From a virus, in IMG/VR virus record IMGVR_UViG_3300047552_002194, positions 1-47,630 of that record: a stretch of DNA of 47,630 nucleotides; one strand, 5' to 3'. Below, piece after piece: positions 1 through 47,630 of the stretch. The notes below the pieces were generated by a model, which saw only the letters and a program-made list of their open reading frames with translations, was not told the DNA's origin and searched no databases. The position numbers and the translations under genes are program-made. How positions within the stretch are numbered: the first letter of the stretch is position 1; the number at the start of each line of letters is the position of its first letter.

Positions 1-582
1 AGTAAAATGTGTCCATGAATTTGTTATACAAGGAGTAAATTCTCCCATAGCAATTTTTTCTTTCATGATATTACTTTGTTTTTCTGATATTAATTTTTTT
101 TCTTCTATAGACATATTGTTTCTTTTTATAACACTAAGATTATGTTTATCTGAATTTTTCATAGCAATAGACATTTTTAATTTAGTTTCTTCCGATCTTT
201 TTTTACCCCTGCAAGAATTTGCTCTTTTAATTTTTTCATCTTCAGTTTGTATACGTTGTGAAGATATAAAACTACTTCTACTTTTTTTGCATTCATTATT
301 GTTACATATATCAGAATAATACATACCTTGTTGATTTACAAAATGTCTTTTATTACCACACCCACATTTAGGCATTATTTTTATATTTTTAATTAGATTA
401 AAAATGAGTTCTTTGTAACTATAACACCAAGTATATTTTGTTGATATCATATTATCCATTAAAATTTTACATTCTGAATAATATCTATCTAATTTATCTT
501 TATTTGTATAGTTAGGATTTATTCTGTTATTCTTTACTACATAATTTAAAATATTTTCTTCAGTATATTTAATAGCACTCAT
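1..582 (-). CDS. Homing endonuclease, partial (3' end outside window)
   Basis: The ATG at 582 opens a frame of 194 codons that runs off the left edge without a stop. The residues show a probable zinc-binding motif (C-x-C near residue 76 and C-x5-C about 25 residues later), then a basic helical stretch (RGKKRSEETKLKMS) like the NUMOD-type DNA-binding repeats of phage homing endonucleases. It ends in a G-E-F-T-P...S-W-T-H stretch that I associate, from memory, with the start of the Vsr-like (EDxHD) nuclease domain; the catalytic part would lie outside the window. The gene starts 35 bases after the terminase fragment stops, at the position where a split-intein terminase is interrupted. A late promoter of its own overlaps that stop. 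The endonuclease class is certain only at family level. Confidence 0.7.
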   Translation of the reverse strand, partial: MSAIKYTEENILNYVVKNNRINPNYTNKDKLDRYYSECKILMDNMISTKYTWCYSYKELIFNLIKNIKIMPKCGCGNKRHFVNQQGMYYSDICNNNECKKSRSSFISSQRIQTEDEKIKRANSCRGKKRSEETKLKMSIAMKNSDKHNLSVIKRNNMSIEEKKLISEKQSNIMKEKIAMGEFTPCITNSWTHFT

Positions 583-613
583 ATAAACTCCATATATGTT
601 TTAATACTAATGC

Positions 614-621
614 TATTTATA
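614..621 (-). promoter_or_regulatory. T4-type late promoter for the partial HEG
   Basis: Exact TATAAATA on the minus strand, 32 bases before the HEG start codon and overlapping the stop codon of the terminase fragment. In T4 this octamer is the whole late promoter, read by sigma gp55 with gp33 and the clamp. T4 free-standing HEGs commonly carry their own late promoter. Confidence 0.6.
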
Positions 622-1288
622 TTTTTTCATAAAAATTTTCAATTGATATTTGTTCTATTAATCCAGTCTTTTTATTTCGCACTGTAATCATTGATTCACC
701 TGCTATACATTCATCAATAATTAAACAACTAACAGAACGACCTCTAATGGCACTGGAACTTGTTGAAGAAGCAAATGCATAACTTCCATTCTCTAATCTA
801 ATAGATTTAGAATTCCAAGATCTAACACCTTGTTGTAACCATTTTGGAAGTAATTCATATGCTTGTTTTATTTTCCGTAAAATATCAACAGCATTGGCTT
901 CTTTATTGGCTAATATTGCAACAGTTTTGTCTTTATTGAATAATAGATAATGCAGAACATAAATTTCAAAAGATGTACTTTTACCAATCTGACGAGCTGC
1001 TAGAACAATATTGAATCTATTATTTTGGAATGAGGTTATCATATCTCTTTGATAATCTCTCATTTGAATTTTGTGTAGACCGGTATCTATATCCAACACA
1101 TGGTGGTAGCGCTCAGCAAAATAAAATATATCATCTCTGCATTTGAGCCATTCTTTTATATGATTTTCTGTCCAAGGGAGTTTTGTATTTGATTTTTTGA
1201 GTGCTGAATTTCCATCAAAAGCAATGGTATTTCCTTCAGCATCTAATTCAAAATCTTCTGGGTAGGGAGTTGTTAAATTTTCATTCAT
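617..1288 (-). CDS. 17: Large terminase N-terminal part fused to a split-intein N-fragment
   Basis: N-terminal half of the ATPase domain of the DNA-packaging motor (T4 gp17/TerL), which translocates DNA into the prohead. Walker A is ARQIGKST at residues 98-105 and Walker B is CLIIDE at 188-193. Directly after the catalytic DE the terminase sequence stops and C194 begins 30 residues (CIAGESMITVRNKK..., ending FYEKI) that read like the first beta strands of an intein: a Cys1 with a block-A-like pattern. The frame then closes with TAA. The rest of the ATPase and the nuclease domain must be encoded past the left edge, with the C-intein piece. No good Shine-Dalgarno is visible; the gene follows the gp23 terminator. 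A plain truncation is the alternative, but intein residues exactly after Walker B make a split intein the better reading. Confidence 0.85.
   Translation of the reverse strand: MNENLTTPYPEDFELDAEGNTIAFDGNSALKKSNTKLPWTENHIKEWLKCRDDIFYFAERYHHVLDIDTGLHKIQMRDYQRDMITSFQNNRFNIVLAARQIGKSTSFEIYVLHYLLFNKDKTVAILANKEANAVDILRKIKQAYELLPKWLQQGVRSWNSKSIRLENGSYAFASSTSSSAIRGRSVSCLIIDECIAGESMITVRNKKTGLIEQISIENFYEKI
620..709 (-). other. Short N-terminal split-intein fragment
   Basis: Codons 194-223 of the terminase ORF. Cys1 follows the Walker B acidic pair, a classic conserved-site insertion. The fragment is only 30 residues, much shorter than the roughly 90-100-residue N-fragments of DnaE or gp41-1 inteins. 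It matches the atypical early split of the AceL-TerL intein, a metagenomic phage terminase intein whose N-fragment is about 25 residues. The partner C-fragment is not in the window. Confidence 0.75.
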
Positions 1289-1302
1289 TTAAAATACTTT
1301 AA

Positions 1303-1338
1303 TAAAGGAACTCATACATCACTGCATGAGTTCCTTTA
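1303..1338 (-). terminator. Strong hairpin terminator after gp23
   Basis: A perfect 13-bp stem (TAAAGGAACTCAT with its complement) around a 10-base loop lies just past the capsid-gene stop and before the terminase start. A short T-rich stretch follows on the minus strand. It would limit read-through from the highly expressed gp23. Confidence 0.75.
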
Positions 1339-1346
1339 ATATAATT

Positions 1347-2756
1347 TTAGTTTACTGTTTTAAAGATGTTATTAGTAAAGTTTGCTAATCCATCCATACC
1401 AGCTGATTGTGAAAAACCATTCATACCAGTATAATCAACATACATAATTCTAAAGAAATCAGAATCACCAATACCGGTACCTGTATCTTGTGGGTGTCTA
1501 ATATATCCATAACGATTGAAAGACAATAGATGTTTTTGGAACATTGGTTCACTTCCATCTGCTTCAATAATTGTATTCAAGTAAGGCGAGAAGATTAAAC
1601 CAGCATCACCAGATGCTTCAGATTCAAAACGATATCCCACAAGAATATAACGATCATTTGCATACATATCACAGTATAAAGGATAGGCGCCAATTTTGCC
1701 TACATAGTAAGGATTATCTTTATCTGGTTCAGCAACAACGTGCCATGGATTGACTTGTAAGAAAGCACAAGTGACACTATCTGCTAATACAAAGAAAGTT
1801 CTATTTCTTTTTGTTGCTCTTACGATATCTTCACCAGCTAACATGATGTTACCAATTAGATCATTTCCTACACCCATTAGATCATTTGTCATACCAATAG
1901 AATCTACTAATCTAATATCATGCCCAATCGGAGTTGCAATGTCTTTAAGATATGTAATAACTTCACGATCAATTTCTTGACGAATATCATTAGCAATAAC
2001 TTTACCGGCGTGTTCTTTATAATTAAGTCCATAAACAGCTTGAAGATCTTGAAGTCTTTCTGTTGAAAATTGTGTCTTGATTTTTCTTGTCTTTGTATTC
2101 ATTACAACAGTTCTAGTCTCATAAGAAACAGTTTTTGTTGCTGTATTTGCAGCTGCACTATCTGTCCAATAATCATTTCCGTTAGCTGAATACTTATATA
2201 AGATCTTTTTAATTGATGTTCTATTTACAGAAGTATAAATGATAGGAACTTCATTAACACCACTTATAGATGTTGAAGTTGTAATTAAACTTGCATTATC
2301 TGTAGGACATTTAATTACCATCATTGTTGCAGTAGCAGCTACATTTGTGTAAGGATCACCTGAACCACCTGAACCTGTAATAGTTGAATAAGGAACATTT
2401 TCAGTATAAAGAATTTTTGCAGTAACAGCAGCTCCAGATACTTGATATGTATTACCTACTACAAATTGATCACCCGACACTGCATTGACAGCAATAATTT
2501 TTGTGTTTTCAAGATATGCTTCTTGAAAAACATCATTCTTATCTCCTGTATAGAAAGCATAGATTGCAGCTACTTTTCCTACTGGGCCATTAATTGGTTG
2601 AATATCAGCAATTTGAGAAACAAGAGTTTCAGGATACAATTTTTCGATCAAAGGAACGATTAATGGCTCCCATCCACCCATATCTGTTGTATTGCTTGAT
2701 TCTTTCAGAAAGTTTTGTCTAAGTGCTTCATTTAAAAGTTTATAATCTTTTTTCAT
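1347..2756 (-). CDS. 23: Major capsid protein, gp23-like
   Basis: 469 residues, somewhat shorter than T4 gp23 (521). The conserved early block of the T4/HK97-type capsid protein is visible: a (P)LIEKLYPETLVSQIADIQ-like stretch, then QPINGPVGKVAAIYAFY at about residues 53-69, matching the QPMNGPTGQ block of gp23. The N-terminus (MKKDYKLLNEALRQNFLKES) has two L-x-E sites (LNE|A and LKE|S) that fit prohead-protease (gp21) cleavage; if used, the propeptide is much shorter than the 65 residues of T4. RBS AGGACGG precedes ATG, and an AATAAATA late promoter overlaps the gp16 stop. It lies between small and large terminase genes, unlike T4, where 16 and 17 are adjacent. Confidence 0.9.
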   Translation of the reverse strand: MKKDYKLLNEALRQNFLKESSNTTDMGGWEPLIVPLIEKLYPETLVSQIADIQPINGPVGKVAAIYAFYTGDKNDVFQEAYLENTKIIAVNAVSGDQFVVGNTYQVSGAAVTAKILYTENVPYSTITGSGGSGDPYTNVAATATMMVIKCPTDNASLITTSTSISGVNEVPIIYTSVNRTSIKKILYKYSANGNDYWTDSAAANTATKTVSYETRTVVMNTKTRKIKTQFSTERLQDLQAVYGLNYKEHAGKVIANDIRQEIDREVITYLKDIATPIGHDIRLVDSIGMTNDLMGVGNDLIGNIMLAGEDIVRATKRNRTFFVLADSVTCAFLQVNPWHVVAEPDKDNPYYVGKIGAYPLYCDMYANDRYILVGYRFESEASGDAGLIFSPYLNTIIEADGSEPMFQKHLLSFNRYGYIRHPQDTGTGIGDSDFFRIMYVDYTGMNGFSQSAGMDGLANFTNNIFKTVN

Positions 2757-2803
2757 AGTCGATTGACCGTCCTATATAAAGTGTTAAAAGTGTTTTAATT
2801 ACT

Positions 2804-3319
2804 TTATTTATTGTTTTGATGTTTATCAAAAAGAGTTTGTAGGTCATTAGGCGTCCCACTGAACACAAAATTATTTACAGTCCCCGTATTGATAGCTGAA
2901 TTACAAGTTTCCATTGTATTAAATTTAGAATTCTTCTGTCTCATTTTTTCGATTTCAGAAATCATTTTATAGACTTCCATTATCAATTTCAAATTATTAG
3001 CAATGCTATTCTGTAGATTTGTTAATGCATCTAATTGGCTTGCTTTAAGATCTCCAATGTCAAGTTGCATTGCAGTATCAAGTATTCTTTGACCTTTGGA
3101 AATTAGACTTGTTAAATTCTGTTTAATCATTAGAAAATCAGTTTTTAACATCGATGTTGAAAATACATCTTCATCAATTACTGCTACTTCAGTTGAATGA
3201 ATAATTTCAGGAAGAAGTGGTTCTTCAATTTCTGAAACAAGACTATCAAGATCTTCAATTAATGATTTAGCTGCTCCAAATTTTTTACTAAGTTTTTCTA
3301 ATTTTTCATTCTTTGCCAT
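2804..3319 (-). CDS. 16: Small terminase subunit, gp16-like
   Basis: 171 residues from the second in-frame ATG, chosen because AAGGA sits 6 bases before it, while it touches the first ATG at 3325 directly. The architecture matches T4 gp16 (164 aa): acidic N-terminal part, central coiled-coil segment (about residues 55-125, DFLMIKQNLTSLISKGQ onward to MISEIEK), and a C-terminal block TVNNFVFSGTPNDLQTLFD that parallels the T4 NATVFMGSPTELMDEI block. Function in T4: ring that recognises the concatemer and regulates gp17 packaging ATPase. It sits just upstream of gp23 and near the gp17 fragment. The identification rests on pattern alignment by eye. Confidence 0.75.
   Translation of the reverse strand: MAKNEKLEKLSKKFGAAKSLIEDLDSLVSEIEEPLLPEIIHSTEVAVIDEDVFSTSMLKTDFLMIKQNLTSLISKGQRILDTAMQLDIGDLKASQLDALTNLQNSIANNLKLIMEVYKMISEIEKMRQKNSKFNTMETCNSAINTGTVNNFVFSGTPNDLQTLFDKHQNNK
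2805..2812 (-). promoter_or_regulatory. Late promoter for gp23
   Basis: AATAAATA (7 of 8 to TATAAATA) overlaps the gp16 stop codon, 49 bases before the gp23 start. The extended sequence CAATAAATAAAG recurs before other late genes in the window. Confidence 0.55.
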
Positions 3320-3329
3320 CTTCATTCCT

Positions 3330-4514
3330 TTATGGGATTGCTATGTCAGCACCCGAACCTGTTCTATTATAGATATCCTTATAAATGTATTTTATTGTTG
3401 CACCAGCTGAAACAATTGGTGATACATAGATATTTGAAGCAGTTGTCGGAGTTGATCCATATGTATAGTAAATTCTGACTGGTATATCTGAATCAAATGT
3501 TAATTGATCTTCAATAACAGTTGCAGTGATTGAAGGATTATTCAAGAAATTAAATTCTAAATCTTTAGGAATAGAAGAAACACTATTAGTATCCATTGCA
3601 TATGTTGTTAATGTGCATGATTCTGTTAATACTAAAGGTGTTGAATAAGCAGATGCGGCACTTGAATTAATTGAATAATAAATTGTTGCATCTCTATTAA
3701 CATTAAATGTAGCAGTCACTGGCCAAGTTGCTGTAACTGGATTTGTATCAATTTCAGGAATTAATATTTGATCTCCTGTAACCGAATATGTTACAAACAA
3801 TGGTGTATATAAAATTGTTGTAGTTGTTTCAAATGTTTGATAATCATATGTATAAGCAACAACTTTTAATGTTTGTAATTCATTTATATTTTCATTAATC
3901 AATTCATTAGTTGTATATTTTTTTATATTAGTTCTTTGCCAATCACTTGTATTATCAAGAGGTGATGTTGTTGAAGATGTATCTCTAATACATCTATAAT
4001 AATTAGAATAAAGATGATTGACTAAATCATCTACTACATAAGACCCTGAAGCAGACCAAACTGGATTTGAAGGAACAGTGAATTTTTTAGGTGTTGTTCC
4101 ATCTGTTGTGTACCAGATTGTTGCATAACTATCAAGACCAATTATTTGAATTCCATCTGTACTTTGAGCTATTACTATAGGTGTTTCTCCTAATACAGAA
4201 TGAAAAAAACTCTTCTCATAAATGAAATCTTTACTCTTTAAAAATGTTCTAATTTTATATATGCCGGGACTCTGAAAGACATGAGTAACACCAGCGGTAT
4301 TAATATCTTCATAAGGTTGTATAACAACATTACTTGTTCTTTCAGATAGATTATCTGCTAATCTATCATCAAAGAACCAGATTAAAATATCATCTTTGCA
4401 TGGAGTATAATTTTCAATATCAGCAACAAAAAGAATTCTTTCATATATTGACAAGATATCATTGCCACCACTAGGTGTTAAATTATAAATATCTTCTACT
4501 TTAAATATACTCAT
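3330..4514 (-). CDS. Virion protein with chitobiase-like and carbohydrate-binding-like domains
   Basis: 394 residues, no T4 counterpart recognised. About residues 113-145 contain IWYTTDGTTP, the signature of chitobiase/hexosaminidase C-terminal-type (FN3-associated) beta domains; related repeats recur later (TIYYSINSS, VRIYYTYGSTP). Between them WSASGSYVVDDLVNH...YYRC...DWQ resembles a small type-5/12 carbohydrate-binding module. The N-terminal ~100 residues look like a phage-specific anchor. Placed between gp15 and gp16 in the structural operon and separated by one base from gp15, so it is probably a decorating or adhesin-type virion protein that contacts surface sugars. Function is inferred from domain type only. 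Confidence 0.55.
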   Translation of the reverse strand: MSIFKVEDIYNLTPSGGNDILSIYERILFVADIENYTPCKDDILIWFFDDRLADNLSERTSNVVIQPYEDINTAGVTHVFQSPGIYKIRTFLKSKDFIYEKSFFHSVLGETPIVIAQSTDGIQIIGLDSYATIWYTTDGTTPKKFTVPSNPVWSASGSYVVDDLVNHLYSNYYRCIRDTSSTTSPLDNTSDWQRTNIKKYTTNELINENINELQTLKVVAYTYDYQTFETTTTILYTPLFVTYSVTGDQILIPEIDTNPVTATWPVTATFNVNRDATIYYSINSSAASAYSTPLVLTESCTLTTYAMDTNSVSSIPKDLEFNFLNNPSITATVIEDQLTFDSDIPVRIYYTYGSTPTTASNIYVSPIVSAGATIKYIYKDIYNRTGSGADIAIP

Positions 4515-4515
4515 A

Positions 4516-5523
4516 TTATAAAACCCATGAATCAGCTGAAGTTGGAGTTGTTAACATTACATTTGCACTAACAGCTGGAATTCCCCAACCAGAAGCACCT
4601 ACATACCGTAAATGCATATCATTATATAGTATTCCGTCATTATATTCATATGATCCACTAACTGCACCTGACACTGCGAATTCACCTAGATTGTTTACTA
4701 TATTAATCATCTTATAAACAGGATTTAATGTTGGATCTGTTCTATCAGCAAATTCGCCATATGGATCTGGATTCTTTGCGACTTGTACATATTGTTCAAA
4801 TTTTGAGAATGATGGATCAGCTGAAACTGGCGAATCTGTTAAAAAGTAATTTGTATCAATTTGATTAATTATACTTGATGATACTCTTTTTGGTAAATAG
4901 TAATTTGTTTTAACTATAAATGTTAAAATGAAAATGAAGACTCTTTCATCTAATTCACTTAATTCTTCTGTTATATCAGGTGATATAGTTGATAAGATAA
5001 AAGGAATAGATTCAGATGGTTTATCATCAAATAATTTTATATCAAGTGATAATGAAGGAGTGAAAAAAGGAATTATTTGTTCAACTACTTGTAGACATTC
5101 ATCTATATTTCTTGCTATAATAGAAAGATCAATAGAAAGATTATAAGGAACGGGCGCATAAACTTTTTTAGATCTATCATTAATGTAATCTTTTAATTCA
5201 ACAGTCTTACATAAATGACGCATGGGATCATAATCCATGCTTGTCATATTAACAGACATTCTAGGTAATTGCCATTGAAGTTCAACTGGATTCCTATCAA
5301 CTATATCAGGATCAAATCCTTTTCTTGCAGTTTGAGATTTAAGAACTTGTAACCATTTTTCTGTTGATGCCCATTGAATCGGAACTCTGACAAATTTATG
5401 AGGAATGACACCAGAAACGGGATCTGTTTTATATTTCTGTATAGCAACATTACTAAAGAAGTCTAGGAAGGAAGTCATAACCTTACGTGTTAAATTATGG
5501 GAACCAAAATAACTAGCTTGCAA
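4516..5523 (-). CDS. 15: Tail sheath terminator/stabiliser, gp15-like
   Basis: 335 residues. The start is TTG, supported by AAAAGGA 8 bases upstream and no better ATG. N-terminal pattern YFGSHNLTRKVMTSFLDFFSN and FVRVPIQWASTEKWL parallel T4 gp15 (YFYNSSFRRY...LFSNI and FIRVPITYASKEHFM). Mid-protein PVPYNLSIDLSIIARNIDEC...VVEQIIPFFTPSL parallels the gp15 ELSIFTRYEDDMFQIVEQILPYFQP block. In T4, gp15 forms a hexamer at the head-proximal end of the tail, stabilises the sheath and joins the tail to the neck. It follows gp14 directly, in T4 order, and has a longer C-terminal tail than T4 (272 aa). Confidence 0.85.
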   Translation of the reverse strand: MQASYFGSHNLTRKVMTSFLDFFSNVAIQKYKTDPVSGVIPHKFVRVPIQWASTEKWLQVLKSQTARKGFDPDIVDRNPVELQWQLPRMSVNMTSMDYDPMRHLCKTVELKDYINDRSKKVYAPVPYNLSIDLSIIARNIDECLQVVEQIIPFFTPSLSLDIKLFDDKPSESIPFILSTISPDITEELSELDERVFIFILTFIVKTNYYLPKRVSSSIINQIDTNYFLTDSPVSADPSFSKFEQYVQVAKNPDPYGEFADRTDPTLNPVYKMINIVNNLGEFAVSGAVSGSYEYNDGILYNDMHLRYVGASGWGIPAVSANVMLTTPTSADSWVL

Positions 5524-5535
5524 AATTAAATCCTT

Positions 5536-6303
5536 TTAAAGTGTCAATGGATCAACTTCTGTTGTATCCACAATTGAATTTGTAACACCAGTGATTTCAT
5601 ATGTATTAACTTCTAAATTATTTTCACTATTAACTTCTGTTGCTGTAGGTGATACATTCCAAATTTCATCAGCAACAATAATTTGTTTATCAAGTGCTTC
5701 TATTTCAGCTGGGATTCCGTTATCATTACTTGAATCGATTTCAGAATGATCATAGACATATGCTTTGCAAGAGATTTTATAAGCTGAACGATTTCCAAAG
5801 AGATAGAAAGCGGGTGCTGTTTCGTCTTCTATATGAATGACTTCAAACAATTTTTTTGCTTTAGGAATATAGACAAGATCATTATACTGAGGATATAAAG
5901 CACCACTAACAGCATTATTTCTAGCTTGAGCAAAAGTTCGTTTAGGGCAATGTAAAGTGCATTCATCATTGATTTGAAGACCGAATTTGGTATACATATC
6001 ACCCGCGCCTCCCCATGCATCTGTTTCTTCAACAAATAATCTAAGAGGTGTTCCTTTTTGAATTTTCTTATACAGATATTCGCCAAATATGGGTTCTGCT
6101 GTATTCACTTCACGTTCTAACCATATTACATCTGTTCCATGATGATATGTAAATTCACAGTTAATGCTATCATATAAACTTGCTTCATTTTGTTCATCAA
6201 TGGAATAAATTTCGTTAAATTTAAATTGAGGAAGACCACCCGCAGCTGAAGTTGCGGGACTTGCATCAAAAAATGTTAAGAAATTTACAGAAGGATTAGA
6301 CAT
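5536..6303 (-). CDS. 14: Neck protein, gp14-like
   Basis: 255 residues, the size of T4 gp14 (256). Conserved blocks: NPSVNFLTFFD at the N-terminus, IWLEREVNTAEPIFGEYL (gp14: YYVPREYVSFDQIFGEDL), KFGLQINDECTLHCPKRTF (gp14: NFGMQVQDEVTLSINPNLF), YNDLVYIPKAKKLFEVIHIED and YKISCKAYVYDHSEI. gp14 with gp13 forms the head-completion neck ring that closes the portal and joins the tail. It has its own exact TATAAATA late promoter and lies after the gp13 terminator. Confidence 0.88.
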   Translation of the reverse strand: MSNPSVNFLTFFDASPATSAAGGLPQFKFNEIYSIDEQNEASLYDSINCEFTYHHGTDVIWLEREVNTAEPIFGEYLYKKIQKGTPLRLFVEETDAWGGAGDMYTKFGLQINDECTLHCPKRTFAQARNNAVSGALYPQYNDLVYIPKAKKLFEVIHIEDETAPAFYLFGNRSAYKISCKAYVYDHSEIDSSNDNGIPAEIEALDKQIIVADEIWNVSPTATEVNSENNLEVNTYEITGVTNSIVDTTEVDPLTL

Positions 6304-6329
6304 ATAAAAACCCTAATAATGTTTATCTT

Positions 6330-6337
6330 TATTTATA
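6330..6337 (-). promoter_or_regulatory. Late promoter for gp14
   Basis: Exact TATAAATA, 27 bases before the gp14 start. The downstream bases (AAAGATAAAC) are shared with the gp25 promoter region at 41.4 kb, which supports both. Confidence 0.65.
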
Positions 6338-6351
6338 ACGTCATTAGAAAC

Positions 6352-6384
6352 AAAAAAAAGGCAACCCAGTTAAGAGTTGCCTTA
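6352..6384 (-). terminator. Rho-independent terminator after gp13
   Basis: Stem AAGGCAAC/GTTGCCTT of 8 bp, loop of 10 bases, followed on the minus strand by a run of eight T. It ends the gp13 transcript before the gp14 promoter. The stem is symmetric, but the long T-run is on the minus strand. Confidence 0.85.
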
Positions 6385-6427
6385 ATTATATTACTTTACA
6401 AAAAAGTAAAGTCTATTATTTTAATTT

Positions 6428-7219
6428 TTACCCGATTTGGAAATCAGCCGGCAATTTATAAGTATTATCTAATTCTTCTCTTAATCTAACTAAATTTTCC
6501 TTTGCCTCATTCATTATACCTTCATAATTTAATTGCCCACCATTAGGTAATGTCGAGCCTGCATACTTCATAAGATTCACTGCCCATTGATATCTTGCAC
6601 GTTCAACAGCCATTGCCTTAACCCATTTATGATCATATAGATTTGTTGTTTCACCACTAACAGTAGTTGACCCAAAGGTAACTGTCCCAGTTGTAGGAGT
6701 TAACTTTTTATATACATGAATGAATAAATGATTATTCGCAGCTGGAGTTTCAAACAAATGCAGATTCTTTGAAAAGCAATTGAAATCAAACGAAATTTTC
6801 TTACCCAATAATAGATTCATTGTTGCAAGCATCTCAAAAGTAAGTTCATATTGTAATAGATTAATTTGGCCTGCACCTTTACCATATAGATCAGCTGCAA
6901 TAAAATTGTTTATATGAAATGGATTAGTAAGAGGCGATCCTTGTGACCCCATTCCGGCAAATTCATTTCCGTATACTCCAAGAACAGCAAATACATCATA
7001 TGGCAGAAGATATGTTTGAATACCTGAAGCAACTTCAGTATAGATATATCTTTCGATAACGCCCGAATATGCTTCCATTGTAAATTCTTCAATTGTATCA
7101 TCTATAGAATCATCAATTTGATCTTGTGTCAATTCGACATTTACGACACCACCGCCGAGTTTACGCAAGATATATTGTTTTAATAGATCTTTAGAATATA
7201 TTTTAGGAAAGGCACTCAT
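6428..7219 (-). CDS. 13: Neck protein, gp13-like
   Basis: 263 residues (T4 gp13 is 309). The N-terminal signature [35 protein letters not shown] is close to the T4 gp13 block [68 protein letters not shown] is the following beta-rich domain with the conserved D-V-x-A-V. Partner of gp14 in the connector neck, assembled onto the portal after DNA packaging. It overlaps the upstream small ORF by one base, so they are translated together. Confidence 0.88.
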   Translation of the reverse strand: [263 protein letters not shown]

Positions 7220-7524
7220 TATCTATTTCCTTTTTTGGTTTTTTTATTCTCTACCAAAAGATTTTCTGTTTCTTCAGTGAATTCTAATGTTTGTTCTTGT
7301 TCTACTGTTTCAAGGGGTGTTATATTTTGAACTGCTTCTAAAGAAGGTTCGATAACAGGAACTTCTCTTAGAGGTTGCGGGGTAATATTAATGAACAAGT
7401 CAGGAAATTGATTTGCTAAACTTTCATTGACAATAATTTGATCATGATAATATTTTGTAGTACCGAATGCATCAGTTAATATAAATGATTTTTTATTAGG
7501 AGCATTAACTTTATATTGATTCAT
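7219..7524 (-). CDS. Hypothetical acidic protein upstream of gp13
   Basis: 101 residues, not recognised. The N-terminal half looks folded and beta-rich (NKKSFILTDAFGTTKYYHDQIIVNESLANQFPD); the C-terminal 40 residues are low-complexity and Glu-rich, ending in a basic KKTKKGNR tail. Reading frames overlap both neighbours by a single base (stop/start TAATG type), so it is translated between the RecB-like nuclease and gp13. The 'ILTDAFG...N..L....P' pattern resembles small phage head-to-tail proteins, but this is weak. Confidence 0.6.
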   Translation of the reverse strand: MNQYKVNAPNKKSFILTDAFGTTKYYHDQIIVNESLANQFPDLFINITPQPLREVPVIEPSLEAVQNITPLETVEQEQTLEFTEETENLLVENKKTKKGNR

Positions 7525-8231
7525 TATCGAATTCCTTTTACTTTAAATGGTTTGCATAAAGAATAGAAACCACATCTATCACACCATTTATTAGTTTTTT
7601 TCTTAAATGTAGAATCATCTTCAACAGTATTTATTTTATCTTGATATGTCTGGATAAAATCTTCATACTCATTTCTGTTTATATTGAAAATTTCATTATT
7701 CTCTTGCTCTATATAATAAAAGATTGCTTTGATATTATCAACTAAAGGATAATTTCTAAATGCCCATATAAGGTAAAGATATAATTGTAATGGTGTTCCT
7801 TTACTCTTACCAGTTTTCCAATCAATAATTATTAGATCTTTTTCAGTTACTTGCCCAAGATAATCTATATAACCATAGATCATCGATTCTTCTTTTGTAT
7901 CAACTACATTAAAATTTGAATCAAGAAAGAATTCCTTTTCAGAGAATAATCTATATTTCTTCAGCAAAGGAATTAGTGTCTTATCTGAATCTAATTTAGA
8001 TTTGAATTGTGTTATATATTTAGTTTTATTAGATAAATTTTCATCAAACTTAAAATCAAATTTAGGTGGAATATTAGGGAAATGTTCAAAGAGGTGATGA
8101 AAGAAAGTACCCTTTTCAAGAATAGCATTGTCTTCTACAACTTCAATATTGTCAATGTATTTGAATTTAAATTTTTGGGGGCAGGTGGTATAACAATTTA
8201 ACTTTGAATAACTATAAGGGTAATATTTCAT
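7524..8231 (-). CDS. RecB/Cas4-like PD-(D/E)xK nuclease with predicted Fe-S cluster
   Basis: 235 residues. Motifs in order: S-x-S-K-L-x-C at 7-13 with C17 (CTTCPQKF), GTFFHHLFE at 41-49, the catalytic D123 (GYIDYLG), D137-W-K139 (IIIDWKTGKS), Q149-L-Y-L-Y, and a C-terminal CDRCGFYSLC (C217, C220, C226). One N-terminal plus three C-terminal cysteines is the 4Fe-4S staple of the Cas4/AddB/RecB exonuclease family. Probably a DNA exonuclease used in recombination or host DNA breakdown. It is transcribed from a perfect sigma70-type promoter whose predicted start is the A of the ATG, so its mRNA may be leaderless. That makes it an early gene embedded among late structural genes. Confidence 0.8.
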   Translation of the reverse strand: MKYYPYSYSKLNCYTTCPQKFKFKYIDNIEVVEDNAILEKGTFFHHLFEHFPNIPPKFDFKFDENLSNKTKYITQFKSKLDSDKTLIPLLKKYRLFSEKEFFLDSNFNVVDTKEESMIYGYIDYLGQVTEKDLIIIDWKTGKSKGTPLQLYLYLIWAFRNYPLVDNIKAIFYYIEQENNEIFNINRNEYEDFIQTYQDKINTVEDDSTFKKKTNKWCDRCGFYSLCKPFKVKGIR

Positions 8232-8237
8232 TCTTTC

Positions 8238-8266
8238 ATTATAAACTAAATTTTTGATTTTGTCAA
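8238..8266 (-). promoter_or_regulatory. Consensus sigma70-type early promoter
   Basis: TTGACA (8261-8266), exactly 17 bases, then TATAAT (8238-8243): a full match to the bacterial consensus. The 7th base after the -10 box is the A of the nuclease ATG at 8231, so the transcript would start at or within a base or two of the start codon. No Shine-Dalgarno is present. The -35 box overlaps the end of the PAAR gene. Confidence 0.8.
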
Positions 8267-8559
8267 GTAGAAGACATTACAGAAGAACCAGAAATTAGTG
8301 TGCCACCTATACCAGCTGTTAGATCACCAATCGATGCAGCTGGTAAATTATCTATATCTGTAATATCAACACCTGTTACAATAATTCCTGTATGGCCACA
8401 ATAATATAGAACAATATCTGTAACTCTAGCTGCAGGAAGATTTTCAATACTGACAACAGAAGAACCAGTTATGATTTGACCCAAAGGAGCTCTATGACTT
8501 CCACTACCATGAGGAAATGCCAATGCTAAATCAGTGACTCTTGTTAATTCATTAGCCAT
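8263..8559 (-). CDS. PAAR-like baseplate spike-tip protein (gp5.4-like)
   Basis: 98 residues made of PAAR-type repeats: LPAARVTDIVLYYCGHTGIIVTG and LPAASIGDLTAGIGGTLISGSSVM, with metal-ligand-like C-G-H in the middle. PAAR proteins form the sharp cone at the tip of the T4 gp5 needle and of type VI secretion spikes, and help pierce the outer membrane. T4 gp5.4 is 97 residues, the same size. Its start overlaps the stop of the upstream Cys-rich gene, so the two are co-translated. Confidence 0.85.
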   Translation of the reverse strand: MANELTRVTDLALAFPHGSGSHRAPLGQIITGSSVVSIENLPAARVTDIVLYYCGHTGIIVTGVDITDIDNLPAASIGDLTAGIGGTLISGSSVMSST

Positions 8560-9076
8560 TAAAACCTTTTACTATCCATCCCATTTGATCTAGGAATTCT
8601 TTTGCTCTTAATTCTGTTTTTATGTGTTCCTTTGCATCGAATGATAAATCTTTAGTGATAACTGGATAATTAAACAGAATATACATTGAATGTTCATGTT
8701 TACTTTCGTTTATTGCATCATTAAAAGCATTCATTAAAATACTTGAACATTCACAACAAGAATTAAATTGATTTAAGAAATCATTGTTTAATGTATCTGG
8801 TAAAATAAAACTTTCGAATGGATCTAAGAATCCCATGCAATATTCATTAGTAGGAAATAGTTCATGTTCATCATCAATTGATGGGCAATCGCAATCATCA
8901 ATTTGACAGATATATTTTTGAACAAGAAATCCTAATAGTGACATTAGGATTCCATTGAATTTAATTCTTAATTTATTAAATCTAAAATCACATTCTTCCT
9001 GAAGTTCAGATATCTCTTCGGGTGGTAGATTTAGATTTTGCAACCAAATTTTATATTGATGAGCTTTATAAATCAT
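8552..9076 (-). CDS. Hypothetical Cys-rich protein upstream of the PAAR gene
   Basis: 174 residues, no family recognised. The N-terminal half is helical (YKAHQYKIWLQNLNLPPEEISELQEECDF). The middle carries two cysteine clusters (CQIDDCDC and CCECSS, with another C between) that could bind zinc; the last 40 residues are helical again. It overlaps the PAAR gene by 8 bases and the next upstream ORF by 4 (ATGA). The operon position suggests baseplate hub or spike assembly. I could not match it securely to T4 gp26 or gp51. Confidence 0.6.
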   Translation of the reverse strand: MIYKAHQYKIWLQNLNLPPEEISELQEECDFRFNKLRIKFNGILMSLLGFLVQKYICQIDDCDCPSIDDEHELFPTNEYCMGFLDPFESFILPDTLNNDFLNQFNSCCECSSILMNAFNDAINESKHEHSMYILFNYPVITKDLSFDAKEHIKTELRAKEFLDQMGWIVKGFNG

Positions 9077-9276
9077 TTTACTCTTACAACAGCATCTTTA
9101 TATCTGACAGCAATATATTCAGATTTTGCATGATCAATAACATAGTTTTTCAATTCAGTTGTTTCTGGGTGTCTTGACCATTGTCTTCTATCTTCTAGAC
9201 CCATTCTAAAAGCACTGAAAGCTCCGTCGGACTCAAGATCTAACATGGTGCAATTTCCTTCTTGTGATACTTTCAT
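9073..9276 (-). CDS. Small hypothetical protein
   Basis: 67 residues, not recognised. The sequence contains DGAFSAFRMGLEDRRQWSRHPETTELKNYVIDHAKS, a compact helical region, and ends in a short beta-type YIAVRYKDAVVRVK. An AAAAGGAAAAAT stretch precedes the ATG. It is linked by an ATGA overlap to the following Cys-rich gene. The folded look and coupling argue that it is real. Confidence 0.55.
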   Translation of the reverse strand: MKVSQEGNCTMLDLESDGAFSAFRMGLEDRRQWSRHPETTELKNYVIDHAKSEYIAVRYKDAVVRVK

Positions 9277-9288
9277 AATTTTTCCTTT

Positions 9289-9876
9289 TTATGCCTTCAT
9301 TAGATAATATGCGAATTCTGCAACTTGATCTTGTTTATCCCATTTTTTAGCTTCAAGTTTTTTTATTAGTTTTTGTGTTATTTCATCAATATATTCTGCA
9401 CCCATATCCAATGTTCTTCTAAGAACATCTTCAAATGCATAATAACGTTCCCAATCATTATCATGATATGCATTATATACTTTCTTAGCTACATCTTTAA
9501 TACCTTTAAAGAAACTATTTTTATCTTTCAAATCGATTGCTTCAGTGATTAATTTGAATTCAGCAGAGCAATCGATTGATTCCATAGTTATAGATCTTTG
9601 TTTAGACCTATTGATTAACATATAATTACCTTCATGATTTACATAGAAATTCCGGCCCGGATTTGATTTTGCCCATTGTCTAATTTCTTCTGATTTAGTA
9701 TGTTTTGCCCATCGATGAAAAGTTTTCTTTCCTTTTTGGAAGGAATGAAATTCGTGAGCATCATCTAATGAAAAGCATTTATGACCTCTACATTGTGGTT
9801 CACCAATAACTGATGATGCTTGAGCCATATCTGCAGCTCCACTTTCTTCATATAACAATTCATGTAATGTTTTCAT
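9289..9876 (-). CDS. Putative capsid-targeted internal protein
   Basis: 195 residues. The N-terminus MKTLHELLYEESGAADM carries the tag shared by many proteins here, ending in L-Y-E|E. Behind it, residues ~30-90 look like a small beta domain (CFSLDDAHEFHSFQKGKKTFHRWAKHTKSEEI...NFYVNHEGNYMLINRS), the C-terminal ~90 a helical bundle. No enzyme motif recognised. It overlaps the upstream gene by 4 bases (ATGA). The tag suggests packaging in the head with cleavage after Glu by the prohead protease; that part is inference. Confidence 0.6.
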   Translation of the reverse strand: MKTLHELLYEESGAADMAQASSVIGEPQCRGHKCFSLDDAHEFHSFQKGKKTFHRWAKHTKSEEIRQWAKSNPGRNFYVNHEGNYMLINRSKQRSITMESIDCSAEFKLITEAIDLKDKNSFFKGIKDVAKKVYNAYHDNDWERYYAFEDVLRRTLDMGAEYIDEITQKLIKKLEAKKWDKQDQVAEFAYYLMKA

Positions 9877-10373
9877 AAAAATTCCTCAATAGAAGTTATT
9901 TTTTTCTCTTCTAGTATTTTTTCAATTTTATTTGCAAATAGAATAATGTTGTATTCCATTTCATTTTTACTTTCTCTTATTATATATGAATTATCTAGTT
10001 CTTTAATTAAATCTAACATAATTAATTGTTTTTGATATGTTAAATTTGTTAAATCTTCTTTAAGAATTGTTTGGTGAGAATTCACATAATATTTAACAGA
10101 ATCTTTGAGAAGATAAGCTGCAGATAACATAAAAGCAAGTCTAGATTGCCCAATGAATTTAGACATGATTCTTTTGACATTGCAGACAAATCTATCAAGA
10201 ACTGTCCATGCCTCTCTTTCTTCAGAAGTAACAGGAGTTTTTAATTTATTTCCTTGATCATCGATTATACCAAGTTGACATGCATCCCATTCTGCCCATG
10301 GTTTTGTCAATTTCTTCAAAACTACGTAGGTGACAATGGTAGAACTTAAATTTTCATTTATTAAATAACCCAT
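9873..10373 (-). CDS. Conserved-looking hypothetical protein
   Basis: 166 residues, mostly helical. The start MGYLINENLSSTIVTYVVLKKLTKPWAEWDACQLGIID has the look of T4-superfamily conserved hypotheticals, followed by ERFV-like DRFVCNVKRIMSKF and a C-terminal coiled region. No catalytic motif. Overlaps the tagged gene 9289-9876 by 4 bases and is separated by 4 bases from the upstream ORF, so it is part of one operon with them. Possibly a head or internal protein. Confidence 0.55.
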   Translation of the reverse strand: MGYLINENLSSTIVTYVVLKKLTKPWAEWDACQLGIIDDQGNKLKTPVTSEEREAWTVLDRFVCNVKRIMSKFIGQSRLAFMLSAAYLLKDSVKYYVNSHQTILKEDLTNLTYQKQLIMLDLIKELDNSYIIRESKNEMEYNIILFANKIEKILEEKKITSIEEFL

Positions 10374-10377
10374 TAAA

Positions 10378-10707
10378 TTATTCCTGAACTTCAGATTCTA
10401 CAGCCTTCATTTTATCTACATTAAGATCATTAATATGACTAATTAAATATAGAACACTTTCATGATAATCGATATCTATGAGTTCCATAAAGATCAACTG
10501 CATTTTACTAATATCTAAGACATTATTTAAGATTTTTAGGATATTAATTGCTTCAAGTGTATTAACATCTTTATCATTTCTATTCATCTTACTTAGAACA
10601 ACATTAAGTCTTTTTATTGACTTAATATCTTCATCTATCATATTAGTAATACGATAACAAGTATAATAAGGTGCTATTCTAATATGTAGATTAGTTATAT
10701 CATTCAC
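10378..10707 (-). CDS. Hypothetical helical protein
   Basis: 109 residues beginning with GTG, with AAAGG 11 bases upstream. Almost entirely helical with leucine/isoleucine heptads (IKSIKRLNVVLSKM, LEAINILKILNNVLDISKMQLIFMELI), suggesting a coiled-coil or bundle. It abuts the next upstream gene with no gap. Not recognised. Confidence 0.5.
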   Translation of the reverse strand: MNDITNLHIRIAPYYTCYRITNMIDEDIKSIKRLNVVLSKMNRNDKDVNTLEAINILKILNNVLDISKMQLIFMELIDIDYHESVLYLISHINDLNVDKMKAVESEVQE

Positions 10708-11037
10708 TTAATTAAATGCCTTTAAAATTTCATCAACAGTATTATATGTGTCTTTATCAATAAAGAAACAACTTGCATCACGATCATAATCACCATCAGC
10801 AATTAATTTTCCGTCTTTTACTACGTCAGTCGAGGATCCTTCGTTTCCACGATTGTATGAATACACTTTGATTTTTCCTTTTACACCAAGCAATTTAGCA
10901 TCACCATACTTATGCATCAATTTATCAAAGTAGGCATCACCAACAGGCTCACTAGGAAATTGACGTTTCTTAACTTCTTCTTGCAAACGTTGTTCCAATA
11001 ACTGACTGTATAATTCTTTTATCTCATCTCTTGCCAT
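10708..11037 (-). CDS. Hypothetical protein
   Basis: 109 residues. A charged helical N-terminus (MARDEIKELYSQLLEQRLQEEVKKR) leads into a small domain (GVKGKIKVYSYNRGNEGSSTDVVKDGKLIADGDYDRDASCFFID), alternating beta strands with Gly turns. RBS AGAGGATAATAT fits the ATG. It lies 12 bases after the adenylyltransferase-like gene in the same operon. Function unknown. Confidence 0.5.
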   Translation of the reverse strand: MARDEIKELYSQLLEQRLQEEVKKRQFPSEPVGDAYFDKLMHKYGDAKLLGVKGKIKVYSYNRGNEGSSTDVVKDGKLIADGDYDRDASCFFIDKDTYNTVDEILKAFN

Positions 11038-11049
11038 AATATTATCCTC

Positions 11050-11622
11050 TTATTGTATATATTTTTGAAGTTTCTTAAACCATTTTTCAGTAGCAACTTC
11101 TTTAGACATTGTTGTTTTGAAGGATTCAAAATCATCTGTTTTTAATGCCTTTCTAATAGCAGTCCCAGATACACTATCATCACCAGAACGTTCAAACGCA
11201 ACAACAGTTATGTTTAAATTCAATTCATCTTCATATCTATTTAGCATTGCTTTATATGTAGCTTCTCTATCATCACCACAAAAGAACTTTACCGGTTCTT
11301 TTCCTTCTTCTCTTAGAATATTAGTTATTTCACCAATAAAAGCACCACTAACTTGATGAACAGTGACTTTCGAACCAAATATTTCAGATAGCATTTCTTT
11401 TTGTATTTCAAAAGGAAATGGAGATTTATCAGCATTTTTAGCACTTGCTTTCACAAGAAAAACTTCAGTGATATCGCCATCAATAATTCTCTTGCAATGA
11501 ATTTTATGGGGGGGCTGGAGTCTTCCGATGAATATATTAACTTTTTTCTTGCCCGGTTCAGTAATATATTTAGATAGATCTAATGCTTCATTTATGAATT
11601 GTCTGAATCTCTGTAGCCTCAT
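11050..11622 (-). CDS. NMN-adenylyltransferase/cytidylyltransferase-like enzyme with capsid-targeting tag
   Basis: 190 residues. After the tag MRLQRFRQFINEALD comes a nucleotidyltransferase fold: IFIGRLQPPHKIHCKRI at residues 30-46 matches the G-R-x-Q-P-x-H-x-x-H nucleotide-binding motif of bacterial/archaeal NMN adenylyltransferases (G-H replaced by I-H, both His kept). SGTAIRKAL at 152-160 matches the S-x-T-x-x-R motif. The family makes NAD+ from NMN and ATP. With the tag it could act in the newly infected cell, where NAD supply matters both for the phage NAD-dependent ligase and against NAD-depleting defences. Substrate not provable from sequence. Confidence 0.75.
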   Translation of the reverse strand: MRLQRFRQFINEALDLSKYITEPGKKKVNIFIGRLQPPHKIHCKRIIDGDITEVFLVKASAKNADKSPFPFEIQKEMLSEIFGSKVTVHQVSGAFIGEITNILREEGKEPVKFFCGDDREATYKAMLNRYEDELNLNITVVAFERSGDDSVSGTAIRKALKTDDFESFKTTMSKEVATEKWFKKLQKYIQ

Positions 11623-11728
11623 AATAGTTTCCTGAAGTTTCTTTATTTTCTAATATACATCCTTTGCCTGTATTAGCACTACAGACTAATTGATGTTTCC
11701 AACAATCATTACACCAACCTTCTACCAT
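11588..11728 (-). CDS. Small Cys-rich protein overlapping the adenylyltransferase start
   Basis: 46 residues. RBS AGGTGA lies 6 bases before the ATG. Cysteines form C-x2-C (WCNDCW), then single C residues at positions 16 and 24, a possible zinc site. The last 35 bases overlap the adenylyltransferase gene in another frame, suggesting coupling. Not recognised; short length keeps it uncertain. Confidence 0.5.
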   Translation of the reverse strand: MVEGWCNDCWKHQLVCSANTGKGCILENKETSGNYYEATEIQTIHK

Positions 11729-11736
11729 TTTATCAC

Positions 11737-12717
11737 CTATTCTTTATAATTTGCTATCAAAATTAATAATTCATCTAATGTCATACCATTTTTATCAAAT
11801 TTAGAAATATTTTCTTCCCATTTAATTAATCTTAAATTACAAGGATGTGATATAATTTCAATAGGGATATTATTTTTATAACCATAAGATACTGATACAA
11901 TATGATCTAATTGAATAGCATTATTAGTTCCATTTAATCCTCTATTTTTAATCCATTCATCACCATAAATTTGTTTTGCTACTGTATATGATTGTGATTT
12001 TACAGCCTGTTTATAATATTTCATTTTCTTTCTATCAGGGTGATCTAATGGTAAAAGTTCGCCATTAGATATTCTAGTTTGCATTGCCCGTTTACCATTT
12101 GCTATTCTTTGTTCGGGTGTTAAAGATGTCATCACTTTATCAGCAAATTCTTTTTTGTGCATAACATGAATTACACCATATTTTTCTAAACAAGTATTTT
12201 TCCGTTTTTCAGTAATAATTTGTTCTGCTTCATTTGTTTTCTTTCTTTTTCTTGATATTTGCTTTCCGATTTCTTCTTTACCATATTTTTCTAATTTTGT
12301 AGCATAAACACGTTTCCAAATATCAGGATCATTTTTATGAGCATTTCTTATACCCTCTAATAGATTTTTTTTATAGATTGCTTTTTCTTCAGGGGTTTTA
12401 TTATTATTAGTTTCTTTTTGTTTAACATATGCTAATTCATGGGTACCATTAGCAATTCTGCCTTTTAAAATTCTTTCAGCACGATCTTTAGATTTATTAA
12501 CACATTCTCTTGAACAATAACGGCGATATCCAAAAAATAATCCAACAAATTCGGTATCTTTTCCACATTCACATTTATTTTTATTTTCTCCATCAATATA
12601 CTTTATATAATATTCTTCTACTGTTATATTATGTTTTTTTTCGATATGTCTTGATAAAAATAAATTACTAATTGTTTCATTACATATTGCACAAACAGAA
12701 AAACTTTTTTCTTTCAT
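11737..12717 (-). CDS. HNH-type free-standing homing endonuclease
   Basis: 326 residues. Two zinc-binding motifs at the N-terminus (CAICN...H...H, then CECG...CSREC), a long basic helical linker with LEKYG-type repeats (KLEKYGKEEIGK, CLEKYGVIHVMHKKEF), and a C-terminal HNH nuclease: LDHIVSVSYG (D271-H272), then HPCNLRLIKWEENISK (N294, N303). This is a mobile HEG, not needed for growth. It lies between the small Cys-rich ORF and the ligase-like gene, with its own CATAAATA late-type promoter; I see no broken gene around it. Confidence 0.8.
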   Translation of the reverse strand: MKEKSFSVCAICNETISNLFLSRHIEKKHNITVEEYYIKYIDGENKNKCECGKDTEFVGLFFGYRRYCSRECVNKSKDRAERILKGRIANGTHELAYVKQKETNNNKTPEEKAIYKKNLLEGIRNAHKNDPDIWKRVYATKLEKYGKEEIGKQISRKRKKTNEAEQIITEKRKNTCLEKYGVIHVMHKKEFADKVMTSLTPEQRIANGKRAMQTRISNGELLPLDHPDRKKMKYYKQAVKSQSYTVAKQIYGDEWIKNRGLNGTNNAIQLDHIVSVSYGYKNNIPIEIISHPCNLRLIKWEENISKFDKNGMTLDELLILIANYKE

Positions 12718-12748
12718 GATTTAGTCTCCATAATAGTATTTCTTCTAC

Positions 12749-12756
12749 TATTTATG
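12749..12756 (-). promoter_or_regulatory. Late-type promoter for the HNH HEG
   Basis: CATAAATA (7 of 8 to the T4 late consensus), 32 bases before the HEG ATG. Confidence 0.5.
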
Positions 12757-12778
12757 AACTCTAAACAATCAACAAAAT

Positions 12779-14020
12779 TCATTTTCTATTTAATGACATA
12801 TTAGCGTTCATACGACTAAATTCGGTTCTGTCGACCAGCTTAATTACATAATTACTAAATTTATCTGCAATAACAAATCCTTCTGATTTTGTTACTTTAT
12901 ATCCATCTGGTGTTTCAACAAAAAACTTTGTATCACGTAATTCTTCTAACTTACTTATCAGCATATTTTTTGCATCAACAAATAAATTGAAAATACTATA
13001 AATTAATTTTAATTGTCCTTCAGAATCAATCAACATCTTAACAATAACATTCATAGCATCTGTTTTTTGTTGCTTTGATTTATCTGTTTTAACTTTATCA
13101 ATTTCTTTCTGATATTTTTCTTTTATATATTCAGGTAAACCTTTTACTATAGCATCAATATTTGTAAAACTTTCGTCAGCTGCAATTTTCTTATTGTTAT
13201 AGGATTTAATTAATATCTGATTATCAACTATAAAATCAATTAGTTTAGAATCAAGTTTTTTGGAACTTTGTTTAATATTAGAAACAATAGCATCATATTG
13301 TTTAGTTTCAGATTCAGTAAAAAATACCTTGCCTGATAAATCTTCTATAGTAGAAGTTTGCCACCAAACATCTGGTGATTGAACAAACATAGTTTTTGTT
13401 ATACCCCAATTGATTTTCATTTCTTGAATTGTATTACCATCGTATGTACAATGAAAAACAATTCCGATTTTAGCTCTATTAATAGTGTCTGCTAAATCGG
13501 AATTTGTGGGTACAGCAAATGTCAATGTATTTGCTCTAAATGTTATGTAATCATCACCGTCAATTGTTTCTTTTTTCTTATTAGAATCAGTAAATAATAA
13601 ATCGCCTTGTATTATTGTGTTCTTAATAACAGAAGGTAAGTATTTGAGTGCAATTGACATTTTATCAGCTAGATCTGCTGAATGTCCATACATTTCTTGA
13701 ATATCAGAATCAGTGTATGCTAATTTTGGATTTTGTGAAAATGCAGATTTGGTTGCGACAAAGAACTTTTTATTTTCGGGATTAATACCAGCCACCAAAG
13801 AGGGGCTTCCATCCCATTTTGATTGTGTAATGACTTTTGATTTAGAATGGCCTTTCATAACATCATGCATATATTCAAGGAATTTTATAGCTTGATTTAC
13901 GCCAACAATACCTTCATTGAAGATGAAATCATCCACGTGCTCCAAATGTTTCATCTGGCTTAATTGTGATGTATTTTTTGCTTCATTTATAAATTTACGA
14001 AATCTAATGAATTTTAACAA
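12779..14020 (-). CDS. Ligase-like covalent nucleotidyltransferase with capsid-targeting tag
   Basis: 413 residues from a TTG start, chosen because GGAGG lies 5 bases upstream of it; an in-frame ATG at 14038 has no such site. The tag-like FIRFRKFINEAKN begins at residue 4. Motifs of the DNA/RNA ligase-capping-enzyme superfamily follow in order: motif I KWDGSPS (K68-x-D70-G71), a motif III-like IIQGDLLF (about 136-143), motif IV EGFVIA (E380) and motif V YVIKLVD (K394). The insert between III and IV is large and helical. It overlaps the upstream gene by 17 bases. Likely forms a Lys-NMP intermediate; whether it joins DNA or RNA or modifies something else is open. Confidence 0.65.
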   Translation of the reverse strand: MLKFIRFRKFINEAKNTSQLSQMKHLEHVDDFIFNEGIVGVNQAIKFLEYMHDVMKGHSKSKVITQSKWDGSPSLVAGINPENKKFFVATKSAFSQNPKLAYTDSDIQEMYGHSADLADKMSIALKYLPSVIKNTIIQGDLLFTDSNKKKETIDGDDYITFRANTLTFAVPTNSDLADTINRAKIGIVFHCTYDGNTIQEMKINWGITKTMFVQSPDVWWQTSTIEDLSGKVFFTESETKQYDAIVSNIKQSSKKLDSKLIDFIVDNQILIKSYNNKKIAADESFTNIDAIVKGLPEYIKEKYQKEIDKVKTDKSKQQKTDAMNVIVKMLIDSEGQLKLIYSIFNLFVDAKNMLISKLEELRDTKFFVETPDGYKVTKSEGFVIADKFSNYVIKLVDRTEFSRMNANMSLNRK

Positions 14021-15368
14021 AAGGTCCTCCAGCACCATCTTCTTTTTTAGCTAAATAAACAAAATCTGTAATCAATTCATCTCTATCATCTTTTTTTAAT
14101 GAAGTGAAATAATAAGCTAGAATCATATTCTGTAATTTTACACAAACAGATGATTCGACAATAAATGGTTCATTTTGATAAACTGTTTTCATTGTATCCA
14201 TAAATTCATTAGTTTGAATTTTAGTGACAGCAAAATTAGCACCCGAAATTGTTTGCCAATATTTTTTCCACTTTGATTGTTCTTTCATAAAATCTTCATA
14301 GGATAAAGGTACATCTTTCCAAGTAGGATTAGAAAAATTATATCTATCAAAAACATTAGCAATTCCAGCTTTAGGTACTTTACCTAATCTTGCAGCTGCA
14401 ATTCGACCCATGATTTCAAATTGACAATTAGTTTTTAATGATGATCCACCAAATACTCTTGATTGCCCTTTTAATATTGTTCCTGAATCTGAAGATTTTA
14501 TGACACAACTCAATTCTGGTGTTATAAAGTTATTTTTAAAATCTAATGCCATATATAAGTTAACAGTATCTAATTCATAAAATATATCACGTTTCTTTTT
14601 ATCAACATTAGTAACTTCACAATGAGCTATCTTACCTGTCTTTTTCAAAGATATTCCAACAAGTATTTTTTGATTAAATAAATTAATCATATAAGCATTA
14701 AGTTGATCAATAGAATTAATTAATTCTATATCATCCATAATACCTTTAATTTTGCCTTTTTCATACATCCAAATATCAGCTGGATTCCATGCATCTTTTT
14801 GAGGATATTTGAATTTCTTTTTAATTATATCAGATATAAAATCCATGAATTTACAATCACGTTGTATTTCATAACCACTGATACCTTTACCGCCCCACCA
14901 CTTTTTATATGCTTCTGCTTGTGCAATAAAACATTGGTACCATTTATCATCACAATCGGGATATTCTTTTTTTATATCTTCAATTGAGGCGTGTTTATTT
15001 GTTTTTAAATATGTTTCTATTGCAATACATGAGGCATTTTCTTGTTTTTTAGTTGATGCCGCATCTTGAGAACTTGTTGGTGCATTTTTACTTGAAACAA
15101 TGAATGCTATTTTAGCTCCATTAAGATTATATTTAACTGTTTTACTATCTTTGGTGACAAAGTTATCACGTTTTTTAACAATTGCATCGAAGTTATCTTT
15201 TGATACTTTTACTTCATATTGAGCTGAACTAACTTGAAATTTACCTTTTTCATCACCAAAGAATTTACTTTCTTCAGGTAATATTTTTTTAATTTCAGTA
15301 AGAAAAGATTTACATAATGCATCTTTTGTATTTTTATATACAGCATCAAAGACTAAATTATATCCCAT
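14004..15368 (-). CDS. Hypothetical protein with PD-(D/E)xK-like signature
   Basis: 454 residues from the ATG at 15368; an upstream TTG at 15395 would overlap the preceding gene more. The N-terminal ~110 residues form one domain, then a helical stretch. The central AWNPADIWMYEKG followed about 45 residues later by ILVGISLKKTGK resembles the D...(x)-x-K core of restriction-endonuclease-like folds: acid in NPADIW, lysine in SLKK. The C-terminus ends VYLAKKEDGAGGPFVKIH. Paired with the ligase-like gene by overlap. A nuclease function is a suggestion from these two motifs only. Confidence 0.5.
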   Translation of the reverse strand: MGYNLVFDAVYKNTKDALCKSFLTEIKKILPEESKFFGDEKGKFQVSSAQYEVKVSKDNFDAIVKKRDNFVTKDSKTVKYNLNGAKIAFIVSSKNAPTSSQDAASTKKQENASCIAIETYLKTNKHASIEDIKKEYPDCDDKWYQCFIAQAEAYKKWWGGKGISGYEIQRDCKFMDFISDIIKKKFKYPQKDAWNPADIWMYEKGKIKGIMDDIELINSIDQLNAYMINLFNQKILVGISLKKTGKIAHCEVTNVDKKKRDIFYELDTVNLYMALDFKNNFITPELSCVIKSSDSGTILKGQSRVFGGSSLKTNCQFEIMGRIAAARLGKVPKAGIANVFDRYNFSNPTWKDVPLSYEDFMKEQSKWKKYWQTISGANFAVTKIQTNEFMDTMKTVYQNEPFIVESSVCVKLQNMILAYYFTSLKKDDRDELITDFVYLAKKEDGAGGPFVKIH

Positions 15369-15372
15369 AGTA

Positions 15373-15597
15373 TTACACTTTATACATTTGAGCAAATCTT
15401 TTTAATGCTGATATTGCACTTGTCAATTCGATGGGTGGTGTTTTATAAACATCATTCTCCATAAAATCGCCATGTATATCTTCTAATATTGAAGCAGTCT
15501 TTTCAATATAACTGATTGCTCTTGCTTGATCAAATTTTTTGGGTTTGTTTGATTTCTTTTTTTCTACTAAGATTTCAAGTATATCATTAAATTTCAT
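15373..15597 (-). CDS. Small putative capsid-targeted protein
   Basis: 74 residues from the ATG at 15597; an in-frame TTG at 15612 has AGAGG touching it and is less likely. N-terminus MKFNDILEILVEKKKS fits the shared tag (L-V-E|K). The rest is helical (ARAISYIEKTASILEDIHGDFM...SAISALKRFAQMYKV). It overlaps the upstream tagged gene by 11 bases and lies 4 bases before the following one. Confidence 0.5.
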   Translation of the reverse strand: MKFNDILEILVEKKKSNKPKKFDQARAISYIEKTASILEDIHGDFMENDVYKTPPIELTSAISALKRFAQMYKV

Positions 15598-16042
15598 TTG
15601 CTTTATCTGCAACCTCTTTTAACTTTCCAAAATATTTATCTAATGCTTTCACTATAGCAGAAAGAGGTGAAGGTTTTTTAATGTCTCTCCAACCACATTT
15701 CTCTTTAATACCCCTTTTCCAATCACGATATCCACCAGCAGTAGATGACTCCAATGTCAAACCAGTTCCTATCAATTCCCCTGTTTTTCTATCAAATGCA
15801 TCATGAATCCAAAACGTCATCCATGCAGGATCATTCTGAATAATTCCATTTGACCATTCACTTTTATCTTTCCCAATAGCAAAATCTACACCAATTGATT
15901 CATTGGGTCCTAATGAAGATCCTGTTATACTGATATAGGAATTAGGAAAATGTTTTCTTATTGTTTTTTCGATTGCTGTTTTTGTTGTTTCAAGAGTAAT
16001 TTTTTCTTCTTCTTTGAGCAATGAGACAAATTTTGTATTCAT
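15587..16042 (-). CDS. Putative capsid-targeted protein
   Basis: 151 residues. Tag-like start MNTKFVSLLKEEEK. The body has a mixed alpha/beta domain: TIRKHFPNSYISITGSSLG, VDFAIGKDKSEWSNGIIQNDPAWMTFWIHDAF, LTLESSTAGGY, and conserved-looking CGWRDIKKPSPLSAI. No enzyme motif recognised. Strong RBS AAAAGGAGATTTTTC and an AATAAATA late promoter 26 bases upstream make it first gene of a late operon, with 15373-15597 downstream. Confidence 0.6.
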   Translation of the reverse strand: MNTKFVSLLKEEEKITLETTKTAIEKTIRKHFPNSYISITGSSLGPNESIGVDFAIGKDKSEWSNGIIQNDPAWMTFWIHDAFDRKTGELIGTGLTLESSTAGGYRDWKRGIKEKCGWRDIKKPSPLSAIVKALDKYFGKLKEVADKANEI

Positions 16043-16067
16043 GAAAAATCTCCTTTTACTTTGTTAT

Positions 16068-16075
16068 TATTTATT
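16068..16075 (-). promoter_or_regulatory. Late-type promoter
   Basis: AATAAATA in the context CAATAAATAATAA, 26 bases before the gene at 15587-16042 and just after a terminator. The same extended sequence occurs before the fibre gene at 31994. Confidence 0.5.
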
Positions 16076-16080
16076 GAAAT

Positions 16081-16120
16081 AGAAAAACCTCACATGATTA
16101 TAATATCACATGAGGTATTC
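16081..16120 (-). terminator. Rho-independent terminator
   Basis: In the minus-strand RNA the stem ACCUCAUGUGAU/AUCAUGUGAGGU pairs fully over 12 bp (two G-U pairs) with a 6-base loop and is followed by a run of U. The two G-U positions are mismatches on the plus strand, so this is a one-direction terminator for the gene at 16147-16602. Confidence 0.85.
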
Positions 16121-16146
16121 TTTTATAATAAAAAATTAATTAAATA

Positions 16147-16602
16147 TTAGGTTGTAGAAATTCTTTGACCTTTTTTGATTTTATGGGTTTGTTTAAATTT
16201 AGAATATTTGGCTGCCCATTTCTTGCCAGCTGCACTTTTACGCCATTTCTTTGCTTGAATTTTCAATTTTGATTTATCGCCCATATATTCTTTATGTGCT
16301 TTCATCTTCTCTGCTGAAGTTTTCTTTTTCTTCTTAACGATTTTTAATCCTTCATCCATATCTTCTTCATCATCTTCACTTTCATCAAATCCAAATATTT
16401 CAGCTAGATCTTCTGCAATTTTATTTGCAACAGCAGAAGGAATTTCATCAGCATAAGTTGTTAGAATTCCAAGACCAACATCATAACTTTCACCTTCTTC
16501 ATCACCTGTTTCTTCAACATAATCATCCCATATCTGACCAAGTAGATCTGATAATGCAGATTCTTCAGCTGCTTCTGAGAGCATTGTAATAAATTTTTTC
16601 AT
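16147..16602 (-). CDS. Capsid-targeted acidic/basic internal protein
   Basis: 151 residues. Tag MKKFITMLSEAAEES ends in L-S-E|A, an ideal T4 prohead-protease site. Residues ~20-88 are acidic (VEETGDEEGESYD, DESEDDEEDMDE), residues ~90-151 very basic (KKKKKTSAEKMK, KKWRKSAAGKKW, KQTHKIKKGQR). A second DEGLKIVKKKKK junction separates the halves. An acidic scaffold-like part plus a DNA-binding tail suggests a core or DNA-condensing internal head protein. Driven by tandem late promoters (TATAAATA at 16668-16675, GATAAATA at 16650-16657) and closed by a terminator: a single-gene late unit, implying high late expression. Confidence 0.65.
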   Translation of the reverse strand: MKKFITMLSEAAEESALSDLLGQIWDDYVEETGDEEGESYDVGLGILTTYADEIPSAVANKIAEDLAEIFGFDESEDDEEDMDEGLKIVKKKKKTSAEKMKAHKEYMGDKSKLKIQAKKWRKSAAGKKWAAKYSKFKQTHKIKKGQRISTT

Positions 16603-16649
16603 ACTTATTTTCTCCTATATTAATAAACTTAATGTTTTGTTAGTATTCT

Positions 16650-16675
16650 TATTTATCTAATCGTATTTATTTATA
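16650..16675 (-). promoter_or_regulatory. Tandem late promoters
   Basis: Exact TATAAATA at 16668-16675 overlaps the ThyX stop; GATAAATA (7 of 8) follows at 16650-16657. They lie 66 and 48 bases before the start of the acidic/basic internal protein. Confidence 0.6.
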
Positions 16676-17342
16676 CTAATAGAAATTGATATTGTTCAGG
16701 TATTTTACTCTTCATCTTTTCAGCTAATTCCCTAATCTCAAAATGTGCCCTTTCAGATAATCTTAAATTAAGAAAATTCCTAAAACTCCTAAGATTAATT
16801 GTCATTATTAAATTAGTCTTATAACACTCCGGAACTGCAAATTTTAACTTATCATTCGGAAACTTACCACTAATAACTAACAATCTTAAAAATTCCAAAG
16901 CTCGAATCGATGCAATATCAATCTCATTCACTTCTACTTCATCAATAAGATTAATATATTTCTTGACACGATCAATATCAAACTTAATTGATTCACCTTC
17001 TTGTGTCATAAAAGGTTCTTCAAATTTCAATTCCTTTAAAGTATAGCGCGTACTTTTGACTGAGTATGAAGCAATTCTATGTCTAGCTAGTTCTTGTAAA
17101 ACTAATCTAGATATTCCTTTTATATCAAAAGTGAACACAATATGCTCTAATGTGCTTTCATGTTTAGATTCAATGATGCTTTTTATTAGCCCACGATCTT
17201 TTTCACCAAGATGATATGATTTATAATCGGATTCTGCATATTCAATAAAGTAAGAATCCGATTTTTCATATGATTCATAACAAGTTCGAATTGCTTTGAC
17301 TAAAATTGATAAATCTGTTTTTTGTAGAAGTTCTACGTTCAT
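16671..17342 (-). CDS. thyX: Flavin-dependent thymidylate synthase ThyX
   Basis: 223 residues, a usual ThyX length. The family signature RHRxxSxxxxSxRY is complete: RHRIASYSVKSTRY at 87-100. ESTLEHIVFTFDI (62-74) carries the upstream conserved H-x-S-x-x-E-H type block, and NLRSFRNFLNLR (182-193) the C-terminal substrate-binding Arg block. It methylates dUMP with FAD, NADPH and methylene-THF to supply dTMP for phage DNA. RBS AAAGGAAA. It is transcribed after HU and DNA polymerase as part of the replication cluster. Enteric T4 uses the unrelated ThyA type instead. Confidence 0.95.
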   Translation of the reverse strand: MNVELLQKTDLSILVKAIRTCYESYEKSDSYFIEYAESDYKSYHLGEKDRGLIKSIIESKHESTLEHIVFTFDIKGISRLVLQELARHRIASYSVKSTRYTLKELKFEEPFMTQEGESIKFDIDRVKKYINLIDEVEVNEIDIASIRALEFLRLLVISGKFPNDKLKFAVPECYKTNLIMTINLRSFRNFLNLRLSERAHFEIRELAEKMKSKIPEQYQFLLV

Positions 17343-17355
17343 TAATTATTTTCCT

Positions 17356-17622
17356 TTAACCTACATATTCATTAAATACTGGGTTTGCTTTGAATGCAAC
17401 AATTGTTTTTTCTGCAACTGAAACCTCTTCACCTGTTTTGGGATTTCTTGCTTTACGTGCAGGTTTTACTTTTACAGTGAAAGTACCAAATCCATTAATT
17501 TTAACTTTCTTGGAGTCTTTGATTTCTTGAGCTAGATTGTTAATTACAAGATCAATAATTATAGTTGCTTCTTTTTTTGTCATGCTAAGTTGATCAGCTA
17601 ATTTAGTTATTACATTTTTCAT
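17356..17622 (-). CDS. HU/IHF-family DNA-binding protein
   Basis: 88 residues, typical for HU. The start KNVITKLADQLSMTKKEATIIIDLVINNL gives the dimerisation helices, KVKINGFGTFTVKVKPARKARNPKTGEEV gives the beta saddle and the DNA-intercalating arm (RNPKTG), and VAFKANPVFNEYV the C-terminal helix. It bends and compacts DNA. Its own AATAAATA late-type promoter overlaps the end of the polymerase gene, so it could be used late, perhaps during packaging or recombination. Confidence 0.93.
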   Translation of the reverse strand: MKNVITKLADQLSMTKKEATIIIDLVINNLAQEIKDSKKVKINGFGTFTVKVKPARKARNPKTGEEVSVAEKTIVAFKANPVFNEYVG

Positions 17623-17656
17623 TGTGTTTAATTCCTTTAAAAATTAGATTTTCCTT

Positions 17657-17664
17657 TATTTATT
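17657..17664 (-). promoter_or_regulatory. Late-type promoter for HU
   Basis: AATAAATA followed by AAGG, 35 bases before the HU start and overlapping the stop codon of DNA polymerase. Confidence 0.5.
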
Positions 17665-20152
17665 AACTAAAAAAATCATCAAGAGAGTTAGTTTTCACTG
17701 AAGACCAACCGATTGGAGTAAGAATTCGATTTATCGCAGCCATATATGTTTTTTGGAATTGTGTTTTATAATCAATCTCTATCTTATTAGAAATCTCTTT
17801 GGGCATCTTTTCAGGAAATCCAATAATATCAGATTGTACAAAATTTGGTTTCTTAATATAAAGGTACTTGATTTTGTTCCCATCGAATATCTTTTGATAC
17901 TTGTCTGTCAATTGTAACTTCTCTAATGCTTCATTAAATTTATATGCTGATCTTACTTGAATTGGTAATCCTTTACTATCAGACTCGTAATTATTGTAAT
18001 TACATGAAATCGAAAATGCAACATCTTCACAAGTCAACTGTTTAAATTCCTTTTCAATCTGTTCAATATATTTTATCATTAAATCATTTGTTGTTCCGTT
18101 AAATAGGAAAGAAACAGTATCTTTTAATTTGTTTCTGACCCACTGAGGTGTGCTTGTTCTGACAATTTCAATTCCTCTAATCTTGAGTTTGGGTTCGGGT
18201 AATGTTACACCTTCTTCCCAAATCTTTCTTAGAATATATCTTTTCTTTCCAGTGAAGATTGAGGTATCAGCAATACATTCTGCTTCCATTCCTAATGTTA
18301 ATTCTCTCATATTCATGTTTTCTTTCATGATATTAAAGAATTCTTTTATTTTTGGTTCTATGATATTCTTATCAACTTTAATTAGAAAATCTAAAACTTC
18401 TTTAGTAGTAGGAGTAGACTTTCCAAATCTTTTAAGAACCATTTTTTCAACAGAACCGAAAACTGAATCTGTATCCTGATATCTGTTTTCAAACATTGGT
18501 ACATTTTTAACAATATAATTTGCAGCTCCAATAGCACAACACTGACCATTAGATGTAATTGCTTCAGCCATTCTTATGTCAAAATATCGACAATATATAT
18601 TTGATAACGCACCATATCCTGAATTCAGTAGAATCTTAATTGTATATTGAGCAGTATCTAATCTAGCTGCTTCATCTTTCTTTCCAGCCTTCTTTGCTTC
18701 TTTCAATTGCTTCTTCAATAGTAATCTATAATTAAAAAGTTTTGTATAGATACTAGGTATAAATCCTTCAATGTCATTACGATAAAAATATCCATTGCTA
18801 GTGAAACTAACATTATATTTCTGTAATATAGGTTTGATCTTTATTAACTTTTCAGTATCAGCACATTTTTCTATTGTGTTGAATTCCTGTTTGACTCTCT
18901 TTAAATCATCAGGCAACATATTATCATTAATGATAGTTTCGGGACTTATATTGAATGATCTAATCTGATTAGGGTATGATGAAACAATATCATAGACCAT
19001 AATCCATTTATGATAACCCTTTTCAGGTTCTTTACAATATCCACCAACGAATTCTTGTTTCCCGTAATGCTTCTGTTCAGGACATAATTTTTTCTGTTTC
19101 AGTAGTTCATTGTAGAATAGTGCATCCCAAGGTGCAACAGTAGCAAAAATAGAATCTGGTGTGCATTTTGCTTTATACATAATGCTTAATGCAAGATCTA
19201 TATAACCTAATTTCTTTTCAAGATTAGCGATTAGTGTGGTGTCTTGAATATTATAATCTAAAAACTTTTTAAAATCATTTTCATATAGTGAAGATAGATT
19301 ATCATGTTCTTCTTTAAATTTAACTTTTTCTTCACCTAATTCATATTTTGAAATATAGTCAAGAGTGTAACTTTCTCTAGGTTCTGGTTGGTATTTTGCA
19401 TATAGATCAAAATAATCCCATGTAATAATTCCATCGAATGAATATGTTATAGATTCTTGTCCATGTTTTGAAGTACGTTTATGATCTCGCATTTTTCTTT
19501 CGGGGGATATTCTTAATATTTCACCTTTTGGAAATAAGCGATTGACACGATTAACAATGTAAGGAATATCAAACAATTCGATATTCCATCCTGTTAATAT
19601 ATGAGGCTGGTATTCTTCTAGGAAGTCTAATAATTGAGTGATTAAATCTATTTCATCATTACATTTGTAATACTTAACATTATCTGATTCGGGTATATAA
19701 TTATGACAACCAAAGACATGATAAACATCTTTGATCATTTCATGTAATGTTACGGCATTAATTTCATGTTCTGCTTTCTCTGGTCTAGGAAAGCCAATCT
19801 TACAGAAAACTTCGATATCTAAATTTAAAATCTTTAGTCCATCTTTTTGAATAGTAATATCATCACGATATTGGGTTGCAATAAATTGAATAGGATATTG
19901 AATATTACCAAGAATTTCTAAAACATCTTTATTTTCTTTTTTCCATTTATCACACTCTGACATATCATCAAAGACCATAACTTTGGTTGGTTTGCCATGA
20001 ATATCAGTCCAATTTGTCTTTTCAGACTTCATTGCATGAATTCCAAGAAATGGCTTGAATCTAACTTTTTCAGTACAAGCAACACCATCGGAAATGAAAT
20101 AGTGTGTCAGCTCATTGAACCCGCTACGAGTCACATTTATATAAGACCGCAA
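17663..20152 (-). CDS. 43: Family B DNA polymerase, gp43-like
   Basis: 829 residues (T4 gp43: 898). Start is TTG, fixed by AAGGAG 5 bases upstream. Proofreading exonuclease: Exo I LNLDIEVF (D112, E114), Exo II GWNIELFD (N190, D195), Exo III YNIQD (Y300, D304). Polymerase: motif A YDIVSSYPNQI (D388; gp43 has D-x-x-S-L-Y-P-S) followed by FNISPETI, motif B KILLNSGYG (K506, N510, G514), motif C YQDTDS (D560, D562), then KKRY. The C-terminus SLDDFFS looks like a sliding-clamp-binding peptide. Replicates the genome. All catalytic acids are present. Expressed from a sigma70-type promoter just upstream. Confidence 0.95.
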   Translation of the reverse strand: MRSYINVTRSGFNELTHYFISDGVACTEKVRFKPFLGIHAMKSEKTNWTDIHGKPTKVMVFDDMSECDKWKKENKDVLEILGNIQYPIQFIATQYRDDITIQKDGLKILNLDIEVFCKIGFPRPEKAEHEINAVTLHEMIKDVYHVFGCHNYIPESDNVKYYKCNDEIDLITQLLDFLEEYQPHILTGWNIELFDIPYIVNRVNRLFPKGEILRISPERKMRDHKRTSKHGQESITYSFDGIITWDYFDLYAKYQPEPRESYTLDYISKYELGEEKVKFKEEHDNLSSLYENDFKKFLDYNIQDTTLIANLEKKLGYIDLALSIMYKAKCTPDSIFATVAPWDALFYNELLKQKKLCPEQKHYGKQEFVGGYCKEPEKGYHKWIMVYDIVSSYPNQIRSFNISPETIINDNMLPDDLKRVKQEFNTIEKCADTEKLIKIKPILQKYNVSFTSNGYFYRNDIEGFIPSIYTKLFNYRLLLKKQLKEAKKAGKKDEAARLDTAQYTIKILLNSGYGALSNIYCRYFDIRMAEAITSNGQCCAIGAANYIVKNVPMFENRYQDTDSVFGSVEKMVLKRFGKSTPTTKEVLDFLIKVDKNIIEPKIKEFFNIMKENMNMRELTLGMEAECIADTSIFTGKKRYILRKIWEEGVTLPEPKLKIRGIEIVRTSTPQWVRNKLKDTVSFLFNGTTNDLMIKYIEQIEKEFKQLTCEDVAFSISCNYNNYESDSKGLPIQVRSAYKFNEALEKLQLTDKYQKIFDGNKIKYLYIKKPNFVQSDIIGFPEKMPKEISNKIEIDYKTQFQKTYMAAINRILTPIGWSSVKTNSLDDFFS

Positions 20153-20181
20153 AGAAACTCCTTATTTTACAATTTCTTATA

Positions 20182-20210
20182 AGTATATACCGAATACTTT
20201 ATTTTGTCAA
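20182..20210 (-). promoter_or_regulatory. Sigma70-type early promoter for DNA polymerase
   Basis: TTGACA (20205-20210), 17-base spacer, TATACT (20182-20187). The -35 overlaps the end of the resolvase gene. Unlike the two leaderless cases, here about 23 bases of leader with AAGGAG follow. Confidence 0.75.
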
Positions 20211-20834
20211 CTTCTTTTTCTTCTTCTTGATTTTTGGGATGATTGTAGAAGGAATGAATTGTGAAAGAAAGAAAGCATCCGAAAGATCATAGATACCTGT
20301 TTCTGTGATTGATTTAATTTGATCTTGTATGTGTATAGGCAATTTTAGGAATGTCAGATGTTTGATATCAGTAGCTTGAATTAGATCTTTATTACCAATT
20401 GACATTTGACGTTTTTCTTTTGATGATTTATCTTTAAAGTATTCTTTAATATTTTTTAATTCATCATCTTTAATTTTCTTTAATGCTCTATCTTCTTTTG
20501 AGAAAAGAGGTGAGCGCCAAGTTAGAACAGGAACAATATTAATTTCAGTATTAGGAAATCTTTCATGCAATGCACATCTAAGATACCAAAAATTTCCTGC
20601 AATAATGTCTTTTGAATTTGATATTGAACCAAAGGAAAGGCCTTCAAGATTGATTCTTGATATGTTACTGAACTTAAAAATGTATTTAAGAATTTCTATT
20701 GTATTGTATTTAACAAGTCTTTCATCATTCAATTCTTTGGATGATGTTTCAATTAATTTGAAATGTAATTCATTATCTGTAGAAACTGCGAGTCCTGTAG
20801 ATCTAAGTGACAAATCGATACCAATAGTAGTCAT
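20199..20834 (-). CDS. RuvC-like Holliday-junction resolvase
   Basis: 211 residues with the RNase-H-like fold of RuvC: IGIDLSLRSTGLAV with catalytic D7, INLEGLSFGS with E64, and IYDLSDAFFLS with D183/D186, the expected D-E-D-D set. A very basic Lys-rich C-terminus (KIKKKKKKL) adds nonspecific DNA binding. It would cut recombination intermediates before packaging, the job of endonuclease VII (gp49) in T4. Translation is probably controlled by the hairpin and late-type promoter just upstream: the weak CGGGA site is paired in read-through mRNA. Confidence 0.75.
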   Translation of the reverse strand: MTTIGIDLSLRSTGLAVSTDNELHFKLIETSSKELNDERLVKYNTIEILKYIFKFSNISRINLEGLSFGSISNSKDIIAGNFWYLRCALHERFPNTEINIVPVLTWRSPLFSKEDRALKKIKDDELKNIKEYFKDKSSKEKRQMSIGNKDLIQATDIKHLTFLKLPIHIQDQIKSITETGIYDLSDAFFLSQFIPSTIIPKIKKKKKKLTK

Positions 20835-20843
20835 AAAAATAAT

Positions 20844-20875
20844 CCCGATAAGATATAGTAAAATTATTTATCGGG
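20844..20875 (-). promoter_or_regulatory. Hairpin containing a late promoter before the resolvase gene
   Basis: Perfect 8-bp inverted repeat CCCGATAA/TTATCGGG with a 16-base loop. The left arm (in minus-strand order) contains the late-type octamer GATAAATA (20865-20872). The right arm contains the only SD-like bases (CGGGA) before the ATG at 20834. RNA from upstream would form the hairpin; RNA started at the late promoter would lack the left arm. Confidence 0.5.
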
Positions 20876-20984
20876 TTATTATATAGTCTAGAAAACGTTA
20901 ATTTTAGCTCATTTAGCTGGGTAAAATCGGGGGGTTTTTTGGTCAAATAATTCTGGTGAAGGGTACACTAAGGGTTTGAATTAT
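20876..20984. other. Noncoding gap upstream of the resolvase
   Basis: About 110 bases between the resolvase control hairpin and the small Cys-rich ORF. It contains an unusual G6 run followed by T6 (20925-20937, plus strand) and an AGCT-cattt-AGCT mini-repeat. No ORF or convincing promoter seen. Confidence 0.4.
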
Positions 20985-21146
20985 TTAGTCCTTTTTTCTA
21001 TAAAGACCACAACCTTCGCAATTCAAAATTCTTTTGCTACAAAAAGGTTTACCACCAGTTTTACTCTCATGATAATTCGCACAATCAGTTTTTGTAATTC
21101 CTTTACCTTCAGATAATATGCAAAATATCTTTTCAAAATAACTCAT
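20985..21146 (-). CDS. Small Cys-rich protein with tag-like start
   Basis: 53 residues. Start MSYFEKIFCILSEGKG resembles the shared tag (L-S-E|G). Six cysteines in all: C9, C22, C36, then C43 and C46 (NCEGCG), suggesting metal binding. The ATG overlaps the stop of the upstream gene by 4 bases (ATGA), a strong sign of real translation. Fills most of the otherwise empty 20.83-21.14 kb stretch. Confidence 0.55.
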   Translation of the reverse strand: MSYFEKIFCILSEGKGITKTDCANYHESKTGGKPFCSKRILNCEGCGLYRKKD

Positions 21147-21781
21147 TGTGATTTTCTCCAGTTTAAATAAGATTTGTATGATTTATAGACTTTGTAAAGA
21201 TCCGCATAAGTAACAATTTCATCAACAGATTTGTAAGTATTAAACTTTGATTTCTTAGCGAATTCAAAAAAATTACTTGGTGTAATCCAATAATAAGAAT
21301 CACAATCAATTAGAATTTCACCCATATGTTCTGTTACTATTGAATCTTTACTTTTCTTGTAATTCTTGACTGCTTCATCAGCAGACATTTCTTTTACATC
21401 ACCTGCAACAAGATCATCAATATCTTCATTCCAATACATTATAAAAGGTTTATTAGGAACAACAGCACCGGGTGCACCAAAGAACTTTGCTTGTGATTTT
21501 TTATAGGTGCAGAAGACAGGTTTCTTTTTGAAGTTTAATTTCTTTATGACAGTAGAAGCAAGATTATCTAAAGCACCTTTAAATGATTCTGCTTCCATAG
21601 TTACTTTTACAACACCGGAATATAGTATAACTGATTTTCCAATTTTTCTACCTGCAGTTTGACCTCTCCAAAGAATAGGTGCATTTCCTAATTCTTTGAT
21701 AGTTTCCATAACGGCATCTGTTTCAACTTCATCAGTTGGGATAAAAGCCATTTCAGAAATATATTCTTTAAATCTAATCAT
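21143..21781 (-). CDS. Capsid-targeted protein, possibly ADP-ribosyltransferase-like
   Basis: 212 residues. Tag MIRFKEYISEMAF ends in I-S-E|M. The body shows ILWRGQTAG (R39) and, 50 residues on, KKPVFCTYKKSQAKFFGAP, resembling the Arg and the F-x-S/T...FG strands of the R-S-E ADP-ribosyltransferase family, then EHMGEILIDCDSYYWI as a possible Glu strand. T4 Alt is a head-packaged ADP-ribosyltransferase, so function and tag would fit together. The catalytic E-x-E is not clear, so this is a hint only. Overlaps both neighbours by 4 bases. Confidence 0.5.
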   Translation of the reverse strand: MIRFKEYISEMAFIPTDEVETDAVMETIKELGNAPILWRGQTAGRKIGKSVILYSGVVKVTMEAESFKGALDNLASTVIKKLNFKKKPVFCTYKKSQAKFFGAPGAVVPNKPFIMYWNEDIDDLVAGDVKEMSADEAVKNYKKSKDSIVTEHMGEILIDCDSYYWITPSNFFEFAKKSKFNTYKSVDEIVTYADLYKVYKSYKSYLNWRKSQ

Positions 21782-21963
21782 TTACTGAAATAGGTGCAAC
21801 CATGAGACATATCAATTTCGATATAAGATAAGCCACATTTTTTATATGCATTGTTTTTACATAATTCTGCTTTACAAGTCATTACAGCAGAATCTTTTGC
21901 TTCTTCAATTTTGATTGGTGAAGCAATATTATTTTCACTTAATATTTCGGTAAAAGTTTTCAT
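21778..21963 (-). CDS. Small capsid-targeted Cys-rich protein
   Basis: 61 residues. Tag MKTFTEILSENNIAS (L-S-E|N), nearly the T4 internal-protein style. The rest has four cysteines (C30, C35, C43, C56: TCKAELCKN, KKCGL, GCTYF), a likely zinc site. ATGA overlap with the following gene and 1 base from the membrane-protein gene upstream. Function unknown. Confidence 0.6.
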   Translation of the reverse strand: MKTFTEILSENNIASPIKIEEAKDSAVMTCKAELCKNNAYKKCGLSYIEIDMSHGCTYFSK

Positions 21964-21964
21964 A

Positions 21965-22279
21965 TTATTTTCCTTGCTGAATTGATTGTTGTCTAATAAG
22001 ATCTAATTGTCTTTCAAGATCTTGTTTTTCCTGAATGAGAATTCGCCATTCTTTTGAAACTTCAATGACTGCTAATGCAGGTGATTTATATCTATCTTCA
22101 TACTTCCAAATTCGTTCTTGAATTCTGTCATATCTATCAGATAGAATTTTTTGATCAACTCTTAATTCAATAGTTCTTAGAGCAGCTGCTTTTGCATAAT
22201 GTGAATCAACTGCTATATAACCACCAATGAGTGATGCTAACAATAAGATAAAATTTGTATATTTTGTAAATAGATTCAT
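21965..22279 (-). CDS. Membrane-anchored coiled-coil protein, possibly spanin-like
   Basis: 104 residues from the ATG at 22279 (an adjacent GTG at 22282 is possible). Residues ~8-25 (TNFILLLASLIGGYIAVD) form one membrane helix with a short cytoplasmic head; residues 30-104 are a charged coiled coil (RVDQKILSDRYDRIQERIWKYEDRY, EKQDLERQLDLIRQQ). One N-terminal helix plus coiled coil is the layout of inner-membrane spanins (Rz type), but no outer-membrane partner is seen nearby. Overlaps the upstream gene stop (TGATG). Confidence 0.5.
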   Translation of the reverse strand: MNLFTKYTNFILLLASLIGGYIAVDSHYAKAAALRTIELRVDQKILSDRYDRIQERIWKYEDRYKSPALAVIEVSKEWRILIQEKQDLERQLDLIRQQSIQQGK

Positions 22280-22545
22280 CACATTGCATCCAATAGGGTT
22301 TTGACATTTTTATCAGTCAGTTTTATTTCAAAACCGTACATATCATTATATTTAATTACATTTTCAGTATATTTCACATTGATTGGTTTCAATTTATAAT
22401 CTTTAACGAAAAGACCTTTATTATTGCTATAAACAGTTGCACCTTTAGCAAATTGAATTCCATCAATAGAAACATCTTTTTTAAGATCAAATTCTTTTGG
22501 AATATGTTGAGCTTCTTTGAGAAGTCTTATAAATTTTTTATTCAT
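22279..22545 (-). CDS. Small capsid-targeted protein
   Basis: 88 residues. Tag MNKKFIRLLKEAQHIP (L-K-E|A). Behind it a small beta-rich domain (VSIDGIQFAKGATVYSNNKGLFVKDYKLKPINVKY, ending FEIKLTDKNVKTLLDAM). Not recognised. RBS is weak. Lies 5 bases downstream of the next tagged gene and is coupled to the membrane protein. Confidence 0.6.
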   Translation of the reverse strand: MNKKFIRLLKEAQHIPKEFDLKKDVSIDGIQFAKGATVYSNNKGLFVKDYKLKPINVKYTENVIKYNDMYGFEIKLTDKNVKTLLDAM

Positions 22546-22550
22546 ATATT

Positions 22551-23018
22551 TTATCCTATATAAATTGATTCTACTTTACCTGTATTTTCTTTCTTGACTA
22601 CATAAATGAACATCTTCAATACAGCATCTTTATATATTTTAGAAACAGGCGAATAACCAAGACCAGTATCTACTATGGAACTTAATTGCCCCATATTAAA
22701 TGAAATCTCTTCATTCATATTATCTCTAATCGAATATGAATGTACACCCTTACTGTATTCTTCATCATAAAAACATACATCATATTTTTCTAATATATCT
22801 TCAATCTGCCCAATAAGATTACTGAGAAAAGGATTGAATTTTTTGTCAGAATAACTTGAAGTATTCTTGCGATATAAAGCATCAAGTTCTTTATTGATTT
22901 TTGATTTCAATGCAGAAGGAAAAGCCATGTCAGTAATATCAACTTTGCCTGTATGAGTAGTTGTTACTAGATTTTTATTCTTCGCAGCTTCAAATTGATA
23001 TTCTTTAAATCTCTTCAT
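22551..23018 (-). CDS. Capsid-targeted protein of unknown function
   Basis: 155 residues. Tag MKRFKEYQFEAAKNK (Q-F-E|A). The body is mixed alpha/beta: DMAFPSALKSKINKELDALYRKN, LIGQIEDILEKYDVCFYDEEYSKGVHSYSIRDN, MGQLSSIVDTGLGYSPVSKIYKDA, then a C-terminal strand MFIYVVKKENTGKVESIYIG. No known motif. Belongs to the run of tagged genes, 9 bases after the next one. Confidence 0.6.
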   Translation of the reverse strand: MKRFKEYQFEAAKNKNLVTTTHTGKVDITDMAFPSALKSKINKELDALYRKNTSSYSDKKFNPFLSNLIGQIEDILEKYDVCFYDEEYSKGVHSYSIRDNMNEEISFNMGQLSSIVDTGLGYSPVSKIYKDAVLKMFIYVVKKENTGKVESIYIG

Positions 23019-23027
23019 AATTGATTC

Positions 23028-23276
23028 CTATAACCCCCATTGTGGATTATCATCGAAATATTTTTTTATATCTTGCTTCACATTTTTCATCTTAGCATAA
23101 ACTGTTTCAGAAGTCAAATCATTTATCCATACATATCTTTTCTTAACAATACGATTTGATAGAACAACATTCTTCTTTTCAATGCCCCAATGTTTAGCTG
23201 CTTCATCCATTGTATATTCAGTATCATCTTTTGGTGCATTTACACTTTCAGAAATGAATTGTTTAAATCTTTTCAT
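23028..23276 (-). CDS. Small capsid-targeted protein
   Basis: 82 residues. Tag MKRFKQFISESVNAP (I-S-E|S). The remainder includes TMDEAAKHWGIEKKNVVLSNRIVKKRYVWIND, which could be a small winged-helix or DNA-contacting domain (helix, turn, basic strand), then a helical end. Four bases separate it from the upstream tagged gene. Function unknown. Confidence 0.6.
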   Translation of the reverse strand: MKRFKQFISESVNAPKDDTEYTMDEAAKHWGIEKKNVVLSNRIVKKRYVWINDLTSETVYAKMKNVKQDIKKYFDDNPQWGL

Positions 23277-23279
23277 ATT

Positions 23280-24185
23280 TTATCCTTTAGGGACTTTTAT
23301 ATATTTCTTGGTATATTTTTCTTTTAATTTATTAAATTGTTGCCAATTACTTTCTTTTATAATATCAGGATCATATCCTAACTTTTTAATAAATGCAATA
23401 CGATCATTAAAAACATCTTTATCTCTATCATGATAGGGATCATTAATATAGATTACACCAACAACTTCAAAATCATGTGTTAGTATTTCATTATAACCAC
23501 GAGGGGTTGTTTCTAAATTTGAAATTACTAAATCTTTTATTGCATTAGCATTCCTTTTTAGAAAATCAGTGCAACTGTCATAATATGCAGCTATAAGTAT
23601 AGATACATCTTTATTAAATTCTTTTTTTGTTGTTTCATCATCAATATCTTTCGCAAAATATGGAATTTCGGAAATCTCTTTTATGCCATATTTTGACATA
23701 AATGCATCAGATAAATCATCTTTCTTTTTTAAAAGTTTATCATAGTCATCTGTTGATGTTTTAAGCTTAGTAATATCAATCCAACGCCTACCATTTTCAT
23801 CTGGTTCACTCATCATATCATTATCTGTTGCCATGCTGATATTGCCATAAAGCACTGCTATAATATTTGCAATATAATTATCATCTCGCCCATCAGGTGT
23901 TTTGCCCCAATCACCCGAAAATGCATCAACAGTTAAATAATGTCTTTCTAATTTTTGAAATGACGAAACAGATTTTGATGAATCTTGAATTTTTAAAAGA
24001 TTCTCAAATCCTTTTGGACCAGTCTTATGGAAAGTGATCCCTCTTGCGTCAATTATATATTTCTTCCAAATTGGTAATGATATTGGTATATACAGGCCAT
24101 ACCTTTTTGTAGTATAATGCAATGCACTCTTCAACCAAGATACATTTTCAACTTTCTCATTAATGAATGTTTTGAATCGTTTCAT
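23280..24185 (-). CDS. Capsid-targeted protein of unknown function, 301 aa
   Basis: Largest member of the 21-25 kb cassette. Tag MKRFKTFINEKVENV (I-N-E|K). The body includes WLKSALHYTTKRYGLYIPISLPIWKKYI, AFSGDWGKTPDGRDDNYIANIIAVLYGNISM, and DFEVVGVIYINDPYHDRDKDVFNDRIAFIKKLGYD. Rich in aromatic and charged residues as in toxin-like or modifying enzymes, but no motif I can name. Its size and tag make it a candidate injected effector. Confidence 0.55.
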   Translation of the reverse strand: MKRFKTFINEKVENVSWLKSALHYTTKRYGLYIPISLPIWKKYIIDARGITFHKTGPKGFENLLKIQDSSKSVSSFQKLERHYLTVDAFSGDWGKTPDGRDDNYIANIIAVLYGNISMATDNDMMSEPDENGRRWIDITKLKTSTDDYDKLLKKKDDLSDAFMSKYGIKEISEIPYFAKDIDDETTKKEFNKDVSILIAAYYDSCTDFLKRNANAIKDLVISNLETTPRGYNEILTHDFEVVGVIYINDPYHDRDKDVFNDRIAFIKKLGYDPDIIKESNWQQFNKLKEKYTKKYIKVPKG

Positions 24186-24192
24186 ATTGTTC

Positions 24193-24576
24193 TCAAGTGA
24201 AAGAATATTTTATCGTACTATTTTTAGTAAGTTTTGATTTATAAGAATCTTCATTATAAATATTTGCTCTTGAATGATTTTTAGCAGGTGCTTTAAAACT
24301 AGCTGCTTTATAAACATCACCTGTCGCTTTTTCCACAAAACAATAAGCCGCTTTAGAATTACCACTATCTAGAAGAACTTTAACAAATTTTCCACCATCA
24401 GTATAAGTCAAAGGTAGAACATAAGGTCTTCCAGCTGCCGCTTCCCATTTTTCCATTCCAGTGGTTTCTTTTTTAATAAATTCATCAATTGATCTACAGA
24501 ATTCATCAAGTGCTTTTTTGAATCCTGAATCCATTGCTTCTGTCAATTTGTTTAAAGTTAATTGAATATTATTCAT
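24193..24576 (-). CDS. Putative capsid-targeted protein
   Basis: 127 residues from the ATG at 24576, which overlaps the upstream stop by 8 bases; an ATG at 24600 would overlap by 32. Start MNNIQLTLNKLTEAMDS contains a good protease site L-T-E|A. The C-terminal half, ATGDVYKAASFKAPAKNHSRANIYNEDS, is a compact motif I have the impression of seeing in other phage hypotheticals. No function assigned. Confidence 0.55.
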   Translation of the reverse strand: MNNIQLTLNKLTEAMDSGFKKALDEFCRSIDEFIKKETTGMEKWEAAAGRPYVLPLTYTDGGKFVKVLLDSGNSKAAYCFVEKATGDVYKAASFKAPAKNHSRANIYNEDSYKSKLTKNSTIKYSFT

Positions 24577-24847
24577 TTTCGTCAAATCCATACAGTTCAT
24601 CGAAATTTTTAATTTCTAAAAGAAATCTAAGAAGATTGTTGCAAGCTGCAATATCATCTTTCTCTAAAATATCTTGGGATCCGGAATTTAAAAATGCTTT
24701 AAGATTTTTCCCTGCAGCTCTAAAATCTTTTTGTGCTCCAGTAGTAAATGCTTTTTTAAGTGAATTTTCTAATGCTGTATAAGTTGTTTCACTTTCATTA
24801 ATGCTTGTACCTTTCAACATATTTTGGATTTCAGAAAATCGTTTCAT
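24569..24847 (-). CDS. Small capsid-targeted protein, first of a late unit
   Basis: 92 residues. Start MKRFSEIQNMLKGTSINESET: tag-like MKRF followed by a later I-N-E|S. The rest is helical (TALENSLKKAFTTGAQKDFRAAGKNLKAFL, DDIAACNNLLRFLLEI). An AATAAATA late-type promoter lies 38 bases upstream, overlapping the stop of the previous gene, so the tagged cassette below it is probably a late transcript. Confidence 0.55.
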   Translation of the reverse strand: MKRFSEIQNMLKGTSINESETTYTALENSLKKAFTTGAQKDFRAAGKNLKAFLNSGSQDILEKDDIAACNNLLRFLLEIKNFDELYGFDENE

Positions 24848-24884
24848 AATATATTACCCCTCAAATTTGCTCAATCGATATGTT

Positions 24885-24892
24885 TATTTATT
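24885..24892 (-). promoter_or_regulatory. Late-type promoter of the tagged-protein cassette
   Basis: AATAAATA overlapping the stop codon of the upstream ORF, 38 bases before the first tagged gene of the 21-25 kb cassette. Confidence 0.5.
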
Positions 24893-25199
24893 ATTTGTTA
24901 TAAATCAAAAAATTGTATAAATCTTTAATTGAATCTAATTTTATTGGTGTTCCGTCTGCTTCTTTAGCATCTAAAGATTTGGTTCCAAAATCTTTCTCCC
25001 ACATCCACCAACTAATCCAATCATCTTTATCATTAAAAATATTCTTCAACATATCACAACAAACTGTAATTAATTTATTCTTATACGTTACTAAAGAAGC
25101 ATCATCAAAAAATGGTTCTAATGCTTCACCAAATTTACAATCTTGATTGAATTGCTCTTGTATAGCTAGAATGACTTTTTCAAATTCTTTATATGTCAT
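24891..25199 (-). CDS. Hypothetical protein
   Basis: 102 residues without the N-terminal tag. MTYKEFEKVILAIQEQF starts a helical region; KDDWISWWMWEKDFGTKSLDAKE contains a Trp-rich segment similar in style to small phage proteins of unknown function, and KLDSIKDLYNFL closes it. AAGGAATCATT precedes the ATG. Lies between the ligase terminator and the cassette promoter. Confidence 0.55.
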   Translation of the reverse strand: MTYKEFEKVILAIQEQFNQDCKFGEALEPFFDDASLVTYKNKLITVCCDMLKNIFNDKDDWISWWMWEKDFGTKSLDAKEADGTPIKLDSIKDLYNFLIYNK

Positions 25200-25213
25200 A
25201 ATGATTCCTTAAA

Positions 25214-25244
25214 GTGAAAAAGCACTCAGTTTCCTAAGTGCTTT
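25214..25244 (-). terminator. Rho-independent terminator after the ligase C-half
   Basis: Minus-strand RNA forms a 9-bp stem (AGCACUUAG/CUGAGUGCU, one G-U) closed by a GAAA tetraloop, followed by five U. It ends the ligase operon. Confidence 0.85.
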
Positions 25245-25311
25245 TATTTTATCGTTAATTCGCCAGGCTGGTCTAACGATTACCTTTGTATGTGAAACTA
25301 CCTCTGGTAAT

Positions 25312-26136
25312 TTACTTAATCATTTCATTATAATCTGTTTCTGTGATTATATTTATGTTCAGTTGTTTTGCCTTCTGCCATTTTGAAGATGATCCAATTT
25401 GATCCTCCCCACAAATTAAATAATCAAGTTTAGCAGTAACACTAGAGGCAATCTTTCCACCAAAAGATTCAATTTCGGCTTCAACTAGATTTCTCTTTTT
25501 AGAAAGTGTTCCGGTCAGTAAGAATGTTTTTCCTTCAAGAATTCCACCCATTGAAATCTCCTTTTTTACTACAATTGGTTTATATCGTTTATCATTTTTG
25601 ATCTTCTCAAGTATTCTAGCATTATTCAAAAAACTTTCTCTAAGTTTATCTATTGTTGTCTGTCCTATACCTTCTGGATAACTATCTAGAACAGTTCGCT
25701 TGGGTAGATATAACAAAGATATTGTTAATGCTACGTCTGGATATCCCATAATACAATAATGATTTAAGATTTTATTAATGTTTGTTTCACCTGCGCCATC
25801 AAAAGAGAATTTGCTGAAAAGTTCATAATCAACTTTATTGAAAACAGTTGTATTAAGATCTGTATAGAATTTCTGTTGCGACTTATAATTATCAGGTGTC
25901 CATGCAAGGAGTTTATCAAAATCTGTAATATTCCAATTCTTTAATGAAGTTTCAGAAACATTTTCCATCCCACAATTTTCAAGAAAATGCATCACTTGTT
26001 TTGTTGTCGAAACAGAACAATTCTTGTTGGTGCATTTAATATCAACTCCATACCATTCAAGAACAGAATCACACCCCGGACAATTTGTAGGAATACCTAA
26101 TTTTTTCATTTTTTCTAAAGTTTTTTTGTCAATCAT
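25312..26136 (-). CDS. ligA: NAD-dependent DNA ligase, C-terminal part (zinc finger, HhH, BRCT)
   Basis: 274 residues from the ATG at 26136, chosen for GGAG 7 bases upstream; the frame is open further up but without initiation signals. Zinc finger CPGC...C-x4-C (C19, C22, C35, C40), then a helix-hairpin-helix region (KFSFDGAGETNINKIL, YPEGIGQTTIDKLRESF), then a BRCT domain from about residue 197 (GGILEGKTFLLTGTLSKKRNLVEAEIESFGGKIASSV). Together these are the DNA-binding half of bacterial LigA; the adenylation and OB domains are encoded separately at 26878-27906, across an antisense HEG. If both parts are made, they could act as a two-piece enzyme. Confidence 0.85.
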   Translation of the reverse strand: MIDKKTLEKMKKLGIPTNCPGCDSVLEWYGVDIKCTNKNCSVSTTKQVMHFLENCGMENVSETSLKNWNITDFDKLLAWTPDNYKSQQKFYTDLNTTVFNKVDYELFSKFSFDGAGETNINKILNHYCIMGYPDVALTISLLYLPKRTVLDSYPEGIGQTTIDKLRESFLNNARILEKIKNDKRYKPIVVKKEISMGGILEGKTFLLTGTLSKKRNLVEAEIESFGGKIASSVTAKLDYLICGEDQIGSSSKWQKAKQLNINIITETDYNEMIK

Positions 26137-26151
26137 TTTTTTCTCCAATTT

Positions 26152-26159
26152 TATAAATA
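26152..26159 (+). promoter_or_regulatory. Late promoter for the GIY-YIG HEG (plus strand)
   Basis: Exact TATAAATA on the plus strand, 42 bases before the HEG ATG. The only promoter seen for the only plus-strand gene. Confidence 0.65.
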
Positions 26160-26200
26160 ATGTTAGGAATAAAATCACCACTTAAAAGGAATCACATATA

Positions 26201-26881
26201 ATGATTATATACAAAGCAACCAATATTGTCAATAATAAAAGTTATATCGGACAAAGCATTAATTCATTAAAAGTCAGAAAGGCAAGTCATAAATGCGCTG
26301 CACTTAAAGATTCAAATTCATATTTCCATAAAGCAATTAGAAAATATGGTTGGGACTTATTCATATGGGAAATATTATATGAATGTAATTCAATTGAAGA
26401 ATTAGATTCAAAAGAAACGGAATTAATTTTATTACACGAAACACATTATTTAACAGGTAAAGGTTATAATATAACAAAGGGTGGTGATTATCATCCAATG
26501 TCAAATCCAGAAACTAAAATCAAAGCTGATATTAATAGAGCATTAGCAATGAAAAATTTTATGGGTGATAACAATGTCATGAAAAGACCCGAAATTAAAG
26601 AAAAACATAACATAAGAATGAAAGAACTAGCTTTAGAATCAGAATGGATAAATGCTAAAGCAATGGGTACAGAATCTATTTTATCTACATATGAAGTAAC
26701 CTTTCCTGATGGGCATACTGAAATAATAAAAGGTCTATCTAATTTTTGTAAAGAATATTCATTAAGTCAACCCCATATGAGTTCAGTTGCTAATGGTAAT
26801 CGACCCCATCATAAAAAATTTAAATGTAAACTTTTGGATAGAATTAAATCAAAAAGTGATCCTTTCAAACATAAACGTTAA
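26201..26881 (+). CDS. GIY-YIG homing endonuclease inserted antisense in ligA
   Basis: 226 residues, Seg-like. GIY-YIG core: IIYKATNIV...KSYIGQS (Y4, Y15-I-G17), R26/H30, and E72 in the following helix. A NUMOD-like C-terminal DNA-binding part follows (TFPDGHTEIIKGLSNFCKEYSLSQPHMSSVANGN). AAAAGGAA precedes the ATG. Its stop codon overlaps that of the ligase OB-fold fragment on the other strand (TTAA), so it fits exactly between the two ligase pieces. Mobile, dispensable element; the only plus-strand gene in the window. Confidence 0.88.
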   Translation: MIIYKATNIVNNKSYIGQSINSLKVRKASHKCAALKDSNSYFHKAIRKYGWDLFIWEILYECNSIEELDSKETELILLHETHYLTGKGYNITKGGDYHPMSNPETKIKADINRALAMKNFMGDNNVMKRPEIKEKHNIRMKELALESEWINAKAMGTESILSTYEVTFPDGHTEIIKGLSNFCKEYSLSQPHMSSVANGNRPHHKKFKCKLLDRIKSKSDPFKHKR

Positions 26882-27093
26882 TTTTCGATTTTTATTATTT
26901 TAGGAATTATTTCACCTGAGCGTATAATCCAAACACGAGTACCCTTTTGTATTTTGTTATCTAAAATATATAAAGCATTGTATCCTGTACAACGTTTTAC
27001 TGTTGTTCCATCAATTTCAATCGGTTCTAACAAAACAACAGGTTTAACTGCTCCATTTTTACTTGTGTTCCATTCAATATCAATAACAGTCGT
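26878..27093 (-). pseudogene. ligA: OB-fold segment of LigA cut off by an in-frame stop
   Basis: Directly after the TAA that ends the ligase adenylation domain, the same frame continues for 71 codons with TTVIDIEWNTSKNG, KPVVLLEPIEIDGTTVKRCT, YNALYILDNKIQKGTRVWII and RSGEIIPKIIKI. This is the LigA OB domain (usual form T-x-L-x-I-x-W...V-x-R-A-G-x-V-I-P-K). It has no start codon of its own. Either the TAA at 27094-27096 is a recent nonsense change, or it is read through, or this domain is lost. The segment ends at the HEG. Confidence 0.8.
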
Positions 27094-27906
27094 TTATATT
27101 GCTTGTGAATTGACTTTAAAAGCAACTTTATGCTTTGGATGATACACATTTTCATTTTCACAATCGAATGATGAAATCACAAGTCCATCTATATCATATA
27201 CAGCAAATGCTTTTCTTTCAAGCAAAAATTCTTTTAGATTTTCTTCTGTATAATCAGTGACTTCATGTAAACAATATAATGGTGTCTGAAATCCTAATTG
27301 TTCCAATTCAAGAAATTGATCAAACATACCTTTATCAGAATTGACAATTTGATATACAATTGCTTTTACGTGTTTAATGGTTTCTGGGTTAACTTCATCA
27401 CGATTAATTACACCAACTGTACCATTTCTTCTATTCTTGAATCCGAGTTCTTTATGTGAATTATGTGTTAAAGTTAATTCGCCTCTTATTTCAAGATGAT
27501 CTTTTGAAGTGATTTTAGGTAGAATATGTTTAAGTTTCTTAGTGATATCTTTACCAGTTTTTCCATCACCTCTTGTTGCGCCTTTAATGAATTTTCCTTT
27601 ATTATAAGTCGCAACAAAGGAACATCCATCAATTTTTTCAGAAACAATTAACTGGTTAATGTTATTCACTAATAGGAATTTGTTAAGTTCATGTTCGCCG
27701 TATCTGACTTTTTCGAGTGAGCCGACTATATAATCATGTTTAACATCTCCACCGTCTTCAAACAGAGATTCTTTGAATTTTCTGCATTCTTCATAATCCA
27801 TTTCATTTTCTTCATACTTAGTCAAAAGAATATCATATTCTTCATCTGACATTATTGGTGTTCCTTTACGATATGCTTCATTTGCTTCTATAATTTGTTC
27901 TTTCAT
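27094..27906 (-). CDS. ligA: NAD-dependent DNA ligase, N-terminal adenylation part
   Basis: 270 residues. Domain Ia-like start (EAYRKGTPIMSDEEYDILL) that binds NMN of NAD+, then the adenylation domain: motif I SEKIDGCSF with K91-x-D-G, TRGDGKTGKDIT, motif III LEIRGELTL (E143), motif IV YDIDGLVIS and VAFK with K264. It stops after VNSQAI, exactly at the border to the OB fold, which continues in frame after the stop. RBS AAAAGGAAT. It follows the SR-rich mini-protein ORF and is likely transcribed from the early promoter at 28.1 kb. The isolated part could self-adenylate but not seal nicks efficiently. Confidence 0.88.
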   Translation of the reverse strand: MKEQIIEANEAYRKGTPIMSDEEYDILLTKYEENEMDYEECRKFKESLFEDGGDVKHDYIVGSLEKVRYGEHELNKFLLVNNINQLIVSEKIDGCSFVATYNKGKFIKGATRGDGKTGKDITKKLKHILPKITSKDHLEIRGELTLTHNSHKELGFKNRRNGTVGVINRDEVNPETIKHVKAIVYQIVNSDKGMFDQFLELEQLGFQTPLYCLHEVTDYTEENLKEFLLERKAFAVYDIDGLVISSFDCENENVYHPKHKVAFKVNSQAI

Positions 27907-27922
27907 TCTTATATTCCTTTTA

Positions 27923-28084
27923 TTAAGTTAATTTTATTCTTGATCTTGACAGTGCCCCTGCCCTTGACTCTGAATATGAACACGGACTTGGCCTTATCCA
28001 AGTCCGTGTTCTTGATCTTGATCTTGATCTTGACATTAATCTTGACCCACAAAAATCTTTCTTATGTAATCCAGTTAAGATCAT
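27923..28084 (-). CDS. SR-rich mini-protein C (leader of the ligase gene)
   Basis: 53 residues from the ATG at 28084, or 55 from the one at 28090. Starts MILTGLHKKDFCGSRL, homologous to the two mini-proteins at 44.5-44.8 kb. It then carries a Ser-Arg run (MSRSRSRSRTRTW), a Pro/Ser/Cys stretch and ends in LSRSRIKLT. The predicted transcription start of the promoter at 28.1 kb is the A of the 28084 ATG, so it would be translated leaderless. Its stop lies 16 bases before ligA. The SR run comes from a tandem 6-base DNA repeat, so a noncoding RNA role is an alternative. Confidence 0.45.
   Translation of the reverse strand: MILTGLHKKDFCGSRLMSRSRSRSRTRTWIRPSPCSYSESRAGALSRSRIKLT
27978..28011. repeat. 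14-bp perfect inverted repeat, GC-rich
   Basis: GAACACGGACTTGG and its exact complement around a 6-base loop, within mini-protein ORF C. Markedly richer in G+C than its surroundings. Not followed by a T-run on either strand, so not a standard terminator. Confidence 0.7.
28011..28034. repeat. Tandem 6-base repeat (CTTGAT)n
   Basis: Three CTTGAT units plus CTTGAC on the plus strand; in the minus-strand ORF they encode the Ser-Arg dipeptides. Related TGATCTTGA words recur at 44.58-44.63 kb in mini-protein B. Confidence 0.75.
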
Positions 28085-28090
28085 AGTCAT

Positions 28091-28119
28091 ATTTTATAAC
28101 AAAAAACCGGAAATGTCAA
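28091..28119 (-). promoter_or_regulatory. Sigma70-type early promoter for ligase operon
   Basis: TTGACA (28114-28119), 17 bases, TAAAAT (28091-28096). The 7th base after the -10 box is the A of the ATG of mini-protein C. The -35 lies inside the terminator hairpin of the preceding fibre gene. Confidence 0.65.
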
Positions 28120-28139
28120 CTATTAGTTTACAAATCCGG
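28100..28139 (-). terminator. Terminator after the small fibre gene
   Basis: Imperfect long hairpin (CCGGA/TCCGG outer stem, TGT/ACA and AACT/AGTT inner stems) followed by six T on the minus strand, starting 27 bases after the fibre-gene stop. Confidence 0.6.
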
Positions 28140-28165
28140 CATTCTTTAAACTATTTAATTTTTAA

Positions 28166-29266
28166 TTAGAATTTGATAATATAATTCATTGCTACGTTCT
28201 TCGGCCTACTCTCTGTACCAGTAACAGAAGTATTAGTTAATGTAGCTGACGCATAAGTAGTATTGGCTGGTATTATTGGTGATTGAATATAATAAGTAGC
28301 ACCACCAGCAGTTAAATTAGATACTGTATGCCCATGAGCTTTATTTTCATCTACTTGAGAAGTTCCTAAAACCCTTCCAACATCAACACCTGCACCACCA
28401 TCAAGTCCCCTAACAAAATATCCCCTCAAATCGGGCAATTTAAATAATGTTGCAGGATCAGTTGATGTTCCGTATGTATTACTAATTACTGCAAATAAAG
28501 ATGCATAAGTTGTTTTACTTACACTTGCACCATTACATAAAAACCAACCACTTGGTGGTGTCGCACCAGCATATGACATGACAGAACCAACAGGTGCAGA
28601 TGTTACAGCAGTTGCAGCTGCAGTTACTAATGCTAAGATTTCATTATAAGTAAGTGAATTTAATTTTCCTGAATTCTCTGCAAATCCCGCACTGCCAGCT
28701 GAAGTGACATAGGTAATAACAGGTTGATTTATAGCACTTAACGCTACAGTTGCATATGAAGCAGAACCTGATAAAGATGCATATACAGCAGAAACGGAAT
28801 AAGAAGCTGAAGTTGCTGAAGTTGCATGAGCTACATTAGTTGCATCAGAAACAGTTAATGCTGAATAAGCGATTCCAGCTACAGAAGCATATGCTACACT
28901 TGCATCATCTGATATTGGAGACAGTGTTTCGAATCTTATTGTTGGTGCACCTGAGACTGCCCAATCTGCAAATTTGACAGCACTTGCTCCAGTTGTTTCT
29001 AATGATGATAGGGGTAATTCATAATAGTCTACACCTTGAGTAAGTACAATACCATTTCTATAGACTTTTAAATGTCTACCTCTATAGTCGCCATAGGTTG
29101 AGCCAGATCCAGATTTATATCTAAGAGTGGTTAACAGAATTCCACTTGAAGCAGTAGAAGCAATAGTTTGAGCTGCTGAAAATGCTGAAGTTTCAGAATT
29201 ATATAAGGTATATGCATTATCATCAAAGCCATATACTTGTGAATTTTTTATTTTTCTTTTGCCCAT
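28166..29266 (-). CDS. Tail fibre protein with C-terminal tail-collar domain
   Basis: 366 residues. An N-terminal anchor domain (~1-115), an Ala/Ser/Tyr-rich middle (about 115-205) made of short SYA/YAS repeats typical of trimeric fibre shafts, and a phage tail-collar domain at about 225-300: VGSVMSYAGATPPSGWFLCNGASVSK...LFKLPDLRGYFVRG. The C-terminus KNVAMNYIIKF is the usual collar-family ending. In T4 such a domain occurs in short tail fibre gp12. Probably a receptor-binding fibre. Lies just downstream of a larger collar protein with the same ending (PVNIALTYMIRAK). Confidence 0.85.
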   Translation of the reverse strand: MGKRKIKNSQVYGFDDNAYTLYNSETSAFSAAQTIASTASSGILLTTLRYKSGSGSTYGDYRGRHLKVYRNGIVLTQGVDYYELPLSSLETTGASAVKFADWAVSGAPTIRFETLSPISDDASVAYASVAGIAYSALTVSDATNVAHATSATSASYSVSAVYASLSGSASYATVALSAINQPVITYVTSAGSAGFAENSGKLNSLTYNEILALVTAAATAVTSAPVGSVMSYAGATPPSGWFLCNGASVSKTTYASLFAVISNTYGTSTDPATLFKLPDLRGYFVRGLDGGAGVDVGRVLGTSQVDENKAHGHTVSNLTAGGATYYIQSPIIPANTTYASATLTNTSVTGTESRPKNVAMNYIIKF

Positions 29267-29276
29267 TATATATCCT

Positions 29277-31994
29277 TTATGATAACAATTCTACAACAAT
29301 TAAACCGGGTTGGCCTCTTGTATATTGAACTGATACGTGATCTGTTAGACTACAATCATACATATTAAGATAAACATCACCACCAGTTCCATATTTATTT
29401 AATGAAGACATTGTTGCGGTCCAAGGAAAATTATGTGTATTAGTAATATAGTTTATTTTTGATCTTATTGGAGCAGAAACAGTAGGAACAATTATTGAAT
29501 CAGCAACATTATAAATTGAACCACCTAAAGATGTTCTATCAGAATTATCCGATAATAATGTTGTTGGTGTATTATTAATACGGCCCTGAAATTGTCCACC
29601 TAAATCTTCTTCAGTATAGATATTTACAACTCTTTTTGTGCTACTTATAGCAGTTGGTAATGTCATTAATCCAGCACCCCAATCTGTATAACTATTAATT
29701 CCAAATACAGAAGCATTTGAAAAAGTGGATCCTATTAAATTATAAACTGCACCGCTATTTGCTACCAAACTATATATATTATTATATACATCTGATATAG
29801 TGAATATAGAATTGTGCCCGTTCTCATTTATTGAACCACCTGAACCAAATGAAACATTAAAACTTGCAGATGTTGATATTGAAAATTCCCCAGTGCAAAT
29901 TCCACCACCATAACCACCAAGCATTTTTATATTTGCACTGGACACATTTGCATATGTCGGGCCACCACCTGCACCAATAACATATGCTCTAACTTTTGTT
30001 GCTCCGGGCACACTAACAGAATATGTACCCGGTATTGTTACACATTTATTATTCATTCCTTCATGTGTATAAGTGGTAGTAACAGTTTTTTCTAGAGGAC
30101 ATTCAGTAGAAAAATAATATCTAGCAAGAACAGTATTCGATGGCTGCACTATAATAGTAGGAGCTGCAGCTAAAGTGTATTGTAAATATTTTGCTCTAAT
30201 CATATATGTCAATGCTATATTGACAGGTGTACTTGCATCCGTTGTTGTTACTGTTGTTGAAGTTGTAATTGGTAAAGATTGTGAATTTGGAATACTATTA
30301 TACCATGTAACATCAGTATTACTTGATTCAATCATTGTGTCAACTTTAGTTGATCTTTTACCCCAAGTTGAAGTATCTAATGTTGCTTGACCAGTTGAAG
30401 TTGTTGTTGCAGAACCACTAGCATTTTGAACAGAACCAAAAGTTCTTACAGGATCCACACTTGTTGATGTAGATATATTTGGTGTACTTGTTTCACTTGG
30501 GCCCCAACCTCTAATGAATAATCCTCTTAAATCAGGCAATCTAAATTGTGTAAGTGATATTCCCCATGTACTACCCAAAACTGCATATAGTTCATAATAA
30601 TCATTAATACTTAACCATGAACCATCACATATCAACCATCCAGCTGGAGGTACTGTTGAACAATATGCTGTTATCGCTCCAATAGGCATAGCATCTGTTG
30701 TTCCACCTGTAGCACCTATTGGCCCAACTGGTCCTGCGACTCCACTAGGTCCGATACTACCTACTGGTCCCTGCGGCCCTGCGGGTCCAGTAGGTCCTGT
30801 TGCTCCCATAGTACCTGGTGGAGCTGCAATAACTTGAAAAAAGAAATGATCTCCCTCTTCAATGTATATTCCTGTTCCCGATGGTGCAAAATTTATATAA
30901 GTTCCCATTCCTGAAACGGGATCTGTTTGTTCAAAATAATCTAAATTGTTGAATAATCTATTTCCGTTTAGAAAGACTGATAAATTCTTTCCTGTATAAA
31001 GACCACCAGTCGCATAAGCAAAATCTGAATTGTCACTTTCAGCAGTGATACTAAATGTTGTTAAATAAGTGCCAGCTAATCCAACAGGAACAATATAATT
31101 AGCAGTAACAAGAGGCATAACATTTAATCCAGTTATCCCTGCAATTCCTGAATTAACAACATCATTAATTAATGTATTTAATTTTTCTGAAGTCCATAAA
31201 ATGTTCTTTGCAGGGCCATCTAAATCATTAACCCAAGCATCCATTAATCTATCTTCTTGATTTCTTAGGTAACTAGCTGTGATTGCATCATTTTCTAATA
31301 GGATTTTTGAAAAGGCATCAGTGACAGATGGTTTCATCTCCCATCTATTAGTAGTAGTATTGAAATAAACGAAATCTAAGAAAGCAGTTTTCGATGTATT
31401 TTGATTAGCTGCAATTTCAACAAATCCTTCTGTTAATACAACATTATAAAGATTTAAAGTTCCTGTTGTTGAAGAAATATAAAAATTTGTTGTATCAGTT
31501 GCAGGATCAAATAAAGAATTTGTTTGAAATAAGAAAGTAGTTTGTTGTAAAGCAGAAGCACCTTCACCACTAATAGTAGCAGTTAAAACAGTGTCTTCAT
31601 ATAATTCAGAAATATTACTATTATTAGCAGAAACAGCAAATGTTGTTATTTGACTTAAAGGTGCGGCATGATAGATTGATAAAGTATACTTTTTATTTTT
31701 TGCTAATACTGAATTTATTGATTGTGCTATAGTTGAAGCGGCGCCTGGAAATGTTATAGCAGTGTAATCATATGTACTATTATAAACAGCTGCACTAGGT
31801 GATATTGTTGTAAATGTCCATCCATGTGATTGGGTTAGACCACTTGATATATTTTGATAATTGAATGATAATTTCGAGTTGACAATTAGATTATCAGTTC
31901 CACAAGTTGCAATATCTTCAAGAAATTCATTTAAATTTAATCTTAATGAATAAAGACTTGTTACATCTGTTGATTTATATCTATCATTTGCCAT
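29277..31994 (-). CDS. Large fibre protein with collagen-like stalk and tail-collar domain
   Basis: 905 residues. Residues 1-390: baseplate-attachment and beta-rich part. About 393-433: collagen-like Gly-x-y repeat (MGATGPTGPAGPQGP...). About 437-500: tail-collar domain (PIGAITAYCSTVPPAGWLICDGSWLS...QFRLPDLRGLFIRG). The C-terminal ~280 residues are Gly/Ser-rich with a glycine-rich nest (RAYVIGAGGGPTYAN, GGYGGGICTG), like receptor-binding tips with loops. It is the main candidate adhesin. Preceded by an AATAAATA late-type promoter and good RBS (AAAGGAAA). Confidence 0.85.
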   Translation of the reverse strand: MANDRYKSTDVTSLYSLRLNLNEFLEDIATCGTDNLIVNSKLSFNYQNISSGLTQSHGWTFTTISPSAAVYNSTYDYTAITFPGAASTIAQSINSVLAKNKKYTLSIYHAAPLSQITTFAVSANNSNISELYEDTVLTATISGEGASALQQTTFLFQTNSLFDPATDTTNFYISSTTGTLNLYNVVLTEGFVEIAANQNTSKTAFLDFVYFNTTTNRWEMKPSVTDAFSKILLENDAITASYLRNQEDRLMDAWVNDLDGPAKNILWTSEKLNTLINDVVNSGIAGITGLNVMPLVTANYIVPVGLAGTYLTTFSITAESDNSDFAYATGGLYTGKNLSVFLNGNRLFNNLDYFEQTDPVSGMGTYINFAPSGTGIYIEEGDHFFFQVIAAPPGTMGATGPTGPAGPQGPVGSIGPSGVAGPVGPIGATGGTTDAMPIGAITAYCSTVPPAGWLICDGSWLSINDYYELYAVLGSTWGISLTQFRLPDLRGLFIRGWGPSETSTPNISTSTSVDPVRTFGSVQNASGSATTTSTGQATLDTSTWGKRSTKVDTMIESSNTDVTWYNSIPNSQSLPITTSTTVTTTDASTPVNIALTYMIRAKYLQYTLAAAPTIIVQPSNTVLARYYFSTECPLEKTVTTTYTHEGMNNKCVTIPGTYSVSVPGATKVRAYVIGAGGGPTYANVSSANIKMLGGYGGGICTGEFSISTSASFNVSFGSGGSINENGHNSIFTISDVYNNIYSLVANSGAVYNLIGSTFSNASVFGINSYTDWGAGLMTLPTAISSTKRVVNIYTEEDLGGQFQGRINNTPTTLLSDNSDRTSLGGSIYNVADSIIVPTVSAPIRSKINYITNTHNFPWTATMSSLNKYGTGGDVYLNMYDCSLTDHVSVQYTRGQPGLIVVELLS

Positions 31995-32028
31995 TGTATT
32001 TCCTTTAGATTGTTGCTTTACTTTTTAT

Positions 32029-32036
32029 TATTTATT
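32029..32036 (-). promoter_or_regulatory. Late-type promoter for the large fibre gene
   Basis: AATAAATA in the context CAATAAATAATAA, 35 bases before the fibre start and next to the stop of the preceding gene. Confidence 0.5.
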
Positions 32037-32037
32037 G

Positions 32038-33879
32038 TTAAATAATGATTCTAAAATGTTCATATTCCGTTGTGATAGTTTTTCTAAGAACAGGAATTTT
32101 ATTTGCAACATATTTCAATTGTCCTATATCATAAGTATGATTAGTAACATCAAATAAATCTTCATGTGTCAAAGTAGCACCGGAAGTCTCAATAGATTGA
32201 ATATTCGTTAATGTATAAGTTGGATCAAGACAAATGAAAACTTGTTTATAAATGTCTTCAGTCGGGGAATATTTAAGACCTGTTGTAACTGGTGGAACAT
32301 AAACATCAATCATGACATTATCCATGTCATATTTCTTCGCTACACTTACATCATGTGTTTTAATTAAAATATCATTAACAACTACATTTGATTTAAGTAT
32401 AGATTTCAAAGAAAAGAAATCTGGTCCTGTGATTGATTGATTTAGTGCCGCATTCAATACAATATAGGAATTATTAATTGCATTTATTACATCAGTGATT
32501 TCATAAATTACTGTATATATAGAAACTTTATCACCAACAACAAAATTATGATTATCATTAAGATAGACTTTATTAGAACCTGCAGTTGATTCTTTAATAA
32601 TTGTTCCTGTATGATATATAGATTCCGATAATGTTAAAGTATACTCTTCAGTTGTGATTTCAGGTATATTGCTGTATACACTATATTTTGTACTAGGAAT
32701 AATTTTTGTGTACCATAATTCAGTTGCTTTATCAATTCTTTTCATTCCTAATATATCGAAAATACTATAAGTAACACCGGGATATTTAATTAATGATACA
32801 GGTGTTGTAGGGGGATTTGCATCAGATATAATTCTTGCTGTATTAGTTGCATATGATTCATGCCATATTGCAAGACTATTATCATTAAATAAATCACCTA
32901 CTGTAACTTTATATTCTCTTACAACGTCATTTATAATACTTTTCAATAAAATAAATGAAGATGTATCATCTACATTGAAAATATCAATACTACTAATGGT
33001 ATTAACATTAACATTTTTTATTGTATCAAATTTCATTTTATTGTTCAGAACATTAGTATTATCATCTGCTTCAACTAATCTAAAATAAGCATTAGCATTT
33101 AAAAAGTCGCTTGCTTTGAGTCCATAGGAATTCATAGAAGCAATAAAATCATCTTTAAGTAAACCTGATATTGTAGTTTCACCAAGTACATTAACAGATT
33201 TTTCTAGTTTATTACCTAAAGTAAAATATAAAGATTCTCCTGTATCAGGTTGACTTGCGGGGTTGAAGAATTGAAGATAACATTCTTGATTGTATGTTAA
33301 TATATTACTTGTCGTTTTGAGTTCGATTTTTGCTAAAGGTGAAACTGATAAATCAACACTTTTATTATAGTTAACAATGTAGAATTTATATTGATCATAA
33401 CTTTTGAATGGTTCGATGTTATACCAAAGTGGAGATAAATTCTGAATTAATGCCCAATTCTCATTATAATAACTTAGATATAAACGTCCATCATTGATTG
33501 CAATATCTTCATTATTAATTAATCTAGCTGACCTCATATCATAATCAGCATCAGTTATAGGAGTATAAAAAATACCTATTTGTCTGTATTGTTCTCTATT
33601 TGATTCAGAGGGATCATCTAATGTTGAACGTGAATTGAGATCAAAGAAATATGGACCTTCGAAAGTTGTAGCCCCTTGTCCTTGATCAACCATATCATCT
33701 GGCCATGTTTTAATTGCAGTTGCGGGATAATATCCAAATTTAATTGATACTAAAGCATTTTCACCCCAAGTAAATCTATTACTTCTGCTAAATCCGATAT
33801 ATGATTCTAATAGATTAAAAGCATCAAATAAATTATATTTTATGTTATCAATACTGGTACCTGACAAATAATTAAACAT
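32038..33879 (-). CDS. Baseplate/tail structural protein, unassigned
   Basis: 613 residues, beta-rich, no catalytic motif. It starts MFNYLSGTSIDNIKYNLFDAFNLLESYIGFSRSNRFTWGE and includes SIKFGYYPATAIKTWPDD, reminiscent in style of T4 gp8 (GRSEPW...PPYP), but I could not align it convincingly. Late position between the tail-I-like protein and the fibres suggests a peripheral wedge or fibre-attachment role (gp8 to gp10 type). RBS AAGGAAAAAGAT. Lies 10 bases after the upstream gene. Confidence 0.6.
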   Translation of the reverse strand: MFNYLSGTSIDNIKYNLFDAFNLLESYIGFSRSNRFTWGENALVSIKFGYYPATAIKTWPDDMVDQGQGATTFEGPYFFDLNSRSTLDDPSESNREQYRQIGIFYTPITDADYDMRSARLINNEDIAINDGRLYLSYYNENWALIQNLSPLWYNIEPFKSYDQYKFYIVNYNKSVDLSVSPLAKIELKTTSNILTYNQECYLQFFNPASQPDTGESLYFTLGNKLEKSVNVLGETTISGLLKDDFIASMNSYGLKASDFLNANAYFRLVEADDNTNVLNNKMKFDTIKNVNVNTISSIDIFNVDDTSSFILLKSIINDVVREYKVTVGDLFNDNSLAIWHESYATNTARIISDANPPTTPVSLIKYPGVTYSIFDILGMKRIDKATELWYTKIIPSTKYSVYSNIPEITTEEYTLTLSESIYHTGTIIKESTAGSNKVYLNDNHNFVVGDKVSIYTVIYEITDVINAINNSYIVLNAALNQSITGPDFFSLKSILKSNVVVNDILIKTHDVSVAKKYDMDNVMIDVYVPPVTTGLKYSPTEDIYKQVFICLDPTYTLTNIQSIETSGATLTHEDLFDVTNHTYDIGQLKYVANKIPVLRKTITTEYEHFRIII

Positions 33880-33889
33880 ATCTTTTTCC

Positions 33890-35695
33890 TTAACTTAAAA
33901 CAATTTGTGTTACACCAGATAATGGGATTGTTGTTGTCGTATATGTCCAATTATCAGTTAAATTATCAATTCCATCGAAAGATTTAAATTTTACTTTTAC
34001 AGTATCAATTGCACTATCATCAATCTTTGTATGGTTTTTATATGTTACTTTAATATTTATCGGGTCTACAAGACTTACAGTTGAATCATAAAAATACCAT
34101 TCATATGTTTCTGATAAACCAGCTGAAGATTCAAATGTTAGCAATCGTTTTGTGCTAGGTAATGTTTTTAATTTATAATTTGCTACATTATCAAAATCAT
34201 AACTTATGCCCGTAACTGGTACTCCTGAAATTGATGAAGTAGTCTCCATATCATATAGAGTAAAGTTGAAGTTGAATTTATTTCCTGTTATGAAGTCACC
34301 AATCGGAATTTCATGAGTCCATTCTTTATTACTGAGACTCGGAATTGGTGTTGCTACTAATGCAATGTCAACTGATTTTGTCAAGAACATTGTACATTCA
34401 TAATATTGTGAAGCAAATTTTCTTCTTTGAAAATCAATCCAATTTAAATTAGGATAATCAACATTATTAAAAGTTTCATATGTATATATTTGTTCATAAT
34501 TAGCAATCCAACCCAAAGGATGAACAATTGGCTTAATGTCAATATTCCAATATTCAACAGGAATATCAGAAACAACATAATAACTAAAATTCCTGTAGGG
34601 ATCTTGTGTCACATTCACAATCTGATATCCTAAACTATTTCTGAATATATCTAAAATATTTTTAATACCTGAATAAGAACCCTTATATTGATTTATCAGA
34701 ACTGACTTTTTCATCATTAGATTTTTAGTTGTTCGAAGATCTTCAGCTAATGATAAAATTTCAAATTCAATATTCGCTTCATTAGAAATACTTTCAAAAT
34801 ATGATATAAATTCTGGTAGATGTGATTTAACAAATTCAGTTTCAAATAAGTTATCATTATCAAATTGAAGCAAGTAATCAGTTGTATTTGGATTCACCAC
34901 ATTATTACTGACAGTATTATTACTAACAGTTGTAGTATATTGAAAACTGAAATAATCAGGTTCATATAATAATGTATCAATATCAAGTATTTTATGTAAG
35001 TTATTTAATTTATGAAAAGTATTATTAATATAAGTAGAAAATACTTTTGGCACACTTGTTGTAATTACAGCAGTTGTAAATGTTAAATACTCTGATTTAT
35101 TAACAACAATGGTGAATACATCATTAGCAAATAAAACACCATTAAAATAAATGGTATTTTCTTTTATAGTATATTGATCTGTTGTTAATACATAATCATT
35201 AATCTTTATTTCATGTATCTGATTATAAGTTGTTACATTAAAATAAGCAGGCAGAGTAATTTGTATATTTGTAGTATTGCTAGGAATAATGTAAGTTAAG
35301 ACATGATGATTAATTACATTAGATGAATCATCTGCAGCTGCGATATTATTAAATTCAAGTTTATATGTTGCATTTTCTTCAAGTGATACATTGAATATTT
35401 TTATTTGATAGTTTTCAACTGTAGAATCAGTGCCTGTTGATCTATCATATATTACATTAATATCATTTTGATTTAAATAGTTTAGATCTACAGCAACATC
35501 TTTAAATGAGTCAGTGATTGAATCAAATAACTGTTTGTATAATTTAATATTATTTGCATTAATTGTTGATGCATTTAATGGTTTATTATCATCAGTTATA
35601 TCATCTTTGGCTTCAAGAACGATTGCATTATTATAGTTAGCAAAATTAATTGGTTCTGTTATATCAAGATTTTTGAATGTAAAATAAAATGACAT
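33890..35695 (-). CDS. Baseplate wedge protein, tail-protein-I-like region
   Basis: 601 residues. The N-terminal half is a beta-sandwich-like region. At about 275-400 is a helical block typical of tail-protein-I/wedge subunits: HLPEFISYFES...ILSLAEDLRTTKNLM, YKGSYSGIKNILDIFRNSLGY, then EYWNIDIKPIVHPLGW, the conserved H-P-x-G-x near the end of that fold. In T4 the corresponding fold belongs to the gp7-type wedge core. The remaining ~200 residues are beta-rich. Follows gp25 and gp6 in the operon, consistent with the wedge. Confidence 0.6.
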   Translation of the reverse strand: MSFYFTFKNLDITEPINFANYNNAIVLEAKDDITDDNKPLNASTINANNIKLYKQLFDSITDSFKDVAVDLNYLNQNDINVIYDRSTGTDSTVENYQIKIFNVSLEENATYKLEFNNIAAADDSSNVINHHVLTYIIPSNTTNIQITLPAYFNVTTYNQIHEIKINDYVLTTDQYTIKENTIYFNGVLFANDVFTIVVNKSEYLTFTTAVITTSVPKVFSTYINNTFHKLNNLHKILDIDTLLYEPDYFSFQYTTTVSNNTVSNNVVNPNTTDYLLQFDNDNLFETEFVKSHLPEFISYFESISNEANIEFEILSLAEDLRTTKNLMMKKSVLINQYKGSYSGIKNILDIFRNSLGYQIVNVTQDPYRNFSYYVVSDIPVEYWNIDIKPIVHPLGWIANYEQIYTYETFNNVDYPNLNWIDFQRRKFASQYYECTMFLTKSVDIALVATPIPSLSNKEWTHEIPIGDFITGNKFNFNFTLYDMETTSSISGVPVTGISYDFDNVANYKLKTLPSTKRLLTFESSAGLSETYEWYFYDSTVSLVDPINIKVTYKNHTKIDDSAIDTVKVKFKSFDGIDNLTDNWTYTTTTIPLSGVTQIVLS

Positions 35696-35698
35696 TGA

Positions 35699-36565
35699 TT
35701 AACCTACTATAAAGATAATATTCGGATTTTTTGAATTTATGTACATATCACCTATTCCAACAATATTCATATTTACATTCATTGATATATTAAAGTCATG
35801 TTGATCATCATTGCTTTCTAACATTTGTAAATAAGTTTTAATCTGTATTGGTAGAAATTCATTATCCTCAAAGAATCTTTGTTGTGAATAGTTGCTTGCA
35901 GTCAATTCAAGAATTCTATCAGTCGGTAATTCTGGTGTTTCATCGGAATAGATTTGAAATTTATTAATTACAAATGGTATAGTAGTTGGTGTTTGAATAT
36001 TAAAAAAAGTGCATCTGAAATATCTAAATTTCAAATCTTGATATAAATATTCAGTTTCATTAATAGTATTTAGTTTAGGTCTTGTATAGACATATGTTCC
36101 ACCTGTCGCAACAGCATTCAGAATTGATTGATCTGTCTCAATTTCATATAAACTTAGATCATTCAAATCTGTGAATCTTAAAAAGACCTGAATGGTTTCG
36201 CCTAGATCATTCACATATTTTTGTGTATTGTAATAATACGTGATTGCTTCATTAAGATCATTTGTACCAAGCATACTTTTCCAATTAAGTTCAGTCCAAT
36301 TACACATATCTAATGAATATTCTAATTTATAATGAGTAAAATAATTATAATCAGTATTGTTATAAAGATACTCAAAATATTTAAAATCTTGCAATTCAAG
36401 TGTAGAAAATGTGATTTCTAATTTATCGATTGTATTACCAACTTCAATATAGATATCAGAATCACTTTTTATACTGAAAGAATTATTTCTAATTGCATCA
36501 GACACAGCATCATAATAATTAGCAGTAAAATAATTCTTTTTATTTTTTACAATGTTTGTGATCAT
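35699..36565 (-). CDS. Baseplate-associated protein, unassigned
   Basis: 288 residues, beta-rich, not recognised. Contains a galactose-binding/discoidin-like look (KSDSDIYIEVGNTIDKLEITFSTLELQDFKYFEYLY and LEYSLDMCNWTELNWKS, RYFRCTFFNIQ), i.e. a jelly-roll with the classic strand pattern. ATGA overlap with gp6 upstream, so translated with it. Likely a small wedge component. Confidence 0.5.
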   Translation of the reverse strand: MITNIVKNKKNYFTANYYDAVSDAIRNNSFSIKSDSDIYIEVGNTIDKLEITFSTLELQDFKYFEYLYNNTDYNYFTHYKLEYSLDMCNWTELNWKSMLGTNDLNEAITYYYNTQKYVNDLGETIQVFLRFTDLNDLSLYEIETDQSILNAVATGGTYVYTRPKLNTINETEYLYQDLKFRYFRCTFFNIQTPTTIPFVINKFQIYSDETPELPTDRILELTASNYSQQRFFEDNEFLPIQIKTYLQMLESNDDQHDFNISMNVNMNIVGIGDMYINSKNPNIIFIVG

Positions 36566-39500
36566 AGAATTTCCACTGCATTAAATGAAGGTATAACATA
36601 TTGGTTAAATAATGTATCAAAATCAGTTTCAGGGTCATTTATCTTTATATTACTTTGATCAAGTTTTGATATAGGAACTATTTTAATCTTATCAAATCTA
36701 TAAGTTGAATTATAATTATTAAAGAAGTTCATAAACTTTGCGTTTTCATAACTTGATTCTGTTATATCATTTTTGTTATATTTACCTGTCATTATATTGT
36801 TAGTATTGAATTGAAGTTTACCAGTATTATAGTTAAAAGTGCCAATTGTTGATGTATGAAATATATCATCAAATATTAATTCATAGTATGATGTTGAAGG
36901 ATTGAATCTAACATAAGGATCTGTTTTTAATCCTAATTCTCTTATTATATCAATACTATTAATTACATTATCATTGTATACATAAGGAGTATATTTGTTT
37001 AATTTATACCAACCTTCGCCTTGTGGTGCTGAACTTCCTAAATAAATTAATTTATCATTATAATAACAATTTTTATTATTTGCCTTTAATAAAGATGTAT
37101 TATCAAAATTACCTTCAACAGAAATGCCAATAACTTGACCTATTACCGGAGCACCTGGCACGTCATAAGGAATAAATGCTTGTTCAACAACTTGATAACG
37201 TTTATCTATTTTAGCTGCAAGTTCATCATTTGTAGGTGTTATCGATGAATCATAATACTTTTTCCATATGTCAATCTTTAAACCTTGATTTGTAAAAATA
37301 TCTTCATCATATCCAACATATGCAATATAATCATTTACAAGGAAAGTTGTATTGATAGAATTATTGAAAGTTCCAGCTGCTGATATTCCAAAATAATTCC
37401 CTACACGTATATCAAATGGTAACATATATGTAATTAATGGATCAATTATAGCAGCTGCATCATAATCAAAAACTAACCATTGATGAACTGAATCAATCAT
37501 CCCAGTGTAAACAAGTACATCATTGGTTGCAAGTAATTTATCAGAACCATACACAAAATTAAGATTATGATTTATCGATAAAGCATTAGCTATAAATGTT
37601 GCTGAATCATATGTCGAATATATATTTGTTATTCTTGCACAAGTAACAGTACCTGTGGTGAAGTCTGTATATGTCGGAGTTGATCCAACGTATAAATCAA
37701 GATTCATATATGAAGCAGAAGAACTAATTGTATATTCTGGTAGACTACTTATTTTAGGCACTCCATATGCTGAAGTAGAAGTATTAAATAATCTTAACCA
37801 AGTACCATCAGTTTCGTCAACAGCAAAATTAGGAATGTAAAGAATTACATCATATCCATAATAACCAGAAACATCACCGACTGGTGTTAAATTTCGATTG
37901 AACGTATACGGTGCATTTGTTGTATTATCTGTAACAATATATTTTAATTCAAATGTATTAACACTAATTGGTAAATTCTTAGAAGCATCAAGTCTAATAT
38001 CTACAGCAGAAATCATATTAGTCTGAGCTCTAGTCATCTCATTCATCTTTTTCCATTTATCATTTAGTGTAGTATTACCATCAAAAATGATGCTATCATT
38101 AAAAGGAAATGCTCTTGCATAGATAGAATGATTTATTTGCCCATTAAGATCTGTTCCTTCTGGTGGTGGATATAGACCACTTACTCCACCTGTTGTATAT
38201 CCTATTTGTGATGTATCTGTTATTCTGTAGATATCGCCTTGTTTGATATTCACATATAGCGAAGATGATTTTTGTGCATTAACATCTGCAATATATGAAA
38301 TCTTCTTAAATGGTTCAGTTGCATCGCCTGTATAGTATATTGTATCAAATTCATTAAAATTGAGATAATAAGCACCGTTTATAGTTTTGATAAAATTCCC
38401 TGAAGAGGCTAAGGTAACTATTTTTGATACTTGTGATAATTGGAAAGATTCATTTAGGAATGTTCCGCAAATTTCAAAATAATCACCAATTGAATGTAAT
38501 GTTGAATTGAAGGTATCATTTAGAACACTTAATGAGTAAATAGAAGATTTTAATTGATTAATGTTTAAATCAATATAACCCATTTTCTGTTGATCACCAA
38601 CTAATGTGGGATCGGGATAAGAAAATTCAACATCAGTTTTTATTTCAGATTCACCTTGTGCTTTGGCTTCAAATGTAAAAGCAACTTCTTTTAATGCATT
38701 TTTAACAACTAACTGATTTTTGAATTTTTCAGAATCATTAGTATGTGTAGTATTAAAATCGACAATTTTATTAATACCATTAATTTTTACAGTGCTTAAT
38801 TCATGCGATATAAATTTAACACTAATACTGATTGTACCAGAATTATTTTTCTGATATATGAATGGGATCTGATTATCCGGTGTTGCTATACCTAAAGAAG
38901 TTAAAATTGCTCTTTCAGCTGGAGATATAGCAATTGATATATCTGTTGTTGATGCTGTAACATTTGCAGTTATAGTTCCGACTTGATATGATTGAATTAC
39001 TTTTCTATTGCTAATATCCAATTCTTCTTTTTTGAAAATGATTTTCAAATTGATAGTTGTATTAGTATTTGAGCCTAAAGGTAAAACTTCAGGTGTTATA
39101 GTTGTATTATTAAAAACAGAGAATGGATAATAATGTTGTACATCATATGAATTAATTCCAAAATCAATTTCAAATAATTCTGATTCAATATAATCTACAT
39201 TGTACATTTCACGACTTAAATAATCATGCTGAAGTGTTCCATATAAAGCACAAGTTGAAGGAGGTTGTTTTATGATATATGGGTAACGAATAATATCTTC
39301 AGCCGAAGCAGTGAATGATGTATTTGTATTCAATAGATTTTCAACAGCTGCTGTATCGATTCCTAGTTGCTCATCAATAATTTCAATATTAGATTTAACA
39401 AATGGAACATAACTTTCAATTAATTTTGTGTCTGCATTTCTTATACCAATTAACGGCAGATAAATGAATTTTGAATCACTATCATCAAAAATTTCATTAT

Positions 39501-40977
39501 TAAAAACAAAATAATTAGTAATATCAAATAAAGTATAATTAACTTCTTCTTTAATGTTAGAAAGAGAAATTAGTTTTTCTGCATTGAAAGGAACACCCAA
39601 AGCAGAGAAATTTGTTTCAACATAAGAATTTAATGTGTTGTAAATTTCAGTCTTCACAGCTGCTTGCTTGCTTAATGAAACGTTTGTGTTAAATCTAATA
39701 TAAGGAGTTATATCAAGATAGATATATGATGGCTTATAGAAGAATCGTTTAGTTGATACAATAGCAATCTGTTTCAAATCATAAATGACTTCATTTTCTT
39801 CAGCATTACTTAAATAAATTCTTTGTGCTAAATTAAAATTAGTTGGTAATGTTGGAACTGCTGTAATGTAAATGTTACCTAATACATCTTGTTGATCAAC
39901 ATCAAAATCTAATATTAATTCATCACCGCCAATAACATTTAATGATTGAATGAATGTATAATTTTTAAGGAATGTATAATAATCATTCTTTGTAACAGCT
40001 CTTCCTGTTGTAGCAAAGAATCTTGGTGCATTTTCTTTTATTGAACTTAATACTTCTGAATCTGCTCCACCATAAGAAAGATTGTTAACATTAGTATATG
40101 ATGTATCAAAATTACTTACATTGAATGAACTTATAAGATCATCAGTATAAATGTAATCAGAATTATTTGTTGGAATGATTGCTAGATTCTCATTATTTGC
40201 AGCTGAACCAACTGTTTCAATATAACTACATACAATTGTCTGAGTGATATCTGGAATACTACCTATAATACCATTTCCGAATATAATTTTTGGTTGATAA
40301 GCATTTTCTATAGATTCTTCACAAAAGAAAACATTATTTTGAATTATTGTTTCGAATGTATTAATGTAAGCCCATTCATATAATGTTGATATATTAGTTA
40401 GATCAGAAGCAGAATCGACTACATATACATGTAATGAATTTTCTTCAACTTTTAATGAAGGGATAACAAAATTTTGTAATGATTGCCCTGTACCAAGTGT
40501 ATTAAATCTTTTTTGAATTCCTTCATAGACTATATAATCGCCTTCAAGATATGTTGATTTACCTGTATATTTAATTTCGATTTGTTCATGATTTAAATAT
40601 ATTCTACCCGCATTACTATAGAATTGAGAGTAAGCTGGAATTGTGATTCTTGAATTAACATTAAAATTAGAACCATAATATCTTAATTTACCACTGAATC
40701 TAGCAGATACAGGTCTTTCTGGTTTATATCCTATAGACTTTGCTAAAGAAACTGCATTTTTTCTAATTTCAGTTGTATCTAAGAAGATATTATTACTTGT
40801 ATTTGATAATTGATAATTAATTAACATAGTCACATATGTTGTTACATCAATTAAATAACCAAGATTACTACCTTTATAGTCAAAAGCAGCTGTATATTCC
40901 CCATTTGCTTTTAGAAAATCTACAATGTTCTGTCTAACATCTTCAAATCTCAATGCTGTAAGTGCTAACTGAGCCAT
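36562..40977 (-). CDS. 6: Very large baseplate wedge protein, gp6/BaseplateJ-like
   Basis: 1471 residues, more than twice T4 gp6 (660). The N-terminal region is gp6/BaseplateJ: RFEDVRQNIVDFLKANGEY...LGYLIDVTTYVTMLINYQLSNTSNNIFLDTTEIRKNAVSLAKSIGYKPERPVSA (about 10-105), parallel to the gp6 LAYNTSYNSF...MFLDSAVQRDSVVSRAKMLGYVPRS block. Further BaseplateJ parts follow to about 500 (LSYGGADSEVLSSIKENAPRFFATTGRAVTKNDYYTFLK). The remaining ~900 residues are repetitive beta-domains with YxxGxxxP/Y-N-D-K-L motifs, possibly added to the wedge arm. T4 gp6 dimers form the inner ring that changes shape on contraction. Follows gp25 directly, reversed relative to nothing else in the wedge. Confidence 0.8.
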   Translation of the reverse strand: MAQLALTALRFEDVRQNIVDFLKANGEYTAAFDYKGSNLGYLIDVTTYVTMLINYQLSNTSNNIFLDTTEIRKNAVSLAKSIGYKPERPVSARFSGKLRYYGSNFNVNSRITIPAYSQFYSNAGRIYLNHEQIEIKYTGKSTYLEGDYIVYEGIQKRFNTLGTGQSLQNFVIPSLKVEENSLHVYVVDSASDLTNISTLYEWAYINTFETIIQNNVFFCEESIENAYQPKIIFGNGIIGSIPDITQTIVCSYIETVGSAANNENLAIIPTNNSDYIYTDDLISSFNVSNFDTSYTNVNNLSYGGADSEVLSSIKENAPRFFATTGRAVTKNDYYTFLKNYTFIQSLNVIGGDELILDFDVDQQDVLGNIYITAVPTLPTNFNLAQRIYLSNAEENEVIYDLKQIAIVSTKRFFYKPSYIYLDITPYIRFNTNVSLSKQAAVKTEIYNTLNSYVETNFSALGVPFNAEKLISLSNIKEEVNYTLFDITNYFVFNNEIFDDSDSKFIYLPLIGIRNADTKLIESYVPFVKSNIEIIDEQLGIDTAAVENLLNTNTSFTASAEDIIRYPYIIKQPPSTCALYGTLQHDYLSREMYNVDYIESELFEIDFGINSYDVQHYYPFSVFNNTTITPEVLPLGSNTNTTINLKIIFKKEELDISNRKVIQSYQVGTITANVTASTTDISIAISPAERAILTSLGIATPDNQIPFIYQKNNSGTISISVKFISHELSTVKINGINKIVDFNTTHTNDSEKFKNQLVVKNALKEVAFTFEAKAQGESEIKTDVEFSYPDPTLVGDQQKMGYIDLNINQLKSSIYSLSVLNDTFNSTLHSIGDYFEICGTFLNESFQLSQVSKIVTLASSGNFIKTINGAYYLNFNEFDTIYYTGDATEPFKKISYIADVNAQKSSSLYVNIKQGDIYRITDTSQIGYTTGGVSGLYPPPEGTDLNGQINHSIYARAFPFNDSIIFDGNTTLNDKWKKMNEMTRAQTNMISAVDIRLDASKNLPISVNTFELKYIVTDNTTNAPYTFNRNLTPVGDVSGYYGYDVILYIPNFAVDETDGTWLRLFNTSTSAYGVPKISSLPEYTISSSASYMNLDLYVGSTPTYTDFTTGTVTCARITNIYSTYDSATFIANALSINHNLNFVYGSDKLLATNDVLVYTGMIDSVHQWLVFDYDAAAIIDPLITYMLPFDIRVGNYFGISAAGTFNNSINTTFLVNDYIAYVGYDEDIFTNQGLKIDIWKKYYDSSITPTNDELAAKIDKRYQVVEQAFIPYDVPGAPVIGQVIGISVEGNFDNTSLLKANNKNCYYNDKLIYLGSSAPQGEGWYKLNKYTPYVYNDNVINSIDIIRELGLKTDPYVRFNPSTSYYELIFDDIFHTSTIGTFNYNTGKLQFNTNNIMTGKYNKNDITESSYENAKFMNFFNNYNSTYRFDKIKIVPISKLDQSNIKINDPETDFDTLFNQYVIPSFNAVEIL

Positions 40978-40983
40978 ATGATA

Positions 40984-41367
40984 TTACCTTATTTGCTTTA
41001 ATGAAAGTGTTAATTTCTGTTCTTTACTTGAATACAATGTTGTAAAATAAAGATTTATAATATATGTATTATTATCCTCATCAGGATCAACTACTATTAC
41101 CAAATTCTTAATTCTTGATTCAAATTTTTCAACACCTCTTTCAATTCTCATTTCCATAAGTGTTGCAGTGCCGGGATCTATTTGTTCAAATAAAAATTCA
41201 TTCAACCCTACACCAAAGTCTGATTGCATGATATGTTGACCGGGCTCTGTTAATAACAAGTTCTTTAAAGATTCTAATATAGCTTGATTATTCGTAAAGA
41301 CTGCTATATCTTTATTCCCTGTCAAATCTTTGCCAGATTTGTCTATGTCAAAATAAAATGTATCCAT
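40984..41367 (-). CDS. 25: Baseplate wedge protein, gp25-like
   Basis: 127 residues (T4 gp25: 132). Contains the gp25/lysozyme-like core: KDIAVFTNNQAILESLKNLLLTEPGQHIMQSDFGVGLNEFLFEQID with the conserved E-P-G and F-G-x-x-L...F-E, then MEMRIERGVEKFESRIKNLVI (E-x-R). It initiates sheath polymerisation at the baseplate and is conserved in type VI secretion (TssE). First gene of the baseplate operon, after the gp32 terminator, with a late-type promoter. Confidence 0.92.
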   Translation of the reverse strand: MDTFYFDIDKSGKDLTGNKDIAVFTNNQAILESLKNLLLTEPGQHIMQSDFGVGLNEFLFEQIDPGTATLMEMRIERGVEKFESRIKNLVIVVDPDEDNNTYIINLYFTTLYSSKEQKLTLSLKQIR

Positions 41368-41394
41368 TTAATAAACCACACAATAGTTTATCTT

Positions 41395-41402
41395 TATTTA
41401 TT
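41395..41402 (-). promoter_or_regulatory. Late-type promoter of the baseplate operon
   Basis: AATAAATA followed by AAGATAAAC, the same downstream bases as at the gp14 promoter; 28 bases before gp25. Confidence 0.55.
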
Positions 41403-41417
41403 CTACATTATTTCAAA

Positions 41418-41450
41418 CAAAAAAAGCACCCACATTGCTGTGAGTGCTTC
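41418..41450 (-). terminator. Rho-independent terminator after gp32
   Basis: Minus-strand RNA: 10-bp stem AGCACUCACA/UGUGGGUGCU (one G-U), 4-base loop GCAA, followed by seven U. Confidence 0.88.
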
Positions 41451-41475
41451 TAATAAAATCTTCAGTTTTGTAATG

Positions 41476-42393
41476 TTACTTTAAACTTTCAAAAAAGGCC
41501 GCGTCCTCATCTAAATCCCCATCAACATTTTCCGTTGGTGATACATCTTCTACATCAATACTGTTTTCAGCAATTTCTTCTGGTTCCCAAGGTGCAGATT
41601 CATCATCAACTACAGTTTTAGGTGCTGGTTTATTCTTAATTCCAAGAATAGAACCCAATGCTGTAATTGTTTCTGCATTAGTAGGGAATTTATCTTCACC
41701 CATGAATTCAGAAAGTTTCACTGTTTTTTCGTATACAGCACGAATTTTCTTTTCATCCCCATTGAACAATTCAGATTGTGTTGAAAATTCTGAATCATCA
41801 TAATTAGGATAATCGTTTGGTGGAACACCTTGTGTCTTGATCTTGATTTTGAAATTTGCGCCTTCATAAAAATCAAAGGGCATGAATTCTTTGAAATCTG
41901 GATCTTCAAGATCAGAATCAGAAGGGGTGATTCTCTTCTGCAATTTCTCCTGAATCTTTACACCATAAGAGAACAGTTTTACTTGACCTTCGTTCTCAGG
42001 ATGAGCTGAATCTTTGATTACTAGAATGTTGGAAGTGAATTTGAGTTTACGTTTACGCTGACCAGCAACTTTCTTGTCTTCTTCAAATGACGAATTGTAA
42101 AGTTCTTGGTTCTTCTTGCATATCGGGCAATCACGATCATACCCAAAAGTGTTAATGCAATTTTTAATCCAATACTTCTTTACACCTTCAATCATATAGT
42201 TGAAATTGTGACCATAAATCTTTGTCCAAATTTCACCATCGGGATCTGGAAGAAAACGAATGATTGCCATTCCATTCCCTTTTTCATCTCTTGTCGGTGA
42301 CCAGAATCTTTCATCTTTTGTGAAACCAGTTTTCTTGCCTTCTTCTTTAATCTTCTCTTTTAGTCCATCCCAATCAAATTTTAGTTTCGCCAT
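41476..42393 (-). CDS. 32: Single-stranded DNA-binding protein, gp32-like
   Basis: 305 residues (T4 gp32: 301). Zinc site H62...C79...C89-x2-C92 in GHNFNYM...WIKNCINTFGYDRDCPICKK, the same spacing type as T4 (H-x12-C-x9-C-x2-C). The basic N-terminal domain (LKFDWDGLKEKIKEEGKK) serves cooperativity; the acidic C-terminal tail (EEIAENSIDVEDVSPTENVDGDLDEDAAFF) binds replication partners. Coats ssDNA during replication and recombination. The leader contains two short hairpins that could be the autoregulatory site known in T4. RBS AGGAGAAAAAGC. Confidence 0.93.
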   Translation of the reverse strand: MAKLKFDWDGLKEKIKEEGKKTGFTKDERFWSPTRDEKGNGMAIIRFLPDPDGEIWTKIYGHNFNYMIEGVKKYWIKNCINTFGYDRDCPICKKNQELYNSSFEEDKKVAGQRKRKLKFTSNILVIKDSAHPENEGQVKLFSYGVKIQEKLQKRITPSDSDLEDPDFKEFMPFDFYEGANFKIKIKTQGVPPNDYPNYDDSEFSTQSELFNGDEKKIRAVYEKTVKLSEFMGEDKFPTNAETITALGSILGIKNKPAPKTVVDDESAPWEPEEIAENSIDVEDVSPTENVDGDLDEDAAFFESLK

Positions 42394-42408
42394 TGCTTTT
42401 TCTCCTGT

Positions 42409-42451
42409 ACTCTATAATAAGAGTGTTTGTAAGTTACTCCAAAATTGGAGT
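42409..42451 (-). promoter_or_regulatory. Paired hairpins in the gp32 leader
   Basis: Two small inverted repeats with ACTC...GAGT ends: ACTCTATAATAAGAGT (42409-42424) and ACTCCAAAATTGGAGT (42436-42451), 16 bases each, 11 apart, between the promoter-like octamer and the RBS. T4 gp32 represses its own mRNA by binding a structured leader; this is a plausible counterpart. Confidence 0.4.
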
Positions 42452-42462
42452 TTGTTATACTA

Positions 42463-43404
42463 CTATTTATCTATTTTTGATACAATATCTGTAAATAATT
42501 CAATAAAATCATTAGCATCATCAGTTAAAACAGATAGTCCACCCGACTTCTCATGACCACCTAATGTCATGTATTTGTCACCCCATTCTGCTTGTATCTT
42601 ATCTCTAATGTCTTGTAAATTAATACTATTGTTGATGTTAATTCTCATTGAAAATTCTACTTTATCACCTTCAATGTTTTTCAGTATCAGATAATAATCA
42701 AATTGGGGATAAGCAATAGTATAATGATTATTATAAGTTGCTGATGGGTTAGTGATTATCAATAACTTGTTAATGATTGTACTATGATTATTGAATGAAT
42801 CTTCAACATACTTCTTTCTTTTTTTGTGTACTTCTAATGCAATTTTTTTATCTTCATGATCTAGATAAAGACCTTCCTTGAATTTAGTGAAAAATGGTAC
42901 ATAATCATAATGCCAAAATAAATCATTTAATGCATAAGATATAGTTTTAAATTTTGGGTCTTCTGTTTGCCATCTGTCATAAACATCTGTTGCTTCAACA
43001 AGTGTTTTTAAATTCTCTATCTTAGGATATTTCTTTACAAAGAATTCATACGTTAATAAAGCACCACATTTATTGTAATCAACAACGGAAATGAATCTAT
43101 CTTTATGTAGTTTCTTTAATTCATTTATTTCATCTTCTGTATACTGAATTTGATGATGATCTATATACAGTAATTTAATTATGTTATCATAAGAAAGTAT
43201 TTCTGTCAACTGTAAAAGTGTAAGATTTAAATCAGTGACAATTAAAAAACAAGGTGGTTCTTTTTTGAGTTTTTTAATGTTTTCATCAAGATAAAGATAC
43301 CCCTGTGGTTTATGTTCAAATTCATGTTTATACAGGGCATTGTACATAACAATGGCAGATACTCCACCGTCAAGGTCCCAGTGAGTCCAATTAAGTATTT
43401 TCAA
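42463..43404 (-). CDS. DHH-family phosphoesterase
   Basis: 313 residues. Start TTG, fixed by AAGGA 7 bases upstream. Motifs: THWDLDGGVSA (H8, D10, D12), IVTDLNL (D58), LLYIDHHQIQY (D82-H83-H84), DVYDRWQ, and the C-terminal DHHA1 GGHEKSGG (282-289). This is the RecJ/NrnA/GdpP-type two-metal fold, most often a 5'-3' ssDNA exonuclease, nanoRNase or cyclic-dinucleotide phosphodiesterase. The length (313) and lack of an OB domain favour the NrnA class. Sits between gp33-like and gp32 genes. A role in degrading short oligos or signalling nucleotides is open. Confidence 0.8.
   Translation of the reverse strand: MKILNWTHWDLDGGVSAIVMYNALYKHEFEHKPQGYLYLDENIKKLKKEPPCFLIVTDLNLTLLQLTEILSYDNIIKLLYIDHHQIQYTEDEINELKKLHKDRFISVVDYNKCGALLTYEFFVKKYPKIENLKTLVEATDVYDRWQTEDPKFKTISYALNDLFWHYDYVPFFTKFKEGLYLDHEDKKIALEVHKKRKKYVEDSFNNHSTIINKLLIITNPSATYNNHYTIAYPQFDYYLILKNIEGDKVEFSMRININNSINLQDIRDKIQAEWGDKYMTLGGHEKSGGLSVLTDDANDFIELFTDIVSKIDK
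42464..42471 (-). promoter_or_regulatory. Late-type promoter upstream of gp32
   Basis: GATAAATA overlapping the stop codon of the phosphoesterase gene, 71 bases before gp32. One mismatch to TATAAATA. Confidence 0.4.
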
Positions 43405-43406
43405 AA

Positions 43407-43631
43407 TTAATCCTTCATGAACTGTTCAATTGAATTAGGCAATTTCTTGTTAGGAAAATGATTCTTCTGAATGAACTCAATTTTAAGTTTTTCGATTATC
43501 TGAGGATGCAACAATTCCACAATATCCTCGAAATCAACTTCCTTCTCTTCTGCAAAGTCAACCACTGCTTCAATATATGATTTACAAGCAGCTGCTCTTA
43601 TTTCAATATTCTCATTAAATAAATCAAGCAT
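43407..43631 (-). CDS. 33: Probable late transcription coactivator, gp33-like
   Basis: 74 residues from the ATG at 43631, preceded by AGAGGAAC; an ATG 21 bases further up would place this RBS inside the gene. The stretch EAVVDFAEEKEVDFEDIVELLHPQIIEKLKIEFIQ parallels T4 gp33 TTAFLEENSIPETQFAKFIPSGIIEKIQSEAI (E-E-x-x-V/I...L/I-x-P-x-I-I-E-K-I/L-x-x-E-x-I). gp33 in T4 links RNA polymerase to the sliding clamp at late promoters. The location, near gp32, is also T4-like. It overlaps the upstream ORF by 8 bases. C-terminal clamp motif not obvious (IEQFMKD). Confidence 0.6.
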   Translation of the reverse strand: MLDLFNENIEIRAAACKSYIEAVVDFAEEKEVDFEDIVELLHPQIIEKLKIEFIQKNHFPNKKLPNSIEQFMKD

Positions 43632-43836
43632 AATGTTCCTCTTTATCAGCATTATAGAAAACGTTTTCGAGTTCGTCTTCTATTGCATCCATTATAAAAT
43701 CTTCACTGTAAGGTAAATTCTTTGGTGGTGTGTAACTTAATTCAATTTTATTTTTATCTTCATTAAAAGTAATGATGATATTGACTAAAGTATTATTTAA
43801 TTTTCTAATAGGTAAAGATATAGTATTAGAATCCAT
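43624..43836 (-). CDS. Small hypothetical protein
   Basis: 70 residues: SISLP-type beta start (SNTISLPIRKLNNTLVNIIITFNEDKNKIELSY) followed by an acidic helix (EDFIMDAIEDELENVFYNADKEE). Overlaps the upstream gene by 1 base and the gp33-like gene by 8 bases, so it is translated in a chain. Not recognised. Confidence 0.55.
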   Translation of the reverse strand: MDSNTISLPIRKLNNTLVNIIITFNEDKNKIELSYTPPKNLPYSEDFIMDAIEDELENVFYNADKEEHYA

Positions 43837-44513
43837 TATTCATCCTTAACAATAGCATCGACAGCTGCATCGAATTCTACACGTTTTTCTAGAATGGCAT
43901 TCACTTTATCTTGAGCTGCTGATTCGCCTTTTTTGATAGCAATAGTTTTGAGATTGACAGCTGCTTTAAAGTTTCCTTTATTGACTTCACATTCTGCTTC
44001 TGCTATGGCGACACCTTCAACATCAATTTTTGATTCTTCAATGCAGATATCATTTTGTACGATTTGGCCTTGTTCAAGAAGTTTATTTAGGATATCTTCT
44101 TTTGTTTCGTTATTGTATTTGGTATGAAAGGTATCTTCCCATAGTTCACAAAATTTTTCGAATTTTTTAATTCCAGTATCATGGTTTACTGAGTCTTCTA
44201 CTTCTGTAATTTGAATACCAAATTTTGTTCTTAGGTAGGAATTGATTAGATCATCTTGTTTTCGCATTTTATAGAAAGTGAAAACATCTCCGATATTTGT
44301 TAGAACTTTTTTAATTTTGGGATCTTCATCATCTTTTAGATTTTCGCCTTGGTAATATAAGCAATCATTAACAAGTTTAAATGCTGTTGAGTCGAATGCA
44401 AGTTTGAACATTTTTTTAAGATTAGAATATTGTGATTTATAATCTTCATCTATTCTGAGTTGTGTTTGAGCTGATTCTTCAACAGTTGATATAAAAATAT
44501 CTTCATTTTTCAT
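43836..44513 (-). CDS. Hypothetical protein downstream of mini-protein operon
   Basis: 225 residues, mainly helical, acidic. Not recognised; not alignable by eye to T4 gp59, the gp32-linked helicase loader of similar size (217). N-terminal part FISTVEESAQTQLRIDEDYKSQYSNLKKMFKLAFD, C-terminal EEFDAAVDAIVKDE-like acidic tail. Strong RBS AGGAGTATAAAA. Located between the SR-rich mini-ORFs and the small ORF that leads to gp33. Confidence 0.55.
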   Translation of the reverse strand: MKNEDIFISTVEESAQTQLRIDEDYKSQYSNLKKMFKLAFDSTAFKLVNDCLYYQGENLKDDEDPKIKKVLTNIGDVFTFYKMRKQDDLINSYLRTKFGIQITEVEDSVNHDTGIKKFEKFCELWEDTFHTKYNNETKEDILNKLLEQGQIVQNDICIEESKIDVEGVAIAEAECEVNKGNFKAAVNLKTIAIKKGESAAQDKVNAILEKRVEFDAAVDAIVKDE

Positions 44514-44541
44514 TTTTATACTCCTAGTCCTCTAATACCGT

Positions 44542-44691
44542 TTATTGATTGTGAATGTGAATTACATCTTGGGTAATTTTTGATCTTGAGTATGATCTAC
44601 CCATAGTCCAACCTGTTGATCTTGAATATGATACATTGCCATATAGTCTACTATTACAAGTATCTTCTTTATGATAATTAGTTAATATCAT
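44542..44691 (-). CDS. SR-rich mini-protein B
   Basis: 49 residues starting MILTNYHKEDTCNSRL, closely related to mini-protein C (MILTGLHKKDFCGSRL) and A. Contains VSYSRSTGW and GRSYSRSKIT. Its ATG overlaps the stop of mini-protein A (ATGA), and it lies 28 bases before the next gene. Short, so a real but unproven gene. Confidence 0.5.
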   Translation of the reverse strand: MILTNYHKEDTCNSRLYGNVSYSRSTGWTMGRSYSRSKITQDVIHIHNQ

Positions 44692-44831
44692 TTTGACCAT
44701 AACCTTGATCTTATTAATGAACGGCGCCAGTATCTTGTTTTCGTATTACACATTGATTTTTCATAAAAAACAAACATAAAAGTTCTGCAAGAATCTTTTT
44801 TATACCGGTTATGATAATTCATTAATATCAT
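44688..44831 (-). CDS. SR-rich mini-protein A
   Basis: 47 residues starting MILMNYHNRYKKDSC, then a hydrophobic FMFVF and a basic end (CNTKTRYWRRSLIRSRLWSK). Overlaps the stop of the leader peptide by 3 bases (TTATGATA) and the start of B by 4. First 40 bases are near-identical to those of B, so A and B look like a tandem duplication. Confidence 0.5.
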   Translation of the reverse strand: MILMNYHNRYKKDSCRTFMFVFYEKSMCNTKTRYWRRSLIRSRLWSK

Positions 44832-44860
44832 AATTGAATTCCTGATCTTACATCTGACAT
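44828..44860 (-). CDS. 10-residue leader peptide MSDVRSGIQL
   Basis: Follows a perfect AAGGAG RBS spaced 7 bases. Too short for usual gene calling, but its stop overlaps the start of mini-protein A, so ribosomes ending here could start A. Lies directly after the hairpin/promoter region at 44861-44920. Confidence 0.4.
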   Translation of the reverse strand: MSDVRSGIQL

Positions 44861-44914
44861 AAAATCTCCTTAAACGTTTATACTTTCATTTATAATAGCA
44901 TTTAAGGAGATTTT
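44861..44914 (-). promoter_or_regulatory. RBS-hiding hairpin with an internal late promoter
   Basis: Perfect 14-bp inverted repeat: TTTAAGGAGATTTT (44861-44874, minus strand) contains the RBS; the exact complement is at 44901-44914. The loop carries TATAAATG (44887-44894), 7 of 8 to the late octamer. RNA read through from the glycosyltransferase would hide the RBS; RNA started in the loop would not. T4 genes e, soc and 49 use this arrangement. Confidence 0.65.
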
Positions 44915-44920
44915 TGTCAA
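44892..44920 (-). promoter_or_regulatory. Sigma70-type promoter of the mini-protein operon
   Basis: TTGACA (44915-44920), 17 bases, TATTAT (44892-44897). Overlaps the late-type octamer and the left arm of the hairpin, so early transcripts also start past the left arm. Confidence 0.6.
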
Positions 44921-44923
44921 GAA

Positions 44924-46024
44924 TTATTTTAAACTAAGACCATTTGTTTTGTAGCGTTCTGTTAGAGGTGAGGAGATATCTTTGCCTTTGAAAAGATGAT
45001 CAAATAATTCAATATATCTTTCGATTATCATTGAACCATTATTTTCATATGTGAAATTATCGTGAACGAATTGCCATGCATTTTTTCTAAGTCTATCACG
45101 TTCTGATTTGTCATTAATTAATTGATCAAATGCTTCATTCCAACCCCTTTTATCATGAGTAACAATTAATCCCGTTTCATTATGATCAATACTGTTATCA
45201 TATGGATATTGTGATCTAGCAATAGTAGGAACAGAACAACCAGAATATTCAAGAAATTTTAGATTAGATTTACATTTGTTAAACATATTGTTTTCAACTA
45301 CTGCAAACCCAATATCAAGATTAAGATTAAAAAGAAATTCTAACCAATTATCAGCATCAACCCATCCATGTACTTCATGAACAAAACCTTTTACATAATT
45401 AGGAGCAAAACCAGAGAAGATGATTTCAACATCTTTTTTGTTTATTGTTCTATCACGTAAGTATTTAATTAATTCAGCTGGAAATTCAAATGCATGAGTA
45501 TATGATCCTGCCCAACCAATTCTTAGTTTTTCATTGTTAATCATTTCTTTATAAGCATATGTTGAATGTATCATATTAGGTACAACTACAACATTGGGAT
45601 TCCATTTAGAAATATATTCACCTAATGGAATTGTTGAAGTTGTTACAGCATCAACAAGTTTTACAATTTCTGTCATTCTTCTTGTGATTTCTTTTGGGTA
45701 ATAACGATGTGCAAGATTTCCTGAAGGGATCTCCCAAATATTATCATCCATATCAAGAACAATTTTCTTCCCTGCTTGTTGCATTGCGGGGATCCATTCT
45801 AAGAAGAATTCGTGATTAATTCTTTGAACAAAGATAACATCTTGGGTTGCTAATCTGGGATCATTAGGTGGAAATCCCATATTATAGACTAGGTTATTGA
45901 AATGATTTTGTAGATATTGTGCGGGACTTTTGCATCTGGCGAAACCGCACCCCGTACTATCTGAAGAAGTCATATAAATTTTAAGATCTTTGTATTCGTT
46001 ATTATACTGAGTAGTATTCTTCAT
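44924..46024 (-). CDS. Glycosyltransferase (GT-B fold, family 4-like)
   Basis: 366 residues. The N-terminal domain starts KDLKIYMTSSDSTGCGFARCKSP; the C-terminal sugar-nucleotide domain shows LRIGWAGSYTHAFEF, FLEYSGCSVPTIARS and NETGLIVTHDKRGWNEAFDQLI, the E-x7-E/N-G-x-x-V block of group-1 glycosyltransferases, and ends with DNFTYENN. Could glycosylate phage DNA, virion proteins or host surface. Its first 23 bases overlap the end of the HEG upstream; a diverged copy of its first 21 codons lies on the other side of that HEG. Confidence 0.85.
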   Translation of the reverse strand: MKNTTQYNNEYKDLKIYMTSSDSTGCGFARCKSPAQYLQNHFNNLVYNMGFPPNDPRLATQDVIFVQRINHEFFLEWIPAMQQAGKKIVLDMDDNIWEIPSGNLAHRYYPKEITRRMTEIVKLVDAVTTSTIPLGEYISKWNPNVVVVPNMIHSTYAYKEMINNEKLRIGWAGSYTHAFEFPAELIKYLRDRTINKKDVEIIFSGFAPNYVKGFVHEVHGWVDADNWLEFLFNLNLDIGFAVVENNMFNKCKSNLKFLEYSGCSVPTIARSQYPYDNSIDHNETGLIVTHDKRGWNEAFDQLINDKSERDRLRKNAWQFVHDNFTYENNGSMIIERYIELFDHLFKGKDISSPLTERYKTNGLSLK

Positions 46025-46922
46025 TAATTAATGCTCCATTCTTTTTCATTATCATATATTTAAAATTAAAACCCTCAATTATACATTGTTCTTGTTTTAA
46101 TTTTGTTCTTTCTTTATCAGCACGTATTGTCCATGTTGATTTAACTTCAATAATTAAATTATCTTTAGGTATGAAAAAATCGGGGAAATATCTTCTTACT
46201 TTATCTTCATAAACATACAAAATTTTAGGTATTAATTGTTTATCGAATATTATTTCATCTTCAGTATATTTAGTTAATAATAAATCTAATGCTACATTTT
46301 CGTATCCCTGTAATTTAATTATTTTGCCAGAAGGTAAAACATAATCTTTAAATTTATAACGTTTTCTTAACATTTTCTCAAAATGAATCGGATCTTGTGG
46401 AAGATGTTCAAATCCGCATCTTGCAAGATTGTTTTTCATTGTAATTTCTTCATAAATTATTTTATCATAATCTTCTCCATATTTTTCAATTTTGCTAACC
46501 TTTTGTTTTTCTTTAACCCAATCTAATTGATTTGTGGATTTAACACCATATTTTTTCATCATTGCATTTTGTAATATATCAACACGTTGATATATGTTTT
46601 CAACACCATATCTTTCTAACATTGTCTGTTTTTGTAATTCCAAATTTACATAATTTTCATCACCATATTTTTCTAATCTAGTCTGTTTAGATTTAATATT
46701 CGCATTTAAATCTTTTATTTCTTTATCAGTGTTTCTTGTTTCTAATTTTTTCTTTTTAACTGTTTCTAGGTGAGAAATATTACTAACTCCAAATTTTTCC
46801 ATTAAATTTTTCTTTTGTGTAATTGCAGATTGCTTTACTCTGCATTCAAAAGAACACGTTTTTTGATTTTTATTATAACGTTTGATTTTAAATTCTTTAC
46901 CACAGATTGTACAAGTCAACAT
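46002..46922 (-). CDS. Vsr-like homing endonuclease
   Basis: 306 residues. Zinc finger-like start CTICGKEF...CSFEC, then many EKFGV/EKYG repeats (MEKFGVSNISHLE, LEKYGDENYVN, LERYGVENIYQ, MKKYGVKSTNQ), a DNA-binding repeat type of phage HEGs. The nuclease domain has YFPDFFIPKDNLIIEVKS: D248, E259 and K261 as a PD-(D/E)xK/Vsr-type core. RBS GGGAGA. It carries its own late promoter. The C-terminal codons extend into the start of the intact glycosyltransferase, next to a duplicated piece of that gene. Confidence 0.85.
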   Translation of the reverse strand: MLTCTICGKEFKIKRYNKNQKTCSFECRVKQSAITQKKNLMEKFGVSNISHLETVKKKKLETRNTDKEIKDLNANIKSKQTRLEKYGDENYVNLELQKQTMLERYGVENIYQRVDILQNAMMKKYGVKSTNQLDWVKEKQKVSKIEKYGEDYDKIIYEEITMKNNLARCGFEHLPQDPIHFEKMLRKRYKFKDYVLPSGKIIKLQGYENVALDLLLTKYTEDEIIFDKQLIPKILYVYEDKVRRYFPDFFIPKDNLIIEVKSTWTIRADKERTKLKQEQCIIEGFNFKYMIMKKNGALINEEYYSV

Positions 46923-47029
46923 AGATTATCTCCCATAAATATGATATGACAGGGACAGCAGTTTCTCCCTACTGTTTCTAGTGTGTTGGTAGCACCTAGA
47001 TTACCTGTTCATACTTATTTATAAGAAAT
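46923..47029 (-). other. Noncoding leader of the Vsr-like HEG
   Basis: 107 bases between the broken glycosyltransferase start and the HEG. Contains AGGGA-N10-TCCCT (46951-46970) and overlapping ACAG/CTGT pairings that exclude it. No ORF. The late promoter is at its far end. Confidence 0.5.
47016..47023 (-). promoter_or_regulatory. Late promoter for the Vsr-like HEG
   Basis: Exact TATAAATA, 94 bases before the HEG ATG and 7 bases after the stop of the truncated glycosyltransferase. Confidence 0.6.
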
Positions 47030-47110
47030 TTATTTGAAGGATTTTTTACAACCGGTGGAGTCAGAGCTAGTCATAAAGATCTTTAAATCTTTATATTGAT
47101 TATCAATCAT
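47030..47110 (-). pseudogene. Truncated 5' copy of the glycosyltransferase gene
   Basis: 26 codons: MIDNQYKDLKIFMTSSDSTGC, then KKSFK and a stop. It matches residues 10-26 of the intact glycosyltransferase except for one Y to F change, but seven consecutive codons (S-S-D-S-T-G-C) all use different synonyms. The upstream DNA shares TAATTAATGAAG with the intact gene. It is cut exactly where the intact protein continues with GFARC. Confidence 0.75.
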
Positions 47111-47138
47111 TAATTTTTATTCCTTCATTAATTAGTTT

Positions 47139-47294
47139 TTAACTATGTAGTAATTTAGAACTTTCGTTTATTGTCATAGTGTAACATTGTTGACATACTG
47201 AAAGATGTTTTGTAAAATTACCTTCAGTTACAGTTACAGTTAGAGGTGAAGTTGTTATTGTTGAACCACAAACTTGGCAGATTTGCACTAACAT
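47139..47294 (-). CDS. Small zinc-ribbon-like protein
   Basis: 51 residues. CQVCG (C6, C9) and CQQC (C34, C37) make a plausible zinc ribbon with a Thr-rich hairpin between (TITTSPLTVTVTEGN). Start overlaps the upstream ORF by 7 bases. Short but with a coherent zinc motif, so probably real. Confidence 0.6.
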   Translation of the reverse strand: MLVQICQVCGSTITTSPLTVTVTEGNFTKHLSVCQQCYTMTINESSKLLHS

Positions 47295-47413
47295 TTATTT
47301 CTCTCTTGTAATTTTAGATTTTCTATTGCTAGAATTGCTTGATCATATTCTTTATTATCAATAAGATAGATAATATCTCTTATTTCGGTTATGTGTTGTT
47401 CTTTCTTTATCAT
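47288..47413 (-). CDS. Small helical hypothetical protein
   Basis: 41 residues, two predicted helices (KKEQHITEIRDIIYLID, YDQAILAIENLKLQER), TPR/coiled-coil-like. ATGA overlap with the preceding ORF and 7-base overlap with the zinc-ribbon ORF indicate a translated chain; GGAAGGGAAAG upstream serves as RBS. Confidence 0.5.
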   Translation of the reverse strand: MIKKEQHITEIRDIIYLIDNKEYDQAILAIENLKLQERNKC

Positions 47414-47630
47414 TTACTTTCCCTTCCTTCTATAATCATTTTTTCTAATTCATTGTAATTTATAATTGTGTAATGATGTAATATATGATCAATAACATTT
47501 TGATTGACAAGATAGGTATTTTTATCAGTGAATATTCTTGTTTTCAATATAAAGGATGAAGGATCAATTATAGAATGTATTTTAGTTATTTCTTCATCTA
47601 TATTACATTTATAAAAAGTTTCTTGAATAC
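47410..47630 (-). CDS. Hypothetical protein, 5' part outside window
   Basis: The last 72 codons of an ORF entering from the right edge; no motif recognised (ends EKMIIEGRESK). The stop overlaps the next start (ATGA). Translation frame is open throughout the visible part. Confidence 0.55.
   Translation of the reverse strand, partial: IQETFYKCNIDEEITKIHSIIDPSSFILKTRIFTDKNTYLVNQNVIDHILHHYTIINYNELEKMIIEGRESK

What the first reader, a model, noticed from the sequence alone, without database searches (positions are those of the whole stretch)
617..1288. Large terminase gene split by a very short intein N-fragment at Walker B
The ORF has a clean Walker A (ARQIGKST) and Walker B (CLIIDE). It then switches at C194 to 30 intein-like residues and stops. 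This resembles the atypical TerL split inteins with about 25-residue N-fragments (AceL-TerL), which are rare. If the C-part lies past the left edge, the packaging motor must be trans-spliced for head filling.
Basis: partly seen in the sequence, partly recalled or inferred. Interest (0 to 1): 0.8.

Follow-up and report, generated by a model that had tools for sequence, protein, structure and literature searches.

The report
Split terminase gene with N-intein piece
A T4-like virus carries the front half of its DNA-packaging motor gene ending in the first 30 residues of a naturally split, self-splicing intein, with a homing-endonuclease gene behind it; the arrangement is real, but it is one more member of a family already known from AceL-TerL and present in many T4-like phages.

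Summary
ORF 617-1288(-) is the N half of a T4-type large terminase (TerL). It runs through Walker A and Walker B (CLIIDE193), then has exactly 30 intein N-fragment (IntN) residues (C194-I223) and a stop. A profile built from other inteins at this site, with the window left out, finds this stretch alone in the window's six frames (E=5e-12). The only PDB match is CatN of 6DSL, the consensus TerL split intein.

The same DE|C split exists in many phages. I found 26 distinct loci with IntN, gap and intein C-fragment (IntC) on one strand, the IntC nearly always ending SHN|CAF and followed by the TerL C half. Thanatos-2, HY03, JK32 and Campylobacter Fletchervirus have it too. Relatives of the homing endonuclease gene (HEG, 1-582 -) that align over nearly their whole length lie in this same TerL split.

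The record ends inside that HEG. The C half is absent from the record and I did not find it elsewhere. By alignment it should begin about 0.4 kb past the left edge. Splicing itself is inferred.

New member of a known kind.

The parts
710..1288 (-). TerL N-extein, residues 1-193, with Walker A ARQIGKST and Walker B CLIIDE
   Evidence: Pfam Terminase_6N E=4e-11; aligned through DE193 with intact TerLs L154/L155 at 57% identity
617..709 (-). Intein N-fragment, residues 194-223 (30 aa) plus stop codon
   Evidence: Profile without the window E=4.9e-12; 6DSL CatN match; relatives at the same site
1..582 (-). Free-standing homing endonuclease gene, first 194 aa; own ATG and GGAG at 588-591; C-terminal TnsA-like nuclease domain would lie past the left edge
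   Evidence: 31% identity over 173 aa to the HEG fused to IntN in Thanatos-2; hits in the gap of the same split in L140, L113, L083, L089, L101, L099, L131, L081, L076; alignment A2; Pfam of full-length relatives
1347..2756 (-). Major capsid protein, upstream neighbour (context)
   Evidence: PHROG 138 major head protein E=1e-45
2804..3325 (-). Probable small terminase subunit (context)
   Evidence: PHROG 445 E=2e-6

Best explanation
This is the N half of a large terminase broken at Walker B by a naturally split intein with a short N-fragment (30 aa), of the AceL-TerL / GOS-TerL / Cat type, with a free-standing homing endonuclease gene between the halves. Shown: N-extein, IntN, exact junction and the start of the HEG. 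Inferred: just past the left edge, about 0.4 kb on, the HEG ends and an ORF starts with about 105-120 aa of IntC ending in (S)HN, then Cys+1-AF and the rest of the ATPase and nuclease domains. The fragments associate, Cys194 and Cys+1 carry out trans-splicing, and an intact TerL with DE|C(A)F is made. The HEG probably cuts intein-less terL alleles near this codon and spreads the whole cassette.
For: Exact junction after DE. IntN profile E=5e-12 with the window excluded. Only PDB match is 6DSL CatN, and Thanatos-2 IntC matches 6DSL CatC at E=4e-8. 26 distinct split loci at this site, all with IntC downstream on the same strand, 419-2108 nt from Cys1 to Cys+1. HEG relatives aligned over nearly their whole length are found in this split. 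Contiguous inteins at the same site in CP21, Vibrio phage vB_VmeM-32 and SRB7757 show the unsplit form; CP21 versus IBB_35 shows a HEG right after the ~30-aa IntN. Second contig with 100% identity.
Against: The C half is not in the record and was not found in the viral or genome contigs. No splicing data. In Fletchervirus the two halves lie about 26 kb apart, so adjacency is not universal.
Confidence: 0.93

Rival explanations
1. Split as stated, but the C half lies far away in the genome rather than just past the left edge, as in Campylobacter Fletchervirus.
For: Fletchervirus PC5 and NCTC12673 have N and C parts about 26 kb apart on opposite strands.
Against: A HEG of the family found in this split sits right behind the IntN here; in loci holding full-length HEGs of this family the IntC match starts about 12-100 nt after the HEG. 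The HEG query finds no match at the Fletchervirus break.
Confidence: 0.04
2. A dead or decaying terL: the gene was truncated and the tail is a relic, with packaging done by another TerL or a defective genome.
For: The C half is not seen in the record.
Against: The junction is exact, the IntN keeps Cys1 and the family pattern, there are no lesions, and dozens of phages keep the same break.
Confidence: 0.02
3. The two terminase halves work as separate polypeptides that assemble without splicing, as reported for a HEG-split phage ribonucleotide reductase.
For: Genes in pieces that keep function without splicing are known (Friedrich et al. 2007, as cited in PMC3322345 and PMC10448857).
Against: A conserved intein N-fragment would serve no purpose, and relatives carry IntC ending HN|C. 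Homologues AceL-TerL, GOS-TerL and Cat splice in trans (reviewed in PMC11766414).
Confidence: 0.01

Closest known systems
AceL-TerL, GOS-TerL and the engineered consensus Cat intein (PDB 6DSL)
   Same: TerL host protein, short IntN (25, 37 and 30 aa), Cys1 in AceL (GOS has Ser1), Glu before intein residue 1 in the 6DSL chain, aligned over 30 residues
   Different: About half the residues differ from CatN; the IntC of this virus is unseen; splicing untested
Split gp17 in T4-like phages (Thanatos-2, HY03, JK32, phiR1-RT)
   Same: Same DE|C site, IntN then HEG then IntC ending ESHN|CAF; HEG homologous
   Different: There the HEG is fused to IntN (Thanatos-2, JK32) or overlaps its end (HY03); here it is free-standing with its own start 34 nt after the stop
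Campylobacter phages: Fletchervirus (PC5, NCTC12673) and Firehammervirus (CP21, IBB_35)
   Same: Same DE|C site; Fletchervirus 54% identical over the 46-aa junction region
   Different: Fletchervirus halves about 26 kb apart; CP21 intein contiguous; IBB_35 split by a MobE-like HEG
Fractured genes with split inteins and HEGs (Dassa et al. 2009; from memory and from its citation in PMC10448857, paper not held)
   Same: Essential gene broken at an intein with a HEG between the parts
   Different: Different inteins, with the break at the usual internal HEG site rather than near the N end (from memory)

Membership tests
AceL-TerL/Cat-type atypically split inteins | Short N-fragment of about 25-40 aa ending in a stop | tested here: met
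   30 aa then TAA
AceL-TerL/Cat-type atypically split inteins | IntN sequence homology to the family | tested here: met
   Profile E=4.9e-12 without the window; 6DSL CatN the only PDB match, E=0.13 for a 39-aa query
AceL-TerL/Cat-type atypically split inteins | Host protein TerL, nucleophile at position 1, junction at a conserved motif | tested here: met
   Cys194 directly after Walker B DE
AceL-TerL/Cat-type atypically split inteins | IntC of about 104 aa ending in Asn, then Cys/Ser/Thr+1 and the TerL C half | not testable with these tools
   Off the left edge; present in 26 related loci
AceL-TerL/Cat-type atypically split inteins | Trans-splicing activity | not testable with these tools
   Needs an experiment
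Split gene with intervening homing endonuclease | HEG directly behind the N part | tested here: met
   ORF 1-582(-), homologous to HEGs in the same gap elsewhere
Split gene with intervening homing endonuclease | C part directly behind the HEG | not testable with these tools
   Record ends inside the HEG
T4-type large terminase | Terminase_6N ATPase domain and head/packaging neighbours | tested here: met
   TerL, MCP and probable TerS adjacent
T4-type large terminase | C-terminal nuclease domain | not testable with these tools
   Off the record

The most novel reading that the evidence does not exclude
Because the break lies at the catalytic Walker B of an essential late motor, trans-splicing could act as a timing gate: packaging ATPase would exist only after both halves are made and spliced, so the element may have been co-opted to control head filling.
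Probability: 0.07. Interest if true: 0.75.

Novelty: new member of a known kind. Interest (0 to 1): 0.38.

Why it matters
It adds a natural short-IntN split intein, of a type useful for peptide labelling, from a T4-like virus distant from isolated phages. Read with its relatives, it shows that terL is a hot spot where inteins sit at catalytic motifs (Walker A, just before Walker B, at Walker B, and further sites). It also shows that a HEG family is tied to one of those sites. The CP21/IBB_35 pair suggests how a contiguous intein becomes split: a HEG drops in right after the first 30 residues.

Tried and rejected
1) Finding the C half of this virus: exact search with 36 bases of the left edge in viral contigs found nothing; the HEG query found only the shorter twin contig; the TerL C half of the close relative L041 gave intact, Walker A-interrupted or more distant TerLs; the HNCxFIxxNxW pattern gave 15 stretches, none close; genome contigs gave one weak hit. 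2) Junction one site upstream (RGRSIS|CLIIDE, used in relative L085) rejected: here LIIDE is already present before the intein residues. 3) Chance match rejected by profile statistics. 4) Assembly artefact made unlikely by the twin contig L002. 5) Rfam found no intron in the window at the gathering threshold. 6) No structure prediction was made: the IntC partner is not available.

Full report
Observation. The ORF at 617-1288 on the minus strand encodes 223 aa. Residues 95-195 match Pfam Terminase_6N at E=4e-11, and PHROG 5989 (terminase large subunit) covers 12-223 at E=5e-69. Walker A is ARQIGKST and Walker B CLIIDE ends at residue 193. After it come 30 residues, CIAGESMITVRNKKTGLIEQISIENFYEKI, and a stop. 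Intein-less relatives continue directly after DE with AAFIENWDEF, RAFIANNNWDAF or CAFVDNWDQF, so the switch is at the exact junction. The neighbours are a probable TerS and the major capsid protein, a T4-type packaging and head context.

Is it more than chance? I collected 33 distinct IntN sequences at the DE| site from phage and IMG/VR loci, without the window and its twin contig, and built a 34-column profile. In all six frames of the window (1142 segments) it finds only this ORF at E=4.9e-12; the next best is 0.046. A PDB search with the 39-residue junction region returns one chain, 6DSL_A, the consensus engineered intein CatN, aligned over 30 residues with Glu just before intein residue 1; E=0.13 on its own, but it is the only hit. 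The Thanatos-2 IntC, joined behind the window IntN in one query, matches 6DSL_B CatC at E=4e-8.

Relatives. Campylobacter Fletchervirus phages have the same break, IDE|CVAGDTKITVRNKKTGVIEDITMEELYNRIG*, 54% identical over 46 residues. Shewanella phage Thanatos-2 has the N half plus IntN fused to a HEG, then an overlapping ORF that begins with IntC, ends it at ESHN|CAFIPNF and goes on into the TerL C half. HY03, JK32 and others share this. In IMG/VR, 122 stretches matched the IntC patterns and 92 encode a relative of the IntC-plus-CAF alignment. Scoring the loci gave 26 distinct split cases at DE|C, every one with the IntC downstream on the same strand, 419 to 2108 nt from Cys1 to Cys+1, and three contiguous inteins. 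IntC ends in SHN|C in nearly all.

The homing endonuclease. ORF 1-582(-) starts 34 nt after the TerL-N stop with its own ATG and a GGAG upstream (sequence). It is 31% identical over 173 aa to the HEG part of Thanatos-2. It also matches the gap ORF in L140, L113, L083, L089, L101, L099, L131, L081 and L076. A scan with the HEG family alignment gave 59 loci. The loci that align over nearly the whole HEG lie behind an IntN at DE|C in terL, with an IntC following where the locus is long enough. Two that align only from residue 64 on, L279 and L291, had no intein hit, and loci that share only the C-terminal nuclease domain are elsewhere. Pfam calls the C-terminal domain of full-length relatives TnsA-like (E=1e-6). 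The window's HEG stops at the record edge at a point equal to about residue 213 of 337 in L089, and in L243-L248 the IntC match starts about 12 nt after the HEG. So the C half should begin roughly 0.4 kb past the left edge. That is a concrete prediction, not an observation.

How it most likely works. AceL-TerL, GOS-TerL and Cat are known to splice in trans, with a short IntN binding a large IntC (reviewed in PMC11766414). The present fragment has Cys1 and the family pattern; the relatives supply IntC with HN|C. The inferred product is an intact TerL. The HEG is inferred to promote spread into terL alleles without the element. Origin: CP21 carries a contiguous intein at this site, while the closely related IBB_35 carries a MobE-like HEG right after the ~30-aa N-fragment (the IBB_35 authors reported an intein and a HEG in terL, PMC3322345). 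This suggests that HEG insertion split a contiguous intein. It is a comparison of two phages, not a traced event.

What is not settled. The C half of this virus was not found in any of the searches. The record is a 47,630-base virus record that ends inside the HEG, so it is a fragment of the genome (inference). Dispersed halves occur in Fletchervirus (about 26 kb apart, opposite strands), so a distant C half is possible though unlikely here. Splicing and homing are untested.

Verdict. New member of a known kind, moderate interest.

Noticed in passing
L057/L062 (NC_015464.1 46033 and 72897) and L058/L061 (KX229736.1): Campylobacter Fletchervirus terL is split at Walker B with the halves about 26 kb apart on opposite strands; neither half is annotated in the NCTC12673 record. 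A dispersed, presumably trans-spliced terminase in well-studied phages.
   Followed up: partly
L041:4698-4708, also L042 and L043: TerL reading frame broken at Walker A: ASRQC GGC TGA AT GGA AAA TCA; a 5-nt hop from GGC to GGA would restore SRQCGKST. Seen in three contigs (L043 about 2% different from the other two). Possible translational bypass, frameshift, or scar near the Walker A intein site (RQ|C in L153).
   Followed up: partly
window 25312-27906: NAD-dependent DNA ligase is in pieces: adenylation part with an in-frame TAA at about 27094-27096 (QAI*TTV), then a GIY-YIG HEG on the opposite strand (26201-26881 +), then a zinc finger-BRCT part. No Rfam intron hit.
   Followed up: partly
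L047, L051-L054, L066, L083, L091, L153: TerL genes with split or contiguous inteins at several other motifs (Walker A GK| or RQ|, before Walker B, SQE|C, near EFQC), some genes with two or three at once.
   Followed up: partly
L297:2-900: Same HEG nuclease domain followed by an intein C end SN|CHGVKAD in what looks like a UvsW-type helicase, so perhaps again at a DE|C(H) Walker B motif. Gene identity inferred by eye.
   Followed up: no
window 11737-12717 (-) and 46002-46922 (-): Two further HEG-like genes (both match PHROG 3339 homing endonuclease; the second also Pfam DUF7487).
   Followed up: no
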